Source: an uncultured bacterium (GTDB lineage: Bacteria > Cyanobacteriota > Vampirovibrionia > Gastranaerophilales > Gastranaerophilaceae). From it: a stretch of DNA of 64,000 bases. Under the pieces are notes generated by a model, which searched no databases, had not been told where the DNA came from, and saw only the letters and a list, made by a program, of their open reading frames with translations. The translations under genes were made by a program, and so were the position numbers. Below, one piece after another: positions 1 to 64,000 of this stretch; position 1 is the first letter of the stretch; every line of letters begins with the position of its first letter. The stretch covers positions 62,001 through 126,000 of the forward strand of contig CATLLN010000004.1 in assembly GCA_950022695.1 (NCBI GenBank). Direction: 5' to 3'.

Positions 1-66
1 GCGTATGAAAATTTCCCATACCGCATCACCTAAATATGCATAATTTCTTAAATTAATTTCTTCCAT
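1..66 (-). CDS. mrnC: Mini-ribonuclease III, N-terminal fragment (cut by window edge)
   Basis: Only the first 22 codons are in the window; the gene runs off the left edge on the minus strand. The translation contains NYAYLGDAVWEIFIR, which matches the start of mini-RNase III (the RNase III catalytic fold without a dsRNA-binding domain), where the family reads roughly LAYIGDAVYELYVR; the Asp of GDA is a catalytic metal ligand. The family trims 23S rRNA precursor ends. The start is the ATG at 64-66, which is the first Met before the conserved block. No upstream partner gene lies on the same strand within the window. Confidence 0.8.
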   Translation of the reverse strand, partial: MEEINLRNYAYLGDAVWEIFIR

Positions 67-163
67 ATGCTGATTTTACTACAAATTTTTTTTAATTACA
101 CTAAGCAGAGGATGGAATTTAATTTTTTGCATTATAATATTGTAGGGTTAATTGAGAGAAAAT

Positions 164-253
164 ATGAAAAAGATTTTAATAATTTTGGGAATATTAGTTT
201 GTGTGAACCTGCTTATTATGACAATTAGCAGAGCTTTCGCGGCATCTATATAA
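164..253 (+). CDS. 29-residue hydrophobic/signal-peptide-like small protein
   Basis: The ORF starts MKKILIILGILVCVNLL and ends in an AFA-ASI stop, so almost the whole product is one hydrophobic segment with a signal-peptidase-like A-x-A site three residues from the end. A GAGAG Shine-Dalgarno lies 7 bases before the ATG, a TATAAT hexamer lies at 133-138, and a terminator follows directly at 259-287, so it looks like a complete tiny transcription unit. I recognise no family. It may be a single-pass membrane microprotein, a signal peptide left from a decayed gene, or chance; the promoter-SD-ORF-terminator order argues against chance. Confidence 0.45.
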   Translation: MKKILIILGILVCVNLLIMTISRAFAASI

Positions 254-258
254 ATAAA

Positions 259-287
259 AAAAAGACCGGAGATTATCCGATCTTTTT
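259..287. terminator. Bidirectional terminator between the 29-residue ORF and gatA
   Basis: A 12-base arm hairpin (AAAAAGACCGGA, loop GATTA, TCCGATCTTTTT, one mismatch) is followed by T-rich sequence on both strands. It can end the rightward small ORF and the leftward gatA, whose stop is at 305. Confidence 0.8.
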
Positions 288-304
288 GTAAAAATTTTAA
301 TTTA

Positions 305-1768
305 TTATATATTTGCTAATTTTTTATAAAAATCATTAGCTTGTTCAAATTTATAAGCAAAGTTTAACAATTTAGTTTCCTGAAGCTGTGGAGCTAAAAT
401 TTGTAAACCGATTGGCATACCTGAATTGTCAAATCCTGCCGGAACACTTATACCAGGAAGCCCTGCAAGGTTACAGCTGATAGTTGCAATATCTGTCAAA
501 TACATTGCCAACGGATCAGATGATTTTGCACCAAGTTCAAAAGCTGTATTCGGGCAAGTTGGTGAAATAAGTACATCAACTTGTTTAAATGCTTCGTTAA
601 ATTCTTCTGTTACAAGTGCTCTCATTTGCTGTGCTTTTTTGTAGTAAGCATCATAATAGCCTGATGATAAAGCGTATGTGCCAAGCATTATACGGCGTTT
701 AACTTCCGGACCGAAACCTTCTGCTCTTGTTTTTGTGTACATTTCAAGTAAGTTTTCAGGGTTTGCTGTTCTGTAGCCGTATTTTACTCCATCAAATCTT
801 GCTAAGTTTGATGAACATTCGGCAGTTGCTAAAATGTAGTAAATTCCGATTGAATATTTTAGTTTTTTCAATGAAATTTCAACAATTTCACAGCCTAATT
901 TTTTATATGTTTCGATAGCATTTTGAAGTGCCTGCTGAACTTCAGGTGTCAAACCTTCGTCCATAAGTTCTTTAATTACACCGACTTTTTTACCTTTGAT
1001 ATCGCCGTCTAAGCCTTGTGCGTAGTGCTCTACAGGTAAATTCAATGATGTTGAATCTTTAGGGTCGTGACCTGAAATAACTTCAAGTAAATTTGCGGCA
1101 TCTTCAACTGTTCTTGCAAATGGTCCGATCTGGTCTAAAGATGATGCGAATGCAATTAAACCATAACGTGAAACTCTTCCGTATGTAGGTTTCATACCGA
1201 CAATACCGCAGAAGCTTGCAGGTAAACGGATTGAACCGCCGGTATCAGAACCAAGTGCTAAAGTTGCTTCGCAAGAAGCTACGCTTGCTGCTGAACCGCC
1301 TGATGAACCGCCCGGAACTTTATTTAAATCCCAAGGGTTGTGAACTTTGTTAAATGCAGAGTTTTCGTTTGATGAACCCATTGCAAATTCGTCTAAGTTA
1401 GCTTTACCAACGATTGGAACAAGATTTCCTAATAATTTTTCTGTTACAGTTGCGTTGTATGGAGAAACAAAGTTTTCCAAAATCTTAGATGATGCGGTTG
1501 TTTTTGAACCGATTAAATTCATATTATCTTTCAAGGCAAGCGGAATACCGGCAAGAAGTGGTAATTCTTCACCTTTAGCGATTTTTTCATCAACTTTTTT
1601 AGCAGTTTCCATTGCGGTGTCTTTTGTTAATGAATTGAATGCGCCAAGTTTATCTTCTACAGAATTTATTCTGTCAAACGCTGCCTGAGTTAATTCAACA
1701 GCGGAAATTTCTTTATTTTTTAAAGCTCTGCTTTGTTCTGTTGCAGATTTTTTTAACAGATCGTTCAT
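305..1768 (-). CDS. gatA: Glutamyl-tRNA(Gln)/aspartyl-tRNA(Asn) amidotransferase subunit A
   Basis: This is the 487-residue amidase subunit of the GatCAB complex. It releases ammonia from glutamine, and the complex uses it to amidate misacylated Glu-tRNA(Gln) (or Asp-tRNA(Asn)). The amidase signature GGSSGGSAA is at about 153-161. The Ser-cisSer-Lys triad is visible as Lys80 (LALKDNM), Ser155 and Ser179 (DTGGSIRLP). The length is normal for the family. An AAGGAG Shine-Dalgarno precedes the ATG at 1768. gatB and gatC are not adjacent, so the complex is encoded at dispersed loci. The upstream minus-strand gene (1835-2533) is separated by 66 bases. Confidence 0.97.
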   Translation of the reverse strand: MNDLLKKSATEQSRALKNKEISAVELTQAAFDRINSVEDKLGAFNSLTKDTAMETAKKVDEKIAKGEELPLLAGIPLALKDNMNLIGSKTTASSKILENFVSPYNATVTEKLLGNLVPIVGKANLDEFAMGSSNENSAFNKVHNPWDLNKVPGGSSGGSAASVASCEATLALGSDTGGSIRLPASFCGIVGMKPTYGRVSRYGLIAFASSLDQIGPFARTVEDAANLLEVISGHDPKDSTSLNLPVEHYAQGLDGDIKGKKVGVIKELMDEGLTPEVQQALQNAIETYKKLGCEIVEISLKKLKYSIGIYYILATAECSSNLARFDGVKYGYRTANPENLLEMYTKTRAEGFGPEVKRRIMLGTYALSSGYYDAYYKKAQQMRALVTEEFNEAFKQVDVLISPTCPNTAFELGAKSSDPLAMYLTDIATISCNLAGLPGISVPAGFDNSGMPIGLQILAPQLQETKLLNFAYKFEQANDFYKKLANI

Positions 1769-1834
1769 AATATCTCCTTAAGGCTAATTCTCAAGAAAAT
1801 TATATGACAAACACAGTTTTCAAGCAAGTGAACT

Positions 1835-2533
1835 CTATATGGTTTTGCCCAGTGATTTTGTGATTTTTGAATGTATAACGTTTGCCTGGTTTAGATATTC
1901 TGTTAATTTTTCATAATTTTGAACTTTTTCGCCGTACGGAACATTAATATCAATTAATTCGTCTACGCTTTTGCTGATTTCTGAAAGCTGTTCAAGTGAA
2001 TCAGTCAGGGTTACAACAGAATTTATTTTCTTTGAAACTCTTGCTAAAATTTGTCTTGATACGAATTCCTGAACTTTATAAATTACGGGCATTTTTTCTT
2101 TGAAAGTATTATGTATAAGCTGTTTCTTTTCGCCAAGAACTCTGCCGCCATACATTTGCTGTTTTCTTAATGTGTCAAGTTCCTGCAAAATCCTTTGGCG
2201 CTTAGCTTTTAAACCAAGTGCTTCGTTTTGGGTTCCGTAAATATCTGCGGTTTTTATTTTTGAATCTAAATCTTTTATTATAGATTCTTTTTCTTTGATT
2301 CTGTAATCAATACTTAAATCTTCGCTTTCTGCTTCATCGTATTTTGTTTTGTTTAAAATAGCAGAATCGTATCCGTTAAGACGTTTTATAGGGTTAGTAG
2401 CTGATTTATTTACTGGTTCAGGCACGGATTTTGAAGGCTCAAAACCGTTGTCAAAAGGATTTACAGCCGAAAAATTATATTTTTGGCTGAAGATGTTTCC
2501 GTTAACCTGATTTTTGTTTCCACTACTTTCCAT
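1835..2533 (-). CDS. Unrecognised 232-residue protein with central coiled coil
   Basis: I do not recognise this protein. The first 75 residues are low in hydrophobics and rich in Asn, Ser, Pro and Lys (probably disordered). Residues of about 80-125 are charged heptad-like sequence (KEKESIIKDLDSKIK and further), typical of a coiled coil, followed by a mixed helical C-terminal half. There is no signal peptide, membrane segment or Cys motif. The N-terminal stretch with KYNFSAVNPFD recalls the short phenylalanine-containing N-terminal motifs seen in other lineage-specific proteins of these bacteria, but that is only an impression. It lies between gatA and the LptF/G permease on the same strand, separated from the permease by 62 bases. 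Confidence 0.75.
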   Translation of the reverse strand: MESSGNKNQVNGNIFSQKYNFSAVNPFDNGFEPSKSVPEPVNKSATNPIKRLNGYDSAILNKTKYDEAESEDLSIDYRIKEKESIIKDLDSKIKTADIYGTQNEALGLKAKRQRILQELDTLRKQQMYGGRVLGEKKQLIHNTFKEKMPVIYKVQEFVSRQILARVSKKINSVVTLTDSLEQLSEISKSVDELIDINVPYGEKVQNYEKLTEYLNQANVIHSKITKSLGKTI

Positions 2534-2595
2534 ACAATCATTTTAAAACAAGAAAATGAATTTTTTTACCATTAAAAGTATGATTTTACAAAATT

Positions 2596-3732
2596 TTAAG
2601 TGATTGTGTAGACTTTTTTATAATATAACCAGGTTCCCCAGATTGTAAGAATAATGTTTGGAAGCCATGCAGCAAGGAATGGTAATAATGATCCTGCTTC
2701 ACCAAATGATATGGATAGTGCGCGAACCAGATAATATGCGAAAATAATTAGAATACTAAATAAGAATCCTCGGTTATAACGTACTCTTGGCGGTGTAATA
2801 GCTAGTGGAACACCTAAAAGTACAAATACAAGAGTTGTCAACGGAAGTGCAATTTTGTCAAATAATTCGATTGTATACGCCCGTCTTTCTTTATCTGAAA
2901 TATCGTTTTTGGTTAAATATTTCATCAACTTTGTAAAATTCATTTCTTTTGCAAGGTTTTTGTTCATTTCCTTGGATAAATCCAGACCGAATTTTACAAC
3001 TGATGTATCAAATAAAGTGGTGTTTAATACTTGTCCATCGTTTGCAATTGTATATGCTGCACCTTTTTCAAATTCCCAGCCTTTAGGTGATGTTTTGCCT
3101 TCTTTAGCTTGAAGAACCTGAATTGTGCCGTCTTTTGAATTATCTAGAACTGTAACGTTGTGAAGAGTTTTTTTGTTGCAATATCCGACATAGAAAAGTC
3201 TTTTTAATGTTCCGCCTTCGTTTAGTTCTTTGAATACGAAGTTTTCTTTTCCGTCAGGAATATTTTTTTGCCCTAAAGCCCATAATGCAAGATCTTTTGC
3301 TTGTTTTGTCATTACAGGAACAACGGTTTCGTTAATAAAAAAGCTTGATAAAGCCATTACGATTGCAAAAATAAAGATAGGTTTTGCAATTCGGTTTAAT
3401 CCTATTCCGCAGGCTCTCATAACAGTAACTTCTGATGACAAACTTAATCTGTTTAATGTCATTACTGTTGATAATAATACGCCCATCGGAATTGTCATAA
3501 CAATTACTGCCGGCAGGTTTAAAAGAATTATGATAAATGCAACCTTAAACGGTATGCCGAATTTTGCAATTTGCTTAATCAAAGTGATGAATGTGTCTGA
3601 TGCAAAAATGATTGTAGTAAAAACAAAAACCCCCATCAAAAACATTTCTATAACTTGTTTTAAGATATATTTGTCTAAAATTTTTACGTTACTATATTTA
3701 TTTTTAATACTTTCAATAATTCTTTCAAACAT
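2596..3732 (-). CDS. LptF/LptG family lipopolysaccharide transport permease
   Basis: This 378-residue protein has the YjgP/YjgQ (LptF/LptG) layout. Three transmembrane helices lie in the first 125 residues, with the conserved PAVIVMTIPMGVLLSTVMTLNRLSLSSE-type loop in two parts. A periplasmic beta-jellyroll region follows at about 140-270, and three more helices close the protein from about 288 onward. LptF and LptG with LptB form the ABC transporter that extracts LPS from the inner membrane. A single copy occurs here with no lptB or lptC nearby; lineages with one gene may form a homodimer. Its presence is the best evidence in the window for an outer membrane. Assignment to F or G is not possible from sequence alone. 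Confidence 0.9.
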   Translation of the reverse strand: MFERIIESIKNKYSNVKILDKYILKQVIEMFLMGVFVFTTIIFASDTFITLIKQIAKFGIPFKVAFIIILLNLPAVIVMTIPMGVLLSTVMTLNRLSLSSEVTVMRACGIGLNRIAKPIFIFAIVMALSSFFINETVVPVMTKQAKDLALWALGQKNIPDGKENFVFKELNEGGTLKRLFYVGYCNKKTLHNVTVLDNSKDGTIQVLQAKEGKTSPKGWEFEKGAAYTIANDGQVLNTTLFDTSVVKFGLDLSKEMNKNLAKEMNFTKLMKYLTKNDISDKERRAYTIELFDKIALPLTTLVFVLLGVPLAITPPRVRYNRGFLFSILIIFAYYLVRALSISFGEAGSLLPFLAAWLPNIILTIWGTWLYYKKVYTIT

Positions 3733-3772
3733 AAGTTGATTTTAATCTAAACAAAAGTTTTAATCAAATATT

Positions 3773-4408
3773 TTAATTAGCTTCTTTTAAAAGAAGAATA
3801 GTTTGTTCAATTTCTGTTTTCAGGTAGTCCAATTGTTCCGTAATATTATTTGGATTATAAATATAGCCGGAACTTCCGTATGCAAGGTACGGGTTATATT
3901 TTTCAGCTTCATTGCGCAGAAGTGCGATAGATTTTGCGTGTATATTTAGTTCCATCAGTCGCTTAAATGATACAAACTGGCTTTCGGGTTTATTAATATA
4001 TTTATCTCTTAAGTAATCTGCACTTTTGTTGAAATAATAAACTTTTGCGTTAAAAATCTGGACATTACTGTTATTTTCGATAAGGTCATAAATGCTTTCA
4101 AGCATTGGTATAAATTCATTTAAATCATTTACATATTGTGTAGTTTTTTCGCTTTTAAGGATTATATTAACAAATGCCGGATTTTCTCTTGGTATGGGTT
4201 TCAATTCATTTTCTGAGTTGAAATTTTTAGATGGATTCATCTCAGGTATAATTTGCTTGGGTTCAGCTGACTCATAACCCCGCGTTAAGTCAGGTAGTGT
4301 TCCGACATAACCCATTCCGGCAAAGCTTTCAGGTCTTTCTTTTGCAAAACACATTCCGCATTGAAAAACCAGTACTGCAGATATCAATAAAAGTGCGCAC
4401 TTTTTCAT
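3773..4408 (-). CDS. Secreted/periplasmic protein of unknown function, 211 residues
   Basis: The protein has a clear N-terminal signal peptide: Lys-Lys, then a hydrophobic core of about 14 residues, then GMCFA before the predicted cleavage near residue 22. The mature part is polar, with Pro/Glu/Asn-rich sequence at 30-75 and then helical sequence with many Tyr, Asn and Leu. I recognise no domain. It is followed on the same strand by the LptF/G permease with a 40-base gap, so it may be co-transcribed with it. A role in the envelope is inferred from the signal peptide only. Confidence 0.75.
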   Translation of the reverse strand: MKKCALLLISAVLVFQCGMCFAKERPESFAGMGYVGTLPDLTRGYESAEPKQIIPEMNPSKNFNSENELKPIPRENPAFVNIILKSEKTTQYVNDLNEFIPMLESIYDLIENNSNVQIFNAKVYYFNKSADYLRDKYINKPESQFVSFKRLMELNIHAKSIALLRNEAEKYNPYLAYGSSGYIYNPNNITEQLDYLKTEIEQTILLLKEAN

Positions 4409-4498
4409 ACAATAATTATAATAATTATTTGTAAAAAATCATCCTATAGATAATTTATTTAATAAATTAATTGAGTACCAATAATACAACTTTTGCTC

Positions 4499-5011
4499 TT
4501 ATGACTGCGGATTGCCGAAAGGGCGTAGTTTAGGGTTAGCTTTCCGATAATCTTTTTCTTTGCAGACTTTTCTAAAGTCTTTGCGTTCAAGCTTTTTTAT
4601 CATAGAATATTTTGCTTTTTGTTCACCTGTTAAACATTTTTCAAAAATTTTGTTTTCTTTTTTAATAAGTTTGTTTATGTCTTTTTTTATATTTTTTACA
4701 ATTTTTCTTTGTTTTGCAATTTCAAACTCGCAAGCATTAGCGCATTTTAACGCTTTTAATTTATAACTTTCATCCATAAGATTTTTGAATTTTTCATCAT
4801 AAAGACATGAGTTTTCTTTAAACATATCTTCGCGGACTTTAAGCTGTTCATCAGTCAGGTTAAGTGCATTATAAACAATCGCTCTTTCACTTTGAATCTT
4901 TTTTATATATTGTTTGTAATCCATACAATGAGGCGGACAGCAGCACTCTGCAAATGCACTTTGAGATGTGCAATATACAAATATTAAAAATAAAAGTATT
5001 TTTTTTAACAT
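4499..5011 (-). CDS. Spy/CpxP-like periplasmic protein with LTxxQ motifs
   Basis: The 170-residue protein starts with a signal peptide ending near SAFA, then a Cys-rich segment (ECCCPPHC). Two LTxxQ motifs are visible, LTDEQLK near 52 and LTGEQKAKY near 128, with a long basic helix between them. This is the arrangement of the Spy/CpxP family of periplasmic chaperone or stress proteins, in which two LTxxQ motifs flank a helical hairpin. Mature length fits that family. The CCC-PP-HC cluster near the N-terminus could bind metal; this is inference. It is a single gene with 91 bases to the next gene on its strand. Confidence 0.65.
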   Translation of the reverse strand: MLKKILLFLIFVYCTSQSAFAECCCPPHCMDYKQYIKKIQSERAIVYNALNLTDEQLKVREDMFKENSCLYDEKFKNLMDESYKLKALKCANACEFEIAKQRKIVKNIKKDINKLIKKENKIFEKCLTGEQKAKYSMIKKLERKDFRKVCKEKDYRKANPKLRPFGNPQS

Positions 5012-5197
5012 GATTTCTCCTGATACTTGTTCAATAAAAGCAAAAAAATTATGTTCATTTAATTCCCCAAATGCCTATAATAAAAGATTTTACGGACTAC
5101 TTGTTTACTTTTTTTATTTGTAGTACACTGACTATATATAGGTTAAATGTAAATTTTACACTTAATATATACTTTTAGTAGAAAAAGGAGAAAGATT

Positions 5198-6859
5198 ATG
5201 ACAACAAAAGAATTCTTTACAAACTCAGAAGAATTAAAACAACTTATGTCAGCTGCTCGTGCTACTATTACAGCTCCATTCTTCGGCAACAATGTTGAAG
5301 AAGTTAAATCTGTATCAGAAGCATACAAACTGGCTAAATCATCTTCAGGTACTATTGAATTAACTGGCATGCCGGTTTTCAAACCTGAAAAATTAGGTTT
5401 ACCTCAAGGTGCTAACCAATTGTTATTCAACGATGGTACAGTTGTTGGACGCTGCGCAGCAGCAAGAAAAATCGTTGGCGAACCAAGCTGCGATATGAAA
5501 TATTTATTACCTATTATCCGTGAAGCTATTTACGGTACTCGTGATAAATTAATGTACAAAACTGAAACTGTTGTAGGTTTAGACAAAGACTTTATGATTA
5601 AAGCTCATTTGATGATTCCTGAAGGTTTCGAAAATATTATGTACTCTTGGATGTTAAACTTCCAATACATCAGCGAAGCTTATGCTGAAATGTATGCTGA
5701 ATCTAAAGAATATCCGGAAGGCGATATTTTCGTATTCTCAGATCCTGATTGGACACACCCAGATTTCCCTTATGGTTTAACATTCTTTGATCCTGAACAC
5801 AATTGTGCTTGTATCTTAGGTATGAGATACTTCGGTGAACACAAAAAAGGTACTTTAACTCTAGCTTGGGGTTGTGCAGCTCGTAACGGTTTCGCTTCTT
5901 GCCACGGTGGTATGAAACGTTATAACTTAGACGGCGGAAAATCTTTCCAAGTTGCTGTATTTGGTCTATCAGGTTCAGGTAAATCAACAATTACTCACGC
6001 TAAACACAATAACAAATACAACATTACAGTTCTTCACGATGACGCATTTGTTATCAACATGAAAGACAAATACACAATCGCTTTAGAACCTGCATATTTC
6101 GATAAAACAGCAGATTACCCAATCGGCTGCGAAGATAACAAATATATCTTAACTCAACAAAACGCAGGTGCTATTGCTTTAGCTGACGGTAAAGTTGTAT
6201 CAGTTACAGAAGATATCAGAAACGGTAACGGACGTGCTGTAAAATCTAAACTTTGGTCACCAAACAGAGTTGATAGAATTAATGAACCTATCAACGCTAT
6301 TTTCTGGTTAATGAAAGACCCTACAATTCCTCCTGTATTGAAATTGTCAGGTGCTTCATTAGGTTCTGCTATGGGTGCTACTTTAGCTACAAAACGTTCA
6401 TCAGCTGAAAGACTTGCAGCAGGGGTTGACCCTAACGCTTTAGTTGTTGAACCTTACGCTAACCCATTCAGAGTTTACCCTCTATCAATGGATTACGAAA
6501 GATTCAAAGAATTAATCGCTACAGGCGTTGATTGCTACATCTTGAATACAGGTGAATTTATGGGTACTAAAGTTCAACCTAAACATACTTTAGGTATTAT
6601 TGAATCTATCGTTGAAGGTACAGCTAACTTCCATAAATGGGAAAACTTCTCTGATATTCAAATCATGGATATCGAAGGTTTTGATACTTCATTTAGCAAC
6701 AAAGAATACGCTAACGAATTCGTTGCTCGTATGAATGACAGAATTAACTTTGTTAAATCAAGAGAAACTGAAAAAGCAGGTATCGATAAACTTCCTGCTG
6801 ATGCTTTAGAAGCATTGGAATCAGTTGTTAAAGAAGCAACAGCTTTAGCTTCAGTATAG
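5198..6859 (+). CDS. Phosphoenolpyruvate carboxykinase family protein (ATP type, divergent)
   Basis: This 553-residue protein belongs to the PEP carboxykinase superfamily. The kinase-1 loop FGLSGSGKST lies at about 256-265, the kinase-2-like VLHDDAF about 20 residues later, and the C-terminal block YILNTGEFMGTK about 440 matches the family's YLVNTGWNGTG region. Family members interconvert oxaloacetate and PEP using ATP/ADP. It differs from classical ATP-PEPCK in reading GSGKS rather than GTGKT, and I see no classical RSPKDK substrate motif in its N-terminal third. Codon use here is strikingly uniform, which suggests high expression. An AAAGGAG Shine-Dalgarno sits 7 bases before the ATG. It is monocistronic, with its own terminator. 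Confidence 0.85.
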   Translation: MTTKEFFTNSEELKQLMSAARATITAPFFGNNVEEVKSVSEAYKLAKSSSGTIELTGMPVFKPEKLGLPQGANQLLFNDGTVVGRCAAARKIVGEPSCDMKYLLPIIREAIYGTRDKLMYKTETVVGLDKDFMIKAHLMIPEGFENIMYSWMLNFQYISEAYAEMYAESKEYPEGDIFVFSDPDWTHPDFPYGLTFFDPEHNCACILGMRYFGEHKKGTLTLAWGCAARNGFASCHGGMKRYNLDGGKSFQVAVFGLSGSGKSTITHAKHNNKYNITVLHDDAFVINMKDKYTIALEPAYFDKTADYPIGCEDNKYILTQQNAGAIALADGKVVSVTEDIRNGNGRAVKSKLWSPNRVDRINEPINAIFWLMKDPTIPPVLKLSGASLGSAMGATLATKRSSAERLAAGVDPNALVVEPYANPFRVYPLSMDYERFKELIATGVDCYILNTGEFMGTKVQPKHTLGIIESIVEGTANFHKWENFSDIQIMDIEGFDTSFSNKEYANEFVARMNDRINFVKSRETEKAGIDKLPADALEALESVVKEATALASV

Positions 6860-6877
6860 TTTATAAAATAAACTTTG

Positions 6878-6911
6878 AAAGTGAATCGGTTATTATTAAT
6901 CGATTCACTTT
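6878..6911 (+). terminator. Terminator after the PEP carboxykinase gene
   Basis: An 11-base stem (AAAGTGAATCG with CGATTCACTTT) closes a 12-base loop and runs into TTTTTATTTT on the plus strand, 18 bases after the stop codon. Confidence 0.9.
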
Positions 6912-6988
6912 TTTATTTTACATACTAGCTTTGAAATAATGTTTTATGCTAAAATAATAATAAGCTTAAAATAAGGGGAGAGTTAATT

Positions 6989-7378
6989 ATGGAAAGTATG
7001 AATAAGTTTAAGGTTCTTACAATTATTTTTATTTGTTTATTTGTATTTGCAGTTGGAGCGATTTATTCAAATACAAAAGATGTATCTAATCAAAAATCTC
7101 AAGTGAAAACTGAAAACATTGAAACAGCACCGACAGAAAATACAGTACAGGTAAATGATAATCAGGATTTAGCATCTCAAGTTGAGCTACTTAATAGCAG
7201 GGTTGATGAGTTGAATGAAAAATTAAGTAATATTGGTGAAGAAACTAATTCTACAGGTTTAAGTTGCAGAATTTACGGAAGTTTGACAGCTAACGGAGTT
7301 GAACAATTGACACCGGAAGCTGCAATACAGGAAGCAAAAGTTAATAACAGTGAACTTGTTGTAACTTGTTCTTTTTAA
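6989..7378 (+). CDS. Membrane-anchored coiled-coil protein, 129 residues
   Basis: I do not recognise this protein. Residues 6-27 form one hydrophobic segment (VLTIIFICLFVFAVGAIY), best read as a signal anchor. Residues 60-80 (LASQVELLNSRVDELNEKL) form a short coiled coil. The C-terminal half is soluble, with two Cys (LSCRIYG and VVTCSF at the very end) that could form a disulfide. A strong GGGGAGAG Shine-Dalgarno lies 6 bases before the first ATG, and a second Met at codon 4 is a less likely start. It is a single-gene unit between two terminators. Confidence 0.75.
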   Translation: MESMNKFKVLTIIFICLFVFAVGAIYSNTKDVSNQKSQVKTENIETAPTENTVQVNDNQDLASQVELLNSRVDELNEKLSNIGEETNSTGLSCRIYGSLTANGVEQLTPEAAIQEAKVNNSELVVTCSF

Positions 7379-7397
7379 GTTTTTAAACAAGGATTAA

Positions 7398-7430
7398 AAA
7401 ACGGCGGGTAAAAGTTTTTACCCGCCGTTT
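7398..7430. terminator. Bidirectional terminator
   Basis: A long GC-rich hairpin (AAACGGCGGGTAAAA ... TTTTTACCCGCCGTTT) separates the rightward 129-residue gene from the leftward ferredoxin gene, which stops 18 bases further on. A/T tracts flank both sides. Confidence 0.9.
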
Positions 7431-7447
7431 AAAGTTTCTAATTTTAA

Positions 7448-7624
7448 TTATTCAATTTCAATTGCTGCAACCGGGCAAGCATCAGCAGCTTCTTTAACTG
7501 CATCAATATTATCAGCAACAGCTGATTCATTAACTACTGCTTTGTCTTCGATTGAAAATACTGCGTCGCAGATTGATTCGCAAGCGCCGCATCCGATACA
7601 ACTGTCATTAACTTTAACTGTCAT
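7448..7624 (-). CDS. [4Fe-4S] ferredoxin, 58 residues
   Basis: A small electron-transfer protein. Cys9, Cys12 and Cys15 in CIGCGAC and Cys50 in ACPVAAIE ligate one [4Fe-4S] cluster; Cys19 is a fifth Cys close to the position used for a structural disulfide in Thermotoga-type single-cluster ferredoxins, though no second disulfide partner is evident. The second cluster of clostridial ferredoxins has been lost, as expected for that type. The gene is acidic at both ends and has an AAGGAG Shine-Dalgarno 6 bases before the ATG. It is monocistronic and is a plausible donor or acceptor for the hydrogenase-family and FixC/FixX proteins in this window; that partnership is inferred. Confidence 0.95.
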   Translation of the reverse strand: MTVKVNDSCIGCGACESICDAVFSIEDKAVVNESAVADNIDAVKEAADACPVAAIEIE

Positions 7625-7714
7625 TTTACATTCTCCTTATTTTTATAACTCGTGAAAAAATTTTTCACAACAAGATTATATAATAAAAAACAGAAAATAT
7701 CTACAAGAAGTTTT

Positions 7715-8890
7715 TTAAATCCATTCTCTGATGTAGTTTGCTATTATGTCAAAACCTTCGATTTCACCTAAATTATTACATGAATTTAAGGATTTTGAGT
7801 ATATTAATACCGGAACTTTTTCTCGTGTGTGGTCAGTTCCCGGAACGGTTGGGTCGCATCCGTGATCTGCTGTAATTATGAATAAATCGTCTTCTTTCAT
7901 TGCATCGATTATAGGTTTTATGTATGTGTCGATTTCTTCGATTGCTTTTCCGTAACCTTTCGGGTCATTTCTGTGACCGTAAAGCATGTCAGTATCAACA
8001 AGGTTTGTGAAAATTATTTCTTTATCATTGTAAGATTTTTCTTTTTCGTAGGCGATTTCTTCAAGTGGCAGTTCATTTTTAACGGCTTTCAATGTAAGCT
8101 CAAGACCTTCTTTATTTGAACCCGTGTGAATAGCATGTGTTATGCCTGATTTAGAAAAAATGTCTTCGATTTTTCCGATACCAATAACTTTACCGCCATT
8201 ATCTTTGATTTCATTTAAAACGGTTGGTGCAATCGGTTCTATTGAATAATCACGTCTGTCTTTAGAAATTCTAGTTGGCTTACCGTCTATGATTTTATAA
8301 GGACGTGCAATTACTCTTGATACATAGTAATCATCTTCTGTTAAAATTTTTCTTGCTATTTCACACCATTTGTATAAAGTTTCTAAAGGTATTAAATCTG
8401 TGTCAACTGCGATTTGAAAAACACTGTCGGCAGATGTGTAAACAATCGGAAATCTTGTTGCGTGGTGTTCATCATTTAGCTGTTCAATAATAGCAGTTCC
8501 GCTTGCAGGACAGTTGGCTAGGATTCCGCCGCAGTTTGTTTCTTTAATAAATTTGTCAACAAGCTCTTGCGGGAAACCTTGCGGGAATGTAGCAAATGGT
8601 CTGTCTAATGTTATTCCGGCGATTTCCCAGTGACCTGTTGTAGTATCTTTTCCTTTTGATTTTTCAATAAGAGTTCCGTATGTGGCAGTCGGTGTTTCAG
8701 TTTTCTTAATTCCTACAAAATCCTGAATATTACCAAGTCCCATTTTTTCTAAATTTGGAACATTTAAACCATTATTAAATTCACAGACGTGTTTTAAAGT
8801 ATTGCATTCCGGAATATCATTAAACTCCTGGCAATCAGGCATTGCGCCTATTCCCATGGAATCAATAACCATTATAATTGCTCTTGCCAT
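7715..8890 (-). CDS. deoB: Phosphopentomutase
   Basis: This 391-residue metalloenzyme interconverts ribose (or deoxyribose) 1- and 5-phosphates in nucleoside salvage. The alkaline-phosphatase-fold signature is complete: DSMGIGAMPD near 10 (metal-binding Asp), KGKDTTTGHWE near 84 (the phosphothreonine site), VDTDMLYGHRNDPKGYG near 285, and ADHGCDPT near 335. Length is standard. An AAGGGGGAAA Shine-Dalgarno precedes the ATG. There is no other salvage gene next to it, although upp lies 49 kb away in the same window. Confidence 0.98.
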   Translation of the reverse strand: MARAIIMVIDSMGIGAMPDCQEFNDIPECNTLKHVCEFNNGLNVPNLEKMGLGNIQDFVGIKKTETPTATYGTLIEKSKGKDTTTGHWEIAGITLDRPFATFPQGFPQELVDKFIKETNCGGILANCPASGTAIIEQLNDEHHATRFPIVYTSADSVFQIAVDTDLIPLETLYKWCEIARKILTEDDYYVSRVIARPYKIIDGKPTRISKDRRDYSIEPIAPTVLNEIKDNGGKVIGIGKIEDIFSKSGITHAIHTGSNKEGLELTLKAVKNELPLEEIAYEKEKSYNDKEIIFTNLVDTDMLYGHRNDPKGYGKAIEEIDTYIKPIIDAMKEDDLFIITADHGCDPTVPGTDHTREKVPVLIYSKSLNSCNNLGEIEGFDIIANYIREWI

Positions 8891-8962
8891 ATTTCCCCCT
8901 TTTGTTGATTAAATTTTATCATACATAGAGGGTTTTGTAAAAAGATTTATTTTCCTTTTAAT

Positions 8963-9154
8963 ATTAAAATTGAACGAATTTGTAAGAAGCTGACACAGGA
9001 AGAATTAGCAGTAAAGGTTGATTGTTCTGCTGTTCATATCGGATATATTGAACGGGGATTAAAGTGTCCGACTATTTTTCAGTTTTTAAAAATAGCAAGG
9101 ATATTAAATTTAAGTGTAGATGAGTTTTTGAAGATTTTTAATTGTACCAGGTAG
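8963..9154 (+). pseudogene. Remnant of an Xre-family helix-turn-helix regulator
   Basis: An open frame encodes KLTQEELAVKV and YIERGLKCPTIFQFLKIA, the two core helices and the Ser/Pro-type turn of a Cro/CI (Xre) domain, and ends at TAG 9152-9154. No ATG, GTG or TTG start exists in frame before the motif; the frame is open back through the deoB promoter area with only ATT/ATA codons. The first helix of the domain is missing compared with the intact Xre genes at 31015 and 55005. It most likely lost its 5' end. Use of a rare ATT start at 8963 or 8969 cannot be excluded. Its 3' end overlaps the convergent HAD gene by 17 bases. Confidence 0.6.
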
Positions 9155-9479
9155 AAAAGTTTGCAACTTTTTCTGTTACTTCATTATAGTTGCCGCAGAA
9201 GTTTATGCATCTGTCATCAATATGAAGCCAGGCAGGTTCTTTGATGCTTGTGACATCTTTAATATATTTATCAAGCCGGTATTTCATAAGCCATTTTACG
9301 GTAAGAATTTTGTTTCTGGTAGTGAAAATTTTGATAACATAGTGTTCATAAAGTTCTTTGATAAATTTTTCGGCACCTTCACGGATTTCAGGGATGAAAT
9401 TTTCATCGTATTTACCGTTATATTTGTTTAAAACTCCGTCTAAATCAATTAAAATCGTTTTCAATTTTTTCTTTTTCAT
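9138..9479 (-). CDS. Small HAD-superfamily phosphatase-like protein
   Basis: A 113-residue protein with HAD motif I (ILIDLDGVLNKY, nucleophile and acid/base Asp), motif II Thr in IFTTRNK, and a motif IV-like acidic pair in WLHIDDRCINF. There is no cap domain, as in the minimal C0 HAD phosphatases. Substrate unknown. The ATG at 9479 is chosen over the longer frame starting at 9515 because an AAGGA Shine-Dalgarno lies about 8 bases upstream of it and DLDG then falls at the usual distance from the N-terminus. It is monocistronic and its 3' end overlaps the Xre remnant. Confidence 0.8.
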   Translation of the reverse strand: MKKKKLKTILIDLDGVLNKYNGKYDENFIPEIREGAEKFIKELYEHYVIKIFTTRNKILTVKWLMKYRLDKYIKDVTSIKEPAWLHIDDRCINFCGNYNEVTEKVANFSTWYN

Positions 9480-9614
9480 AATTTCAATCCTTATTTGTGA
9501 CTTTGGAATCCTCATATTATTAATATAACATATGGTTTTTATAAATTTAACGGTAAAGTGGCTATTTTTATTTTACAAATTGCCTGTAGGTTCTGAATGT
9601 TTTATAATTAAATT

Positions 9615-11273
9615 ATGAAAAAGTTTGACTTTTTTAATCAATACAGAGATCCTGTTATTGTTATAAGGGATTATGAAACTGTTGTTTTTAAAAACAACAT
9701 GTTTTGCCGTGTTTTCAAAACTTTTGGTGATATAAGAAAATTCGCACATAGAATGAATTTTGAGATGTGTCCTGTAGATAGTGAAAATGTTGATTTATTC
9801 TCACCTGTTTTTCAGGCAATTGTTTCAAAAGAAAATTTCTTTGCAAGGGTTTCATATAACTCTCCGCAGAATAAAATCTTGTTTTATGATATGACAGCTG
9901 TAAAACGCGGAGCATATACAATTATTTTTCTTGTAGATGTAAGTTCAGATGTTATATTAGAGGATAATCAAAGAGAATGTGAAATTTTTCAGGACAAATT
10001 ATCGAAACTCGAAGAAGAAAATGATGAATTACAAAAGATTCGTTTAAAAGCACAATCTCAAGCTATTAGGATTGCTCTTATTAATAAAGTTTCAAATATT
10101 ATAAGAGAATCAATGGATATTTCTGTGATTTTAAGTTCTGCGTTGAAGGAACTTGGAATAATGTTTGGGTGCTTCAGAGCTTATTATGCATCTTCTGCTG
10201 ATGACGGATTCTGTGTAAAAGAATCTTTTGGAGAAAACGGATTTTTGAAAAATTCTGTAATAAATTTTGATGCTCTTGTAATGAAACAATTAAAAACCGG
10301 TAAGATTTCAATCAGCTATTCATTATCTGAATATATTGGTGCTGAAGCTTTTAAACAATCAGTTTTACGAATTGTTGTTCCGGTTTTTCATATGCAAAAA
10401 ATGATTGGGGTGCTTGTTTTATTGAGCTATCAAAAACGGGAACTGAATGAAGAACTGGAAATCCTTGAAGCGATATCGTCTCAATTAGGTAACGCGATTA
10501 TAAGAGCAGAACTTTATCAAAAAAATGCAAAAAACGTGAAAGATTTAAAAGCAGCATTAGAAGAGTTAAAAGAGACTCAACTACAACTTATAAATTCTGA
10601 GAAAATGGCATCATTAGGTCAGTTAGTTGCAGGTGTTGCACATGAAATTAATACCCCTGTGGCTTCTATAAAATCTAATAATTCTATAATCTCTAAGCTT
10701 ATTCCAAAAATTGAGCAGGAAGATTTACGTTCAATGCTGGGTGATATTAATACAATTGATAATGAAGCAATTCAAAGAATCAGTAATATTGTTGTTTCTT
10801 TAAAGAAATTTGTCAGACTTGATGAAGCAGAACTTCAAGAAGCTGATATAAATAAAGAACTTGATTTAACTCTTGAATTGATTAGGCATGAAACTAAAAA
10901 TAAAATAGAAATTGAAAAAAAATACGGCGAGATTCCAAAAGTTAAATGTTATCCTAATATGTTGAATCAGGTATTTACAAATATTTTAGTAAATGCATGT
11001 CAAGCAATTGACCGGTCGGGTAAAATTGTAATTACTACAGAATTTACAAATAAAATGTTGACAGTAAAGATAAAAGATAATGGAAAAGGGATACCAAAAG
11101 AAAATTTAAATAAAATTTTTACAGTTGGTTATACAACAAAAGGAGTAGGAGTAGGCACGGGTTTGGGTCTTGCAATAAGTCAAAAGATAATTGATAAACA
11201 CGGTGGCAAAATTAAAGTAAACAGTGAAGTGGGCGTTGGTACCGAGTTTATTATTACTATCAATTGTGAGTAG
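9615..11273 (+). CDS. Cytoplasmic sensor histidine kinase (PAS-like, GAF, HisKA, HATPase)
   Basis: The 552-residue kinase has no membrane segment. Order: a PAS-like region (about 1-110), a coiled coil (115-150), a GAF domain (about 155-295), a second coiled coil, the dimerisation H-box GVAHEINTPVASIKSN with the phospho-accepting His near 343, an N-box NQVFTNILVNACQAI near 460, the G1 box KDNGKGIP, and the G2 box GVGTGLGLAISQKII. It should autophosphorylate and pass phosphate to a response regulator, but none is adjacent, so it is an orphan. The ATG is preceded by only a weak Shine-Dalgarno. It may be linked with the HEAT-repeat gene downstream, but 330 bases with a promoter separate them. Confidence 0.93.
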   Translation: MKKFDFFNQYRDPVIVIRDYETVVFKNNMFCRVFKTFGDIRKFAHRMNFEMCPVDSENVDLFSPVFQAIVSKENFFARVSYNSPQNKILFYDMTAVKRGAYTIIFLVDVSSDVILEDNQRECEIFQDKLSKLEEENDELQKIRLKAQSQAIRIALINKVSNIIRESMDISVILSSALKELGIMFGCFRAYYASSADDGFCVKESFGENGFLKNSVINFDALVMKQLKTGKISISYSLSEYIGAEAFKQSVLRIVVPVFHMQKMIGVLVLLSYQKRELNEELEILEAISSQLGNAIIRAELYQKNAKNVKDLKAALEELKETQLQLINSEKMASLGQLVAGVAHEINTPVASIKSNNSIISKLIPKIEQEDLRSMLGDINTIDNEAIQRISNIVVSLKKFVRLDEAELQEADINKELDLTLELIRHETKNKIEIEKKYGEIPKVKCYPNMLNQVFTNILVNACQAIDRSGKIVITTEFTNKMLTVKIKDNGKGIPKENLNKIFTVGYTTKGVGVGTGLGLAISQKIIDKHGGKIKVNSEVGVGTEFIITINCE

Positions 11274-11603
11274 TAAAAAGTTAAGAAATGTTACAAAACT
11301 TTTGTTTTTATTATTAAATTAGACATATCTTTATAAAAACAATTACTGAAGTTTTTCAAATTTTTTATAAAACTGAGGAATAAATTCGAAAAATATGTTA
11401 TAATAGTAGTACAGATTAAATAAGTGTCAGTATTACCCTTAATCAACTATCTGACAAAAACTCATAGTAGTAGGAAAACATATCAATTTATGAATTGTAA
11501 ACAAAATTTAATATATAGAAGATAAATAAGCAATAATTTTCAAATAAAAAACTTTATAAAAGAGTAGGTGTGAAAATTATTGTAGTAGTGTCGGAGGAAA
11601 ATA
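11274..11603 (+). promoter_or_regulatory. 330-base intergenic region with promoter and long leader for the HEAT-repeat gene
   Basis: No gene is seen in this stretch. A TATAAT hexamer lies at 11399-11404, within ATATGTTATAATAGTAGTA, which would give a leader of about 195 bases. The leader is AT-rich and carries GTAGTA three times, the last just before the GGAGG Shine-Dalgarno. The leader of the gene at 51636 begins with a very similar promoter box, described among the findings. Confidence 0.5.
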
Positions 11604-12461
11604 ATGACAATTAGTGTAAATAGTAAGAAAAAACAAGTGAAAAAATCGTTTGATGAATTATTATCTGATTTAAGAACTAGTAATTCTGAAAAAGTCAGAT
11701 ATAATGCAGCTCGTATTTTAGGCGAGATGGGCGATTCTAAAGCTGTTGAACCATTAATTGATGTTTTAAAACATGATAAAAACGGTTCTGTAAGATTATA
11801 TGCAGCAAGAGCTTTAGGAGAATTGGGCGATTCAACTGCAACTATTCACTTGATTGAATCCTTACGCGAAGACCGTAACGTTGATGTACGTGTTCGTGCA
11901 GCTCGTGCGTTAGGCCGTTTAGGCGGTGCTATCGTTGTTGAACCGCTTGTTGAATCTTTAAATGATGAAAATCCACAAGTATGTATTACTGCTACTGATG
12001 CGTTAATCGAAATCGGCGATGTTGCAACTGATGCGTTAATTGATTCATTAGATCATGAAAAAGTTAATGTTAGATGCGATGCAACTCGCGCATTAGGCGA
12101 AATCGGAAACAAAAAAGCTGTTGATAAAATTATTAATATGCTTTATGACGAATGGGTTAACGTTAGAATTTATGCAGTTACATCACTTGGTAAATTGAAC
12201 GACACTAAAGCTGTTCCGGCTTTGATTGATGTTATGAAAAATCGTTCAGAAAATGAACTTGTACGCGCAGGCGCTGCTGCTGCTTTAGGTGTTTTAAGAG
12301 ATCAAAGAGCTCTTATGCCGCTTAGAGAATTGATTATGGAAGCTGAAGAATTAGGCGAACTTGAAGATACAGCTCTTAAATCATTCAAAAAAATCATGGC
12401 AGCAAACTGGCAGTCAATCCCAGGTGCTACACCTCAGAAAAAACCTGCAGGTACTTTTTAA
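11604..12461 (+). CDS. HEAT-repeat protein (PBS-lyase-type repeats)
   Basis: The 285-residue protein is built almost wholly from HEAT repeats of about 31 residues, each with the pattern xxVRxxAARALGxxGDxxAVxxLIxxL; at least seven can be counted from about residue 28 to 240. Such repeats form a curved alpha-solenoid for protein binding. Cyanobacterial phycobilisome lyase subunits use the same repeat, but there is no evidence of phycobiliproteins here, so a general scaffold role is more likely. Codon use is like the PEP carboxykinase gene, suggesting strong expression. A GGAGG Shine-Dalgarno lies 7 bases before the ATG. It follows the orphan histidine kinase and ends with a terminator. Confidence 0.9.
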   Translation: MTISVNSKKKQVKKSFDELLSDLRTSNSEKVRYNAARILGEMGDSKAVEPLIDVLKHDKNGSVRLYAARALGELGDSTATIHLIESLREDRNVDVRVRAARALGRLGGAIVVEPLVESLNDENPQVCITATDALIEIGDVATDALIDSLDHEKVNVRCDATRALGEIGNKKAVDKIINMLYDEWVNVRIYAVTSLGKLNDTKAVPALIDVMKNRSENELVRAGAAAALGVLRDQRALMPLRELIMEAEELGELEDTALKSFKKIMAANWQSIPGATPQKKPAGTF

Positions 12462-12484
12462 TAAGCTAATGGTTGTTTATTAAT

Positions 12485-12527
12485 AATATAAAAGCGGCGG
12501 CTCAAACAGAGCCGCCGCTTTTATATT
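12485..12527 (+). terminator. Terminator after the HEAT-repeat gene
   Basis: A 19-base perfect stem (AATATAAAAGCGGCGGCTC with its complement) closes the loop AAACA. It lies 24 bases after the stop codon; the plus-strand side ends in TTTTATATTATT. Confidence 0.9.
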
Positions 12528-12600
12528 ATTCCAGCATTTCCTTGCCGGATTTACCGCCTTTTGGGATATATGAACATCCACCGGGTCTTATATAGTTTAG
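12526..12600 (-). pseudogene. Gene-like 24-codon fragment (glycine/lysine-rich) without a start
   Basis: The minus strand reads LNYIRPGGCSYIPKG followed by GKSGKEMLE and a TAA stop; an in-frame TAG lies immediately upstream. The composition (repeated Gly-Gly, one Cys, basic residues) and the GGC/GGT codons are unlike the AT-rich spacer around it. There is no ATG and no Shine-Dalgarno. It could be the 3' end of a decayed gene or part of a gene read through the stop. I do not recognise the family. Confidence 0.3.
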
Positions 12601-12634
12601 CTATTTATAAATTAATTCAATACGAATAAAATAA

Positions 12635-12659
12635 AAACCACCGCATTTTGCAGTGGTTT
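12635..12659 (-). terminator. Terminator after hpf
   Basis: On the minus strand a 10-pair stem with one mismatch (AAACCACTGC, loop AAAAT, GCGGTGGTTT) is followed by TTATTTTATT, 26 bases beyond the hpf stop. Confidence 0.85.
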
Positions 12660-12685
12660 ATTAATTATCGATTTATAATTTTTTC

Positions 12686-13066
12686 TTAGTCTTCGATAGC
12701 TTTAACTTCTTCAACTTCTTCTTCAGTTTCATCTTCTACAATGTCTGTACGGATTGAAGCTTTATCAGAAGAAATATTTTTATCTTTCAATTTAGTAATT
12801 TGTCTTGCTAATTTATCAGCTAACAAATCAATACTTGCATACATTGATTCTGCTGCTTCTTCACAGCGAATGCTTCCGGAATTTGTTTTGCAGGTAACTT
12901 CTGCGATGTGTTTTCCTTCAGCTGCCGGATTTTTAATTACAGATAATACAACGTCAATTGCTTGAATTTGGTCATAACGTGTTGCAACTTTACCGATTTT
13001 TTCTTTTACATAAGCTTTGATTGCGTCTGTAATTTCAATGTTTCTTCCGTTTACATGTATGTGCAT
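12686..13066 (-). CDS. hpf: Ribosome hibernation promoting factor, short form
   Basis: The 126-residue protein has the ribosome-associated inhibitor (YfiA/HPF) fold: MHIHVNGRNIEITDAIKAYV at the start, a basic middle with the Cys-containing strand EVTCKTNSGSIRCEE, and the helix SMYASIDLLADKLARQITKLK. The protein binds the decoding centre of idle 30S subunits. It lacks the C-terminal dimerisation domain of long HPF and instead ends in an acidic tail of about 30 residues. A GGAGG Shine-Dalgarno precedes the ATG. It lies 71 bases downstream of a small Cys-rich gene on the same strand; both probably share the promoter at 13467-13494. Confidence 0.95.
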   Translation of the reverse strand: MHIHVNGRNIEITDAIKAYVKEKIGKVATRYDQIQAIDVVLSVIKNPAAEGKHIAEVTCKTNSGSIRCEEAAESMYASIDLLADKLARQITKLKDKNISSDKASIRTDIVEDETEEEVEEVKAIED

Positions 13067-13137
13067 CTAAAACCTCCAATTTTTAAACTGTGCTTTGTTA
13101 GTATAACACAATTTGAACAATTTTTAAAGGGTTTATT

Positions 13138-13374
13138 TTATTCATCTGCTAAAAATTGAGGTAATTCAACGTCCGGAGTACCGATAACTCTAACTAATTC
13201 TAAAACAGACGCTTTCATTTGACATTTTTGTGATGAACCGCTAAAGAAATCTCTATAGAAACAACCTTCGCAATTGCATCCTCTTTTATAACATTCCAAA
13301 GCAGTCGTTGTCCATCTTCTTACTGCGACTGCTCTTCCCATATCCCTACTTCTAAACAATGTATAAATCTCCAC
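13138..13374 (-). CDS. Small cysteine-cluster protein, possible zinc-binding
   Basis: A 78-residue protein with Cys at CYKRGCNCEGCFYRDFF and a further Cys in KCQMKASVLELVR; the spacing C-x4-C-x-C-x2-C ... C suggests metal binding. I recall similar Cys-cluster proteins in Firmicutes, also followed by VLELVRxxG, but cannot name a function. The frame opens with GTG at 13374; an in-frame ATG at codon 12 (13341) is an alternative but has a Shine-Dalgarno (AGTAGGG) only 2 bases away. It is the first clear gene upstream of hpf on that strand, so a role linked to stationary phase or translation is possible but not shown. Confidence 0.65.
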   Translation of the reverse strand: MEIYTLFRSRDMGRAVAVRRWTTTALECYKRGCNCEGCFYRDFFSGSSQKCQMKASVLELVRVIGTPDVELPQFLADE

Positions 13375-13382
13375 TTATCTTT

Positions 13383-13460
13383 TTAACTATCCCACCGATA
13401 TTTGAAATATATATCGAGAATCTCCCCTAAAGCCGTGAATATCAACGTTTCCGACTTCAT
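13383..13460 (-). CDS. Candidate leaderless upstream ORF, 25 residues
   Basis: An ATG at 13460 lies only 6 bases after a TATAAT box (13467-13472 on the minus strand), so the transcript would start at or within a base or two of the ATG, giving a leaderless message. It encodes MKSETLIFTALGEIL and ends FKYRWDS-stop, just before the 78-residue Cys-cluster gene. It could be a regulatory leader peptide, or an earlier N-terminal part of the Cys-cluster protein separated by a frameshift. It does not resemble the two 25-residue toxin-like peptides. Confidence 0.3.
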   Translation of the reverse strand: MKSETLIFTALGEILDIYFKYRWDS

Positions 13461-13466
13461 ATTTTT

Positions 13467-13494
13467 ATTATAGAAAATAAGGATTTTTTTTCAA
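13467..13494 (-). promoter_or_regulatory. Promoter for the Cys-cluster gene and hpf
   Basis: On the minus strand TTGAAA (13494-13489) and TATAAT (13472-13467) are separated by 16 bases, a near-consensus sigma-70 promoter. The region to its left holds the 25-codon ORF and then the Cys-cluster gene and hpf. Confidence 0.75.
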
Positions 13495-13553
13495 GGTCGG
13501 AACATGTTCTTATGAAGTTTTGTAACGCAGGTCTCAAGTGGCGTATTTGTAAG

Positions 13554-13637
13554 GGTTTTGAGTTTTTGGTAAGCTCAAAACCATGATATGACATGTCTTT
13601 GGAAATTTTTAAGGGTTCAAAACCATGGTATGACATG
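13554..13637. repeat. Two near-identical 21-base units within paired hairpins
   Basis: TCAAAACCATG-R-TATGACATG occurs at 13575-13595 and 13617-13637, 20 of 21 bases identical, start to start 42 bases. The first copy closes a hairpin with GGTTTTGAG at 13554-13562. The second contains its own hairpin AAAACCATG/CATGGTTTT. AAGGGTT precedes both. Function is unknown; a protein-binding site pair or a remnant mobile repeat are options. Confidence 0.6.
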
Positions 13638-13712
13638 GTTTTGCATGATTTTTATGCTTATTAAGAATTGTAAAATATTTTTAATTTTGGCATGCTTTAT
13701 ATTTTAAATTTA

Positions 13713-13884
13713 AAAGCGGCAGTTTTCAATTGTAATTGAAAACTGCCGCTTTCGTGTCGGCCAAAATCCCTGCAACCGGGACGAATCGGGTCATGCTGGT
13801 CCAATTCAAAGGCCGTTTTGTATCCGCACCGCGACAAATGCATGCCTCAAAATCTCTGAGGATAACTTGGTCTAGGATACAAAT
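13713..13884 (-). ncRNA. Candidate structured RNA of about 170 nt with its own terminator, upstream of hpf
   Basis: No frame is open here, and the sequence is more GC-rich than its surroundings. On the minus strand TTTGTATCC (13883-13875) pairs perfectly with GGATACAAA (13825-13817), enclosing a CCTCA/TGAGG hairpin. CGGCC (13815-13811) pairs with GGCCG (13762-13758), enclosing a UCCC/GGGA hairpin. A perfect 17-to-19-base terminator hairpin at 13752-13713 ends in CTTTTAAATTT. The RNA starts right after the hsp20 stop, so it may be an independent transcript or the processed 3' end of hsp20 mRNA. Location upstream of hpf on the same strand recalls the raiA motif RNA; I cannot confirm a match. 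Confidence 0.55.
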
Positions 13885-13887
13885 ATA

Positions 13888-14364
13888 TTAGTTTATAGTT
13901 AATTTTTTTGGTTGTTTTGTTTCAATATTTTGTTTCGGAACGGTAATTGTCAAAATACCATCTTTATATTCAGCTGTAGCATCTTCTGCTTTTATGGGCT
14001 GATCAAAAGATATTGTTCTTTGGTATTTACCGTAACGGAATTCAGAAGTGTGGTAACGAAGATTATGTTCTTCTTGTTGTTTTTCTTCTTTTTCTTCGTG
14101 GGTTTGAGCGCATATTGTCATAAAGTCATTATCTACTTCAACTTCAATATTGTCTTTTTTAATTCCCGGTAGTTGAACTTTAACTTTGTAGTTGTCTTTA
14201 TTTTGAATAACTTCGACTACAGGTCTGAGAGTTGTATTTTTTATTATATTAAGAGGGTGTCCAAATGTGTGAGTGAAAAATGTATCACGTAAGAAATTGT
14301 CAAGCTCTTGGTGAATACTATCGAAATACAATTCAGGTTGACGTACTATTAAATCGTGTTTCAT
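13888..14364 (-). CDS. Hsp20 family small heat-shock protein
   Basis: The 158-residue protein has an N-terminal arm with FDSIHQELDNFLRDTFF, then an alpha-crystallin domain from about 45 to 145 (VEVIQNKDNYKVKVQLPGIKKDNIEVEV; the YKDGILTITVPK block near the end is the family signature), and a short basic tail. It is a holdase that binds unfolding proteins. A GAAAGGAG Shine-Dalgarno lies 7 bases before the ATG. No CIRCE (TTAGCACTC-N9-GAGTGCTAA) element is seen in the divergent region with the dehydrogenase gene, so HrcA control is not indicated. The structured RNA at 13713-13884 begins 4 bases past its stop. Confidence 0.95.
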   Translation of the reverse strand: MKHDLIVRQPELYFDSIHQELDNFLRDTFFTHTFGHPLNIIKNTTLRPVVEVIQNKDNYKVKVQLPGIKKDNIEVEVDNDFMTICAQTHEEKEEKQQEEHNLRYHTSEFRYGKYQRTISFDQPIKAEDATAEYKDGILTITVPKQNIETKQPKKLTIN

Positions 14365-14552
14365 TTGCAGCTCCTTTCATTCTTAAGATAAATGTTTTTT
14401 TGTTCTTTATCATTGCTCTTTGGGTTAATTTTTTTTCTAAAAAGGTTGTACTTTTTGGCAATAGACTTTTACTGTTTAAAAACAATAATTTTATTAAAGT
14501 ACTTTCTTCCGGTCAATAATCCGGAAACAGGCTTAATAAGAAGGAGAAAAAT

Positions 14553-15572
14553 ATGGCGTGTAAAATGTTATTTTTTGATTATAGAAAACCGGAAGAGCAT
14601 TTTTTTAAAAAACATAAATTAGAAAATTTTGATATAAAATTTTTTGAAGAGAGTTTGAATGAATCTACTTTGAGTTTATTAACAGAAGAAGATTTTGAAA
14701 ATACAATGATAATAAGTGTTTTTATTTCTTCAACTATTGATGAAAGGATTATATCAAAGTTTAAGAATTTGCGTGTAATTTCGACTCGTTCGACAGGGTA
14801 TGATCATATTTGTATAAATTCTTGTGTTGAAAAAAATGTTACTTTATTAAATGTAGATTCTTACGGAAGTATTGCAGTTGCACAGTTTACACTTGGTGTA
14901 ATAATTATGCTTGTGAGAAATATTTTCCCTGCGATTAAGGCAGTAAAAGATAAGAGTTTTGAATTCGGAAACTTATGTGGAAGGGACTTAAACTCTTTAA
15001 CTCTCGGGGTTATTGGAACGGGTGCAATCGGTTCTTCGGTGTGCAAGTATGCTCATGCTTTCGGGATGAAAATTTTAGCATATGATGTTGTACAAAAAAA
15101 AGAATTGATATCTGATGCTGATGTAAAATATGTTGAAATGGACGAATTGTTAAAGCGTTCTGATATTGTGACATTGCATTTCCCATATTTTAAAGAAAAT
15201 TATCATCTGTTTTCAACAAAGCAATTTGAGATGATGAAACAGGGGTCATATTTTATCAATGTTTCTCGCGGCGAGGTTGTTGATACAGAAGTATTGTTAG
15301 AATTTGCTAAAAAAGATAAATTTAAAGGTATTGCAATAGATGTTGTAGCTTGTCCTGATTTAGAAAATGTTTCAGGTGAAACTTTGGATAAATCTTCTAT
15401 ATCTTGTATGAGAACTTCTGAAGTTGTAAAAGAGCTTGAAAAACTTCCGAATGTAATTTTAACTCCTCATATGGCTTATGATACGCAGGAGGCTGTTGAT
15501 TATATATTGGAAATGACATTTGAAGGTTTACAAGACTTTTTGACAGGCGGTCATAAACATAGAGTAATATAG
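14553..15572 (+). CDS. D-2-hydroxyacid dehydrogenase (D-lactate dehydrogenase-like)
   Basis: The 339-residue NAD-dependent enzyme has the Rossmann loop LGVIGTGAIGSSVCKYAHAFG near 150, followed by an Asp at the end of beta-2 (ILAYDVV, favouring NAD). The substrate-binding Arg is in INVSRGEVVDT near 237, and the catalytic His is in LTPHMAYDT near 310. The N-terminal half of the split catalytic domain has RVISTRSTGYDHI. The overall pattern is nearest to D-lactate dehydrogenases, which reduce pyruvate during fermentation; this fits an anaerobe. AAGAAGGAG lies before the ATG. Its 3' end is 1 base from the convergent methyltransferase gene. Confidence 0.92.
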   Translation: MACKMLFFDYRKPEEHFFKKHKLENFDIKFFEESLNESTLSLLTEEDFENTMIISVFISSTIDERIISKFKNLRVISTRSTGYDHICINSCVEKNVTLLNVDSYGSIAVAQFTLGVIIMLVRNIFPAIKAVKDKSFEFGNLCGRDLNSLTLGVIGTGAIGSSVCKYAHAFGMKILAYDVVQKKELISDADVKYVEMDELLKRSDIVTLHFPYFKENYHLFSTKQFEMMKQGSYFINVSRGEVVDTEVLLEFAKKDKFKGIAIDVVACPDLENVSGETLDKSSISCMRTSEVVKELEKLPNVILTPHMAYDTQEAVDYILEMTFEGLQDFLTGGHKHRVI

Positions 15573-15573
15573 T

Positions 15574-16242
15574 TTATTTATACATAATTTGAGCAGAAAT
15601 TATTCCGAACAAATAATCTTGGTGCTTTAGGAGTTTAAATCCGCGCGATTCAAATTCTTTAATCAAATCATCAGGTGGAGGAAAGCTGTCTTTTGAAGCT
15701 AAAAGATATTTATAATGTTCGGAATTTTTTCCTGAAATTTTTACAATAAAAGGAACGATTATATTAAAAATTCTACTTATTTTATTGTGATTTCCAAAAT
15801 CCAGATGAAGGAATTTTCCGTCGTTTTTTAGTACTCTGTGGATTTCATATAATGCTTTTGTGCGGTCATTTATGTTGCGCAGACCAAAACCCATTGTGAC
15901 ATAATCAAATTCATTTTCGCCAAACGGGAGGTTTGTACAATCACCTTGTATGAATACATTTTTAGGTTTTTTTTGTTTGGCAAGTTTTATCATTTGATCT
16001 GAAAAATCAAGTCCTATGACTTTTACTGTCGGATAAAATTTTGAAATGATTTTTGAAAAATCTCCTGTTCCGCAGCAAGCATCAAGTATCATTGAATTCG
16101 GTTTGATATCAAGCGCTTTGATGCTCAAAAATTTGATTATGTAATGCGAACCTAAAGAAATGAGGTTATTCATTTTATCGTAATAACCTGATATTTCGTT
16201 GAACATATTTTGAATTTTTTTCGGATCTTTGTCACATTGCAT
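15574..16242 (-). CDS. ubiE: Demethylmenaquinone/ubiquinone C-methyltransferase
   Basis: A 222-residue SAM-dependent methyltransferase of the UbiE/MenG/COQ5 family. The N-terminal MFNEISGYYDKMNNLISLG is the family signature. The SAM loop is LDACCGTGDFS near 55, and the second signature GFGLRNINDRTKALYEIHRVLKNDG is near 120-143. In an anaerobe without ubiquinone it would methylate demethylmenaquinone (MenG role). No other quinone genes are adjacent. The ATG at 16242 follows a weak Shine-Dalgarno and diverges from the DUF4127 gene with only 50 bases between starts. Confidence 0.93.
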   Translation of the reverse strand: MQCDKDPKKIQNMFNEISGYYDKMNNLISLGSHYIIKFLSIKALDIKPNSMILDACCGTGDFSKIISKFYPTVKVIGLDFSDQMIKLAKQKKPKNVFIQGDCTNLPFGENEFDYVTMGFGLRNINDRTKALYEIHRVLKNDGKFLHLDFGNHNKISRIFNIIVPFIVKISGKNSEHYKYLLASKDSFPPPDDLIKEFESRGFKLLKHQDYLFGIISAQIMYK

Positions 16243-16292
16243 AATGTAAATTCCTTTGCTTAAATTCTATTTTAGCATACAATATTGATATT

Positions 16293-17630
16293 ATGAAGAT
16301 AGCGTTTTTACCTATAGATAACAGACCTGTTTGTTATACTTTGCCTGAAATGATTGCAAAAATTGATTCAGATATAGAGTTTTTTATACCTGAGCGCGAG
16401 CTTTTGGGCGGGTTAACTAAAACTGCTGATATTGAGGGTTTGTTTAAATGGCTTATTGATTTACCTGAACTTGATGCGATTGTTTTATCACTTGATACAA
16501 TAGCTTACGGTGGTTTGATTCCATCGCGCAGGTGTCCTGAAACCTTTGAACAAATAAAAGAACGTATTGATAAATTAAAAAAGATTCTTGAAACCAAAAA
16601 ATCGAAAATCTACGCTTTTTCAAGTATAATGCGGATTTCCAATAACAATTACAATATTGAGGAAAAAGAATACTGGAAAAAATGGGGTAAAAAGATTTTT
16701 GATTATTCATATCACACTCACAGATTTGGCTGTGAAAGCTGTATTTCAAACATGATTCCTTCTGCAGTTCTTGATGATTATTTGGAAACCCGTAAAAGAA
16801 ATTTTAAAATTAACAAAATTTATTTACAGTGGCAAAAGGAAGGGCTTTTTGATACATTAGTTTTTTCAAAAGATGACTGTGCTCAGTATGGTTTTAATGT
16901 GCAGGAAGCTCAATTTTTGGAAGCTTTGGGCGGGTTTACAAAAACCGGCGCTGATGAGATTCCGCTGACACTTTTGGCGCGGGCTATACAGGGTGATATG
17001 AAAGTTTGTCCGATATTTTTAGAACCTGATAAGGATTTAATCTCCAAATACGAAGATGTTTCTGTTGAAAAATCTGTTCTCGGGCAGTTAGAACTTGCCA
17101 ATGTGAGAGTTGGTTTACAGGAAGATTCTGATGTCTTATTATATGTGAATAATTTTATCGAAGAACAGGGTGAAATTGTTATGGGGGTAAATACAGAATC
17201 TTTTGCAGATGAATTTAAAACTCCTAAAACACCATATATGATTGCAGATGTTCGATTTGCAAACGGTGCGGATAATAATTTTATTGATGAATTTTTTAAA
17301 AACAAAATAGATGAAAATTTTTACGGGTATTCAGCGTGGAATACAACGGCAAATTCTTTGGGGAGTTTGATATGTGCGGCTAAGGTTAGATTTTTTGCTA
17401 AAAAATATAATCCTGATGCGTTTAAAAAGTTGCAGGCTGTAAGATTTTTGGATGATTGGGCTTATCAGGCAAATGTTCGTCAGACTCTTGAATCTCCTGA
17501 TATTAAAGCGTTGAGTGCAGGCATGGTAAATTATGAAAAAATTGTAGAGCTTGCTTTAGATACAAAAATATCAGCTAAATATAGTTTCCCCTGGAATAGA
17601 TTGTTTGAGGTAGAAGTTGAACTTAATTGA
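16293..17630 (+). CDS. DUF4127 family protein
   Basis: The 445-residue protein matches the DUF4127 family: it opens MKIAFLPIDNRPVCY, has PERELLGGLTK near 37 and LDAIVLSLDTIAYGGLIPSR near 60-80, as expected for the family. Function is unknown; the conserved Asp/Asn/Arg at the start and the SLDTxxYGGLIPSR block look like an active site. There is no signal peptide here. It overlaps the downstream MntP-type gene by 14 bases, so the two are translationally coupled. Confidence 0.85.
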   Translation: MKIAFLPIDNRPVCYTLPEMIAKIDSDIEFFIPERELLGGLTKTADIEGLFKWLIDLPELDAIVLSLDTIAYGGLIPSRRCPETFEQIKERIDKLKKILETKKSKIYAFSSIMRISNNNYNIEEKEYWKKWGKKIFDYSYHTHRFGCESCISNMIPSAVLDDYLETRKRNFKINKIYLQWQKEGLFDTLVFSKDDCAQYGFNVQEAQFLEALGGFTKTGADEIPLTLLARAIQGDMKVCPIFLEPDKDLISKYEDVSVEKSVLGQLELANVRVGLQEDSDVLLYVNNFIEEQGEIVMGVNTESFADEFKTPKTPYMIADVRFANGADNNFIDEFFKNKIDENFYGYSAWNTTANSLGSLICAAKVRFFAKKYNPDAFKKLQAVRFLDDWAYQANVRQTLESPDIKALSAGMVNYEKIVELALDTKISAKYSFPWNRLFEVEVELN

Positions 17631-18156
17631 TTTAATATTACTTGCAATAGCGCTTGGAATTGATTGTCTTGTGGTTTCGTTTTCACAAGGTTTGATATTT
17701 AATACGAACAGATTGAAAAGTTCGCTTCAGTTGGCGCTTGTAATGGGTGTTTTTCAGGGTGGAATGCCTTTAATCGGATATGTCGGAACAGATTATATGT
17801 ATAAATTTGTTTTGCCATACAGTAAGTGGATAGTTTTTGGGATATTTCTTGTTCTGGGTTTAAAATTTATTTTAGAATCATTTCAAACTAAAAAAGAAGA
17901 AATTCAGTGTATCGGGTTAAAATGTCTTATCGGGCTCGGGGTTGCAACAAGTATTGATGCGCTTGTATCAGGTTCTACATTAAGACTTACCGAAACAAAC
18001 CTTTTGGTTTCGGGTTTAATAATCGGTGTTGTATCGTTTTTGATGTCTATGGCAGGATTTTGGAGCGGAAATTATGTAAAAAATATTCCGTCAAAATATC
18101 TTGAGATTGTTGGCGGAATAATTTTGATTCTTTTAGCTGTAAAAACTGTTATTTAA
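17617..18156 (+). CDS. MntP/YtaF-type membrane exporter (putative manganese efflux)
   Basis: The 179-residue protein has six hydrophobic segments and two related halves; the first opens with ALGIDCLVVSFSQG and the second has GVATSIDALVSGSTL, the paired G-x-x-x-D motifs of the MntP/YebN family (Asp residues in helices 1 and 4 bind Mn2+). The best start is TTG at 17617, with GAGGTAG 2-8 bases upstream and 14 bases of overlap with the DUF4127 gene. The last 8 bases overlap the convergent prepilin gene. Substrate is inferred from the family. Confidence 0.85.
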   Translation: MNLIDLILLAIALGIDCLVVSFSQGLIFNTNRLKSSLQLALVMGVFQGGMPLIGYVGTDYMYKFVLPYSKWIVFGIFLVLGLKFILESFQTKKEEIQCIGLKCLIGLGVATSIDALVSGSTLRLTETNLLVSGLIIGVVSFLMSMAGFWSGNYVKNIPSKYLEIVGGIILILLAVKTVI

Positions 18157-18889
18157 GCGGGTAACCGTTCGGAATTTTCCAGCCGTTTTGCCTAATCCAT
18201 GCTGCACAATACATTCCGTCACCGTATTTAGAACAACTGTTTTTTATAACATTATATCTTTTATTTGCACCATACGGAATTATAGAGTCTGCTTCTTCAT
18301 CTCTGTATAAGAAAAATACATCTTGCCCAAATACATTTGGTTTTTGTGAACCATTAATATCTATAATTATAATTTTGTCATTATTTGAGCTAACATTTGT
18401 GTTTTCTGATTTATACCCGAATACATATAATATTCCGTCTATTGATATAAACGGTACTCTTTCATTATTAAATGGTGAATTATATGAACCATTTTCCGTT
18501 CCATTTAAATAAGTCCAGTTTTGTGTTCCTTTGTAACCGCAAGTGTCAAAACCTTCACAAATCTGCATAATTTTTATATATGGGCGAAAATATCTGTCAA
18601 TAAATTCCGGATAAGTTAAATTTTTATCCCAGGTTTCCATTTCTCCGTTTTCGGATTCAGACATTTTTATTGACTGGTTTATTACAGAAACTGCTCGTTC
18701 AAGTTTGGATTCTATAACATGTTTTTTGTGTGCTGTTAAAAGGTTTGGTATTGTAAGTGCTGCAACCACACCAATTATGCCAAGAGTAATTAATACCTCG
18801 GCTAAAGTGAAGGCGGGTTTTTTACCCCTCCCCTTCATTTTTATTCCCTCAAGGGAAGAGGACTGAAAATATTTACCCCTTTCTGTCAT
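18149..18889 (-). CDS. Type IV prepilin-like (pseudopilin) protein with unusual leader
   Basis: A 246-residue protein with the class III/type IV prepilin signature KPAFTLAEVLITLGIIGVVAALTIPNLL; cleavage and N-methylation are expected before the Phe. The C-terminal domain has paired Cys (CEGFDTC, CSKYGDGMYC) and ends in NGWKIPNGYP, as does the prepilin at 46234. The start at 18889 is chosen over the open frame to 18931 because AAGGAG lies 7 bases before it. The leader is then about 32 residues, far longer than normal, and partly encoded by G-rich and palindromic DNA (TTCCCTTGAGGGAA, GGGGAGGGG). It diverges from an Xre gene. Confidence 0.85.
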   Translation of the reverse strand: MTERGKYFQSSSLEGIKMKGRGKKPAFTLAEVLITLGIIGVVAALTIPNLLTAHKKHVIESKLERAVSVINQSIKMSESENGEMETWDKNLTYPEFIDRYFRPYIKIMQICEGFDTCGYKGTQNWTYLNGTENGSYNSPFNNERVPFISIDGILYVFGYKSENTNVSSNNDKIIIIDINGSQKPNVFGQDVFFLYRDEEADSIIPYGANKRYNVIKNSCSKYGDGMYCAAWIRQNGWKIPNGYPLK

Positions 18890-18915
18890 AATTTTGCTCC
18901 TTTTTAATTCTTTTG

Positions 18916-18973
18916 TGACAAATGTTTGCATTAATTATGACATATTTTTGCATAATGTCAATATTTAGTGACA
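18916..18973. promoter_or_regulatory. Cluster of TGACA half-sites between prepilin and Xre gene
   Basis: TGACA occurs at 18916-18920, 18938-18942 and 18969-18973 and its complement TGTCA at 18956-18960; the last two form an inverted pair with an 8-base gap. The cluster sits between the divergent prepilin and Xre genes and is a plausible Xre operator. Confidence 0.45.
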
Positions 18974-19026
18974 ATAATTTGCCTTAATAAATCTCAAGAA
19001 ACAACTATACTTAAATAGAGGTGTAT

Positions 19027-19338
19027 ATGAGTATAAAGAAAACATTAGGTTTAAAAATAAAAGAACTAAGGAAAAAAGCAAAGTTTTCACAGGAAAAATT
19101 TTCTGAAATGGTTGATATGAATCCCCGTCAAATTGTTAGAATTGAAAATGGTGAAAGCTTCCCAACGGCTGAGAATTTAGAACGTATCGCTCTTGCTCTT
19201 AGGATTACACCTCAGGAATTGTTTTATAATGAAGCATTTATTCCGGATGAAACTTTAAAGCAAGAAATAACAAAATCCTTAAATACATTAAATAATAAAG
19301 AGCTGAGGATGATTTATACTTTGATTAAGAATTTATAA
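19027..19338 (+). CDS. Xre-family transcriptional regulator
   Basis: A 103-residue protein with an N-terminal Cro/CI helix-turn-helix (KIKELRKKAKFSQEKFSEMVDMNPRQIVRIENGESFPTAE in two halves, residues about 10-50), then a short C-terminal extension without a known domain. AGAGGTG lies 5 bases before the ATG at 19027; a GTG two codons earlier (19021) is less likely. It diverges from the prepilin gene at 18889 across the TGACA sites and overlaps the convergent OppD-type gene by 6 bases. It may control the prepilin, itself, or both (inference). Confidence 0.88.
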   Translation: MSIKKTLGLKIKELRKKAKFSQEKFSEMVDMNPRQIVRIENGESFPTAENLERIALALRITPQELFYNEAFIPDETLKQEITKSLNTLNNKELRMIYTLIKNL

Positions 19339-20289
19339 GTTATTTAAAAAACATGCGCTTTTATGGTTTTCGGAAATATTATCAAGCGGCGGAACTTTTT
19401 GAGTGCAGGTTTCCATACAGTATTCACATCTCGGGTTAAATTTACATCCGCTTATAATTTGTGATAATGTCGGTGGCTGACCTTTTATTGTTTCGAGTTG
19501 TTCACCCCTGTTTGACGGAAGCGAATTTAGTAAGGCTTTTGAATAAGGGTGATTCGGGTTTGCGAAAAATTCTTTATTCGGGGCTTTTTCAACGATGCGT
19601 CCGGCATACATTACTGCAATTTCGTCTGCATTTTCGCTTACGAGTGCAAGATCGTGGGTGATTAGAAGAATTGATGTTCCATTATTGATTTTAATATCAT
19701 TTAAAATATTCATAATTTGAGCTTGAATTGTTACATCAAGTGCTGTTGTCGGCTCATCTGCAATTAAAATTTCAGCGTTACAGGCAAGTGCCATTGCAAT
19801 TATTGCACGCTGTTTCATACCGCCTGAAAACTCATGAGGGTAATTTTTCAATCTTGATTTTGCACCGGGAATTTGTACGGCTTCGAAAGCTTCTATGGCT
19901 TTCTTCTCTGCTTGTTCTCCTTGCAGGTTTTGATGAATTTTCAAAATCTCTAAAAGCTGATCGCCGACAGTATATAACGGATTAAGAGATGTCATAGGGT
20001 CTTGCGGAATCAGTGCAATTTTTGAGCCTCTGATATGCTGCATTTCTCTTTGAGATTTTTCAAGAAGATTTTCGCTGTTAAAAAAAATTCCGCCTGAGGT
20101 GATTCTTGCTGTTTTTGGGATGAGTTTTAAGATACTCATTGCGCTCATTGTTTTGCCGCAGCCGGATTCGCCGACGATAGAAAGCATTTTACCTTTTTCT
20201 AAAGAAAATGAAACATCATAAAGCGCCTGTCTGAAAATATCTTCACACTGAAATCCAAGATTTAAGTTTTTGACATCTAAAATTGCCAT
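19333..20289 (-). CDS. Oligopeptide/dipeptide ABC transporter ATP-binding protein (OppD/DppD type)
   Basis: The 318-residue ATPase has Walker A GESGCGKT near 43, Q-loop IPQDPMTSLNP near 97, signature FSGGMKQR near 158, Walker B ILIADEPTTALD near 180 and H-loop THDL. The C-terminal extension with ISGCKFNPRCEYCMETC is the oligo_HPY domain of OppD/DppD-type peptide importers. No permease, binding protein or OppF partner is adjacent, which is unusual, as these are normally five-gene operons. The ATG at 20289 is preferred over a TTG one codon upstream; the Shine-Dalgarno is weak. Confidence 0.92.
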   Translation of the reverse strand: MAILDVKNLNLGFQCEDIFRQALYDVSFSLEKGKMLSIVGESGCGKTMSAMSILKLIPKTARITSGGIFFNSENLLEKSQREMQHIRGSKIALIPQDPMTSLNPLYTVGDQLLEILKIHQNLQGEQAEKKAIEAFEAVQIPGAKSRLKNYPHEFSGGMKQRAIIAMALACNAEILIADEPTTALDVTIQAQIMNILNDIKINNGTSILLITHDLALVSENADEIAVMYAGRIVEKAPNKEFFANPNHPYSKALLNSLPSNRGEQLETIKGQPPTLSQIISGCKFNPRCEYCMETCTQKVPPLDNISENHKSACFLNNL

Positions 20290-20345
20290 CAAATAAATTA
20301 TATAATTTTTGACAGCGGATGTCTATAAGTTAACAGAGGGGTCTG

Positions 20346-20744
20346 TTATGGGGTTGGAGTTCTTTTGAATTTATTAGCAATCCAGACAAACGGTTTTTTA
20401 ATATAATTTAAAACTGTTGTGCCTGCATTTTTAACGGATGCAGGTAATTTTATTTTACCTTTGCCTAGAACTAAAGCAGTTCCTATAGTTGCAGCTGCAA
20501 TTATTCCGCCAAAAAGCCATTTTTTCCAACCCGGATTTTGAATAACATTTGAAGGGTTGCCAAACTCGTCAGTTTTTGGCTGGTCTTTTAATTTTGTTCC
20601 TTCAGGTAAAAGTGTCGGTACATCTTCAAACTTAGGATTTCCGACATATCTTGCTGGCTGGTCTGTTATATATGCGGCAGCATCATAATCTAGAATCCCT
20701 GCTGAAGCGCACATATCAAGAGGATATATCCAATCTGAATTCAT
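20346..20744 (-). CDS. Small membrane-anchored protein of unknown function
   Basis: I do not recognise this 132-residue protein. It opens MNSDWIYPLDMCASAGILDYDAAAYI, then a polar linker, then one hydrophobic segment near 78-97 (WLFGGIIAAATIGTALVLG) and a very basic C-terminus. The DYDAAAY-x-ID-type N-terminus is of a kind I have seen repeatedly in lineage-specific proteins, but with no assigned role. Monocistronic; GGAAA-type Shine-Dalgarno before the ATG. Orientation is minus, 54 bases upstream of the OppD-type start. Confidence 0.65.
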   Translation of the reverse strand: MNSDWIYPLDMCASAGILDYDAAAYITDQPARYVGNPKFEDVPTLLPEGTKLKDQPKTDEFGNPSNVIQNPGWKKWLFGGIIAAATIGTALVLGKGKIKLPASVKNAGTTVLNYIKKPFVWIANKFKRTPTP

Positions 20745-20854
20745 AAAAATTTCCTTTACTTTTTACCTATATTTATATAAAGTATTTTTTTGTTCAAAAA
20801 TTGCGCATTTTTATGATAGGATTAAGTTATAAGTACTAAAAGAGGGAAATTTAA

Positions 20855-22426
20855 ATGGATAAATATTATTTAACTACGGCAATTGATTATGTAAACGGCG
20901 CACCGCATATCGGTCATGCTTATGAAAAGATTTTAACAGATATTATTGCAAGACATTATTCTCAAAGAACTGATAATATGTTTTTCCTGACTGGGACTGA
21001 TGAACACGGTGTTAAGATTCAAAAAACATCAGCTGCTCAAGGTAAAACTCCGAAAGAGCTTTGTGATGAAAATGCTCAAAAATTTAAAGATGCTTGGAAA
21101 GCTTTAGATGTTAATTACAACAGATTTATCCGTACAACAGATGAAGACCATGAAAAAATTGTTCAAAAGATTTTCAAAAAACTGGTTGAAAAAGGTGACA
21201 TTTATAAACACGAATACGAAGGTTTGTACTGCTCAGGTTGTGAATGCTTCTTAAACCCTAAAGACCTTACAGAAGACGGACTTTGTCCTGATCACCTGAA
21301 AAAACCTGAAGTTGTTAAAGAAGAAAATTATTTCTTTAAATTATCAGCATATAAAGATGCTATTATTAAACATATCAAAGAAAATCCGGAATTTATCATT
21401 CCAAGTTTCAGAGCAAATGAAGTTTTAAACCAATTGGAAGATATTCAGGATATTTCGGTTTCCCGTAACAAAGCAAATGTAGGCTGGGGTATTGATGTGT
21501 TGGACGATCCTGAACAGTCAATTTATGTTTGGATTGATGCACTTTCAAACTATATTACAGCAATCGGATACGATACTGAAAATCCGTCTGAACAATTTAA
21601 ACAGCTTTGGCCGGTTGATGTTCACGTTATTGGTAAAGATATTCTTAAATTCCACAGTATTTATTGGATTGGTATCTTGATGGCGCTTGAATTGCCGCTT
21701 CCAAAACATATTTTCGCACACGGTTGGATTACTATTGATGAAACAAAAATGTCAAAATCTTTAGGTAATGTTGTTTCTCCAACTTCTGTTCTTGAAAACT
21801 TTGAACTGGAACATCCTGATGCTTTCCGCTATTACATGGCAACATCTGCTCCTTGCGGACGTGACGGAAATTATTCAGATCAAGATTTCAAAGAAAAAGT
21901 TAACGCTCACCTTGCAAACAGTATGGGCAACTTGTTAAACAGAAGTTTATCAATGCTTGTAAAATATTTTGACGGTGAAATAAAAGAGGAATTTTTAACA
22001 GGACGTTCTCAAGAAGCAGAAAGCTTATTAAAAACAGCGTTAGGTAAAGTTAAAGTTGTTCAAAACCACTTTAATCACTTTGAAATTCAAGAAGCCGCAC
22101 AGGAAATTATCTCAATCGTTGACTCCGCAAACAAATTTGTAACAGATAACGCACCTTGGACACTTGCAAAAGAAGAAAAAATGACTGAATGCGGACAGGT
22201 TCTTGCAACAGTTCTGGAAGTTATGTGTATAATTTCATCTCTTATTTATCCGTATTGTCCAAATATAGCAGCTGATATGGCAAAACAATTATCATATGAT
22301 TTGTCAACAAAACTTGATGATATCGCGCTTGGCAATATCAAAGCCGGAAAACTTATTGATAAAGAAGATATCCATCCGGTGTTTTTAAGAGTTGATTCAG
22401 AACTTGCTGATAAATCTAAAAAATAA
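20855..22426 (+). CDS. metG: Methionyl-tRNA synthetase
   Basis: The 523-residue class I synthetase charges tRNA(Met). HIGH motif is PHIGHAY near 17-23; KMSKS is in TKMSKSLGNVVSP near 300. A zinc-type knuckle is formed by CSGCECF and the downstream LCPDHLKK near 127-148, with one Cys of the usual four replaced by His. The C-terminal anticodon-binding helical domain is complete, but the tRNA-binding (Trbp111-like) dimerisation domain is absent. AGAGGGAAA Shine-Dalgarno. Single gene with a strong terminator. Confidence 0.97.
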   Translation: MDKYYLTTAIDYVNGAPHIGHAYEKILTDIIARHYSQRTDNMFFLTGTDEHGVKIQKTSAAQGKTPKELCDENAQKFKDAWKALDVNYNRFIRTTDEDHEKIVQKIFKKLVEKGDIYKHEYEGLYCSGCECFLNPKDLTEDGLCPDHLKKPEVVKEENYFFKLSAYKDAIIKHIKENPEFIIPSFRANEVLNQLEDIQDISVSRNKANVGWGIDVLDDPEQSIYVWIDALSNYITAIGYDTENPSEQFKQLWPVDVHVIGKDILKFHSIYWIGILMALELPLPKHIFAHGWITIDETKMSKSLGNVVSPTSVLENFELEHPDAFRYYMATSAPCGRDGNYSDQDFKEKVNAHLANSMGNLLNRSLSMLVKYFDGEIKEEFLTGRSQEAESLLKTALGKVKVVQNHFNHFEIQEAAQEIISIVDSANKFVTDNAPWTLAKEEKMTECGQVLATVLEVMCIISSLIYPYCPNIAADMAKQLSYDLSTKLDDIALGNIKAGKLIDKEDIHPVFLRVDSELADKSKK

Positions 22427-22433
22427 TGTTATA

Positions 22434-22470
22434 AAAAAGAGCGCCGCGATATTATCGCGGCGCTCTTTTT
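22434..22470. terminator. Bidirectional terminator between metG and the FliI-type ATPase gene
   Basis: A 17-base perfect stem (AAAAAGAGCGCCGCGAT, loop ATT, complement) with A5/T5 edges serves both convergent genes; it overlaps the last two bases of the ATPase gene's stop codon. Confidence 0.9.
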
Positions 22471-23815
22471 ATATATCTACGCCCTGCATCATTTCAACAA
22501 GTTGACCGATTGTGCCTTCCATAGTTACACTGTCCGAGGTTCGTTGCTGCAAAAATGCGTTAACTTTTGGCATCATTTCAATTGCAGTATCAAGTTTCGG
22601 GTTAGAACCTGGCTGATACATACCAACATCAATAAGGTCTTTGTTTTCACGATACATTGACATAATGGTACGCAGTTTTCCGGCAGCTTGTTTGTGCTCA
22701 GGAGTCGCAATTGCACTCATCAAACGCGAGATAGACCCCAGAACATCAATTGCAGGGTAATGGTTGGATTCTGCAACTTTTCTTGATAAGAAAATGTGAC
22801 CGTCAACAATACCGCGGACAATGTCAACAATCGGGTCTGAAATATCGTCACCTTCCATCAAAACAGTATAAAGTGCCGTAATTGAACCTTTAGGACTGTT
22901 TCCGGCGCGTTCTAAAACTTTTTGAAGCCATGAAAAAATTGATGGCGGATAACCTTTCATTGTAGGCGGTTCACCCAGCGACAAACCAACTTCACGACCT
23001 GCCATTGCACAGCGTGTAACAGTATCTGTCATCAAGAAAACTTTTTTTCCCTGATCTCTAAAATATTCGCAAACAGCAGTTGCAGCTTGAAGAGCTTTTT
23101 GACGAATTAAAGGCGGCTGGTCACCTGTAGAGCAAACCAAAACTGATTTTGCCATACCTTCTTCTCCAAGTGCATCTTCGACAAACTCTTTAACTTCACG
23201 ACCGCGTTCTCCGATTAATGCTACAACGTTTACATCAGCATCTGAATTCCTTGCAATCATACCAAGAAGTGTACTTTTCCCAACTCCCGAGCCAGCAAAA
23301 AGCCCCAAACGCTGTCCACAACCCATTGTCATACACCCGTCAATAGCTCGAACTCCTGTTGAAAATTGTTCTGTAATAATCGGTCTTTCAAAAGGACCAG
23401 GAGGAGGACCATCAATTGGACGCCATTGTGCATTTGTTGTATCTAATGGCTTACCATCAATTGGATTTCCTAAAGGGTCAATTAATCGTCCCAGTAAAAA
23501 GTCTCCAATAGGAATTGTTATCGGGCGGCGTGTTGTAGTTACCAGACTTCCTTGTCCGATTCCGCTTCCGTCTAAAAGCAATGATAACTGAGCAACTTCA
23601 CCTTTAAATGCTGCAACTTCAGCAGGTTTTTGCTCACCTTGAAAGTTTTCTATATAACAAAGATCGCCGATTTTTAATCCGGGTAGTTTAACTTCTACAG
23701 TTAAACCTAAAAGCTTCGATACAGAACCTTTAAATGTATATAATTCTGTTTCGGCAAGCTTTTCTTTAACCTGTTGTTTTAGATTTTCAATATTGCTTTT
23801 ATTGATAGTTGTCAT
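22469..23815 (-). CDS. FliI/YscN-type export ATPase
   Basis: The 448-residue protein is an F1-beta-like ATPase of the flagellar/type III secretion family. It has an N-terminal beta-barrel, Walker A AGSGVGKST near 172, the catalytic Glu-containing ALIGERGREVKEF near 200, Walker B KVFLMTDTVTRCAMAGREV near 260 and the family signature PPSIFSWLQKVLERAG near 290. In FliI/YscN it unfolds and delivers export substrates. It stands alone here: no fliH, fliJ or other flagellar gene is adjacent. The YSLS-type catalytic details favour FliI/YscN over F1 beta, Rho or vacuolar ATPases. Confidence 0.88.
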   Translation of the reverse strand: MTTINKSNIENLKQQVKEKLAETELYTFKGSVSKLLGLTVEVKLPGLKIGDLCYIENFQGEQKPAEVAAFKGEVAQLSLLLDGSGIGQGSLVTTTRRPITIPIGDFLLGRLIDPLGNPIDGKPLDTTNAQWRPIDGPPPGPFERPIITEQFSTGVRAIDGCMTMGCGQRLGLFAGSGVGKSTLLGMIARNSDADVNVVALIGERGREVKEFVEDALGEEGMAKSVLVCSTGDQPPLIRQKALQAATAVCEYFRDQGKKVFLMTDTVTRCAMAGREVGLSLGEPPTMKGYPPSIFSWLQKVLERAGNSPKGSITALYTVLMEGDDISDPIVDIVRGIVDGHIFLSRKVAESNHYPAIDVLGSISRLMSAIATPEHKQAAGKLRTIMSMYRENKDLIDVGMYQPGSNPKLDTAIEMMPKVNAFLQQRTSDSVTMEGTIGQLVEMMQGVDI

Positions 23816-23859
23816 ATATTTTATTATAGCAATATTTTTATGTTAATCAATTTATTAAC

Positions 23860-23888
23860 AAAAAACCGGATATCAAATCCGGTTTTTT
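23860..23888 (-). terminator. Terminator after adk
   Basis: A 12-base stem (AAAAAACCGGAT, loop ATCAA, complement) ending in T6 on the minus strand, a few bases past the adk stop. Confidence 0.9.
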
Positions 23889-23891
23889 AAT

Positions 23892-24551
23892 TTAATCGTT
23901 TATTACTTCTAACACTCTTTCCCAAACTTCATCAATTGAACCATCTGCATTAATTGTTCTTAATGTTCCTTTGTTTTTGTAATATTCAATCAATGGTGCT
24001 GTTTCGTGGAAATATGTTTCAAATCTTGCTTTTGCGATTTCTTCGGTGTCGTCTTTTCTTTGGGTTAATTCTGAACCGCATTTATCACAAATTCCTTCAA
24101 CTTTTGTCGGTTTAAATTTCAAATTGTAAATTTCTCCGCAAATCGGGCATGAACGGCGGTTTACGATTCTTGAAATTAAAACATCTTGATTTAAGTCAAA
24201 ATATATTGCTCTAAAATCAACTTTAGTTTCTCCGTTGATTTCTGAATTTATTACATCAAGCATGTCAGCCTGTTCAACGCTTCTCGGGTAACCGTCAAGG
24301 ATGTATCCGTCTTTGCAGTCATCTTGCGAAAGTCTTTCTTTAATAATAGAACCTACAAGTTCGACCGGAACAAGATTTCCTTTGTCAATAAAAGATTTTG
24401 CGATTAAGCCGTTTGGAGTTCCTTTTGCTATTTCGGCTCTCAAAAGAGAACCGGTATCAATATGCGGAAATCCTAAAAATTCTGCTAATTTTGTTGTCTG
24501 TGTGCCTTTTCCGCAAGCCGGCGGTCCTAAAAAAATAAATTCTTTTTTCAT
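23892..24551 (-). CDS. adk: Adenylate kinase
   Basis: The enzyme balances AMP, ADP and ATP. P-loop FLGPPACGKGTQ at 7-15, the AMP-binding HIDTGSLLR, DGYPRSVEQAD near 82 and a long LID with a zinc knuckle CPICGEIYNL ... CDKC near 127-150 identify a long-form, zinc-type adenylate kinase. I set the start at 24551 (MKKEFIFLG, 219 residues), with AAAAGAG upstream; the frame stays open 27 codons further up, but those residues do not belong to the family. Confidence 0.95.
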   Translation of the reverse strand: MKKEFIFLGPPACGKGTQTTKLAEFLGFPHIDTGSLLRAEIAKGTPNGLIAKSFIDKGNLVPVELVGSIIKERLSQDDCKDGYILDGYPRSVEQADMLDVINSEINGETKVDFRAIYFDLNQDVLISRIVNRRSCPICGEIYNLKFKPTKVEGICDKCGSELTQRKDDTEEIAKARFETYFHETAPLIEYYKNKGTLRTINADGSIDEVWERVLEVIND

Positions 24552-24675
24552 GATGTCACTCTTTTCTAAGTTTAAATAAGTTTTCTCATTATCAACGATG
24601 TTCATTTTTATCTCTTTCTTTAACCAATACATGAGAATTGTACATCAAGCGTATTTTGATTTCAATGAAAAAATT

Positions 24676-25146
24676 TTATTCTAATTCATCTAGCCATCTG
24701 AAATAATAAAAAGAATTACCAAGTTTTTTGTATATGCCTATTTGAGATTGTCCCTGATATTTTCTTATATCTTGTGTTTCATACATTTCTTTTGTGTTTT
24801 CAAGTGCAATAAATTCAGCACATACAACAATACTTTGTTCTTTATCAGGGTGTTGTCTTATTTTGAATACAACATCGTCAGAGGTAGTTTTTGAGTGAAT
24901 CACTTCATTTGGAACCAGATTGAAATGTTCGCAGATTAGTCCTTGAAGCATTGTTATTTGTAAAGGTTGTTCAAAATATAGATTATTAGGAAAAGTTAGT
25001 ACAATATTTTCCAAGTTTAGAATATTGCCTAGCCTATTTAGTATAAATTTATTATTGTATAACTCAATTGTTTCGTATTTATTAACATAGATACATTTAT
25101 CATTGAGTAATCGTGATAATTGATTATTGTTTAATTGGTAGTCCAT
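24676..25146 (-). CDS. Unrecognised 156-residue protein paired with an AbrB-like gene
   Basis: I do not recognise this protein. It is soluble, rich in Asn, Leu, Tyr and Glu, with no Cys cluster or membrane segment; FKIRQHPDKEQSIVVCAEFI and YQGQSQIGIYKKLG are the most distinctive stretches and suggest alternating strands. Its start overlaps the end of the upstream AbrB/MazE-like gene by 23 bases, so the two are translationally coupled. The small DNA-binding gene first, effector-like gene second arrangement is typical of toxin-antitoxin pairs, but no known toxin fold can be claimed. Base composition is more AT-rich than that of its neighbours, consistent with acquired DNA. Confidence 0.6.
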   Translation of the reverse strand: MDYQLNNNQLSRLLNDKCIYVNKYETIELYNNKFILNRLGNILNLENIVLTFPNNLYFEQPLQITMLQGLICEHFNLVPNEVIHSKTTSDDVVFKIRQHPDKEQSIVVCAEFIALENTKEMYETQDIRKYQGQSQIGIYKKLGNSFYYFRWLDELE

Positions 25147-25327
25147 CTTGATTTTCTCTGAAAAGTGTTAGTTTTTCATTGCTTTTGCTAATTATTAATT
25201 TATTATCTTGCATAGTGTAATTGATTAAATCAACTTCAGGGTTTACATCTAATAAGCCTAGTATTGTTGAATTTAAGCAAAGTGCCCAGCCATTACCATT
25301 TCTTATTAATTTCCTATTTACAACCAT
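25124..25327 (-). CDS. AbrB/MazE-like swapped-hairpin DNA-binding protein
   Basis: A 67-residue protein with RKLIRNGNGWALCLNSTIL near 5-23, the loop-hinge-strand pattern of SpoVT/AbrB/MazE domains (usually K-x-G-x-S-x-G-V-x-I-P-x-x-x-L), followed by NPEVDLINYTMQDNKLIIS, its second half. Such proteins form dimeric DNA-binding barrels and often act as antitoxins. It is the first gene of a two-gene unit and lies just downstream of a perfect palindrome at 25366-25391 that overlaps its probable promoter. The ATG is at 25327; a GGA lies 6-8 bases upstream. Confidence 0.75.
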   Translation of the reverse strand: MVVNRKLIRNGNGWALCLNSTILGLLDVNPEVDLINYTMQDNKLIISKSNEKLTLFRENQDGLPIKQ

Positions 25328-25365
25328 ATATTGTCCTTAAAACTATTTAACAATTATAGTGATTA

Positions 25366-25391
25366 AATGTAATTTTAGATAATATTACATT
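25366..25391. promoter_or_regulatory. Palindromic operator candidate upstream of the AbrB-like gene
   Basis: AATGTAAT (25366-25373) and ATTACATT (25384-25391) form perfect 8-base inverted arms with a 10-base gap. On the minus strand they overlap a promoter-like TTATCT-N18-TATAAT reading toward the AbrB-like gene, so a bound repressor would block it. Autoregulation is inferred. Confidence 0.6.
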
Positions 25392-25419
25392 GTATGGTTG
25401 ATTGTAAGAAGTAGTATTA

Positions 25420-25452
25420 TTTGTCACCCTGAACTTGATTTAGGGTGACAAA
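25420..25452. repeat. GTCACCCT-type palindromic intergenic hairpin
   Basis: An 11-base stem (TTTGTCACCCT/AGGGTGACAAA) closes the loop GAACTTGATTT. Hairpins of the form GTCACCCTGAACTTG...CAGGGTGAC recur in intergenic DNA of many bacteria; this may be such a dispersed repeat, or a terminator (ATTTTTGC follows on the plus strand). Confidence 0.6.
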
Positions 25453-25464
25453 ATTTTTGCTTTT

Positions 25465-25501
25465 AACAGTGGGCGGTGAGAGAATCTCACCGCCCACTGT
25501 T
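25465..25501. repeat. Large palindrome containing the 21-base core flanking module A (left copy)
   Basis: Perfect 17-base arms around GAA. The inner 21 bases (25473-25493, GCGGTGAGA-GAA-TCTCACCGC) are identical and in the same orientation to 25749-25769. The two copies bracket toxin-antitoxin-like module A. Confidence 0.85.
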
Positions 25502-25543
25502 TTACCCTCTTGAAATTTAAAAAAAATCAGTTATAATGTAAGT

Positions 25544-25650
25544 ATAGGAAAGAGCGACTAAGCTCTGGTATAGCTTAATCGCCCTGTCGCACCTATAAGA
25601 ACAAATAAGTCAATTTAATTAAAATCTCTAGTATGGCTAGAGATTTTTTT
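25544..25650 (+). ncRNA. Candidate antisense RNA (antitoxin) of module A
   Basis: A near-consensus promoter, TTGAAA (25510-25515), 16 bases, TATAAT (25532-25537), directs plus-strand transcription. The RNA would start near 25544, fold with TATAGG/CCTATA as closing stem around GCGACTAAGC/GCTTAATCGC, and end at a terminator (AATCTCTAG/CTAGAGATT then T7) near 25650. The terminator lies inside the 25-codon gene on the opposite strand, so about 58 of its roughly 107 bases are complementary to that gene and the rest to its 3' untranslated region. This is the layout of a type I antitoxin. No ORF of note lies in it. Confidence 0.7.
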
Positions 25651-25670
25651 ATTAACTCTCTATTGCTCAT
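25593..25670 (-). CDS. 25-residue hydrophobic toxin-like peptide, module A
   Basis: The ORF begins MSNRELIKKS, continues LAILEILIK and ends LTYLFL before TAG: a short basic N-terminus and an 18-residue hydrophobic helix. Nine of 25 residues are identical to the peptide at 31323, with conservative changes elsewhere and the same length. The end resembles that of the E. coli type I toxin ShoB (ILLFL), perhaps by convergence. A perfect GGAGG Shine-Dalgarno sits 5 bases before the ATG but pairs with AACCTCC 40 bases upstream. An antisense RNA covers its 3' three-quarters. Expected action is membrane insertion (inference). It lies 3' of the hydrogenase operon on the same strand. Confidence 0.7.
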   Translation of the reverse strand: MSNRELIKKSLAILEILIKLTYLFL

Positions 25671-25737
25671 AATAACCTCCTCTCTCGCCCTATGTCGCTG
25701 ATAGTTTGTAAGCGCATTGGAGGTTTGGGCGCGTTCC
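25671..25737 (-). promoter_or_regulatory. Self-occluding leader of the module A peptide mRNA
   Basis: The leader begins GGAACGCGCCCAAACCTCC (25737-25719). Its AACCTCC (25725-25719) is perfectly complementary to GGAGGTT (25680-25674), which contains the Shine-Dalgarno, so the ribosome site should be hidden in the full-length RNA. The same GGAAC-R-CGCCCAAA box starts the leader of module B. Confidence 0.65.
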
Positions 25738-25748
25738 TGAATTAATTA

Positions 25749-25769
25749 GCGGTGAGAGAATCTCACCGC
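25749..25769. repeat. 21-base palindrome flanking module A (right copy)
   Basis: GCGGTGAGA-GAA-TCTCACCGC is identical to 25473-25493. It lies between the 3' end of the hydrogenase gene and the start of the module A leader and could also act as a hairpin at the 3' end of the operon mRNA, although no T-run follows. Confidence 0.85.
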
Positions 25770-25781
25770 CATTCAATTTAT

Positions 25782-27245
25782 TTATTCAATTACTTCTTTT
25801 ATTTCCGGACTTTCGTTGACGTAATTTGTCAGCTGTTTTAGTGCCGGTTTGTAAGCGTTTATTGAGCTTGAACCGCCAAGACAACCCCCTGGACAAGCCA
25901 TAACTTCAATCAGGTTTCCAAATTCGCAAGAACCGTTTTTGGCAAATTTTTTCAAGTCTCTGATAGATTGTTTGTTCAACCCGTCTACAATATATGGCTG
26001 TGCTTTTTTATCTTCATCAAGTAATGAATTTACAGCGCCTGCAACCCCGCCTGTTACTGCAAAATTTCTTGCCTGTGCTGAAGATTCTTTTCTATATTCA
26101 GTTTCATCGCATTCTGCAACTTGAATATTCATTGCAATAAACCAGGCACCAAGTTCTTCAAAATTAAGAACATAATCAATATTAGGGTTTTGCATAGCTT
26201 CACGTCGTTTTGCAACACAAGGGCTGAAAAATACTGTTACAGCTTCAGGTGTTTCTTTTTTTATCATTTCTGCAGTGTAGTATGCAGGTGTTTTTGTTTC
26301 TGAGCGGAATGGTTTAAGTTCCGGAACATGTTTTTCAACAAGTTCGTTATAGCCTGCACAGCAGGAAGTTGTCATAAATTTGTCGCCTTTTTCCATTCTT
26401 TCGGCAAATTCTGCAGCTTCGTGTTGGGTTGTAATATCAGCACCTTCTGCGACTTCCACAACATCAGAAAATCCTACAGAAAGTATTGCTTGTTTTAGTT
26501 GTTTTGGTGTGCAAGGAAGCTGCCCCATTATTGCAGGTGCAAGCATTGCGACAACTTTTTTACCTTCTTTCATTGATTTTAGAATATCAATGATATGGCT
26601 TTTTTTATGAACTGCACCAAACGGGCAAGAGCTTACGCATTTTCCGCAAGAAATACATTTGTCAAAGTCAATACGTGCATGACCGTCTTCATCTTTTGCA
26701 ATAGCACCGACAGGACAAGCATTTTCGCAAGGTACGATAATTTTTGCGATTGCCTGATAAGGACAAACTTGAGCACACATTCCGCAATTTTTACATTTTG
26801 CAGGATCAATTACAGATTTACCATTTTCAACTTTTATTGCGCCGAATTTACAGGTTGATTCGCAAGGTCTTGCGACACATCCCTGGCAAAGGTCAGTTAC
26901 ATAAATTCTTGAAGGAACGCAGCCTTGACAAGCTGTATGAAGAACTGTCAAAGGATTTTCTTCCGGTTCAGTTCTTTCAAGAGATTTTTTTGCAAGAGTA
27001 GACAGCAATTCACTGTCATCTGCATCTTCAATTGATAATCCCAAACCCGCAATTACTCTGTCTCTAAGAATCGCACGTTCTTTATGAATACAGCATCTGA
27101 AAGGGACTTCACTGCCTTTCGGACGCATTTCATAAGGGATTTTTCTTGTGTTTTCTTCAAAATTATCACTCAGATAAGCTTTAATTAATCTTACCAGAAT
27201 TTCCCGTTTTAAATGTGATGTTTGTTTAGGGGTATTTATTGCCAT
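25782..27245 (-). CDS. [FeFe]-hydrogenase, monomeric (group B-like)
   Basis: The 487-residue protein carries the H-cluster motifs: L1 TSCCAGY (Cys295, Cys296), L2 SPCVAKRREA (Cys343) and L3 MACPGGCLGG (Cys451, Cys455). N-terminal Cys clusters (106/109, 120-132, 151-161, 173/177, 197-207) can hold several [4Fe-4S] clusters for electron relay. Members reversibly make H2 from reduced ferredoxin. Motif details (TSCCAGY, SPC) fit the group B clade of anaerobes rather than bifurcating HydA. Last gene of a five-gene minus-strand operon; 11 bases follow the upstream gene. Maturases HydE/F/G are not in the window. Confidence 0.9.
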   Translation of the reverse strand: MAINTPKQTSHLKREILVRLIKAYLSDNFEENTRKIPYEMRPKGSEVPFRCCIHKERAILRDRVIAGLGLSIEDADDSELLSTLAKKSLERTEPEENPLTVLHTACQGCVPSRIYVTDLCQGCVARPCESTCKFGAIKVENGKSVIDPAKCKNCGMCAQVCPYQAIAKIIVPCENACPVGAIAKDEDGHARIDFDKCISCGKCVSSCPFGAVHKKSHIIDILKSMKEGKKVVAMLAPAIMGQLPCTPKQLKQAILSVGFSDVVEVAEGADITTQHEAAEFAERMEKGDKFMTTSCCAGYNELVEKHVPELKPFRSETKTPAYYTAEMIKKETPEAVTVFFSPCVAKRREAMQNPNIDYVLNFEELGAWFIAMNIQVAECDETEYRKESSAQARNFAVTGGVAGAVNSLLDEDKKAQPYIVDGLNKQSIRDLKKFAKNGSCEFGNLIEVMACPGGCLGGSSSINAYKPALKQLTNYVNESPEIKEVIE

Positions 27246-27256
27246 TTCTTAATCCT

Positions 27257-27514
27257 TTACTTTGCTAACTTTGCATCAATTGCTGCAAGTACTTTTTCTA
27301 CACTTGCTTCTTTAATAATTTCATTATCAACTTTTACGTAAGGTGCTTTGGAAAATTCCCAGTCTACTGAGCATAAACCAAGGCAAGGAACGCCTGAAAC
27401 TTCTACTTTATCACCGTATTTTGCAGGTACAATTTCGATTAATTCTTGTAGATTTGCTGAACCCATTACAAAACATGTTGTACCTAAACATACTTTTACA
27501 CTAACTTTTTCCAT
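27257..27514 (-). CDS. Thioredoxin-like [2Fe-2S] ferredoxin (HydC/NuoE-type domain)
   Basis: An 85-residue protein with KVCLGTTCFVMGS and VPCLGLC, giving the C-x4-C ... C-x3-C cluster motif of thioredoxin-fold [2Fe-2S] proteins (the NuoE/HydC type). It should carry electrons to or from its neighbours. I use the ATG at 27514 (AGGAAGG upstream) rather than the open frame to 27544. It is the second of two such proteins in the operon, lying between the SpoIIE-type phosphatase and the hydrogenase. Confidence 0.88.
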   Translation of the reverse strand: MEKVSVKVCLGTTCFVMGSANLQELIEIVPAKYGDKVEVSGVPCLGLCSVDWEFSKAPYVKVDNEIIKEASVEKVLAAIDAKLAK

Positions 27515-27527
27515 ATTCACCTTCCTG

Positions 27528-28691
27528 TTACATATATTGTACACTAACTTTTTTAAAATATTTATCCTGCAAAACGGAAGCCATTTTCTTGATTATATTT
27601 TTGCGTATTTCGATTTCTATTGGTAATGCAGGATTGTAGTGAGCCTGATTCAGTTTTGCGCCTACCATGAAATTGATGCAGTCACTATCTAATAAAAATT
27701 TTATCAGCTTTCCTGCAGCGTTGTCAATATCTAAATTCCCTTCTTCCAAACATTCAAGGGTTTCGGTCAGTGTAAGGATTCCTTCTGTTATAAGGTCAAC
27801 ACCTTCCATGTACGAGCAGCTCGGAAGTTTTCCGATACTTATTTCTTTATCCATTGTTATTGGAAGATTTAATTCACGTGAAATCAGGTTTGCTGTTGTA
27901 CCGCCGCAGATTGCTTTTTTACCTTGAAATTCTTTGAATAATTTTGCATAATCAGGGTCATTTTTTTGATTAAACGGAGGTCCTGTAAATACAAGTGATG
28001 TTCTGGGTTCACGACAGTATAAAACGCAGGCTGAAATATCATCTTTCGGAAGGTGGTTTGTTTCGATATTTTTGGCTTGTTTAATTATAAATGCTGATAA
28101 ATCGGAACTTGAAATATCCGGTTCTTCTTTTAATTTTGCAAGAACAAGATTGATAAGCCCCTCTCTGCGAAGTCCCAGTTTAAGCCTTCCGTTACCGAGC
28201 CCGCACTGGGTTACTCCGTCTGAACAAAATATCAGCCTGTCGCCGAGTTCAAGGTTGATTTTGTAACTTTTCAGACATCTGTTTTTGAAGGTTTTTGACG
28301 GAATTGTATCGTATGGTGGATTCATAACTTCGCCATTTTTTATCCATAAAAATTCAGGGTTGCCTTCTTCAATAATTTTTGCGTGTCCTTCATCGTTTAC
28401 TTCAATTATTGAAAAAGTCGAATAGCTGATTTTTCTGACTTTACAAACAGGAAGCGCATTCATAACGATTTCTGCTGCGCGGTGGATTGGGATTTCCTGT
28501 TTTTCGACAAATCTTAAAAGCATTGTTGCTGTCATACAGGATAAGATGTTTGCTTTAATTCCGCTGCCCAAACCGTCTGATAAAACCGCAATTAATTTTG
28601 CTTCATCGGGGTATCTTTTTGAAATAAAATAATCTCCAAAAGCATTCTGGTTATACTTTTTTACCTGCTTGCAGTCTATATCAATAAACAT
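27528..28691 (-). CDS. SpoIIE-type PP2C phosphatase of the hydrogenase operon
   Basis: The 387-residue protein has a PP2C/SpoIIE serine phosphatase domain in its N-terminal 210 residues, with metal-binding Asp in VLSDGLGSG near 38 and FCSDGVTQ near 160. The C-terminal 150 residues (GKKAICGGTTANL onward) are an extra domain seen with hydrogenase-linked members. Such proteins are encoded next to PAS-containing [FeFe]-hydrogenases (as in hfs-type operons of Thermoanaerobacter relatives) and probably relay redox or H2 state to gene control. Its ATG overlaps the stop of the upstream gene by one base (TAATG), so expression is coupled. Confidence 0.88.
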   Translation of the reverse strand: MFIDIDCKQVKKYNQNAFGDYFISKRYPDEAKLIAVLSDGLGSGIKANILSCMTATMLLRFVEKQEIPIHRAAEIVMNALPVCKVRKISYSTFSIIEVNDEGHAKIIEEGNPEFLWIKNGEVMNPPYDTIPSKTFKNRCLKSYKINLELGDRLIFCSDGVTQCGLGNGRLKLGLRREGLINLVLAKLKEEPDISSSDLSAFIIKQAKNIETNHLPKDDISACVLYCREPRTSLVFTGPPFNQKNDPDYAKLFKEFQGKKAICGGTTANLISRELNLPITMDKEISIGKLPSCSYMEGVDLITEGILTLTETLECLEEGNLDIDNAAGKLIKFLLDSDCINFMVGAKLNQAHYNPALPIEIEIRKNIIKKMASVLQDKYFKKVSVQYM

Positions 28692-30412
28692 TATTTGCTA
28701 TCTCCTTCAGGTTTGTCATCGTAATCATTTGCGATAGAATTCAATAATGTTTCTGTTTCAACCATGTGTTCACCTAGCAGACAGGCGATTTCCTGAACAA
28801 TTGAAATATTTTTTGATATTACTTCTTTTGCTTTTTCGGAGATTTTTTCGCGTGTCGTTTCTGTCTGGGTTACGTCTGTAATGATTGCCCCTACGATTTC
28901 GTTAGGTTCAATTGTAAATGCATTAATATCATAAAGTCTGTTATTAACGTTGTAATGCTCTTTATGAAGGTCTTTTCCGGTTTTTAGAATTGTTCTGAAC
29001 AGGTCTGAAAATTCTACAATTCTGTCGATAGCGGCGCCTGTAAGCCCATCCGGTCTGGCTTTGAAGATTTCGTACATTTCTCCTGTAAACATTTTCATAA
29101 AACTTTCGTTAGCTTCAATAATATTCATATTATTATCCACCATAACAATAGCGGCAGGCATACAGCGAAGCATTGCAGCAGCTTTTCGCATTGCAATTTT
29201 TCTCATATATGAAATACACATTGAAGGTTCAGCCACACCGTCTAAAAGTGCAACGGCAAGTTCACGGCAAGATGAATATCCGCATCCGCCACAGTTAAGT
29301 TCATCTTCTGCGGTGTGTTTACCGATTTTTTTCAGTGTTTTTATAATTTCTTCAAGTGAATACTTGGATTCTGTAACTTCTGCAGGTGTGTATTCGTAGT
29401 TAACAACATAATCGGTTGTTTTAGGAATGTCATCTCTTTTTTTGACTTTTGTTAAGACATCTGAAACGATGCTGATACTTGCTTTATCGGTTGAAATACA
29501 AGGTCCTGCGATACATCCGCCTTCACAGGCTAAAGCTTCTACAAATATCGGACGGTTTAATTTTTCAGGTTCTAAGTTGTTTAAAGCCTTTTCAAAAGCT
29601 GGAATTGAACAAATTTCCAATAACTGAGCTTCATCTTTTATTCCGATTTTGCGAATTGTTGTGTTCATTCCTCCGTCAATCGGATATAATGCGCCTTCGT
29701 GTGCGCTATAAGGGACAAATTCAAACCTGTCGTCTTTTTGGATTTGAGAAATATCAGGAATTTGATCGTTTATCCAGATTTTTAATTCTTCAAAAGTTAT
29801 TGCTAAATCAATTAGCCCGTCAGGTTCATCAGCTTCTTTTTTCTTACCGATACAAGGTCCGATAAATACAATCCCGATATCCTCTCCGTAAGTTTGTCTG
29901 AGCATTTTAGCGTGTGTTCTTGCAGGAGAGCCGATTGGTGTAATGTATTTTGAAAATTCGGGTTTGTACATTCTTATATAATCAACAATTACAGGGCATG
30001 CGCTTGATATCCATAATCCGCTTTCAGTGTTATTAAGCATTTCAGCTGTTTTGATGGAAACCTCCTGAGCGCCGAGTGCGGTTTCTGATATATCTTTAAA
30101 CCCTAAGCGTTTAAGGATTGCAATCATTTTTTGCGCAGACATTTCAAAAACCCCGCGCCAGGATGGTGCAAGTGATACATAAACATCTTTCCCACTATTG
30201 ATAAGGTTTTTAACCCGTTCTAAATCACTTCTGACACATTTTGCATTAGCAGGGCACACCTTAACACAAGTTCCGCAGGATATACATTTTTCCGGAATAA
30301 CGGATGCGTGGTTATTTTCGATTTTGATTGCCTTAACCGGACAATCTCTTACGCAGCGATAGCAGTCGTGGCATTCGTTAATTAAAGTGTAGACCGGATG
30401 TTGATTATTCAT
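28691..30412 (-). CDS. Sensory [FeFe]-hydrogenase with 4Fe-4S and PAS domains (HydS-like)
   Basis: The 573-residue protein has two [4Fe-4S] motifs (CHDCYRCVRDCP, CISCGTCVKVCP, residues 14-53), an H-cluster domain with SSACPVI (Cys139), GPCIGKK (Cys187) and LACEGGC (Cys296, Cys300), then a CGGCGYSSC ... C cluster near 374-399 and a PAS domain near 415-520 ending in a coiled coil. The position after Ser-Ser is Ala where catalytic enzymes have the proton-relay Cys, as in sensory hydrogenases. It is expected to sense H2 and signal through the SpoIIE-type phosphatase next to it. Second gene of the operon. Confidence 0.88.
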   Translation of the reverse strand: MNNQHPVYTLINECHDCYRCVRDCPVKAIKIENNHASVIPEKCISCGTCVKVCPANAKCVRSDLERVKNLINSGKDVYVSLAPSWRGVFEMSAQKMIAILKRLGFKDISETALGAQEVSIKTAEMLNNTESGLWISSACPVIVDYIRMYKPEFSKYITPIGSPARTHAKMLRQTYGEDIGIVFIGPCIGKKKEADEPDGLIDLAITFEELKIWINDQIPDISQIQKDDRFEFVPYSAHEGALYPIDGGMNTTIRKIGIKDEAQLLEICSIPAFEKALNNLEPEKLNRPIFVEALACEGGCIAGPCISTDKASISIVSDVLTKVKKRDDIPKTTDYVVNYEYTPAEVTESKYSLEEIIKTLKKIGKHTAEDELNCGGCGYSSCRELAVALLDGVAEPSMCISYMRKIAMRKAAAMLRCMPAAIVMVDNNMNIIEANESFMKMFTGEMYEIFKARPDGLTGAAIDRIVEFSDLFRTILKTGKDLHKEHYNVNNRLYDINAFTIEPNEIVGAIITDVTQTETTREKISEKAKEVISKNISIVQEIACLLGEHMVETETLLNSIANDYDDKPEGDSK

Positions 30413-30435
30413 TTCTTAACCCCTGATTTTAAATT

Positions 30436-30678
30436 TTACACTAAAGCAGTTTTTAAAATTTCCTGTAATTTTTCTTCATTAATTTCATTATATAAAACGT
30501 CATCAATATAAATATTTGGACCTGATGAGCATTTTTCCTGACACAAACCGCCGACAAGTTCGATTTCTGCATCAAGATTATTTTCTTTTATATAATTTTC
30601 CAAAAAATTAAGATTTTCCAGGTTTCCGCGTGCGAAACACGAGCTTCCCATGCAAACTTTTATGTTATGTTTAGTCAT
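30436..30678 (-). CDS. Thioredoxin-like [2Fe-2S] ferredoxin, first gene of hydrogenase operon
   Basis: An 80-residue protein with KVCMGSSCFARG and GGLCQEKCSSGPN, the Cys-x4-Cys and Cys-x3-Cys of thioredoxin-fold [2Fe-2S] ferredoxins. It opens the operon; a GAGGAAA Shine-Dalgarno precedes the ATG and a TATAAT-like box lies at 30713-30708 on the minus strand. The likely role is to link cytosolic electron carriers to HydS or the catalytic hydrogenase. Confidence 0.88.
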   Translation of the reverse strand: MTKHNIKVCMGSSCFARGNLENLNFLENYIKENNLDAEIELVGGLCQEKCSSGPNIYIDDVLYNEINEEKLQEILKTALV

Positions 30679-30745
30679 ATTTTCCTCACTTTTTACAACA
30701 TCATTTTATTATAGTTATATGAAGTTGGCAAGTGGGGGAAATGAA

Positions 30746-30913
30746 TTAGTCATTATCAAATTTTTCTTTAAGAAAAAGCATATAAGATAATGTATCAAGT
30801 TGTCCTATCAGGTTATTATGTCTTTCCGAAATATCGTATGCGGATGTTCTAATACATTCTATGGTTACATTGATACGATTCTGTAATTTGTTTTTAAGTT
30901 CTTCTTTGTCCAT
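30746..30913 (-). CDS. Small helical protein, 55 residues
   Basis: I do not recognise it. The ATG at 30913 (MDKEELKNKLQ) is chosen because GGAGG lies 7 bases upstream; the frame is open further but that part looks like leader DNA. The product is one amphipathic helix-rich chain with a polar N-terminal half and LDTLSYMLFLKEKF near the end. It is divergent from the Xre gene at 31015, with which it shares the intergenic region. Confidence 0.55.
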   Translation of the reverse strand: MDKEELKNKLQNRINVTIECIRTSAYDISERHNNLIGQLDTLSYMLFLKEKFDND

Positions 30914-31014
30914 GATTACCTCCATTTTTACTTGTATTATGCAAAGAATAGTGTATATATGTATATAGTACTTTGTTGATTTCAATTTGTCAATAGTTTA
31001 TTATAATTTACATT

Positions 31015-31251
31015 ATGAAGAGAGAAAAAGGGACTATTACAACTAAAATTTGCTTTAAAATCAAATTTGAAAGAATGAAAAGGAATCTGTCGCAAGAAGA
31101 TTTGGCGCTTGCTGCAGGGATAAGTAGAAATGGATTAAGTAATATTGAATCAGGAAAAGCTTCGCCAACAATAGATACCTTGGAGAAAATTGCAAATGCT
31201 TTAGGCATTGCATTTTTAGATTTAGTAGATGTTTCGAAAGTGGATTTATAG
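31015..31251 (+). CDS. Xre-family regulator upstream of toxin-like module B
   Basis: A 78-residue Cro/CI helix-turn-helix protein: FERMKRNLSQEDLALAAG, SRNGLSNIESGKASPTIDTLEKIANALG. It is the stand-alone type often used as a local repressor. No Shine-Dalgarno is obvious, and TATAAT lies about 9 bases before the ATG, so the message may be leaderless. The leader box of module B (GGAACACGCCCAAA) starts one base after its TAG, so it could be co-transcribed with, or regulate, the peptide gene. Confidence 0.88.
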   Translation: MKREKGTITTKICFKIKFERMKRNLSQEDLALAAGISRNGLSNIESGKASPTIDTLEKIANALGIAFLDLVDVSKVDL

Positions 31252-31322
31252 GGAACACGCCCAAAGCCTCGACCTGTCACACTCCCTTGTATTGTGATAG
31301 AAAGAGGCAGGAATGAGGCTCA
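31252..31322 (+). promoter_or_regulatory. Self-occluding leader of the module B peptide mRNA
   Basis: After GGGAACACGCCCAAA, AGCCTC (31265-31270) pairs with GAGGCT (31315-31320), which contains the Shine-Dalgarno. CCTG/CAGG (31273-31276, 31308-31311) and TCACA/TGTGA (31277-31281, 31293-31297) extend the same hairpin inward. The ribosome site 3 to 8 bases before the ATG is thus buried. Confidence 0.65.
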
Positions 31323-31400
31323 ATGAGCAAGAGGCAAATAGCAAAAAATGCCCTAGCTGTAATAGGACACTTTTTACAAATAATTGCTTTATTCTTATAG
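31323..31400 (+). CDS. 25-residue hydrophobic toxin-like peptide, module B
   Basis: The ORF begins MSKRQIAKNA, continues LAVIGHFLQ and ends IIALFL before TAG. It matches the peptide at 25593 in length, in 9 of 25 residues, and in the basic N-terminus plus hydrophobic helix ending LFL. The C-terminal LQIIALFL is close to LQLILLFL of the E. coli type I toxin ShoB. GAGG lies 4 bases before the ATG, within the leader hairpin. An antisense RNA with a consensus promoter overlaps from codon 7 to beyond the stop. Membrane action is inferred. Confidence 0.7.
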   Translation: MSKRQIAKNALAVIGHFLQIIALFL

Positions 31401-31448
31401 GGTGTGAACAGTCGGTTAAGCTTAGACGGAGTTTAGCCGACTCCCTAT
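31343..31448 (-). ncRNA. Candidate antisense RNA (antitoxin) of module B
   Basis: A strong minus-strand promoter, TTGACA (31483-31478), 17 bases, AATAAT (31460-31455), would start an RNA near 31448. It folds with CCCTAT/ATAGGG as closing stem around an 11-base stem GTCGGCTAAAC/GCTTAACCGAC and ends at a terminator (TGTCCTA, loop TTACAGC, TAGGGCA, then T-run) near 31343, inside the peptide gene. Length, folding and position mirror the antisense RNA of module A. Confidence 0.7.
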
Positions 31449-31527
31449 GTTCTTATTATTTACTATTTTTATTTTTTTGTCAAGGTGTCTCCTATGCCCT
31501 GCTGATGTTGTTAGTTAACTAAAGTAA

Positions 31528-34122
<2,595 letters not shown>

Positions 34123-34175
34123 GGTTAAATTAGTTTAGATGATTTTCGAGTCATCTTAATATAATACTTAAAATA

Positions 34176-34213
34176 ATAAATGCGGAATTTGAGTTTTCAA
34201 ATTCCGCATTTAT
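34176..34213. terminator. Bidirectional terminator after gyrB
   Basis: A 17-base perfect stem (ATAAATGCGGAATTTGA and complement) between the convergent gyrB and the 115-residue gene; T-rich flanks on both strands. Confidence 0.85.
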
Positions 34214-34226
34214 CTTTTATATAATC

Positions 34227-34574
34227 TTAAAATGGTTTTGTCTGGTTCAATTTTAGTCTTAAATCTCTAAATCTTGCAATGTCTTCCTGAGTTTTTCCTG
34301 AATCTTTGAACACTGCTTGAGATGTTGGATGTACCATTAAAACATAATCCATATGAATTTCAAGGAAATTATACCTTCTTGGTGACTGGTTGCCCACGCG
34401 AGGATAAATTTCAGCATTTGTTACTGCAAGAAATCTTCTTTCTTTATCGTTTAAAAGGTCTGTAAGTTCTCTGTTTGTGTTTGTGTATTTTGAAACGTGA
34501 ACTACACCTTTAATATCATGATCTGCTGTTAATATTGTTACCTCTATTGGAACTGTATCACTGTGTTTAGCCAT
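34227..34574 (-). CDS. Conserved 115-residue protein, function unknown
   Basis: A soluble protein with VEVTILTADHDIKGVVHVSKY, RELTDLLNDKERRFLAVTNAEIYPR and YNFLEIHMDYVLMVHP: alternating strands of a small beta-barrel type. It resembles bacterial proteins of the DUF6812 kind (ligand strand, LTDxLN, FLxVTxA), but I am not certain of the family. GGAAA Shine-Dalgarno. Monocistronic. Confidence 0.6.
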   Translation of the reverse strand: MAKHSDTVPIEVTILTADHDIKGVVHVSKYTNTNRELTDLLNDKERRFLAVTNAEIYPRVGNQSPRRYNFLEIHMDYVLMVHPTSQAVFKDSGKTQEDIARFRDLRLKLNQTKPF

Positions 34575-34636
34575 TTTATTTTCCTTTATCTCTTCTTTAA
34601 TCCAGTATATTATATTTTTTAAAAATTGTCCAGATA

Positions 34637-35512
34637 TTAAATTTTATCAATCTTTTTTCTGAATCTTCCGCCGTATGCTTCGTGAACATCAACAACTGAT
34701 ACAAAGGCTTTTGGGTCAATTTCTTTAATTATTTCAATCATTTTAGGAAGTTCAAGGCGTGAAATAACGCAATAAATTAAGTCTTTATCCTGACCGGAAT
34801 ATCCTCCGATACCTTTTAGGTAAGTTACACTAATATCAAGTCTTTCGATTAGTGCATTTCCTATTGTACCGGCATCATCGCTGATTATTCTTACTGATTT
34901 TGAACTGTTCAAACCTTCCATTACAATATCAATAACTTTTGATGCGATAAAGTAAGTGATGATTGAATACATAGCGCTTTCCCAACCGAAAACTTTTCCT
35001 GCAGCCATATATATAAACAAATTTATTCCCATAATAAATTCGCCGACAGAAAACCCGAATTTCTTTGACACTAGTAATGATAGGATTTCTGTGCCATCAA
35101 GTGAGGCTTCGTTCTTCAAGATAAGCCCGACACCGACACCTAATACTATACCGCCAAATACAGATGCCAGAATAACATCATTTGTTACCTTGTAGCTGTG
35201 AAAAAAATTTAATGAAAGAGCAAGTATTATGTTGGCGTATGCTGTTGAAAATACAAATAATTTTCCCATTTTTTTCCACGCAAGAAGAATAAACGGAGTG
35301 TTTAGGATTATAACAAGTAAACCGAGATTCCATTTTGTAATATGGCTTACAATCATAGAAACACCGATTACTCCGCCATCAATAACTGCATTTGGAACTA
35401 AAAATGCCTCTAACGCAAACCCTGCAATTATTGCACCAATAGTCATAAAAAATAAATTTCGGGCAAGTTTTATAATAAAATCTTTATTTGAAATTTCAGA
35501 ATTTACTGCCAT
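34637..35512 (-). CDS. YitT family membrane protein
   Basis: The 291-residue protein has five to six transmembrane helices in its N-terminal 200 residues and a C-terminal cytosolic DUF2179 domain (about 205-285, RISDDAGTIGNALIERLDISVTYLKGIGGYSG). This is the YitT/YqfU layout; members are uncharacterised transport-like proteins. The helix-3 to helix-4 loop LNEASLDGTEILSLLVSKKFG-type sequence is present in pieces. It starts 1 base after the stop of cdaA and is probably in one transcript with lysA and cdaA. Confidence 0.9.
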   Translation of the reverse strand: MAVNSEISNKDFIIKLARNLFFMTIGAIIAGFALEAFLVPNAVIDGGVIGVSMIVSHITKWNLGLLVIILNTPFILLAWKKMGKLFVFSTAYANIILALSLNFFHSYKVTNDVILASVFGGIVLGVGVGLILKNEASLDGTEILSLLVSKKFGFSVGEFIMGINLFIYMAAGKVFGWESAMYSIITYFIASKVIDIVMEGLNSSKSVRIISDDAGTIGNALIERLDISVTYLKGIGGYSGQDKDLIYCVISRLELPKMIEIIKEIDPKAFVSVVDVHEAYGGRFRKKIDKI

Positions 35513-35513
35513 A

Positions 35514-36419
35514 TTATTTCCTGTCTTTATTGATTGTGATTAGCTTTTCAAGGTTAAAAATGGATTTCTTTTCTTGTTCTTCTATATTTTTGTATCCTAA
35601 AATATTTTCTAAATCGGTTTTTAGAGTAGGAATATCGTCGTATTTTTTCAATGAACCGTCTAATGTAATCGAAACATCACCAGTTTCTTCTGAAACAACA
35701 AGACAAGCGGCATTACTGGATTCTGTCATACCGATTGCAGCTCTGTGGCGTGTTCCGTATTTCCAGCTAAGTTTCGGGTCATCTGTTAGAGGAAGTAAAA
35801 CCCCTGCAGAGATGATTTTTGAACCGCTTATTACAACAGCACCATCATGAAGCGGTGTATTTACGTGAAAAATTGTAAGTAATAATTCTGTCGATACATC
35901 AGCATTTAATATTGTTCCGACATCGTGGTAAGTATTGCTCAAGTCGTTTTGGAAAACTATTAATGCGCCTGTGTGTGATTTTGAAAGGTATTTTACAGCT
36001 TCAATGATTTCTTTTATAACATCAATGGATTTATTTGCTTCTTTATTTTTATCGTTTTCAAATATTCGTTTGAAAAAGTCAATTTGTCCGAGATATCCTA
36101 AAAATCTTCTTAATTCAGGTTGGAAAATGACGATTAAACTTAATGCAACAAGGGTTACGATTGAGCGGATAAATACACCGAGAATTGTTAAATCAAGTGC
36201 TACAAGAACCTCTGATAAAATCCATAAAAATACTAAAACAACTGCACCTTTGACAAATTTTTCAGAGTGCGTATTTTTAATAAATTTTTGGTAAAAAATA
36301 ATTAATGTGGCTGCGATTACGCATATTTCAAAGATATTTTTCCATCCGAAAGTATCTTTGATGTAGATATGCCAATTTCCTATGAAATTTTGTAATAACA
36401 TTAATAATTCGTCAATCAT
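35514..36419 (-). CDS. cdaA: Diadenylate cyclase (c-di-AMP synthase)
   Basis: The 301-residue protein has three N-terminal transmembrane helices and a DAC domain with the catalytic HDGAVVI near 194 and RHRAAIGMTE near 229. It condenses two ATP into c-di-AMP, which controls osmolyte uptake and the cell wall. The usual partner cdaR is not adjacent; instead lysA overlaps its start by 4 bases (ATGA), and YitT follows. The pairing with a cell-wall precursor gene is worth noting. Confidence 0.95.
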   Translation of the reverse strand: MIDELLMLLQNFIGNWHIYIKDTFGWKNIFEICVIAATLIIFYQKFIKNTHSEKFVKGAVVLVFLWILSEVLVALDLTILGVFIRSIVTLVALSLIVIFQPELRRFLGYLGQIDFFKRIFENDKNKEANKSIDVIKEIIEAVKYLSKSHTGALIVFQNDLSNTYHDVGTILNADVSTELLLTIFHVNTPLHDGAVVISGSKIISAGVLLPLTDDPKLSWKYGTRHRAAIGMTESSNAACLVVSEETGDVSITLDGSLKKYDDIPTLKTDLENILGYKNIEEQEKKSIFNLEKLITINKDRK

Positions 36420-37747
36420 TTTTTCAACCTGTCAGGGATTATATCGTGCGCAATTAAATCATCTAAAGTTTCTCTTTTTATTATAATATCGGAGTTTGAA
36501 TCATTGACAAGCACCATTGCAGGCTTTTGAACCCTGTTATAATTTGATGCCATTGAATAATTGTAAGCTCCGGTGTTATAAACACATAAAATATCGCCTT
36601 CATTAAGTTCCGGAAGTTCGATATCTTTGATAAGAATGTCGCCGGATTCGCAGAAACGACCTGCAATTGTAACTTTTTGAGTTTCATTTGTATCTTTTTT
36701 ATTTGCAATATCAGCAGCATATTCTGCCTGATACATTGAAGGACGAGGGTTATCAGCCATACCGCCGTCAATTGCAACATATTTTGTTCCGTGCGGAACT
36801 TGTTTTGAGCTGCCTATTGTGTATAAAGTTACGCCGGAGGTTGAAATAATACTTCTTCCCGGTTCTAAGAATACTGTAGGAGCTTCAATATTATATTTTT
36901 CCACAACTTCATTTAGTTTGTTTATGATAAGTTCTGCAATGTCATAAGTTGAAGGAGGTACGTCTTTTTCGGTATACTTTACACCTAAACCGCCGCCGAT
37001 ATTTATTTCGTTGAGTTTTATACCGAATTTTTTTTCAATTCTTGAAATTTCTCCTGCCATAATTTCGATTTCGTCAGGATAAATACTTGTTTCAAAAATC
37101 TGAGAACCGATGTGAGCATGAAGCCCGTGAAGTTTCAAATTTTTATATTCGTTTTGAATAAGTTCAATCGCTTCATCAACCTGGGTAAGGTCAAAACCGA
37201 ATTTTGAATCCAGATGCCCGGTTTGAATATATTCGTGTGTATGGCATTCAATACCCGGTGTAATTCTTAACAAAATGTCGGCAACTTTTCCTTTGCTTTG
37301 TGCAATTTCATTTAAAAGTGCAAGTTCAAAAAAGTTATCAGCCGAAATTCTTCCGACACCTAAATCCATTGCTAATGAAAGTTCATCATATGACTTGTTG
37401 CTTCCGTTAAATAATACATGAGTCATATCTACACCGGCTTTATGGACAGTATAGATTTCGCCGCCTGATACTGTATCAAACCCGAATCCTTCTTCATCAA
37501 GAATTCTTGAAATCGCACTTGTACAAAGAGCTTTTGAAGCATACATCATACGTGTATTCGGGTATTTTTCAAATGCTTTTTTATAATCTTTGCAGATTGA
37601 ACGAAGTGATTTTTCATCAATCACATATAAAGGAGTTCCGTATTTTTCTGCTAAATCAACTAAATCACATCCGCCAATTTCTAAATTCCCCTTTTCATTG
37701 ACAAGGGTTGAAACAGGTTTTAAAAATTGGTTTGTGCTTGATGTCAT
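36416..37747 (-). CDS. lysA: Diaminopimelate decarboxylase
   Basis: A 443-residue PLP enzyme that makes lysine from meso-diaminopimelate. The PLP Lys is in MYASKALCT near 66; HAHIGSQI, the glycine-rich GGGLGVKY, EPGRSIISTSG and CESGDIL complete the fold-type III signature. Length is normal. The coupled stop/start with cdaA places c-di-AMP signalling and lysine/peptidoglycan precursor metabolism in one operon. Confidence 0.97.
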   Translation of the reverse strand: MTSSTNQFLKPVSTLVNEKGNLEIGGCDLVDLAEKYGTPLYVIDEKSLRSICKDYKKAFEKYPNTRMMYASKALCTSAISRILDEEGFGFDTVSGGEIYTVHKAGVDMTHVLFNGSNKSYDELSLAMDLGVGRISADNFFELALLNEIAQSKGKVADILLRITPGIECHTHEYIQTGHLDSKFGFDLTQVDEAIELIQNEYKNLKLHGLHAHIGSQIFETSIYPDEIEIMAGEISRIEKKFGIKLNEINIGGGLGVKYTEKDVPPSTYDIAELIINKLNEVVEKYNIEAPTVFLEPGRSIISTSGVTLYTIGSSKQVPHGTKYVAIDGGMADNPRPSMYQAEYAADIANKKDTNETQKVTIAGRFCESGDILIKDIELPELNEGDILCVYNTGAYNYSMASNYNRVQKPAMVLVNDSNSDIIIKRETLDDLIAHDIIPDRLKK

Positions 37748-37813
37748 TAATAGCTCCTTTTAATCTTATATTAACATAATTTGAGGATATTTAATATACT
37801 TCAAATTTCGTAT

Positions 37814-38137
37814 TTAATACGAAAAATATTTATCAAAATCAACATCGTCAAAACTGCATAAAAGTCTGAAAGTCTCATCATCTTCGTCCATTCTTTGGAA
37901 ATTGTATTCATTAAATTTCCAATATTTCGGATTACTCCCTTTTACTTTTACGATATCTTTTTCTTTGAGTATGTTTAATTTTTTCTTGACTTTATCGACG
38001 GGAATATTAACGAGCTTTGCAAGTTCTACAGCGGTAATTCCATCATCAGAATTGCACTTTTCGGGGGTCAGGAACATTAATTCCAGACCAACTGATTTTA
38101 GAATTTTATCTTCTTCTGTTTGCTCGTAGTTATCCAT
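37814..38137 (-). CDS. Winged-helix-like small protein
   Basis: A 107-residue protein from the ATG at 38137. The middle, GITAVELAKLVNIPVDKVKKKLNILKEKDIVKVKGSNPKYW in two stretches, is a typical winged helix-turn-helix, with the wing in VKVKGSNPKYWKF. The ends are acidic. It is probably a DNA-binding regulator, though the target is unknown. A TTG-start extension to 38167 is possible; no Shine-Dalgarno supports either start well. Confidence 0.6.
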   Translation of the reverse strand: MDNYEQTEEDKILKSVGLELMFLTPEKCNSDDGITAVELAKLVNIPVDKVKKKLNILKEKDIVKVKGSNPKYWKFNEYNFQRMDEDDETFRLLCSFDDVDFDKYFSY

Positions 38138-38193
38138 ATATATATGATAACTGAAATATATTCTCAAGATATCCTATATTTGATGGAATCCTG

Positions 38194-38565
38194 TTATTCT
38201 TCTTCTGAATCTTCGTCTTTTTTTATAGCATCGACTACCATTTTTGCCATTTCTTTAGCAATAACTTTTTGTGTGTCTGCAGGACAGTTTTGAAGCATAT
38301 TCATAGCAGTTCTAAGAGTTGTGTCAATATCGTACCATCTTCCGCGGCGGTTGTCGTCAAGACCTGAACCTACAGCGTTAATAATATCATCTACTGCTTC
38401 AAATTTTTCGTCTTCAATATTGTGTTCAATGATAATTTTGATTAAATTTAAAGCTACTCGAATCTGAGTTTGATCATCAGTTTCTTCTAATGTTTTAACC
38501 GCTTCTGATAAAACAGGGTCTTTATCATACCAGCGTCTGTATTGGTTTGAATATTCTTCTTTCAT
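38194..38565 (-). CDS. Two-repeat helical protein (RWYD repeats)
   Basis: A 123-residue acidic protein with an internal duplication: RRWYDKDPVLSEAVKTLE near 11 and RGRWYDIDTTLRTAMNMLQ near 73, each followed by a helix (VALNLIKIIIEHNI; KVIAKEMAKMVVDAI). No enzymatic motif and no membrane segment. AAGGAG lies 8 bases before the ATG at 38565, so the open frame to 38619 is discounted. Function unknown. Confidence 0.7.
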   Translation of the reverse strand: MKEEYSNQYRRWYDKDPVLSEAVKTLEETDDQTQIRVALNLIKIIIEHNIEDEKFEAVDDIINAVGSGLDDNRRGRWYDIDTTLRTAMNMLQNCPADTQKVIAKEMAKMVVDAIKKDEDSEEE

Positions 38566-38680
38566 ACTTTTCTCTCCTTTATGTGAGACAATTTTATCAT
38601 TTTTTTTGAGAGTATGCAAGGGGGGAATTCAAGAAATCGCGTGCTCGTCCGGAGCGCAATAATTGAAATTATATTTACCC

Positions 38681-38956
38681 TTAGCCTTGTTTGAAGGTGA
38701 CGCCTTTTGTGCCTTTCGGGTATTGCCAGTTAAGACATTGGCGCTCACAGGCAATACGGCATGCACCGCATTCAAGACAATTTTCAAAGTTTACAATAAG
38801 CTCTTGGGTTTCTTCGTTCCATTCGTATACTTGAGCCGGGCAAATATTAACACAGCATTTTGTGATACAAAGCTTACATTGTTCAAAATCCGGTTTGAGG
38901 TGGGACTCTGTATCCGGTGAGTACTTTAGTGTGTATAATTTTTTATCTAAGTTCAT
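38681..38956 (-). CDS. fixX: FixX-type ferredoxin
   Basis: A 91-residue protein with one [4Fe-4S] site in CLECGACRIACERQ and an N-terminal partial motif CKLCITKCCVNICPAQVYEW, the usual FixX layout. It accepts electrons from the FAD of the FixC partner. The ATG at 38956 overlaps the fixC stop by 4 bases (ATGA), typical of tightly paired subunits. A longer start at 38971 is not needed. Confidence 0.92.
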   Translation of the reverse strand: MNLDKKLYTLKYSPDTESHLKPDFEQCKLCITKCCVNICPAQVYEWNEETQELIVNFENCLECGACRIACERQCLNWQYPKGTKGVTFKQG

Positions 38957-40251
38957 ATTAAAATACTCCATAATAACTTAACGATTGCCCAAATATCTTT
39001 GAATAATTCAGATATTTTTCTGTCAGTAAAAATACTTTTGATAAATTTGTGGTAATTTTCTTTTTTGGGAATTCCGTTAACAGAGGTGAACATTTCAAAA
39101 AATGCGTTAATTTTTTTCATGTAATAGCAAAGGAACGCATTTTTACGTGAGTGCATAACATCCATGAGTTCGCGGTAGGTTTTGAGGTCTTTTAAGATGA
39201 ATGATTTTTTTAATTTTTTCTCGTAGTTGGATAGAGTTTTTTTAGAAAAATCATTTTTATCGATTGCTTCAACGGCAGTTTCAGCGGCAAGTTTTCCGCT
39301 AATCATTGCAAGGTTTGTACCTTCCCAGTGAAGATTATTTACAAGCATTGCCGCATCACCTATTATCATAACTCCGTTATCACAAAGTTTCGGGATTTTT
39401 TTGTATCCGCCTTCAGGGATGAGGTGTGCGGAGTATTCTTTTAGGGTTCCGCCTTCGATTAAAGGGGCAATTGTCGGGTGTTGTTTTAGTTTTTCAAGGA
39501 TTTCGTAAGGTCTGTAATTATTTTCAGCTAACTCGTTGAGGGTTATGCCAAGTCCGATTGTGACAGAATCTGTATTTGTATACATAAACCCGAGTCCAAG
39601 CATTCCAAGCATTGGTCCGCCGAAGATTTCTACAATTGCGCCTTCATTATCTTTTAGTTTAAATCTTTGATTAATTATTTGGTTATCAAGTTTTATAACT
39701 TCTTTTACGCTCAGGGCAACATCTTTTGTATCAATATCTTTTCTTAACCCTATTTGTTTGGCAAGAAGTGAATTAACACCGTCAGCAAGGATTACGATAT
39801 CGGCGAAGTATTCTTCCAGTTCGGTTTTTACACCTATAACTTGATTTTTTTCTTTAATAAGTTCTCTTACAACTGTTTCTTCAACAATGTAAGCTCCGGC
39901 TTTTTTTGCTTCTTCAGCTGCCCAACGGTCGAATTTTGCACGAATGACTGAATAGCTGGAATTATCGTTTTTACGATAGGTTATTGTTGTTGAATCTTCT
40001 TCGCCAAGTATTGCAAAATTATGTTCGATATTGCGTCTTTCAATTGGAGCTTCTGTTTCAAAGTTCGGGAAAATTTCTTTTGTCGCTTGCGTATATATTG
40101 CACCGCCAAAAACATTTTTACTGCCTGCAAATAAACCGCGTTCAATTAAAATAACTTCTTTTCCTGCTCTTGCAAGTGTGATAGCACAAGAAATTCCTGC
40201 AGGTCCTGCACCTACAATTATAACATCTGTTTTGTTTTCCCGTTTCAACAT
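38953..40251 (-). CDS. fixC: FixC-type flavoprotein (electron transfer flavoprotein-quinone oxidoreductase family)
   Basis: The 432-residue FAD protein opens with the Rossmann loop VIIVGAGPAGISCAITLARAG and has the second FAD motif GVMIIGDAAMLVNN near 302. The C-terminal 80 residues form the membrane-proximal helical part. With FixX it passes electrons from an ETF (FixAB) to quinone or to low-potential ferredoxin. No etfA/etfB or fixAB gene is present beside it. GAGAGG Shine-Dalgarno. Confidence 0.93.
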   Translation of the reverse strand: MLKRENKTDVIIVGAGPAGISCAITLARAGKEVILIERGLFAGSKNVFGGAIYTQATKEIFPNFETEAPIERRNIEHNFAILGEEDSTTITYRKNDNSSYSVIRAKFDRWAAEEAKKAGAYIVEETVVRELIKEKNQVIGVKTELEEYFADIVILADGVNSLLAKQIGLRKDIDTKDVALSVKEVIKLDNQIINQRFKLKDNEGAIVEIFGGPMLGMLGLGFMYTNTDSVTIGLGITLNELAENNYRPYEILEKLKQHPTIAPLIEGGTLKEYSAHLIPEGGYKKIPKLCDNGVMIIGDAAMLVNNLHWEGTNLAMISGKLAAETAVEAIDKNDFSKKTLSNYEKKLKKSFILKDLKTYRELMDVMHSRKNAFLCYYMKKINAFFEMFTSVNGIPKKENYHKFIKSIFTDRKISELFKDIWAIVKLLWSILI

Positions 40252-40465
40252 AAAACCTCTCTATTACTTAATTATATAATAAATTTACCCTGTTGTAAAA
40301 TAGTTAATTATACTAATTTTATTGTTTATTTGCCAGTTTAAACAATTGCGATGACCTGGAAATAATTGGTAACAACATTTAACCTTAGATTGTAAAATTA
40401 CGTAAAGTTTTAGCAAAAAATTCTTGCATTTTGTTTTAGTATGAATGAAAATACATTAAAAACGG

Positions 40466-42874
40466 ATGTGTGAAATGATAGTAAATAGTGCAGCAAATTT
40501 TCGAATAGATAAACAACGATACAAAAAGGAGTACATGTCTCCAAATTCCGAGACACTTGTCCCTTCTTCAAATTTCTATTCACAATATAATAATCAAGAT
40601 ATTAAGAGACCTTTAAAAACAAATCATTCAGATTTAAGTTTTAAAGGTCTTTCTTTAGGTTACAAGCAGATAGGAAAAACTTTTAGCGTAAGAGAGTTCC
40701 TTGAATTTTCTGATAAATATGTCGGAAAAATGGGTAGAGAGCTTTTAGAAGATATTACGGTAAGACATAAAGATGCTGCATCTAAACTGATTTCTGTTAA
40801 CGGTGATAATATAACACTTGCTAAAAAGACAATTCCTCATCTGGCGTGGGATGGAATTATATATCCGGTCAAGATTTTACCGGGCGATTTATTAAACGGT
40901 TTGGTTGAACTTATGGGAAAAGTTCCGGGATTTGAGAATTGGTCTGCAAAAACTTTAGAAAGACCAATGTTTAAAAATATTCGCCAACGTTCAAAACTTG
41001 ACTCTAAAATCAGTTCTTTACAAGGGTTGATTACATATCGTGATATGAAAATCCATAACGCGAAAGAAGCTTTTGCAAAACAAGCAGGAAAAACTGTAAA
41101 TGAATTAACAGATGCTGAAATCGCAAAAATCACTCAAGATGTTGATGTGAAAATGGGCTCAAGTATTTTCCAAAGCGAACTTAAAATGTTTGACCCGAAA
41201 TCAGGTAACTATGATACTAAACACGAAAGAGCATTAAATAGATTAGTTTCAGGTTTACCGCCTGCAATTTTCCTTGCAAATGATGCTTATAACTTATCAA
41301 GAATGATGGATGATGATCCAAATGCAGCTACAAAAGAACAAAAAGTCAGATTTAAGCAAGAAGTCAGCAGAATTTTTACAAGCGGATATTTAACATTGAT
41401 TACAATGGGCGCTTTCCAAAAATTCATTAACCGTTCAAAAGCAGGTATTGTTCTGACAACAGGTATTACGGTTCTTGTAACAGAAATGTTCTCACGTTTA
41501 TCTAACGGTAAACACATTACAAGATTAACTCCTGAGCAGGCAAGAAAAGAAAATGAAGAAGCTAAAGCTCCGGAAGCTAAAATTAAACCGGTTGAAAATA
41601 AACAGGTTTCATCAACAGGCGCGCCTGCTGTGAAAAACGATAAAACGAAAGAACAACAAAAACCTTTATTATCATTTGATACCTTAATGAAAGGTTCAGC
41701 CGCAGTTTTGGGTATCGGATACAGTATTAAAGGATTCAAAAATATTCCGGCAATCAGAAAAGCTGCTTTAAAATATTTTGAAAATATGAAACTTAATAAC
41801 CCTGAAAAATTTGATAAATTGGGTATTAAAGAATTGAAACTTGAAAATGCTGTGAAAACTTTTGAAGACAAGGTTATTTACAGACCATTTACTCAATTAT
41901 ATAAACGATTAACATCTCAAAAATTCCACGTTGAACCTGAAAAATTTGACAAGGTAGTAGAAGTATTGAGAGAATATGACGAAAAGTTTGCAGCAAAATA
42001 TGAACAAGTCGGTAAATCCGCACTGAAAACAATTGACGGAAAACAAATTATTGATTTGGGCAGCAAAGATAGGAAAATAAAACCACTTGTAAACTTTGTA
42101 ATTGCGCCGTTCAAATTTATATGGAATACAGTAACACTTCCATACTGGATGGTAGATGAAAAATTGATGAGTGTGTTTAGAAAAGCTAAACCAAAACCAT
42201 CAACTAAAGATATTGAAGCATTAGCAAAAAGTTTTGACAGAATTAGTATGAATGCACTTAAAAAGAACTTTAACAAAGAAAAATTCCACGATTTTCTACA
42301 GGTTAATTTCTTGAAAGCATTTAATGAAGATTCATTATCAAGTGTTTCAAACGCTGAATTATCAAACCTTGCAAAAACAGCAGCATCAATTGCAACAATC
42401 TGGTTCTTGATGACAGATAATTACAATATGGTAATGTTAAAATCTAACGGTAATGACAAAGAAGGTGCAAATACCAAGTTTAAAGAAAGATTTGTTCAAG
42501 AAGGTTCAAGATTATTCTATCAAACATTATTGATTGATCTGTTTAACTCAACATTCAGAAATCAATACAACTCATCTTTGATGGGAATGAGCTGGATTAC
42601 ACTTGTCGATACAACATTAGGTGAAATGCTGACAAGATCATCAGTTGGTACAGCATTAAAACCTCATACAAGAGATGAACTCATCGCAAGGGAAACAAGA
42701 CAAAATAATTACACAGGTTTCTTAAAAAAATACTATAACTTTATGCAAAGATTAACAGGTAAACGTTCAATCAAGTCATACGAAGTAACACCTAAAAATG
42801 CAGCTCCTGCAGCAGTAACAACAATCCCTGCATTAGAAGTTAACAAGAATATAATCTTTCAACAGAACAAATAA
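40466..42874 (+). CDS. Lineage-specific 802-residue protein with membrane segments
   Basis: I recognise no family. A disordered N-terminus with LSFKGLSLGYK near 52 is a motif type frequent at the start of lineage-specific proteins here. A basic helical body follows, with hydrophobic stretches near 300 (GYLTLITMGAFQKF ... AGIVLTTGITVLVTEMF) and near 640 (SIATIWFLM), a Lys/Glu-rich linker near 365-405 and a duplicated-looking central part. It may be a large membrane-associated or secreted protein. Two ATGs (40466, 40475) are possible; GG lies before both. Terminator 42891-42926 ends it. Confidence 0.7.
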   Translation: MCEMIVNSAANFRIDKQRYKKEYMSPNSETLVPSSNFYSQYNNQDIKRPLKTNHSDLSFKGLSLGYKQIGKTFSVREFLEFSDKYVGKMGRELLEDITVRHKDAASKLISVNGDNITLAKKTIPHLAWDGIIYPVKILPGDLLNGLVELMGKVPGFENWSAKTLERPMFKNIRQRSKLDSKISSLQGLITYRDMKIHNAKEAFAKQAGKTVNELTDAEIAKITQDVDVKMGSSIFQSELKMFDPKSGNYDTKHERALNRLVSGLPPAIFLANDAYNLSRMMDDDPNAATKEQKVRFKQEVSRIFTSGYLTLITMGAFQKFINRSKAGIVLTTGITVLVTEMFSRLSNGKHITRLTPEQARKENEEAKAPEAKIKPVENKQVSSTGAPAVKNDKTKEQQKPLLSFDTLMKGSAAVLGIGYSIKGFKNIPAIRKAALKYFENMKLNNPEKFDKLGIKELKLENAVKTFEDKVIYRPFTQLYKRLTSQKFHVEPEKFDKVVEVLREYDEKFAAKYEQVGKSALKTIDGKQIIDLGSKDRKIKPLVNFVIAPFKFIWNTVTLPYWMVDEKLMSVFRKAKPKPSTKDIEALAKSFDRISMNALKKNFNKEKFHDFLQVNFLKAFNEDSLSSVSNAELSNLAKTAASIATIWFLMTDNYNMVMLKSNGNDKEGANTKFKERFVQEGSRLFYQTLLIDLFNSTFRNQYNSSLMGMSWITLVDTTLGEMLTRSSVGTALKPHTRDELIARETRQNNYTGFLKKYYNFMQRLTGKRSIKSYEVTPKNAAPAAVTTIPALEVNKNIIFQQNK

Positions 42875-42890
42875 AAATTTATGAGAATCA

Positions 42891-42926
42891 AAAAGGCGCC
42901 GGCAAAAATTTGCCGGCGCCTTTTTG
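42891..42926. terminator. Bidirectional terminator
   Basis: A GC-rich perfect stem (AAAAAGGCGCCGGCAAA and complement) between the 802-residue gene and the convergent 214-residue gene, with A5/T5 edges. Confidence 0.92.
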
Positions 42927-42938
42927 TGTATAAAATAT

Positions 42939-43583
42939 TTATTTAATGGCAGGGAAGAAATAACGAACTCCATTATCAGAACGCCATCTTATATAACCTG
43001 TTTTGGGTGTTTTATCTAAATCCATAACACTTACAAGTGCCCAGTTCCCGCGTATTACACTGAGGTTTATTTTTTGCGGGTAATTCATTGTTGAAATAGT
43101 TTTTGCATTATCTTCTGTTGATGCTTTAATGTCTTTACAGGATTCAGGTGCGCTTTTTAAAAGCATAAGTCCGTATTTTTTACCGTAGGTATTATAAAAA
43201 TTAATCCAGGTCATAAATTTATACGGGTCATCCATTTTTATCCAGCCGGTTTTTCCTGTTTGGTTATCGTAAATTATTTCAATCCAATCATCGGTCATAT
43301 CAGTTACTGCCGCAAGTTCAAGTGATTTTTTAGGCAGAAATACCACAAAAAACTTTTCAAAACCTATTTCGCTCGGGAAAAATTCATCACAATTCCATCT
43401 TACACGGTAAAGAATTTGTGATTCCTCATTTGGCTCTTTATAAATTTGAACATCTTCTCCGACTTGATATAAGCCGATAGAATTTACCTGATTGATATTC
43501 GGGCGTACAGGCATGATATCTTTAGCATTTGCAAGATTTATGCCTAGAAATACCATTAATATTAATAGAAATAATTTTTTCAT
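42939..43583 (-). CDS. Secreted SH3-like protein
   Basis: The 214-residue protein has a signal peptide (cleavage near NLANA-KD) and a mature part with SH3-like strands: IGLYQVGEDVQIYKEPNEES near 36-55, WIEIIYDNQTGKTGWIKMDDPYKF near 100-120 and WALVSVMDLDKTPKTGYIRW near the end, the G-W/Y-I-R pattern of bacterial SH3 domains. Such proteins often bind peptidoglycan. It precedes pheT's stop, on the same strand downstream of pheT, with a 52-base gap. Confidence 0.7.
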   Translation of the reverse strand: MKKLFLLILMVFLGINLANAKDIMPVRPNINQVNSIGLYQVGEDVQIYKEPNEESQILYRVRWNCDEFFPSEIGFEKFFVVFLPKKSLELAAVTDMTDDWIEIIYDNQTGKTGWIKMDDPYKFMTWINFYNTYGKKYGLMLLKSAPESCKDIKASTEDNAKTISTMNYPQKINLSVIRGNWALVSVMDLDKTPKTGYIRWRSDNGVRYFFPAIK

Positions 43584-43635
43584 ATTAACCTCTTTTGTTT
43601 AACTCTCCTGTCGGGCTAATGGAAATTTTTTACCC

Positions 43636-46116
43636 TTATTCCCTGAATGAAATTTGAGCGTATGCTTTTTGGAGTTTTTCTCTAACGGATGTCATTTGTT
43701 GGTCGATAATTTCATCTGTTAATGTTGCATTCTCATCTTGCATAAAGATTCTGAACGCTACACTTTTAAAACCTTCTTCAACATGTTCGCCTTGATAAAC
43801 GTCAAAGATTTCAGAACCTTTAAAGATATTTTGTTTAACACCGCTTTTGATAACTTTTTGGATGTCATCGCAAGATACCGTGTCGTTGATTATGAAAGCC
43901 AAATCCCTTTTAACTTCCGGGAATTGAGGCAGGTGTTTAAATCTTGGAACAGTTTCTTTTACTGCGCCGATTACTTCATCTAAATCAACTTTGAATAAAA
44001 ATGCTTCCTGATTAAGCTTTAATTTGTCTTGAAGTGTCGGATGAATTTGTCCGAAATATCCAATAGGCTGAGGCTTTTTACCAAGTAATAAAACTACAGC
44101 GGTTCTATACGGATGGAAAATTTTATGTGTTTTAGAAAGTTCTGTTTCTTCAAGTGGAACAATTTTGATTCTTCTTGTAATTTGTAAATCTTCAAACAGA
44201 TTTTCAACAATACCTTTTACTGTGAAGAAGTCTGTTTTAACTGAGTTTTGCCATTTTGAGTTTTGAACTTCGCCTGTTAAAACACCTTCAAGTACAAGAG
44301 TTTCTTTTACTCCGGTATTTTTTTCATCAGCTTGGGCAACTTTCAGATAAGTTCTGCCGATTTCGTATCCCCAGAATGTTTTTTGACCGTTATCGAAGTT
44401 ATATTTCATACAGTTTAAAGCACTTGCGGCAAGTGTTTGACGAAGCATTGAATATTCTTCACTTGCTGCATTTGCAACTTTAACGGCATTTTCGTCATCA
44501 TATGGAATGTTGAATTTATCAAGTAGAGATTTTCCGATAAGCGAACTTGTTTGAATTTCATTTAAACCTGCTGAAAGCATAAGTTCATGTATTCTTTTAA
44601 TAACTTTTTCGCCTAATGTAATAACAGGAGTTTGTGATTTATTTGGAAGGGTTGGTGCGATTTTGTCGTAACCGTTAATTCTTGCGATTTCTTCGATTAA
44701 ATCAATCTCTCTTGTGACATCGTATGCTCTGAAACTTGGAACTAAGAATTTTGCTGCTGCATCGTTTCCGCCAAGTTTTTTGAATCCTAAGTTTTCTAAT
44801 ATATTAATACATCTGTCTGCTGAAATTTCGCATCCTAAGATTCTTTTAACCTGATTGTAGCGCAATGTGATTTCAATTGGTTCAAGTTTGTTTTCACCAT
44901 CTTCAACCATACCAATAACTTCGGCATCAGCGTATTCAACAAGTAACTGCATTGCACGCATAAGAGCCGGTTTTACTGATTCAATATCAATTCCGCGTTC
45001 AAATCTTGCAGAAGCTTCACTTCTGTAGCCTGCGCTTCTTGCAGATTTTCTGTTTGTTGCAGGGGTGAAGTATGCAGCTTCAAGTGCAATTGATGTTGTA
45101 TTATTGTCAATTTCTGAATTTGCTCCGCCAAATACTCCGCCTAAACAAACTCCTTCTTTTTCTGTTGCGATTAGAACAGAATCAGTTGTAAGTGTTCTTT
45201 CTACTTCATCTAAAGTAACAAGTTTTTCGCCTTTTTCAGCGCGTCTCACGCAAAGATATCCGTCAAGTTTATCAAAATCAAATGCGTGTAATGGGCATCC
45301 GTATTCAAGCATAACGTAATTTGTGATATCTACAACGTTATTGATTGCACGAACACCTGATGCTACAAGTCTTTTTTGCATCCAGTCAGGTGATGGTTTG
45401 ATTTTGATATTTTTCAAAATTCCGATTGAATAATATTTGCAGACATCTTTATCTTTAATTTCAACTTTGAATTTATTTGTTGATAAGTCTTTTGTGCATT
45501 CGATGGTATTTAGTTTCAAAGGTGTATCAAATAATGCACTTAATTCTCTTGCTACACCGATTACTGACATCTGATCACCGCGGTTTGCAGTCGGTGCAAC
45601 ATCAATAACTGTGTCTTTTTCATATCCTAAAACATCTTTAACGTCTTGACCTAAACCGACATTAGGGAAAATTCTGTTTAAAATAAGAATACCATCTTCT
45701 TCCTGATAACCGCGTTCAGAAACCCCGAGTTCATCAGCAGAACAAAGCATCCCTTGAGATTCAACACCGCGTATAACAGCAGGTGTTAATGTAAACATTT
45801 CACCTGATTTTCTGTCCAAAACTTGAGAACCAACGCTTGCGTACGGCACAATTTGACCTTCTTGAATATTTTGAGCACCGCAGACAACTGTTTTTAACCC
45901 TGAACCTGTATTAACTGTTACAAGGTGAAGTCTGTCTGAATTCGGGTGATTATCGATTTTTTCGATTTTAACTGTTTTTATATTGGTAAACATTGGTTTA
46001 ACGTCTTGGTAACCTTCAACTTCCAACCCGCTCATAGTAAGTTCGTGCGCGATTTGAGAAGTTTCGACATTTGATAAATCTACGAATTCGTTTAACCAAT
46101 TTAAAGATACTTGCAT
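43636..46116 (-). CDS. pheT: Phenylalanyl-tRNA synthetase beta subunit
   Basis: The 826-residue subunit has an N-terminal tRNA-binding EMAP-like domain (NHPNSDRLHLVTV, VVCGAQNI), the B3/B4 editing domain (SARSAGYRSEASARFERGID), the B5 domain, the catalytic-like core and the C-terminal anticodon-binding FDX-ACB domain (PRFKHLPQFPEVKRDLAFI). Length is normal. pheS is not adjacent on either side, which is unusual as the two are commonly in one operon. Confidence 0.97.
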   Translation of the reverse strand: MQVSLNWLNEFVDLSNVETSQIAHELTMSGLEVEGYQDVKPMFTNIKTVKIEKIDNHPNSDRLHLVTVNTGSGLKTVVCGAQNIQEGQIVPYASVGSQVLDRKSGEMFTLTPAVIRGVESQGMLCSADELGVSERGYQEEDGILILNRIFPNVGLGQDVKDVLGYEKDTVIDVAPTANRGDQMSVIGVARELSALFDTPLKLNTIECTKDLSTNKFKVEIKDKDVCKYYSIGILKNIKIKPSPDWMQKRLVASGVRAINNVVDITNYVMLEYGCPLHAFDFDKLDGYLCVRRAEKGEKLVTLDEVERTLTTDSVLIATEKEGVCLGGVFGGANSEIDNNTTSIALEAAYFTPATNRKSARSAGYRSEASARFERGIDIESVKPALMRAMQLLVEYADAEVIGMVEDGENKLEPIEITLRYNQVKRILGCEISADRCINILENLGFKKLGGNDAAAKFLVPSFRAYDVTREIDLIEEIARINGYDKIAPTLPNKSQTPVITLGEKVIKRIHELMLSAGLNEIQTSSLIGKSLLDKFNIPYDDENAVKVANAASEEYSMLRQTLAASALNCMKYNFDNGQKTFWGYEIGRTYLKVAQADEKNTGVKETLVLEGVLTGEVQNSKWQNSVKTDFFTVKGIVENLFEDLQITRRIKIVPLEETELSKTHKIFHPYRTAVVLLLGKKPQPIGYFGQIHPTLQDKLKLNQEAFLFKVDLDEVIGAVKETVPRFKHLPQFPEVKRDLAFIINDTVSCDDIQKVIKSGVKQNIFKGSEIFDVYQGEHVEEGFKSVAFRIFMQDENATLTDEIIDQQMTSVREKLQKAYAQISFRE

Positions 46117-46233
46117 TTATTTTCCCTCTTAATTTAAATTATAATCTATGTTTGTATTTTATTACAAAAGTAATTGTTTGTAAAATTCAAAAATATGATA
46201 TATAATTATTTGTAGTTAAAAAGGAGAAGATTT

Positions 46234-46949
46234 ATGAAAAACACTAACAAATTAGAAAAACGGGGGGGGGTAATTTCTTAAAGCTCTCCTTACAAGGCTT
46301 TACTTTAGCAGAAGTATTAATTACCCTAGGCATAATCGGTGTTGTTGCTGCGATGACAATTCCGGGATTAATAACTAAATATCAACAAATAAGAACAGAA
46401 ACCCAATTAAGAAAATTTTATTCGATGATAAATCAAACTGTAAGAATGTCATCTGCTGATAATGGCGAACCCGAAGGATGGAATTTAACCGCTGCAGAAC
46501 ATGATTATCATTATCATTTTAATATTTTAAATCAATATTTCCTTCCTTATATGAAATATTTAAAAGTCGAAAATTGTAAAACAGATCCTGATAATCCTAA
46601 TACAGCTTGCGTTTATTTTTTTGACGGCAGTGCTATGAGAGTGAAATTTGATCGCTTTGGCGGTACAATTAATTATTTTATTGACGGAGATTCTTCCCGT
46701 AGAATTGCGAAAAATTGGTTTTATTTTGAATTTCATATGTCTGAGAATGAGTATTCTCAACGTCTTGGTAATAAAAATTATGTTGTTCCCCGAACCTGGG
46801 GTGTAGGTATTGGAAAAGTCCCCAAAACACTGTCTGAATGTATGAAAAAGGGATGTAATAAAAATAGTATATTGTTTTGTACTAAATGTATTGAGTTAAA
46901 TAGTTGGAAAATTCCGAAAAATTATCCCTGGAATTCATCTTTGAAATAA
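46234..46949 (+). pseudogene. Type IV prepilin gene out of frame at a 9-G tract (probably phase variable)
   Basis: AAAAAGGAG precedes the ATG at 46234; the first nine codons are followed by C and nine G (46262-46270), then GTA ATT TCT TAA, a stop. Adding one G (or removing two) joins the start to LQGFTLAEVLITLGIIGVVAAMTIP, a full prepilin signature, and an uninterrupted frame to 46949 giving 238 (or 237) residues. The C-terminal SWKIPKNYPW matches the prepilin at 18149. The gene is thus either switched off by slipped-strand mispairing, or carries a base-count error in the tract. Product: minor pilin or pseudopilin. Confidence 0.8.
46262..46270. repeat. Homopolymer tract of nine G in a prepilin gene
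   Basis: A 9-G run is the longest GC homopolymer noticed in this AT-rich window and lies between the start codon and the prepilin cleavage site of the gene at 46234. The length decides the reading frame. Confidence 0.95.
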
Positions 46950-47000
46950 ATTTGATTTTACCTGTTATTTTATGTTACCATTTCATTAGAGGGTAGGAAT

Positions 47001-47753
47001 ATGATAAATAAAAAATCAAGAGATGAAATTAAAAGAATGCGTCATGCGGGGCATATTGTAGCGCTTGTTCATCAGAAGATGAAAGAAGTTGTCGAACCCG
47101 GAATTTCTACAAAAGAATTAGATAATATAGCAATGAAAATAATTAAAGAAAACCGTGCTATTCCGACTTTTTTAGGATACAATGGTTTTCCTGCTTGTAT
47201 TTGTACATCAATTAATGAACAGGTCGTTCATGGAATTCCTTCAGAAGATGTGATTTTAAAAGAAGGCGATATTATTGCAATTGATGTCGGTGCAACATAT
47301 GGCGGCTTGGTTGGTGACAGTGCCTGGTCATACAGGGTTGGAAAAGTCACTGATGATGTTGATAAGTTAATGAAGGTTACAGAAGAATCTTTGTACGCGG
47401 GTATTGCACAAATGCGTCCGGGGAATGTTTTAGATGATATTTCTAAAGCAATTGAAGCTGTTGCAGTACGTGAAGGTTACGGAATCGTTCGTCAGTACGG
47501 CGGTCACGGTGTAGGGCATGAAATGCACGAAGATCCTTTCTTATTTAATTACAGCGTAGGTGATAATACACTTATTAAAGCAAACACAGCTATTGCGATT
47601 GAACCAATGCTTAATCTTGGCTGCGATGATGTTGTTGTTGCAGATGATCAGTGGACAGTAAGCACTAAAGACGGTAAACCTTCAGCCCACTTTGAACATA
47701 CTGTTATTGCAACCGATGACGGCCCATTAATTACAACTCAATTAATGAAATAG
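47001..47753 (+). CDS. map: Methionine aminopeptidase, type I
   Basis: A 250-residue metalloprotease that removes the initiator Met. Metal ligands are visible in IDVGATYGGLVGDSA (two Asp near 97 and 108), GHGVGHEMHEDPF (His), AIEPMLNLG (Glu) and SAHFEHTVI (Glu); substrate His is in QVVHGIPS. No N-terminal zinc extension. TAGGA Shine-Dalgarno. The DUF429-like gene follows after 9 bases. Confidence 0.97.
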   Translation: MINKKSRDEIKRMRHAGHIVALVHQKMKEVVEPGISTKELDNIAMKIIKENRAIPTFLGYNGFPACICTSINEQVVHGIPSEDVILKEGDIIAIDVGATYGGLVGDSAWSYRVGKVTDDVDKLMKVTEESLYAGIAQMRPGNVLDDISKAIEAVAVREGYGIVRQYGGHGVGHEMHEDPFLFNYSVGDNTLIKANTAIAIEPMLNLGCDDVVVADDQWTVSTKDGKPSAHFEHTVIATDDGPLITTQLMK

Positions 47754-47762
47754 GAGATTTCA

Positions 47763-48422
47763 ATGAATTATTATATAGGTTTGTCTTTGGCATCAGGTTC
47801 AAGTATGGATTCAGGTGTAGCAGTTATTGACGAAGATAACAAAATTATTCTTATTGATAAACTTTATAAAATGAATGATGTAATTTTCTTTTTTGAAAAT
47901 TTCTCATCACTTAAAAATTCAAAAATTTGTGTATCAGTTCCATCAGACAGAACAATGCTTGATGGTAAGTGGAGAATTTTATCTAAACCTTATCAGCTTG
48001 TTGCTACAAATAAAAATATTCCAAATCGTGACAACTGGACTCAAAGACATTCAAACAGAGGTTCTGAATATTTGAGAGAATTAACCGAACGCGGAATCAC
48101 TGTTAATCGTTTTGATATTTATATGACAAGGCAAAGCCTTCACCTGAATTCCTGTTATAAAGACCGCTCTCCTGCTGATTGCAAGTTTTTGCAACAGGCA
48201 TTGAAATACGAGTGGGGATTTGAAGATTTACCGTCTAATATGATGCCAATGTCACATTTGGAGGCTATTTTAGGTGCGATTTTAGCAAAAGAATATGCAA
48301 ATAATCCTGAAAAAATAAATGTTTTATATAATTTTAGAGGGCTTGATGTTATTGATATTAAGGAAAACCTTAGTATCTCAACAGATGTTTATAATTTTGA
48401 AAGAGAATTGATTGCGAAGTAA
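47763..48422 (+). CDS. DUF429-like RNase H-fold protein
   Basis: The 219-residue protein opens MNYYIGLSLASGSSMDSGVAVID, an Asp-poor but recognisable first strand of an RNase H-fold, has ICVSVPSDRTML near 60, NRGSEYLRELTERGI near 98 and ends with LEAILGAILAKEYAN, the AxxAAxxAxxY helix of DUF429 nuclease-like proteins. Function unknown. Coupled to map (9-base gap) and to the next gene (its last base is the first base of the next start: TAATG). Confidence 0.65.
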   Translation: MNYYIGLSLASGSSMDSGVAVIDEDNKIILIDKLYKMNDVIFFFENFSSLKNSKICVSVPSDRTMLDGKWRILSKPYQLVATNKNIPNRDNWTQRHSNRGSEYLRELTERGITVNRFDIYMTRQSLHLNSCYKDRSPADCKFLQQALKYEWGFEDLPSNMMPMSHLEAILGAILAKEYANNPEKINVLYNFRGLDVIDIKENLSISTDVYNFERELIAK

Positions 48423-49636
48423 TGTTTAAAAAAATTATTGAAATAATTAGTAATCCGTTATTATATTATGTTGATAAATCCGGAAATTCGGTTTTTAGAA
48501 ATTTTTGCCTTGTAAAAGAAACCGGAAATCTCTATAAAACCGCTATTCCGAAATCTAATGCCGGAAAAGCTTTAGAATATCGCTTTCAACTCGATAAGTA
48601 CTTAAAACGGGTTTATATTTTAACACCTGTTATTTTGTATTTTATTTTTATTCACTTGAAATTTTCATTGTTTCTACTTTTAACATTTGAAGTTTTGTGG
48701 ATTTTCATTATTACAGGTGCAAGGATGTATATTTCATCTTTGTACAGTGAGTATTTGATAAGTCATTTTGGTAAATATGAAGCCGTTGAATTTAATCCGC
48801 CTGTTTCTCAAGAAAAAATAAATGAATATGTTGGGCTTTATAAGTCAAAAGCTATTGCAATTATGTTTTTGATAGCATTATTGTTTATTCCGTCATTTAT
48901 TTTGCAAGGTGTTTTAAAATATGATTTAAGTCCGAAACATAATAAATTTAAACAGGCTATCAGTGTTGCTAATGCTTATTTTGCACTTTATCCTAAAAAT
49001 GAAAATATTTATGATATGCGTGCTTATGCAAAATTTATGTCTAAGGATTATGAAGGTGCATTGAATGATTATAAAATGGTTCTTGATATCTCAGGTAAAA
49101 GATTCGGCAAAAGAGATTTTGTAAGGTTTGCTAACTTACTTTATCTTCAAAAGAAAATGAGTACACCGCAAGAAGCTGTTGATGTATTTAACGAATATGT
49201 TACTAAAAAGAATTTATCTACTATGGAAGCATCTCAGATGTTATGGATTGAATCCATTTTTAAAATCGAAAATAATATAAAAGAAGGTATTATTCAGAAA
49301 TATGATGAGCTTTTATCATCTGTTGATTCAAAAGATGTGAATAATAAATTTTATATTTCTTGTGATAAAGCTTATATGTATTATCTTACAGAACAGTACG
49401 GAGCTGCTTTGAACGCATATAATCTGTTAATATCATATGCTCAAGGTAATCAGAAAATGTTTGCAAAAGAATTAAAATCACTTTATGTTGAACGTGGTTG
49501 GACAAAAAAACGTATGGGTGATGAATATGGGGCAAGTGCTGATTTTATTTTCTCACAGATTCCATATGATGAATTAGAGAAATATGAACCTTCATATTCC
49601 AGACAAGAATTTGTTGTGGAAAAATCTTTATTTTAA
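48422..49636 (+). CDS. Membrane protein with TPR-like C-terminal region
   Basis: The 404-residue protein has three hydrophobic segments (near 62-80, 84-103 and 145-165). After them comes a series of helix pairs with TPR consensus residues (NENIYDMRAYAKFMSKDYEGALNDY; YGAALNAYNLL). Family unknown; it may be a scaffold in the envelope. It is the third gene of the map operon and overlaps the convergent tmk by 9 bases. Confidence 0.75.
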   Translation: MFKKIIEIISNPLLYYVDKSGNSVFRNFCLVKETGNLYKTAIPKSNAGKALEYRFQLDKYLKRVYILTPVILYFIFIHLKFSLFLLLTFEVLWIFIITGARMYISSLYSEYLISHFGKYEAVEFNPPVSQEKINEYVGLYKSKAIAIMFLIALLFIPSFILQGVLKYDLSPKHNKFKQAISVANAYFALYPKNENIYDMRAYAKFMSKDYEGALNDYKMVLDISGKRFGKRDFVRFANLLYLQKKMSTPQEAVDVFNEYVTKKNLSTMEASQMLWIESIFKIENNIKEGIIQKYDELLSSVDSKDVNNKFYISCDKAYMYYLTEQYGAALNAYNLLISYAQGNQKMFAKELKSLYVERGWTKKRMGDEYGASADFIFSQIPYDELEKYEPSYSRQEFVVEKSLF

Positions 49637-50242
49637 AATTTGCTCTATAACATTTAAAACTTGCTTTTGAACCTCTTCAATTGATTTTGTAGAATCAATA
49701 ACTTTTATTCTATCTGGTTCTTGTTTTGCAATTTCGAGGTAACCGTATCTTACGCGGTTAAAAAATTCAGTTCCTGCGCTTTCCATACGGTCTTTTTCGT
49801 TTCCTACACGTTTCATAGATGTTTCAATATCAACGTCAAAAACAAGTGTTAAATCAGGAGTTTTTCCGCCTGTTGCAAGATTATTTAAGGCTTTAATCTG
49901 TTCAATATCAAGTCCTCTGCCATAGCCCTGATAAGCTACAGAACTGTCTGTATGTCTGTCACAAAGAACAATTTTACCTTTTTCAATTGCAGGATTTACT
50001 ATAACATCAATGTTTTGTGCACGATCTGCTAAGAATAAAAACGATTCACATCTGTTTGAGACTTCTTCATCATAATTTAAAAGAATTTCTCTTATTTTTA
50101 CCCCGAGCCCTTTTGCACCGGGTTCACGGGTAAGTACAACATCGTAACCTTTTTGTTCAAGATATTCTTTTAGTAAATTTAACTGTGTAGTTTTTCCGCA
50201 GCCGTCAGCGCCTTCAAATGTTATAAATAAACCTTTTTGCAT
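49628..50242 (-). CDS. tmk: Thymidylate kinase
   Basis: The 204-residue kinase converts dTMP to dTDP. P-loop FEGADGCGKTTQ near 9-17, TREPG, the DRH-x-D motif CDRHTDSSVAYQG and a LID with EKDRMES are present. Length is standard. GAGGG-type Shine-Dalgarno. It is transcribed away from rnpB's terminator, which lies 33 bases upstream of its start. Confidence 0.96.
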   Translation of the reverse strand: MQKGLFITFEGADGCGKTTQLNLLKEYLEQKGYDVVLTREPGAKGLGVKIREILLNYDEEVSNRCESFLFLADRAQNIDVIVNPAIEKGKIVLCDRHTDSSVAYQGYGRGLDIEQIKALNNLATGGKTPDLTLVFDVDIETSMKRVGNEKDRMESAGTEFFNRVRYGYLEIAKQEPDRIKVIDSTKSIEEVQKQVLNVIEQILK

Positions 50243-50274
50243 AAGTCCCTCTTTTTATAATTATTATAGCGTAA

Positions 50275-50305
50275 AAATAACGAACCTGAACAAGGTTCGT
50301 TATTT
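50275..50305 (-). terminator. Terminator after rnpB
   Basis: A 13-base perfect stem (AAATAACGAACCT, loop GAACA, complement), with a T-run upstream and TTTTTACG downstream on the minus strand, 9 bases past the RNA's 3' end. Confidence 0.85.
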
Positions 50306-50313
50306 AAAAAAAT

Positions 50314-50652
50314 AAAGTAGCCCGTAAGCCGTGTTCTGTTTTAGATAATCATCTATCTGGTATTAGGATTGCTCCTAATCTCTAGCGATTTTTTCCGAAG
50401 ATGGCGAACAACCTTAGCCTTCGACTCAATCTTGCATCCGACCGGGGTTTACCTAGCCGGTACCTTCCGATACCGCTGGTGAAGCTCTTAACTCACCGTT
50501 GCACCATCGCCTGTGGCATAAAGCCCATCGGCAGTTCTCATTTCTGTGGCACTATCCGCCGCCTCACGACGCCCGGAGTTTCTCCGGCGGCCTGTTCTTG
50601 GATGCACGGACTTTCCTCACCTGAAATTCAGGCGCGATTATCCGGCTGCTTT
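50314..50652 (-). ncRNA. rnpB: RNase P RNA, bacterial class A
   Basis: On the minus strand the 339-nt RNA has GAGGAAAGTCCGTGC (the universal CR-I), ACAGAAA (P10/P11 side), GATGGTGCAACGGTGAG, GGTAAACCCC and the 3' GAACACGGCTTACGG. Ends pair as P1 (AAAG.AGCC with GGCTACTTT). With the RnpA protein it matures tRNA 5' ends. Its 5' end directly abuts the stop codon of the prepilin gene upstream, so its promoter must lie within that gene or the two are co-transcribed. Confidence 0.96.
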
Positions 50653-50653
50653 A

Positions 50654-51358
50654 TTAATCATCTTCATCATTTGAATTTTTATCAGATGTGATATTTCTGT
50701 TAACTTTAACAGCATTGATTGCCCATACATCAGCAGGATTAATTGTGATTTTTCCGTTACCGTTAATTGTTACGCGAAATCTGTCAAAACCATTTTCCCT
50801 GTCGGTACAATTTGCATCATCTCCGCCCAGTTCAGTTGAATAAGCATAACCGTTTCCGCCGCAGTTAGGTTTATCTTTGCCGTTAACATCAACTGTTAAC
50901 AATATTGTTCCGCCTTCATCGTTGCTTGAATCAAATGAAGCAGATGTAAAACTCCATTCCATAGAGTCATTTGTAGTGAATTTATTATTACCATCAGTTT
51001 TTGTTGCGCCAAGCTTATCTATAAATAGTTCTTTAAATTTTTCGGCAGCTTGTGTCATAGTACTGTCGTTAAGGTGAGCTTCATCCCATTTTGAACAGTT
51101 AGGATGTCCTGCTGGATCATCAAAACCAACTCTTGGATTGTTAATTGCTGAAGTTCTATCCGGATAGCAGGCTTCATCGTTAATTAAATCACTTACAACT
51201 GTTTGAATGGTATAATATGCTCTTTTTGCCATAATTGTATTTTGGTTTGGCATAAGGTTAAAAATAACCGGCAATAGTACTGCGCAAAGTATTGCGATAA
51301 CTCCTAATGCAACCAAAAGTTCAGTCAGTGTGAATGCATTATTTAATCTTCTCATCAT
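50654..51358 (-). CDS. Type IV prepilin-like protein with short leader
   Basis: A 234-residue protein starting MMRRLNNAFTLTELLVALGVIAILCAVLLPVIF, a normal short prepilin leader with cleavage before Phe and Glu at position +5. The C-terminal domain has paired Cys near NCSKW, and the NPxGYAYSTELGGDD region with DGFDRFRVTINGNGKI, features of pseudopilins with an IN-W-A-x-N end. It is unrelated in its tail to the prepilins at 18149 and 46234. The rnpB gene follows at once. Confidence 0.85.
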   Translation of the reverse strand: MMRRLNNAFTLTELLVALGVIAILCAVLLPVIFNLMPNQNTIMAKRAYYTIQTVVSDLINDEACYPDRTSAINNPRVGFDDPAGHPNCSKWDEAHLNDSTMTQAAEKFKELFIDKLGATKTDGNNKFTTNDSMEWSFTSASFDSSNDEGGTILLTVDVNGKDKPNCGGNGYAYSTELGGDDANCTDRENGFDRFRVTINGNGKITINPADVWAINAVKVNRNITSDKNSNDEDD

Positions 51359-51399
51359 TAAAATCCTCTATCCTATGATACTTAATATTTATATACTTA

Positions 51400-51635
51400 A
51401 TTATACCACGTATCCTTGTAATTTTCAACACGATATGTTATACTGGTAGTAGTGACGGTGTTAAATAAGAAGGAATAATTTTTCACGAATTGTAAAATTT
51501 TGTTTACATAGTAGCAAAATAATACATTCAGATGAGTTAATACTCTATCACACAATTTATAATATGTAGGATATTGTAAACACGGATATTTAGGATAATT
51601 GTGTCCTAAAATAGAAGTAACAAGGGTTAGAAACT
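51400..51635 (+). promoter_or_regulatory. Promoter and long leader of the 126-residue gene
   Basis: ATATGTTATACTGGTAGTAGTG is very similar to the box before the HEAT-repeat gene (near 11393). It gives a leader of about 190 bases that contains no other gene, with CATAGTAG and AATTGTAAA elements also found in the other leader. Confidence 0.45.
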
Positions 51636-52016
51636 ATGGTCGATAACAGATCTGCAGGTTTCTTTGGTATCGGCGGGGCTTTTAATTTTAAAAGCGGTGA
51701 TATCTCAGGAACAGCGGCAAAACTATCAGATGATAAAATGGGCCAGGGCGGTGAATATTTCCAAACCCGCGGGGGCGAAGAAGAAGCGCCGGCTCAAAGT
51801 AATCAATATATGGATCAAAGTGCAGTACTTCGTGCTACACTAAACTCCCTTGCTATGATGAATGTTGCAAATGTCCTTAACGCTAAAAAACGCAAACCGG
51901 TTTTGGATGAAGAAGATAAAATTACAGAAGATTTAAAAGAAATTTTACTTGCCAAAAAACTGCAAAATAAGCACAAATACCCTAATCAAGATGAAGAAGA
52001 GCTTGAAGATTATTAA
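51636..52016 (+). CDS. Lineage-specific 126-residue acidic/disordered protein
   Basis: I recognise no family. It is Gly-rich at the N-terminus (GFFGIGGAFNFKSGDISG), then Gln/Asn-rich, then has one helix (AVLRATLNSLAMMNVANVLNAKKR), and ends in an acidic run (DEEELEDY). It probably binds another protein. The long leader with a promoter box shared with the HEAT-repeat gene suggests common control. GGG Shine-Dalgarno is weak. Confidence 0.65.
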   Translation: MVDNRSAGFFGIGGAFNFKSGDISGTAAKLSDDKMGQGGEYFQTRGGEEEAPAQSNQYMDQSAVLRATLNSLAMMNVANVLNAKKRKPVLDEEDKITEDLKEILLAKKLQNKHKYPNQDEEELEDY

Positions 52017-52103
52017 TTGTAAAACTCCTTAGTTTGTACTATTGAACTTTGGTTTAATATGTAGTTTAATGATTTTAGATTCAGGCACTCAGGAATAGTT
52101 ATT

Positions 52104-53057
52104 ATGTTAGAAATCACAAAGACCCGTGATGACGGTACGCTGGAAAAACTTAATTTAAATGAAGCGGTTTCAGGTTCTTGGTTTAACCTGATTAATCCGA
52201 CACGTGAAGAAATTCAACAGGTTTCTCTGGTTTTGGGGCTTGATGAAAGCTTCCTGAATAACTCACTGGACGCGGATGAGTTGTCACGTATGGATTTTGA
52301 GGATGGTAACCTTTTAGTCATTACAAACGTTCCTGTTATGGATGAAGAAGGTAATTTTGATACTTTGCCTTTAGGTTTGATTTTTACGCCGGAAAGCGTT
52401 ATTACTGTATGTTCGCACGAGAATAAAATCATAAATTCTTTCAACGAAGATACCGCAAAATTCTTTGATACAAGACATAAAGCTAATTTTATGCTTAGTA
52501 TTTTGTTTAGAGCGGCAAAATTTTATTTGAGATATTTAAATATTATAAACAAGCAAACTGAGAATATCGAGGATTCATTGAGAAAAACAACCAATAATAA
52601 AGCGTTATTTCAGTTGATGGAAATCCAAAAATCTCTGGTTTACTTTACAACAGCTCTAAAAGATAACCAGCTTGTGCTGCAAAAGCTTTTGAGAATGGTT
52701 AACACAGCATCATTACAGCGTATATTGAAGTTCACGGAAGACGATATTGATATGCTTGAAGATGTTATCATTGAAAACAAACAGGCAGCTGAGATGGTTG
52801 AAATGCACAGAACAATCTTAGAAAGTATGATGGATTGTATGGCATCTATTATTAATAACAATTTGAACCTTGTGATGAAATTTTTGGCAGCGATTACGAT
52901 TATCATGTCAATTCCGACAATGATAGGTAGTTTCTGGGGGATGAATGTTCCAATGCCGTTTGGTGAAAACCATTTCGGGTTTTTGATTGTTATCACTATT
53001 TCTGTTGTAGCAACCTGCATTGCCGCATTTTTCTTTAACAGAAAAGGTATGATGTGA
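52104..53057 (+). CDS. corA: CorA family magnesium/cobalt channel
   Basis: The 317-residue protein has a large cytosolic funnel domain, then two C-terminal transmembrane helices with the selectivity signature GMNVPMP in the loop between them (SFWGMNVPMPFG near 290). It admits Mg2+ (or Co2+/Ni2+). The tail ends in the basic FNRKGMM. It overlaps the downstream EamA transporter gene by 4 bases (GTGA). Confidence 0.95.
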   Translation: MLEITKTRDDGTLEKLNLNEAVSGSWFNLINPTREEIQQVSLVLGLDESFLNNSLDADELSRMDFEDGNLLVITNVPVMDEEGNFDTLPLGLIFTPESVITVCSHENKIINSFNEDTAKFFDTRHKANFMLSILFRAAKFYLRYLNIINKQTENIEDSLRKTTNNKALFQLMEIQKSLVYFTTALKDNQLVLQKLLRMVNTASLQRILKFTEDDIDMLEDVIIENKQAAEMVEMHRTILESMMDCMASIINNNLNLVMKFLAAITIIMSIPTMIGSFWGMNVPMPFGENHFGFLIVITISVVATCIAAFFFNRKGMM

Positions 53058-53908
53058 TTGGAGGAATCGGAGCATTATTTGTAAGGATTTTGTCTAATCC
53101 TGCGGCAAATGCTGTTCAAAAGATTCTTGCTCAAAGACATTCGGCAGTTTTAATAAATCTCTATTCTTATGCTTTTTTAAGCTTGTTTTGTTTTATACCT
53201 GTGCGAGGGTATGATTGGGCGGCTTATGATTTAACGTATTACTTGTATGTAATGCTTGCGGGAATTTTATGTACTTTAGGTTCGGTATGTCTTATAAAAG
53301 CACTTCAATACGGTGAAATGTCTGTGTTAGGACCTATTAATTCGTACAAATGTCTTGTCGGGCTTGTATTTGGATATGTGATACTGGGAGAAATTCCAAC
53401 TCTGCAAAGCTTTTTAGGTGTATTACTTATTATTTGTGGAAGTTGGTTTATTTTTGATACTGTGCAGGAAGGGTTTAGTTTCAAGCTATTCTTGAGAAAG
53501 GACATAATTCTAAGATTTTGCGCATTATTTTTTACAGGATGCGAAGCTGTCGTGTTAAAAAAGATAATTTTGATATCCTCAGTTATGGAATCCTTTATTT
53601 TATGGTGTTTTTCAGGATTTGTTTTTTCGCTTTTATTGTTGATGGCGTTGAGGATTAAATTTACGCTGTTTTCGGCGAAAGATTTTTTGCTGGCAGGTGG
53701 GATAGCTTTAGGATTGGGTCTTATGCAGTATTCTACAAACCTTGTATTTGCGCAGATGAATGTCGGGTTATCACTTGCGCTGTTTCAATTATCAAGCCTT
53801 GTTGCAGTGATTTTCGGCTGGAAAATGTTTAACGAAACTCAGATTGCCAAAAAGATTGCAGGAACATTAATAATGATTATCGGCAGTGCGCTGATTTTGG
53901 TTACTTAA
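53054..53908 (+). CDS. EamA/DMT superfamily transporter
   Basis: A 284-residue membrane protein with ten hydrophobic segments in two EamA repeats; LSNPAANAVQKILAQR near the start and NSYKCLVGLVFGYVILGEIP near the middle are typical. Substrate unknown. It begins with a GTG that overlaps the corA stop, so it is translationally coupled with corA. The 3' end overlaps the convergent broken Xre gene by 4 bases. Confidence 0.88.
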   Translation: MIGGIGALFVRILSNPAANAVQKILAQRHSAVLINLYSYAFLSLFCFIPVRGYDWAAYDLTYYLYVMLAGILCTLGSVCLIKALQYGEMSVLGPINSYKCLVGLVFGYVILGEIPTLQSFLGVLLIICGSWFIFDTVQEGFSFKLFLRKDIILRFCALFFTGCEAVVLKKIILISSVMESFILWCFSGFVFSLLLLMALRIKFTLFSAKDFLLAGGIALGLGLMQYSTNLVFAQMNVGLSLALFQLSSLVAVIFGWKMFNETQIAKKIAGTLIMIIGSALILVT

Positions 53909-54232
53909 TCCTCTTTTAATGCTTTAAGAACTTTAATTGCAAGTTTTTGTGTTTCAAGAGGTAAATCTTCAACAATATTTATTATTTCTTTTAAATTCTT
54001 GTCTTTTATTGTGCAGCCAGGTGAGTCAAATCTGAAAAATTTTTCAGGAGTTGTTTTTAAAGCTTTGCATAGACTTTTTAAAGTGGGATATGTAATAAAG
54101 CTTTTACCTGTTTGAACTAACAGTATTAGGTGCCATGTTGGCAAGTTCTGCTAAACGTTCTTGTGTATAACCGCATGTTTTTCTATATAATTGTATTCTT
54201 TTTCCAAATTTTTTTAAAAAATTATCAGCCAT
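53905..54232 (-). pseudogene. Xre-family regulator with an internal frameshift
   Basis: From the ATG at 54232 the frame reads FGKRIQLYRKTCGYTQERLAELANMAPNTVSS and hits a stop (NR-stop). One frame over, TGKSFITYPTLKSLCKALKTTPEKFFRF continues the same domain, with a C-terminal extension to 53905. The junction lacks the usual IE of VSSIETGKS, so a 5-base loss is the simplest explanation. It would have been a full Xre regulator of about 110 residues. An AT-rich spacer separates it from the LuxR-type gene. Confidence 0.7.
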
Positions 54233-54365
54233 ATCAACAGCTTATACTATTTTTTGACCGCTCTCCACAATGAGAGAACATGAACCACAACTCACAAAGT
54301 TGAAATTAGCAAAAAAAGGTCCGATTTTCGACCTAATTCGCAGGGATTAGTATGAACCTAAAAAG

Positions 54366-54393
54366 CCCGTACCATAAGAGTTTTTGGTACGGG
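54366..54393 (-). terminator. Terminator after the double-GerE gene
   Basis: CCCGTACCA and TGGTACGGG form a 9-base stem; on the minus strand it is followed by CTTTTTAGG. Confidence 0.75.
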
Positions 54394-54428
54394 TGCGTGT
54401 ATATATTTGTGATATCTGTGTGGATATA

Positions 54429-54899
54429 TTACAGTATTCCCAGCTTGCCTGCATGATATGCAGCTTGTGTAATATTTCTAGCTTTCAGTTTGTAACAAAT
54501 TTCTGCGATTATATAGTTGCAGAAATTGACGTTCAGGATGTTTAATTTTTGGATTATTTGTTTTTTGGTATTATTTTCAATGGCAAGCTTAAGGTATTTA
54601 AGTTCTTCATCAGTAAGGGGTTCACGCAGTTCAATTGTAATTTCGTTAAGTTTCGGATGGCAGAATCTTTCACGAAACTTTTTTGTTAACATGGAATATG
54701 TGATAAGTTTGAGTTCAAGTCCGCGTTGAATGAGGTCAAGTCGATTATGAACATGTAATTTTGCATAAAGTTTACGTGTGAACTGGTGAATGCTGTTGTA
54801 GGATTTGCCGAGGTTTTCTGCGACTTCTTTTTTGGTGTATCCCATTGCAAGCTGATTTAGCACTGCGCGTTCGTTGATTGTTAGTTTTATATTATCCAT
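54429..54899 (-). CDS. LuxR-type protein with two GerE helix-turn-helix domains
   Basis: The 156-residue protein has one clear GerE domain at 5-65 (LTINERAVLNQLAMGYTKKEVAENLGKSYNSIHQFTRKLYAKLHVHNR in pieces) and a second, more diverged one at 93-156 (PLTDEELKYLKLAIENNTKKQIIQKLNI ... KLKARNITQAAYHAGKLGIL). No receiver or ligand domain is present. Two DNA-binding modules in one small chain are unusual. It faces an Xre gene across an 18-base palindrome. Confidence 0.8.
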   Translation of the reverse strand: MDNIKLTINERAVLNQLAMGYTKKEVAENLGKSYNSIHQFTRKLYAKLHVHNRLDLIQRGLELKLITYSMLTKKFRERFCHPKLNEITIELREPLTDEELKYLKLAIENNTKKQIIQKLNILNVNFCNYIIAEICYKLKARNITQAAYHAGKLGIL

Positions 54900-54931
54900 A
54901 GTCCACTTTTTCTGTTTTATAAGTTATTAAG

Positions 54932-54949
54932 ACATGACTATAGTCATGT
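54932..54949. promoter_or_regulatory. Perfect 18-base palindrome (operator candidate)
   Basis: ACATGACTATAGTCATGT is its own complement. It lies between the divergent double-GerE gene and the Xre gene at 55005, close to TATATAATAC, so binding here could control one or both. The form fits a Cro/CI-like operator. Confidence 0.7.
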
Positions 54950-55004
54950 TTAACTATATAATACTTACTTAAAATTTCTTGTCAAATAGTTTAGACTTTA
55001 CAAT

Positions 55005-55235
55005 ATGAATCAAAAAGAGCTTATTAGTGAATTTGCGGCAAATTTAAGAGCTGAAAGAGCTCGTAGGAAATATACGCAGGAATATTTAGCGGAAAAGGCG
55101 GATATTACAGCTGACTATATGACTAAAATTGAGTTAGAAAAGTATAATCCTTCTATATTTGTTGTTGCAAAGATTGCAGTGGCGCTTGGTGTCAGCCTTG
55201 ACAAGCTCATTCCGCTTGATAAGTATATCAATTAA
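55005..55235 (+). CDS. Xre-family regulator
   Basis: A 76-residue Cro/CI domain protein (NLRAERARRKYTQEYLAEKADITADYMTKIELEKYNPS, then VVAKIAVALGVSLDKLIPLDK). No Shine-Dalgarno is seen; a TACAAT hexamer abuts the ATG. The perfect palindrome 56-73 bases upstream is a likely operator. It diverges from the double-GerE gene and is followed by a glycosyltransferase gene after 68 bases. Confidence 0.88.
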   Translation: MNQKELISEFAANLRAERARRKYTQEYLAEKADITADYMTKIELEKYNPSIFVVAKIAVALGVSLDKLIPLDKYIN

Positions 55236-55303
55236 TATAATTCTAATTATGATTATAGGCATCAGTTGATTTTAATGGTATAATAATTCCAAGGAGAAAT
55301 CTT

Positions 55304-56122
55304 ATGGATGAAGTTAAACGTATCTTCACATTTTGGGAACCAAAGGAAAATATACCAGGTTATATAAGTTTGTGTATTGAAACGTGGAAAAAGTTTTTGC
55401 CCGATTATGAAATTGTGATTTTGGATTATTCGAATCTGGACGAGTGGATTGGTAAAAACTATTTTGATAGAAGTTTGTATAAAAATTTTTCTATTGCAAT
55501 GCAAGCAGATGCAATAAGATGTGCAATGCTTAAAAAATATGGCGGAGTTTGGTTAGATGCAGATACAATTTTGCTTTCTGATAAATGCAAAGAATTTTTT
55601 AATTCAGATTCTGAATTCACTGCTGTAAGTATTCATCTGGCTTTTCTTGCTGCTAAACCGAATGCTTATGTTCTGAATCTTTGGGAAAAAGATATAAGAA
55701 AAAATATTTTCTTGTACAAATATGTGAAAATGTTTAGAATTCATAAAGTTTTTAAGAAAGTTCGGCAAAACTTTTCCAGTTGGAATATTCTGGGAAATTC
55801 TATTTTAAATCCTCTTGTCTATGGCTTGAGAGATAATAAAAAGTACGTCAATTATCTTTATTCCAATGATGTGAAATGTTTTCCTGAACAAATTTATATG
55901 CCGGATAAAAAAATTGATATAATTCAAAAATATAAAACCTTCTATTTTGAAAATGATTATTCCGATAAAGCTCTGGAAATACCCGAAAGTTTTATATTTT
56001 TACATAATTCCTGGACGCCTGAAGAGTATAAAGAAATGTCTATTGAAGAATTTATGTCTCATAAAAATACTTTAACCGAAGTTTTTAAAAAACTTGGAGT
56101 GGCAGAAATTTATTCAAGATAA
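55304..56122 (+). CDS. Capsular-type glycosyltransferase (GT32-like)
   Basis: A 272-residue cytosolic enzyme. RIFTFWEPKENIPGYI near 6-21, the basic-helix MQADAIRCAMLKKYGGVWLDADTIL near 66-90 with a DAD (DxD) metal-sugar site, and HNSWTPEEY near the end match GT32/capsular polysaccharide synthesis proteins. It transfers a sugar from a nucleotide-sugar donor. Single gene, AAGGAG Shine-Dalgarno. The last 13 bases overlap the convergent YkgJ gene. Confidence 0.85.
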   Translation: MDEVKRIFTFWEPKENIPGYISLCIETWKKFLPDYEIVILDYSNLDEWIGKNYFDRSLYKNFSIAMQADAIRCAMLKKYGGVWLDADTILLSDKCKEFFNSDSEFTAVSIHLAFLAAKPNAYVLNLWEKDIRKNIFLYKYVKMFRIHKVFKKVRQNFSSWNILGNSILNPLVYGLRDNKKYVNYLYSNDVKCFPEQIYMPDKKIDIIQKYKTFYFENDYSDKALEIPESFIFLHNSWTPEEYKEMSIEEFMSHKNTLTEVFKKLGVAEIYSR

Positions 56123-56499
56123 TCTTCAAAATGTTTTATATTAACTTTGTATCCGCAGCCTTCGTGAAGTTTTCCCGGATAATTTATTCTTTTGGCGGGG
56201 TATTTGCGGCACATTCGCGGACGGTGTTTGTAATCCGAGCATAAGCCTTCAGGTGTTACAAGTTTGCACGCAAATATCAGATTCCCGAATTCATCTTTCC
56301 CCTTTATGTAAAATCTTTTATATGAAGGGAAAATTTTTTGCATTATTTCAAACTCTTTTTCCGTATATGTATCTACACTATACATATAATTACAGCATTT
56401 CCCGCATTTTTTGCACTCTCCGGTAATCTCGTAGGATAATTTTTCCGGTACGAAATTTGATAAAAATTCATAAATTATTGATTTTACAAAGTCAAACAT
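56110..56499 (-). CDS. YkgJ family cysteine-cluster protein
   Basis: A 129-residue protein with CKKCGKCCNYMYS near 31, FACKLVTPEGLCSDYKHRPRMCRKYP near 76-100 and HEGCGYK, the eight-Cys pattern of YkgJ (Fe-S or zinc cluster). Function unknown. The N-terminus (MFDFVKSIIYEFLSNFVPEKL) is short. It is divergent from mlaD, 35 bases apart. Confidence 0.85.
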   Translation of the reverse strand: MFDFVKSIIYEFLSNFVPEKLSYEITGECKKCGKCCNYMYSVDTYTEKEFEIMQKIFPSYKRFYIKGKDEFGNLIFACKLVTPEGLCSDYKHRPRMCRKYPAKRINYPGKLHEGCGYKVNIKHFEDYLE

Positions 56500-56534
56500 G
56501 GTTTTTATATGATAATTATAGTATAATAAAAACT

Positions 56535-57158
56535 ATGAAGAAATTCGATAACATAAGAATATATGCGTGGATTGAGTTTGTGATATGGCTTGTTATCGTT
56601 GCTATTCTTGTTTTTGGTATTAGGTATCACCATTATCAAGCTCAAAAACAGTATAAAAATTATCAAATTTTCATGGAGGATGTTGACGGATTAATTGTTG
56701 GTTCGCCTGTTAAGTTTTTGGGAGTTCAGATTGGTCATGTTAAAAAAATTCAGATTATTTCATCTGATGTTTACATAAAATTTATTATTACTCAAAAAGA
56801 TTTAATACTTCCGACTGGATCTATTGCTACAGTTGAAGCTTCAGGGCTTGGCGGTTCAAAATCGTTAGAAATTTATCCGCCAAATAAAGATAATCCTACA
56901 GACAGAATTATTGTAACAAAAGACCCGACAAGATTGAGTAAAGTTATGGGATTGTTTGATAGTATATTTAGAGAATTGGATTCTATTATTACAACTTTAA
57001 ATCATTCTGCCGGTCAGTTTGAATTTACATCAAGCGGAAAAGTTCCGAAAAATGTTGTTATGCCTGCTGATGCTACAGAAGGCTTGATTAAAATTGATAA
57101 AACATTGGATACAGTTATAGATACTAAAAAGAAATTTATGAATAATTTGAAAAAATAG
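56535..57158 (+). CDS. MCE/MlaD domain lipid-transport protein
   Basis: The 208-residue protein has one N-terminal transmembrane anchor (IEFVIWLVIVAILVFGIRY) and one MCE domain (DVDGLIVGSPVKFLGVQIGHVKKIQI ... GSIATVEASGLGGSKSLEIYPP), then a helical tail. MlaD-type proteins form the periplasmic hexamer that moves phospholipids between membranes. No mlaE or mlaF is adjacent. The ATG at 56535 lies 7 bases after TATAAT (56522-56527) and has no Shine-Dalgarno, suggesting a leaderless message. Confidence 0.9.
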   Translation: MKKFDNIRIYAWIEFVIWLVIVAILVFGIRYHHYQAQKQYKNYQIFMEDVDGLIVGSPVKFLGVQIGHVKKIQIISSDVYIKFIITQKDLILPTGSIATVEASGLGGSKSLEIYPPNKDNPTDRIIVTKDPTRLSKVMGLFDSIFRELDSIITTLNHSAGQFEFTSSGKVPKNVVMPADATEGLIKIDKTLDTVIDTKKKFMNNLKK

Positions 57159-57180
57159 GGGTAAAGGGGTAAATAAGATT

Positions 57181-57834
57181 ATGAATTTAGAAAATGTTAG
57201 AGTTATCAATAATCCGGTGGTGCTTTTAAATTTATGTACAATGAGGGATAAAAACACTGATAGTCAAGGTGTTAGGATTGCAACAAGAAAGATTACAAGA
57301 TGTCTTTTGTATGAAGCTGCTCAAAATCTTCCGCTTGTTGAACGTGAGGTTATTACTCCTTTAACTGCATTTAGAGCAAAAACTGTTGATCCTGATATAA
57401 ATTTAATAATTTCCCCGATTCTTCGTGCAGGTTTGATTTTTACTGATGAAGCAATTGATATTCTTCCTCAGGCTACTATTCGTCATATAGGAATGTACCG
57501 TGATGAAAAAACATTAAAACCTGTCTGGTACTATAACAAGGTTCCTATGGAAGCTGAAAACCCTGAAAAATTTTATATTTATATTACTGATCCGATGCTT
57601 GCAACAGGTAATTCATTACTTGCCGCAATTGATTTGTATGTAGAAAAAGGTATTCCTGTAGAAAATATTAAATGTATCTGTATTATTGCTGCGCCTGAAG
57701 GAATTAAAAATATTCAAAAACATTATCCTGATATTGAAATTATTACAGCAGCAGTTGATGACCATTTGAATGAAAAAGGTTATATCGTGCCAGGTATGGG
57801 AGATGCAGGAGATAGAATCTTTAACACTCTTTAA
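57181..57834 (+). CDS. upp: Uracil phosphoribosyltransferase
   Basis: A 217-residue enzyme making UMP from uracil and PRPP. The PRPP loop is YITDPMLATGNSLLAAIDL near 137; SPILRAGLIF near 80 and the C-terminal IVPGMGDAGDRIFNT uracil-binding loop are complete. GGGG lies before the ATG, 22 bases after mlaD, so the two may be co-transcribed. Confidence 0.97.
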   Translation: MNLENVRVINNPVVLLNLCTMRDKNTDSQGVRIATRKITRCLLYEAAQNLPLVEREVITPLTAFRAKTVDPDINLIISPILRAGLIFTDEAIDILPQATIRHIGMYRDEKTLKPVWYYNKVPMEAENPEKFYIYITDPMLATGNSLLAAIDLYVEKGIPVENIKCICIIAAPEGIKNIQKHYPDIEIITAAVDDHLNEKGYIVPGMGDAGDRIFNTL

Positions 57835-57912
57835 TATCTCTTAACAAAATTCTAAAGTTTTTTACTCCATATGCCGACATGTTGATTATGTGTAGATATA
57901 TGGAGTAATTTT

Positions 57913-60009
57913 ATGTCTGTAAATCAAGTTGGTAGAACACAGGCTTCTAAAACAACAAACAATAATAATCAAAAACCTGCCCCTTCTGATGCGGTTTTAA
58001 AAAAATTGGCGAATGAACTTAAAGTTTCTGTAAAAGAACTTAAAAGTATTCTTAAAACATCAGAAGTTCCTAAAGGTAAAGGTATTGCCGCATTGGCAAG
58101 GGAAAGTGGCATGGATATAAAAACGTTCTGTCAATTAAACGGCATTGAATACTCTAAATGGAGAGATTATAAAGCAAAAGATAAAGAGGTTTTTTATATT
58201 ATTGGAAAATCTGATAATTCTGCTAAACAAAAAACTAATTCGGCTAAAAAAGTTACAGCTAAAACTGAACCTAAACCAACACAGACTCCTGAAAAAACAG
58301 TGCAGATTCAAAAAACAACTCCGCAAACTCCTGCTGCTGCAAATAAAGCCAAGTGGGGCTCTGACTATACACCTGCAGAGCTTGCTAAAAATATTTATTC
58401 TTTATCTGAAAAATACTATGGAGCTGTCGGCAAACCTGATTTTGACGCACTTGTCAGTCAAGTGAATCCGAAAAATGCTTCTACAGTGATTAAGGAATAT
58501 AAAAAGCTAAATGGTGAAAGTTTACTTCATACCCTGACACGTGAAGTTAAAAGTGATGAAGCAAAGCGTAAAGAAGCTGCTTTAAAGGTTTATGATGCGT
58601 TAGCGAAAGAGCAAGGTACACCGTCCCCTGTTCGTAAAGGGTTTGTGAAAGAACTGAATGACCAATTTGATTCATTCGGGCTTGTTAATACTAAAAAACT
58701 TGATGAAACTTTGAATCGTATGATGTCATCTCCTGCTGAACTTGCACAAAAAATGAAAGATGATATTCACGGTAAATGGGGTGCTTCCGGTACGGATTCT
58801 TTCAATGAATTAGTAGCCTTAGTAACTCCGAAAAATGCACAACAGGTTATAAAAGCTTATGATGATTTGAAAACAGGTGAAACTTTAATAAAAGGTATTT
58901 CCCGTGAAGTTAACAGTAATAAGGAAGCAAGAAAAACTGATATTATGCATATTTATGATATGCTTGCAGCTCAAAAGGGAGTTCCGGCTTCACAAAGAGT
59001 TGAGTTTGTAAATGAATTAAATAAAGAGTTTAATTCCTTGGGATTGGTTGATACTGAAAAACTTGATAGCATTATAACTTCAATGATGAATAATGTTCAG
59101 TCTTATTCGCAATCTTCATCAGTGTCAAATCAGGCAGTAAATAATAATCCTAACAGTAGTAAAAAAATAACTTTAAGTAATGGAAAAACCTTTACTGCAG
59201 AAGAACTTAGAAAAGGTGCTATTTCAAGTGCACGAAAAGACGAAGGCTTTAAAGATGTTAAAAATCCTCATATAAAAAGACCTTTACCGAATGTGAATTC
59301 AGCAGGCAAAATAGAAGCTGCCAGTGAAGTTCATCTTCCGACCAATAAAAATGGTCCAATGAAAGGCAAAGTTGTAATTGTTAATGCCGGTCATGGCGGT
59401 TATGGACCTCAAAACGGGTTTTTTGATGCTGGAACTGTACTTTCTGTAAAAGATGCAAAAGGTGAAAAGAGACCTATCGAAGAATGGCGTGTTGCAGGCT
59501 CATATACTGATGATTTAATGAAAAAGCTTCAAGCAAAAGGTGCAACAGTTGTTGTCGTTTCGGGTTCAGTTGCTAATGGCGGTATGGCAAAGGACAAATA
59601 TCTCGAAAATATGCTTGTAGGAAATCGCGGTTCTGCAAATGTAAGAAAACTTTTTAAAGGCACAAAAAAATCAGATATAGCTTTTGTTTCTATTCACGTT
59701 GAATCTGTTAAGAGCAATCCGAATCGGAAAGCTTGTACGGTTAGGGCAAATAATGATGCCGGTGATCAGGCACTTGCTCAAAAGATTCAAAAGCATGTCG
59801 GAAAAAATATTTATTGCCTTCGTCCGGAAGTTGCAACAAATGATTATTATGTAACAAGAGCTATGGGCTCGGAAATTCCGGCAGTACTTTTAGAATTGGG
59901 TAATATTGCAAATGATAAAATAGCTGCAAGTTTACTGTCTTCAAATGATCGTGGCAAATATACGCAAGCTGTTGCTGATGCGTTAGAAGAAACTCTTTTG
60001 AAAAAATAA
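57913..60009 (+). CDS. Multi-domain N-acetylmuramoyl-L-alanine amidase (Amidase_3)
   Basis: The 698-residue protein has a short LysM-like or helical N-terminus (1-100), a Lys/Gln/Pro linker, two copies of a unit of about 130 residues (KWGSDYTPAELAKNIY near 148 and KWGASGTDSFNELVALV near 293; both followed by NPKNASTVIKEYKKLNGES/TPKNAQQVIKAYDDLKTGE), and a C-terminal zinc amidase: VNAGHGGYG (His494), the Glu in EEWRVAG, SIHVES (His) and LLELGNIAN (Glu). It cleaves the amide between MurNAc and the stem peptide. No signal peptide is seen. A GH24 gene follows after 9 bases. Confidence 0.88.
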   Translation: MSVNQVGRTQASKTTNNNNQKPAPSDAVLKKLANELKVSVKELKSILKTSEVPKGKGIAALARESGMDIKTFCQLNGIEYSKWRDYKAKDKEVFYIIGKSDNSAKQKTNSAKKVTAKTEPKPTQTPEKTVQIQKTTPQTPAAANKAKWGSDYTPAELAKNIYSLSEKYYGAVGKPDFDALVSQVNPKNASTVIKEYKKLNGESLLHTLTREVKSDEAKRKEAALKVYDALAKEQGTPSPVRKGFVKELNDQFDSFGLVNTKKLDETLNRMMSSPAELAQKMKDDIHGKWGASGTDSFNELVALVTPKNAQQVIKAYDDLKTGETLIKGISREVNSNKEARKTDIMHIYDMLAAQKGVPASQRVEFVNELNKEFNSLGLVDTEKLDSIITSMMNNVQSYSQSSSVSNQAVNNNPNSSKKITLSNGKTFTAEELRKGAISSARKDEGFKDVKNPHIKRPLPNVNSAGKIEAASEVHLPTNKNGPMKGKVVIVNAGHGGYGPQNGFFDAGTVLSVKDAKGEKRPIEEWRVAGSYTDDLMKKLQAKGATVVVVSGSVANGGMAKDKYLENMLVGNRGSANVRKLFKGTKKSDIAFVSIHVESVKSNPNRKACTVRANNDAGDQALAQKIQKHVGKNIYCLRPEVATNDYYVTRAMGSEIPAVLLELGNIANDKIAASLLSSNDRGKYTQAVADALEETLLKK

Positions 60010-60018
60010 AGGTAAAAT

Positions 60019-61068
60019 ATGGATTGGTTGACAAAATTTATATATATAGTAAAAAATTCGGTTGTTGGCGGCAATTTTATTACGTTAACTCCTGCGAATG
60101 CTTCCGGTAAAAAGTCGGTATTTAATGGTTCGCGTAAGTCAGAATGTTCTAATGAAATTAAAATGTCGAACGATATTTCAGATGAACAGATTACACGTTC
60201 AAATTATATTACGTCTGTGAAAAATCCTGATCATAAAGTTAAATCCGGTGAAAACATAAGTAAAATTGCAGATAAATACGGTATTGAAGCTCGAACACTT
60301 ATGGCAGCGAACGGTTTAAATGAAAAATCAGTATTAAAACTCGGACAGACTTTGAAAATTCCGCCGACCCGCAAGCCTAAAAATGTTCGAAATCTAAATG
60401 ATGTCGCAAAAGCGATGGGTGTGAGTCCTGATTTCATAAAGAAACTTAAATCAGTGGAAGACAGTGCACATCTTCCTGCTAATAAGTTTCACAATACTCC
60501 GTATAAAGATAAAGGCGGAGTAGAAACAATTGGTATCGGACATGTCGTAAAACCCGGTGAGCCGCGAAAGTTAACAGATGCGCAGGTATGTGAGCTTTGT
60601 GCAAAAGATTTGCTTAAGATGGAAGATAACTTGAGTGCGCTTTTAGGCGGTAAGAAAAATTATGAAAAACTTCCGCAAGGATTAAAAGAAGCTCTTCTGG
60701 ATATGGTGTTTAATAAAGGAACAGAGATTATTGAAAAAACTCCGGGTCTTTTGTATTGTTTAAAATCCGGCAAATATGAAGCGGCTGTTAATAAATTCAC
60801 GGATATCAGAACGGCAACAGGTGCCAGAGCAGAAAGAAGCGGACTTGCAAAACGTCGTTTGTTTGACATTTCACTTGCTATGAAAATGTATAATGGCAAA
60901 ATTCCTCAAAGTAATATAAATACTGCCCAAGAAGTTTATAATCGTGGAGTTGCTTTGCTTCGTGCAGAATGTAAAAAAGACGGCAAGAATTTCCAAAACA
61001 TTATTGCAGGTTACAATAAAGATATTCAAAGCTATCTCGGGAATAAGATTAAACTTGTTACTAAGTAG
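60019..61068 (+). CDS. LysM plus GH24 lysozyme-like protein
   Basis: The 349-residue protein has a LysM domain (KVKSGENISKIADKYGIEARTLMAANGLNEKSVLKLGQTLKIPP in pieces, about 72-115) and a phage T4-type GH24 domain from about 135: SVEDSAHLPANKFHNTPYKDKGGVETIGIGHVV carries the Glu, Asp and Thr of the catalytic site. It should cut the glycan chain. It follows the amidase by 9 bases, so the pair can attack both bonds of peptidoglycan. No clear signal peptide. GH24 genes are common in phages, but no phage gene is nearby. Confidence 0.88.
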   Translation: MDWLTKFIYIVKNSVVGGNFITLTPANASGKKSVFNGSRKSECSNEIKMSNDISDEQITRSNYITSVKNPDHKVKSGENISKIADKYGIEARTLMAANGLNEKSVLKLGQTLKIPPTRKPKNVRNLNDVAKAMGVSPDFIKKLKSVEDSAHLPANKFHNTPYKDKGGVETIGIGHVVKPGEPRKLTDAQVCELCAKDLLKMEDNLSALLGGKKNYEKLPQGLKEALLDMVFNKGTEIIEKTPGLLYCLKSGKYEAAVNKFTDIRTATGARAERSGLAKRRLFDISLAMKMYNGKIPQSNINTAQEVYNRGVALLRAECKKDGKNFQNIIAGYNKDIQSYLGNKIKLVTK

Positions 61069-61080
61069 TGAAGGAGCTCA

Positions 61081-62037
61081 TTACAATAAAGTTTTAATTT
61101 CTCCGATAACTTCACCTGTGTGGGTTTTTATATCGTGTGGAATATCAATTTTTGCCCAGTGAAGATTATTAATCAAATCGATTGTAACAAATTCGCGTGC
61201 TGTCATATCTGTGTCGCAGATTTTTACGATGAATGCTTCTTCAAGTTCTGTATTTACTACAGCAAGTAAGCCGCTTGCACCAACTTTTGCGATTAGTCCG
61301 TTTGAATGTTCAATAATTTTTGTATCTGTTCTGTTTTCGCCGCCAATTATGTATGGGTTATTCAAAAACGCGTTTTTAATACGGTCGTATTTTGGGTTGC
61401 AGAAAAGGTTTAAATAACCTTTTACCATATTTTCTAATGGCATTGAATAAATAGGGACGCCGCATCCGTCTTTGGTTACAGAATAGTCGGTTTTAACTTC
61501 GCAAAGTTCATAAATTTTATTTTTTATTTCTTTTTGAAGCGGGTGATTAATATTATCGTAATTATCCATATCCCAGTCATTAAGTTTGCAAAGTCCGAGC
61601 ATCATAGCGTGTTTACCTGAACAATTGTTATGCAATGCAGTAGATTTTTCGCCTTGCAGAAGCAAATCATCCTGAGCGCTTCTGGAAACCGGTTCGTGAA
61701 TTCCGCATTTTAATTTTTCCGGTGAAATATTAAATTTATCTAAAAGACCTTTTACGATATCAACGTGGACTTTTTCGCCGGCATGAGAAGCTGAACAGAT
61801 TGCGATTTCTTTATCTGTCATATTAAATTTTTTATCAAGTTCATAGTCTATCAAAAGAGCAGCTTGTAATGGTTTAGCACAAGAACGCATATAAAACGGA
61901 TAATTTTTATCGTCTCCGACTTTTTCTGCAACGTGGATTCTGTCACATCTTACGATATATCCGAAGTGTTCTCTTTCAATTAAACCGTCACGGTTATAGG
62001 TTACAAGCTTTGCAGGTTCTGTGTTTTTATTAATCAT
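61081..62037 (-). CDS. Asparaginase (Asparaginase_II family)
   Basis: A 318-residue protein of the PF06089-type asparaginase family, with FYMRSCAKPLQAALLID near 46, CSASHAGEKVHVDIVKGLL near 82 and NNCSGKHAMMLGLC near 142; GCGVPIYSMPLENM near 190 is also conserved. Such enzymes hydrolyse L-asparagine. The ATG at 62037 overlaps the upstream MshEN-like gene by 8 bases, so the two are co-translated. Confidence 0.9.
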   Translation of the reverse strand: MINKNTEPAKLVTYNRDGLIEREHFGYIVRCDRIHVAEKVGDDKNYPFYMRSCAKPLQAALLIDYELDKKFNMTDKEIAICSASHAGEKVHVDIVKGLLDKFNISPEKLKCGIHEPVSRSAQDDLLLQGEKSTALHNNCSGKHAMMLGLCKLNDWDMDNYDNINHPLQKEIKNKIYELCEVKTDYSVTKDGCGVPIYSMPLENMVKGYLNLFCNPKYDRIKNAFLNNPYIIGGENRTDTKIIEHSNGLIAKVGASGLLAVVNTELEEAFIVKICDTDMTAREFVTIDLINNLHWAKIDIPHDIKTHTGEVIGEIKTLL

Positions 62038-62743
62038 TTTTTCTCACCATTGTTAGTAATTGCTCTAATTTTGTTTTTAATTTATTATTTTCTTCTTTCA
62101 GGTCTTGAATTTGTTTTGCTGCTTTATCTGAATACTCGTGATATAGTTTAGGAACTTCATTGTAATCAAGAATAAAACGTTTTTGAGCTTCTTCTTTTAT
62201 TTTTAAAATAGCATCAAGCTGTTGTTTTGAAATTAGTCCTAAATCTATGAGGATTTGACCTAATTTTTTGTTTTCGTTTGTTTGGCGCTCAACGGCTGTA
62301 TCAAGTTCTGATTCCGAAATTTTTCCGCTATTCACAAGGTATTCGCCTGTTCTGTATTTGCCTGCAAGATATCCTGCAAGGTTTAGAATTTGTGAATCGT
62401 CAGGGATTTCAAAATAACCTTCGTCAACACAGAATAGAAAATATCCTGCTGTTTCTTCCATTGAAAGATACGTATTTAATGTAATATCTGAAATACTGCT
62501 ATCTCTGTCTGCTGATTCTAATATGTTATAAATGTTTGTGTCAAATCCTGATTTTTTTGAATCAACTTCGCATCTGCCTTTATATGTTAAAACAGGTTTA
62601 TAAGTTGCAAAAATGTATGCAGAATCTTCGTTTTTGGCAAATTCTTGAGATAATTTTATATATATAATTTCTTTTACCCACATAGGGAAAGTTGATATCT
62701 TGTTTAAAAATTGTGTTAAGAACTGACGTTTCAAATTTTTCAT
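62030..62743 (-). CDS. GspE N-terminal (MshEN-like) domain protein
   Basis: The 237-residue protein has a globular N-terminal half, then RTGEYLVNSGKISESELDTAVERQTNENKKLGQILIDLGLIS (in pieces, about 133-176), the MshEN/GspE-N fold of type II secretion ATPases that can bind c-di-GMP. A C-terminal coiled coil (KAAKQIQDLKEENNKLKTKLEQLLTM) follows. No ATPase domain is present. Possibly a regulator; function unknown. Confidence 0.7.
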   Translation of the reverse strand: MKNLKRQFLTQFLNKISTFPMWVKEIIYIKLSQEFAKNEDSAYIFATYKPVLTYKGRCEVDSKKSGFDTNIYNILESADRDSSISDITLNTYLSMEETAGYFLFCVDEGYFEIPDDSQILNLAGYLAGKYRTGEYLVNSGKISESELDTAVERQTNENKKLGQILIDLGLISKQQLDAILKIKEEAQKRFILDYNEVPKLYHEYSDKAAKQIQDLKEENNKLKTKLEQLLTMVRKND

Positions 62744-62877
62744 CCCTTTTTTATAAACTGAATTCTAACATTAATTTAGTTTTTCTTCAAGTTTTCTAGT
62801 TATTAAGTCGGTTGATTAATTTTTTGTAAAAAGGTAAGATAGTTTTATAAATTTTAGACTTAAGAAAGGGAGAAATT

Positions 62878-64000
62878 ATGGAAGTAGATAGAATTCAGTT
62901 GAAAAAAACAATAATCATTTCGATTCTTGTTTTACTTGGATTGCTTGTAACTGTTGATTTAGCGTACATTTATCACGAAGCTAACTTTAATCAATATGCA
63001 CTGCCAAGTTTTTGTTCAGTTAGTGATTTAATTGATTGTGACGGAGTCGCAAGAACAACAGAATCTCAGTTTTTGGGTGTTCCTTTAGCATATTGGGGAA
63101 TGTTTTTATATGCATTTATCTTAATGCTTTTGGGTGTAGATTCGTTAAAGAAAGTTCCGGGATTAAAATTCTTGGAAGTGTTCAAAAACAAATTCCATTA
63201 CATAGCTTCACTTGGTTTGATTTCATTTACAATTTCTATGATTTTGTTATTTGTAAGTTTATTTCAGATTCATAAAATTTGTGTAATGTGTGCTGTAACT
63301 TATGTTATAAATCTTGTAATCGGTATTGTTGCAGTTGAAGGTATTCAAGGTAACTTTATAGGTGCAATTAAGCAAAGCTGGAATGATTTTGTTGATGCTT
63401 TAAAACCTTTACCGTATAGAGTAGCTTTTATTATTGTAATGCTTTGTGCTTGCGGCTTTTTAGGTTGGACATTTACAAGTGCAAAATTTTCTCCTGCTTT
63501 AAAAAATCAAAGAGGTTACGGCGAATTCTTGAAAACTAAAGTTAATAAATATGCAGTTAAGGGCAATCTTTTGGGGTCAGATGCGAAGGATGCGGTTGTG
63601 TTAAATATTTATTCTGATTATATGTGTCCGATGTGTTCAGTGTTCAATATGATGGTTCATAAAGCAGCACAAGAGTTTTCAAATGTCAGGGTTGAACACC
63701 ACAGTTTACCGTTGGATACTGAATGTAACAGACATATGTATCAGGAATTTCACCATGGATCATGTACTATGGCAAGATACGCAGAAGCTGCTCATATGCA
63801 GGGTAAATTCTGGGAAGTTAATTCATTATTCTTTGAGAAAAAACCTGCTACAGAAGATGAAGTTATTAACTTACTTCAAGAATCAGGTTTTGATTTAGAT
63901 ATGGGTAAACTTAAAAAAGATGCTAAAAGTTTAAAAGTTAAAAACATAATTAATAACGACATTGATTATGCTGTAGGAAAAGGTCAAATCGGAACACCTA
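62878..64000 (+). CDS. VKOR-DsbA-type thiol oxidase fusion (cut at window end)
   Basis: The frame from the ATG at 62878 is open to the end, 374 codons. The N-terminal 190 residues form a VKOR four-helix domain with FCSVSDLIDCDGV, the SerThr-rich half and the active-site CVMCAV near 140. After a further transmembrane helix a thioredoxin-fold domain begins near 235, with the CPMC active site in YSDYMCPMCSVFN and two more Cys (ECNRH, GSCT). It oxidises exported proteins and passes electrons to quinone. A GGGAGAAA Shine-Dalgarno lies before the ATG. This fusion is known from cyanobacteria and relatives. Confidence 0.92.
   Translation, partial: MEVDRIQLKKTIIISILVLLGLLVTVDLAYIYHEANFNQYALPSFCSVSDLIDCDGVARTTESQFLGVPLAYWGMFLYAFILMLLGVDSLKKVPGLKFLEVFKNKFHYIASLGLISFTISMILLFVSLFQIHKICVMCAVTYVINLVIGIVAVEGIQGNFIGAIKQSWNDFVDALKPLPYRVAFIIVMLCACGFLGWTFTSAKFSPALKNQRGYGEFLKTKVNKYAVKGNLLGSDAKDAVVLNIYSDYMCPMCSVFNMMVHKAAQEFSNVRVEHHSLPLDTECNRHMYQEFHHGSCTMARYAEAAHMQGKFWEVNSLFFEKKPATEDEVINLLQESGFDLDMGKLKKDAKSLKVKNIINNDIDYAVGKGQIGTP

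What the first reader, a model, noticed from the sequence alone, without database searches (positions are those of the whole stretch)
46234..46949. Type IV prepilin switched by a 9-G tract
Seen: the start and Shine-Dalgarno are out of frame with the prepilin signature by exactly one base of a nine-G run; ten (or seven) G give a single frame of 238 (or 237) residues. Known: G/C tracts at gene starts drive phase variation in many host-associated bacteria. Inference: pilin expression varies between cells. A long G run in such AT-rich DNA is itself striking.
Basis: partly seen in the sequence, partly recalled or inferred. Interest (0 to 1): 0.82.

Follow-up and report, generated by a model that had tools for sequence, protein, structure and literature searches.

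The report
Poly-G on/off switches on pilin genes
An uncultured gut relative of cyanobacteria carries a run of nine G's near the start of this pilus-protein gene and of at least 17 others, a copied on/off switch that probably lets each cell display a different, randomly chosen set of surface filaments, which matters because no such switching turned up in the literature searched for this group of gut bacteria.

Summary
Window 46262-46270 is a run of nine G, 28 nt after an ATG with a good Shine-Dalgarno, and the prepilin frame downstream is off by one base.

It is not isolated. The genome (a Gastranaerophilales/Melainabacteria relative) has 22 runs of exactly nine G. Eighteen sit 27-28 nt after the ATG of an intact prepilin gene, and all 18 are out of frame in the same direction. 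The same layout (Shine-Dalgarno, ATG, G tract) occurs in 114 of 286 genomes of the order.

In 103 of 103 tract loci, nearly all from the genus, the prepilin frame is open from tract to signature (2139 codons, 0 stops). Orthologues are under purifying selection (dN/dS 0.05-0.25) while tract length changes (G9 to G10, G11 or G12). All three frame states occur, even between near-identical copies in one genome. Assembly error and programmed -1 frameshifting fit poorly.

Best explanation: slipped-strand phase variation of a pilin repertoire. The switch sits in a leader that should be cleaved off and travels as a portable 5' module shared by pilins with unrelated bodies. Switching within a population is inferred; no reads were available. 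New variant of a known kind.

The parts
46220..46226 (+). Shine-Dalgarno AAAGGAG, 7 nt before the ATG
   Evidence: read directly; GGAG-type sites recur at the other tract genes
46234..46261 (+). 5' leader: ATG plus 25 nt before the tract (MKNTNKLEK)
   Evidence: length 28 nt (27 in L003) in all 18 tract prepilins of this genome
46262..46270 (+). G9 tract, the proposed switch
   Evidence: chance expectation 0.01 in the window
46234..46281 (+). 0-frame short ORF made in the nine-G (OFF) state: MKNTNKLEKRGGVIS*
46245..46247 (+). TAA that closes the prepilin frame upstream; no start codon between it and the tract in that frame
46272..46949 (+). prepilin frame after the tract (225 codons plus stop); PF07963, TIGR02532 and DUF6613 (PF20318) matches
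   Evidence: kept under purifying selection against G001 (dN/dS 0.10)
46296..46313 (+). class III prepilin signature G/FTLAE; predicted prepilin-peptidase cleavage between G (46296-46298) and F (46299)
   Evidence: the cleavage itself is inferred
46299..46946 (+). mature pilin (216 aa): long N-terminal helix 3-55 plus beta-rich domain
   Evidence: AlphaFold2 pLDDT 85, pTM 0.81; best though weak VIA-align rows are type IV pilins
43636..46116 (-). neighbour: pheT
   Evidence: TIGR00472, 780 bits
47001..47753 (+). neighbour: type I methionyl aminopeptidase (map). In G013 and G018 pheT and map are 144-162 bp apart with no pilin between them; in G000 and G001 the gap holds a tract pilin

Best explanation
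This is a translational phase-variation switch. Ribosomes start at the ATG at 46234 and read through the G tract. With nine G they stop after 15 codons (OFF). When DNA replication slips and the tract gains one G (or loses two), the leader joins the prepilin frame and the whole prepilin is made (ON). The glycines encoded by the tract lie upstream of the prepilin cleavage site, so if the leader is removed as in other type IV prepilins the mature pilin is the same whatever the tract length. Shown here: anatomy, frame relations, recurrence at 18 loci, open frames, purifying selection, tract-length change between orthologues and paralogues, and sharing of the 5' module (Shine-Dalgarno, leader, tract, signature) between pilins with unrelated bodies. 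Inferred: slippage during replication, cell-to-cell heterogeneity, cleavage of the leader, assembly into surface filaments, and a benefit in host, phage or surface interactions.
For: (1) 18 of 18 intact tract prepilins in this genome share the layout and the one-base offset. (2) In 103 loci of nine genomes (101 of them in the genus) the signature frame is open from the tract to the signature in 103 of 103 (2139 codons, 0 stops; 175 and 240 stops in the other two frames), and in the 14 loci of this genome that were checked there is no start codon in that frame just upstream. So the frame has to be entered through the tract. (3) Orthologues in G001 have dN/dS 0.05-0.25 although out of frame, and tract lengths change: L048 G9 / L221 G10 (in frame), L010 G9 / L219 G11, L050 G9 / L109 G12. 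(4) Near-identical modules inside one genome differ in tract length: G194 L402 G9 and L403 G11 (in frame) with identical 40-nt leaders; G001 L215 G10 (in frame) and L223 G9, 98% identical over 100 nt after the tract. (5) All three frame states occur: -1 67, +1 28, in frame 8; 13, 18 and 8 in other genera. (6) The layout is found in 114 of 286 genomes and 24 of 50 genera of the order, with a reversed-pattern control near zero in almost all genomes. (7) Direct precedent in a gut commensal: B. breve pilus genes, OFF in the reference genome and ON after a one-base tract change (PMC9187656).
Against: All 22 tracts of this genome are exactly nine long and all 18 pilins are off in the same direction, whereas a freely varying tract should put about a third in frame (naive probability about 0.001 for 18 loci; the loci are not independent because the module is copied). 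MutS is present, so slippage should be slower than in organisms without mismatch repair. One prepilin with only G7 (L025) is also out of frame, and G7 should be rather stable. No read-level polymorphism was seen because no reads were available.
Confidence: 0.8

Rival explanations
1. Programmed -1 ribosomal frameshifting (or transcriptional slippage) at the G run makes a fixed fraction of full-length pilin from a constant nine-G gene; no DNA change is needed.
For: In G000, G023, most of G001 and most of G009 the offset is the same (-1), and it is kept although leader and tract lengths differ: 28+9 in G000, 29+8 in G023, 31+9 and 30+10 in G009. G_GGG_GGG is formally a slippery heptamer. L025 is -1 with only G7.
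Against: G007 and many loci of other genera are off in the opposite sense (+1) and some are in frame. RNA folds around the tract in four genes are no better than shuffles (z 0.06 to 1.16). In E. coli G_GG.G_GG.U gave the lowest frameshifting measured, 0.018% (PMC4066793). Transcriptional slippage could not be tested.
Confidence: 0.1
2. Assembly or sequencing error: the true tracts are one G longer and the genes are simply ON.
For: All tracts in this genome have one length, and all are off by one base. These are consensus draft assemblies.
Against: The same assembly holds A10 runs and one A32. The error would have to act on G7, G8, G9 and G10 and in the opposite sense on G11 in G007. In-frame loci occur in the same assemblies of G001 and G023. 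Two coding C9 tracts of this genome, L009 and L013, read in frame at nine.
Confidence: 0.04
3. The out-of-frame genes are decaying pseudogenes or silent cassettes that serve only as recombination donors.
For: One decayed copy exists (L020). The 5' modules are shared among paralogues, apparently by recombination.
Against: Low dN/dS, full-length open frames, conserved Shine-Dalgarno and start, and an open frame kept even through a roughly 200-bp repeat insertion in the leader of the window gene's orthologue.
Confidence: 0.05

Closest known systems
Bifidobacterium breve UCC2003 sortase-pilus G-tract switch (bbr_0113, bbr_1889; PMC9187656)
   Same: Gut commensal, pilus gene, intragenic G tract between a start-bearing short ORF and the pilin frame, reference genome OFF, ON lengths of 10 and 9 G after a one-base change.
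   Different: Sortase pili with Sec signals in a Gram-positive, two loci in that strain; here class III type IV prepilins, 18 loci in this genome, tract in the leader that should be cleaved, shared module.
Neisseria poly-G/poly-C contingency genes (pilC, pglA, pglI, lgtA; PMC5953494)
   Same: Coding homopolymer switches, 15-19 poly-G tracts per genome and a modal length of 9 in meningococci and gonococci.
   Different: pilC is an accessory pilus protein; pilE pilin variation there is mainly by recombination with pilS, and repeat tracts were seen in only 23 of 607 pilS alleles. Here the prepilin genes themselves carry the switch.
Campylobacter / Helicobacter poly-G phase-variable surface genes (from my own knowledge, not tested here)
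   Same: Tens of G tracts near gene starts in AT-rich genomes of gut bacteria.
   Different: Mostly glycan and outer-membrane genes and no portable prepilin module; as far as I recall those organisms lack classical mismatch repair, whereas MutS is present here.

Membership tests
Simple-sequence (poly-G) phase-variable locus | Homopolymer tract near the 5' end of a coding region, far beyond chance | tested here: met
   22 runs against about 0.3 expected; 18 at prepilin starts
Simple-sequence (poly-G) phase-variable locus | Intact, selected frame downstream that only another tract length connects to the start | tested here: met
   103 of 103 open, dN/dS 0.05-0.25
Simple-sequence (poly-G) phase-variable locus | Tract length differs among alleles with otherwise conserved flanks | tested here: met
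   Orthologues and in-genome near-copies, G9/G10/G11/G12. Not tested among strains of this one species.
Simple-sequence (poly-G) phase-variable locus | Reversible length change at high rate within a clonal population, with matching change of expression | not testable with these tools
   no reads, RNA or culture available
Type IV prepilin (class III signal) | GF(T/S)LxE N-terminal signature followed by a hydrophobic helix | tested here: met
   PF07963 22.0 bits (cut-off 21.2), TIGR02532 23.3 bits (cut-off 16.3); helix 3-55 in the model
Type IV prepilin (class III signal) | Pilin fold of the mature protein | tested here: inconclusive
   VIA-align top rows are full-length pilins, but Z only 4.4 and 4.0; no Foldseek match at E 0.001
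Type IV prepilin (class III signal) | Pilus assembly machinery in the genome | tested here: met
   Four PF00437 (assembly/retraction ATPase) matches over the cut-off; prepilin peptidase not searched
Programmed -1 ribosomal frameshift gene | Frame relation conserved as -1 in homologues | tested here: not met
   28 '+1' and 8 in-frame of 103; 18 '+1' and 8 in-frame of 39 in other genera
Programmed -1 ribosomal frameshift gene | Stimulatory RNA structure after the slippery site | tested here: not met
   Folds no better than shuffles in four genes

The most novel reading that the evidence does not exclude
The switch is a mobile 5' cassette. Shine-Dalgarno, leader, G tract and prepilin signature are copied as a block by recombination between dozens of pilin genes with unrelated bodies (a block of about 170 nearly identical nt in L016/L017), so a cell could change which pilin is ON both by slippage and by pasting an ON cassette onto another pilin. 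That would join phase variation and gene conversion in one system.
Probability: 0.3. Interest if true: 0.78.

Novelty: new variant of a known kind. Interest (0 to 1): 0.62.

Why it matters
Gastranaerophilales are largely uncultured, non-photosynthetic cyanobacterial relatives found in animal guts, and little is known of how they meet their hosts or phages. A large, stochastic pilin repertoire gives a concrete answer that existing metagenome reads can test. It also shows the contingency-locus strategy, best known from pathogens, used on the prepilin genes themselves, with the switch in the part that should be cut off. It further warns that automatic annotation will miss the true starts of these pilins: in the genomes examined, most are out of frame with their start.

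Tried and rejected
Assembly cap at nine: rejected (A10 and A32 runs in the same assembly; other genomes hold G8 to G12). Internal start downstream of the tract: not needed to explain the data, and it would not explain why the frame is kept open back to the tract; I saw no ATG/GTG/TTG between tract and signature in the window gene. Missing mismatch repair as the cause of instability: MutS is present in 36 of 40 genomes, this one included; MutL was not searched. RNA structure at the tract: none. Selection for OFF as the default: in-frame loci are under-represented (8 of 103, naive p about 1e-9), but loci share copied modules, and in other genera the deficit is not significant (8 of 39, p 0.12), so I do not claim it. 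Foldseek against the PDB gave no match at E 0.001 or better. Literature: the one paper holding both 'Melainabacteria' and 'phase variation' is on flagellin diversity; of six papers with 'Gastranaerophilales' and 'pili' none has a title or abstract about phase variation, and I did not read them in full. Subscription journals are mostly not in the library.

Full report
WHAT IS THERE. Window 46220-46949 reads AAAGGAG, seven nt, ATG (46234), 25 nt, G9 (46262-46270), TAATTTCTTAAAG..., then a frame of 225 codons and a stop at 46949. From the ATG the 0 frame ends after 15 codons (MKNTNKLEKRGGVIS*); adding one G gives 238 aa. The long frame carries the prepilin signature GFTLAEVLITLGIIGVVAAMT (PF07963 and TIGR02532, both over cut-off) and a DUF6613 region. 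It has a stop 17 nt upstream of the tract and no start codon in between. The observation and the arithmetic are right.

IT IS ONE OF MANY. The window lies in a 1.95-Mb genome of 37 contigs. That genome has 22 runs of nine G (both strands), all exactly nine long, no run of eight or of ten and more, and five of seven. About 0.3 runs of exactly nine are expected. Eighteen of the 22 are 27-28 nt after the ATG of an intact prepilin gene and all need the same one-base change. One is a decayed copy (L020). Three are elsewhere: two coding C9 tracts that are in frame (L009, L013) and one at the end of a kdsB-like frame that resembles a leader relic (L015; the names are from my own reading of the sequence). 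The genome has 76 PF07963 matches, so roughly a quarter of its prepilins carry the switch; most tractless ones that I looked at have short leaders. One further prepilin (L025) has a G7 tract and the same offset.

TAXONOMY AND SPREAD. The layout Shine-Dalgarno, ATG, 20-36 nt, at least eight G occurs in 114 of 286 genomes of the order and 24 of 50 genera, nearly all in the same family. Several other genera have 20 to 46 matches on the forward strand alone. The reversed pattern is at or near zero in almost all genomes.

THE FRAME IS USED. For 103 tract loci (nine genomes, 101 loci of the genus plus two others counted with them) I took the nearest signature in any frame without asking for openness. 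Its frame is open to the tract in 103 of 103 cases: 2139 codons without a stop, against 175 and 240 stops in the other frames. Some leaders hold repeat insertions of about 200 bp and are still open; the window gene's orthologue in G001 is one. Between this genome and G001, the reciprocal-best tract pilins at 82% identity or more have dN/dS 0.05-0.25. The window gene's orthologue at the same pheT-map position is 87% identical and also out of frame, in the other sense, with a post-tract stretch that appears to lack seven bases.

THE TRACT CHANGES LENGTH. Orthologues differ: L048 G9 and L221 G10 (in frame), L010 G9 and L219 G11, L050 G9 and L109 G12 (L109 begins at a contig end). Copies of one module inside a genome differ: G194 L402 G9 and L403 G11 (in frame) with identical 40-nt leaders; G001 L215 G10 (in frame) and L223 G9. 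In one search 67 loci are '-1', 28 '+1' and 8 in frame; in other genera 13, 18 and 8. G144 loci are mostly in frame at G12.

RIVALS. A general undercount by the assembler would have to act on G7, G8, G9 and G10 and in the opposite sense on G11, while the same assembly holds A10 and A32. Programmed -1 frameshifting predicts a fixed direction and some stimulatory structure; neither is found, and G_GG.G_GG.U was the least shifty heptamer in E. coli (PMC4066793). The uniform '-1' state in this genome, and its preservation through compensating leader and tract lengths in G009 and G023, is the best argument for that rival, so I leave it 0.1.

WHY ALL NINE. Two observations soften the puzzle. First, the 5' module is shared between genes: L016 and L017 are identical from just before the Shine-Dalgarno through the signature (about 170 nt), with unrelated sequence on both sides; L004, L008 and L019 show the same with shorter blocks. 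Recent copying would homogenise tract lengths. Second, nine is also the modal poly-G length in meningococci and gonococci (PMC5953494). MutS is present, which should slow switching. This explanation is inference.

PROTEIN. AlphaFold2 on 25 relatives gives pLDDT 85 and pTM 0.81, with an N-terminal helix 3-55 and a beta domain. Foldseek finds no confident match; a VIA-align second look ranks full-length pilins first, but weakly (PAK pilin Z 4.4, rmsd 3.8, 117 aligned; FimA Z 4.0). Two cysteines are invariant in the 25. Four assembly-ATPase genes are present. One tract prepilin (L003) carries YadA-head repeats and an S74 chaperone domain, which fits an adhesin-like role; that is inference. Elsewhere in the family similar tracts precede FkbM methyltransferase frames (L357, L358, L359, in frame) and a hexapeptide acyltransferase (L362), so the switch type is not limited to pilins.

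COMPARISON. The mechanism is the known one of poly-G contingency loci. The nearest documented case is the B. breve sortase-pilus switch, also OFF in the reference and ON after a one-base change (PMC9187656). What differs is the target (class III prepilins themselves), the position (in the leader that should be cut off), the number, the shared module and the lineage. I found no report of phase variation in this group in the library.

VERDICT. Observation confirmed, interpretation supported. Confidence 0.8 in DNA-level phase variation, pending reads. Interest 0.62.

Noticed in passing
L016, L017, L004, L008, L019 (G000), around the tract: Blocks of 100-170 nearly identical nt (Shine-Dalgarno, leader, tract, signature) are shared by pilin genes whose upstream DNA and bodies are unrelated.
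   Followed up: partly
G000 L049, L055, L056; G001 L217; G009 L098; G023 L144: The prepilin signature is doubled, FTLAE-[10-15 residues]-GFTLAEVL, as if a repeat had inserted inside the signature and duplicated it.
   Followed up: no
L213/L324 (G001), leader between tract and signature: About 200 bp of palindromic repeat-like DNA sits in the leader with the frame kept open; it is absent from the window orthologue.
   Followed up: partly
window 46117-47000 against L333 (G018) and L336 (G013): The pheT-map gap is empty (144-162 bp) in two relatives and filled by a tract pilin in G000 and G001.
   Followed up: partly
L357, L358, L359, L362: In other genera of the family similar start-proximal G tracts precede FkbM methyltransferase frames (in frame) and a hexapeptide acyltransferase frame (out of frame), suggesting phase-variable glycan genes.
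   Followed up: partly
L003 (G000:C1, G9 at 242085-242093, minus strand): A tract prepilin of more than 400 aa with YadA-head repeats and a Peptidase_S74 chaperone domain, an unusual mix of pilin signal and trimeric-adhesin or tail-fibre parts.
   Followed up: no
L015 (G000:C4:30535-30543) and L097 (G001): The same G9-TAAC module lies at the end of a kdsB-like frame just before a second cytidylyltransferase-like gene, in both species.
   Followed up: no
JAMPCZ01 (G014): A public assembly titled Muribaculaceae carries the tract modules and is grouped in the same genus as the window; the title looks wrong. Many of its contigs end at the modules.
   Followed up: no
G000:C1:479385-479416: A run of 32 A on the minus strand, far longer than any other run seen in the assembly.
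   Followed up: no
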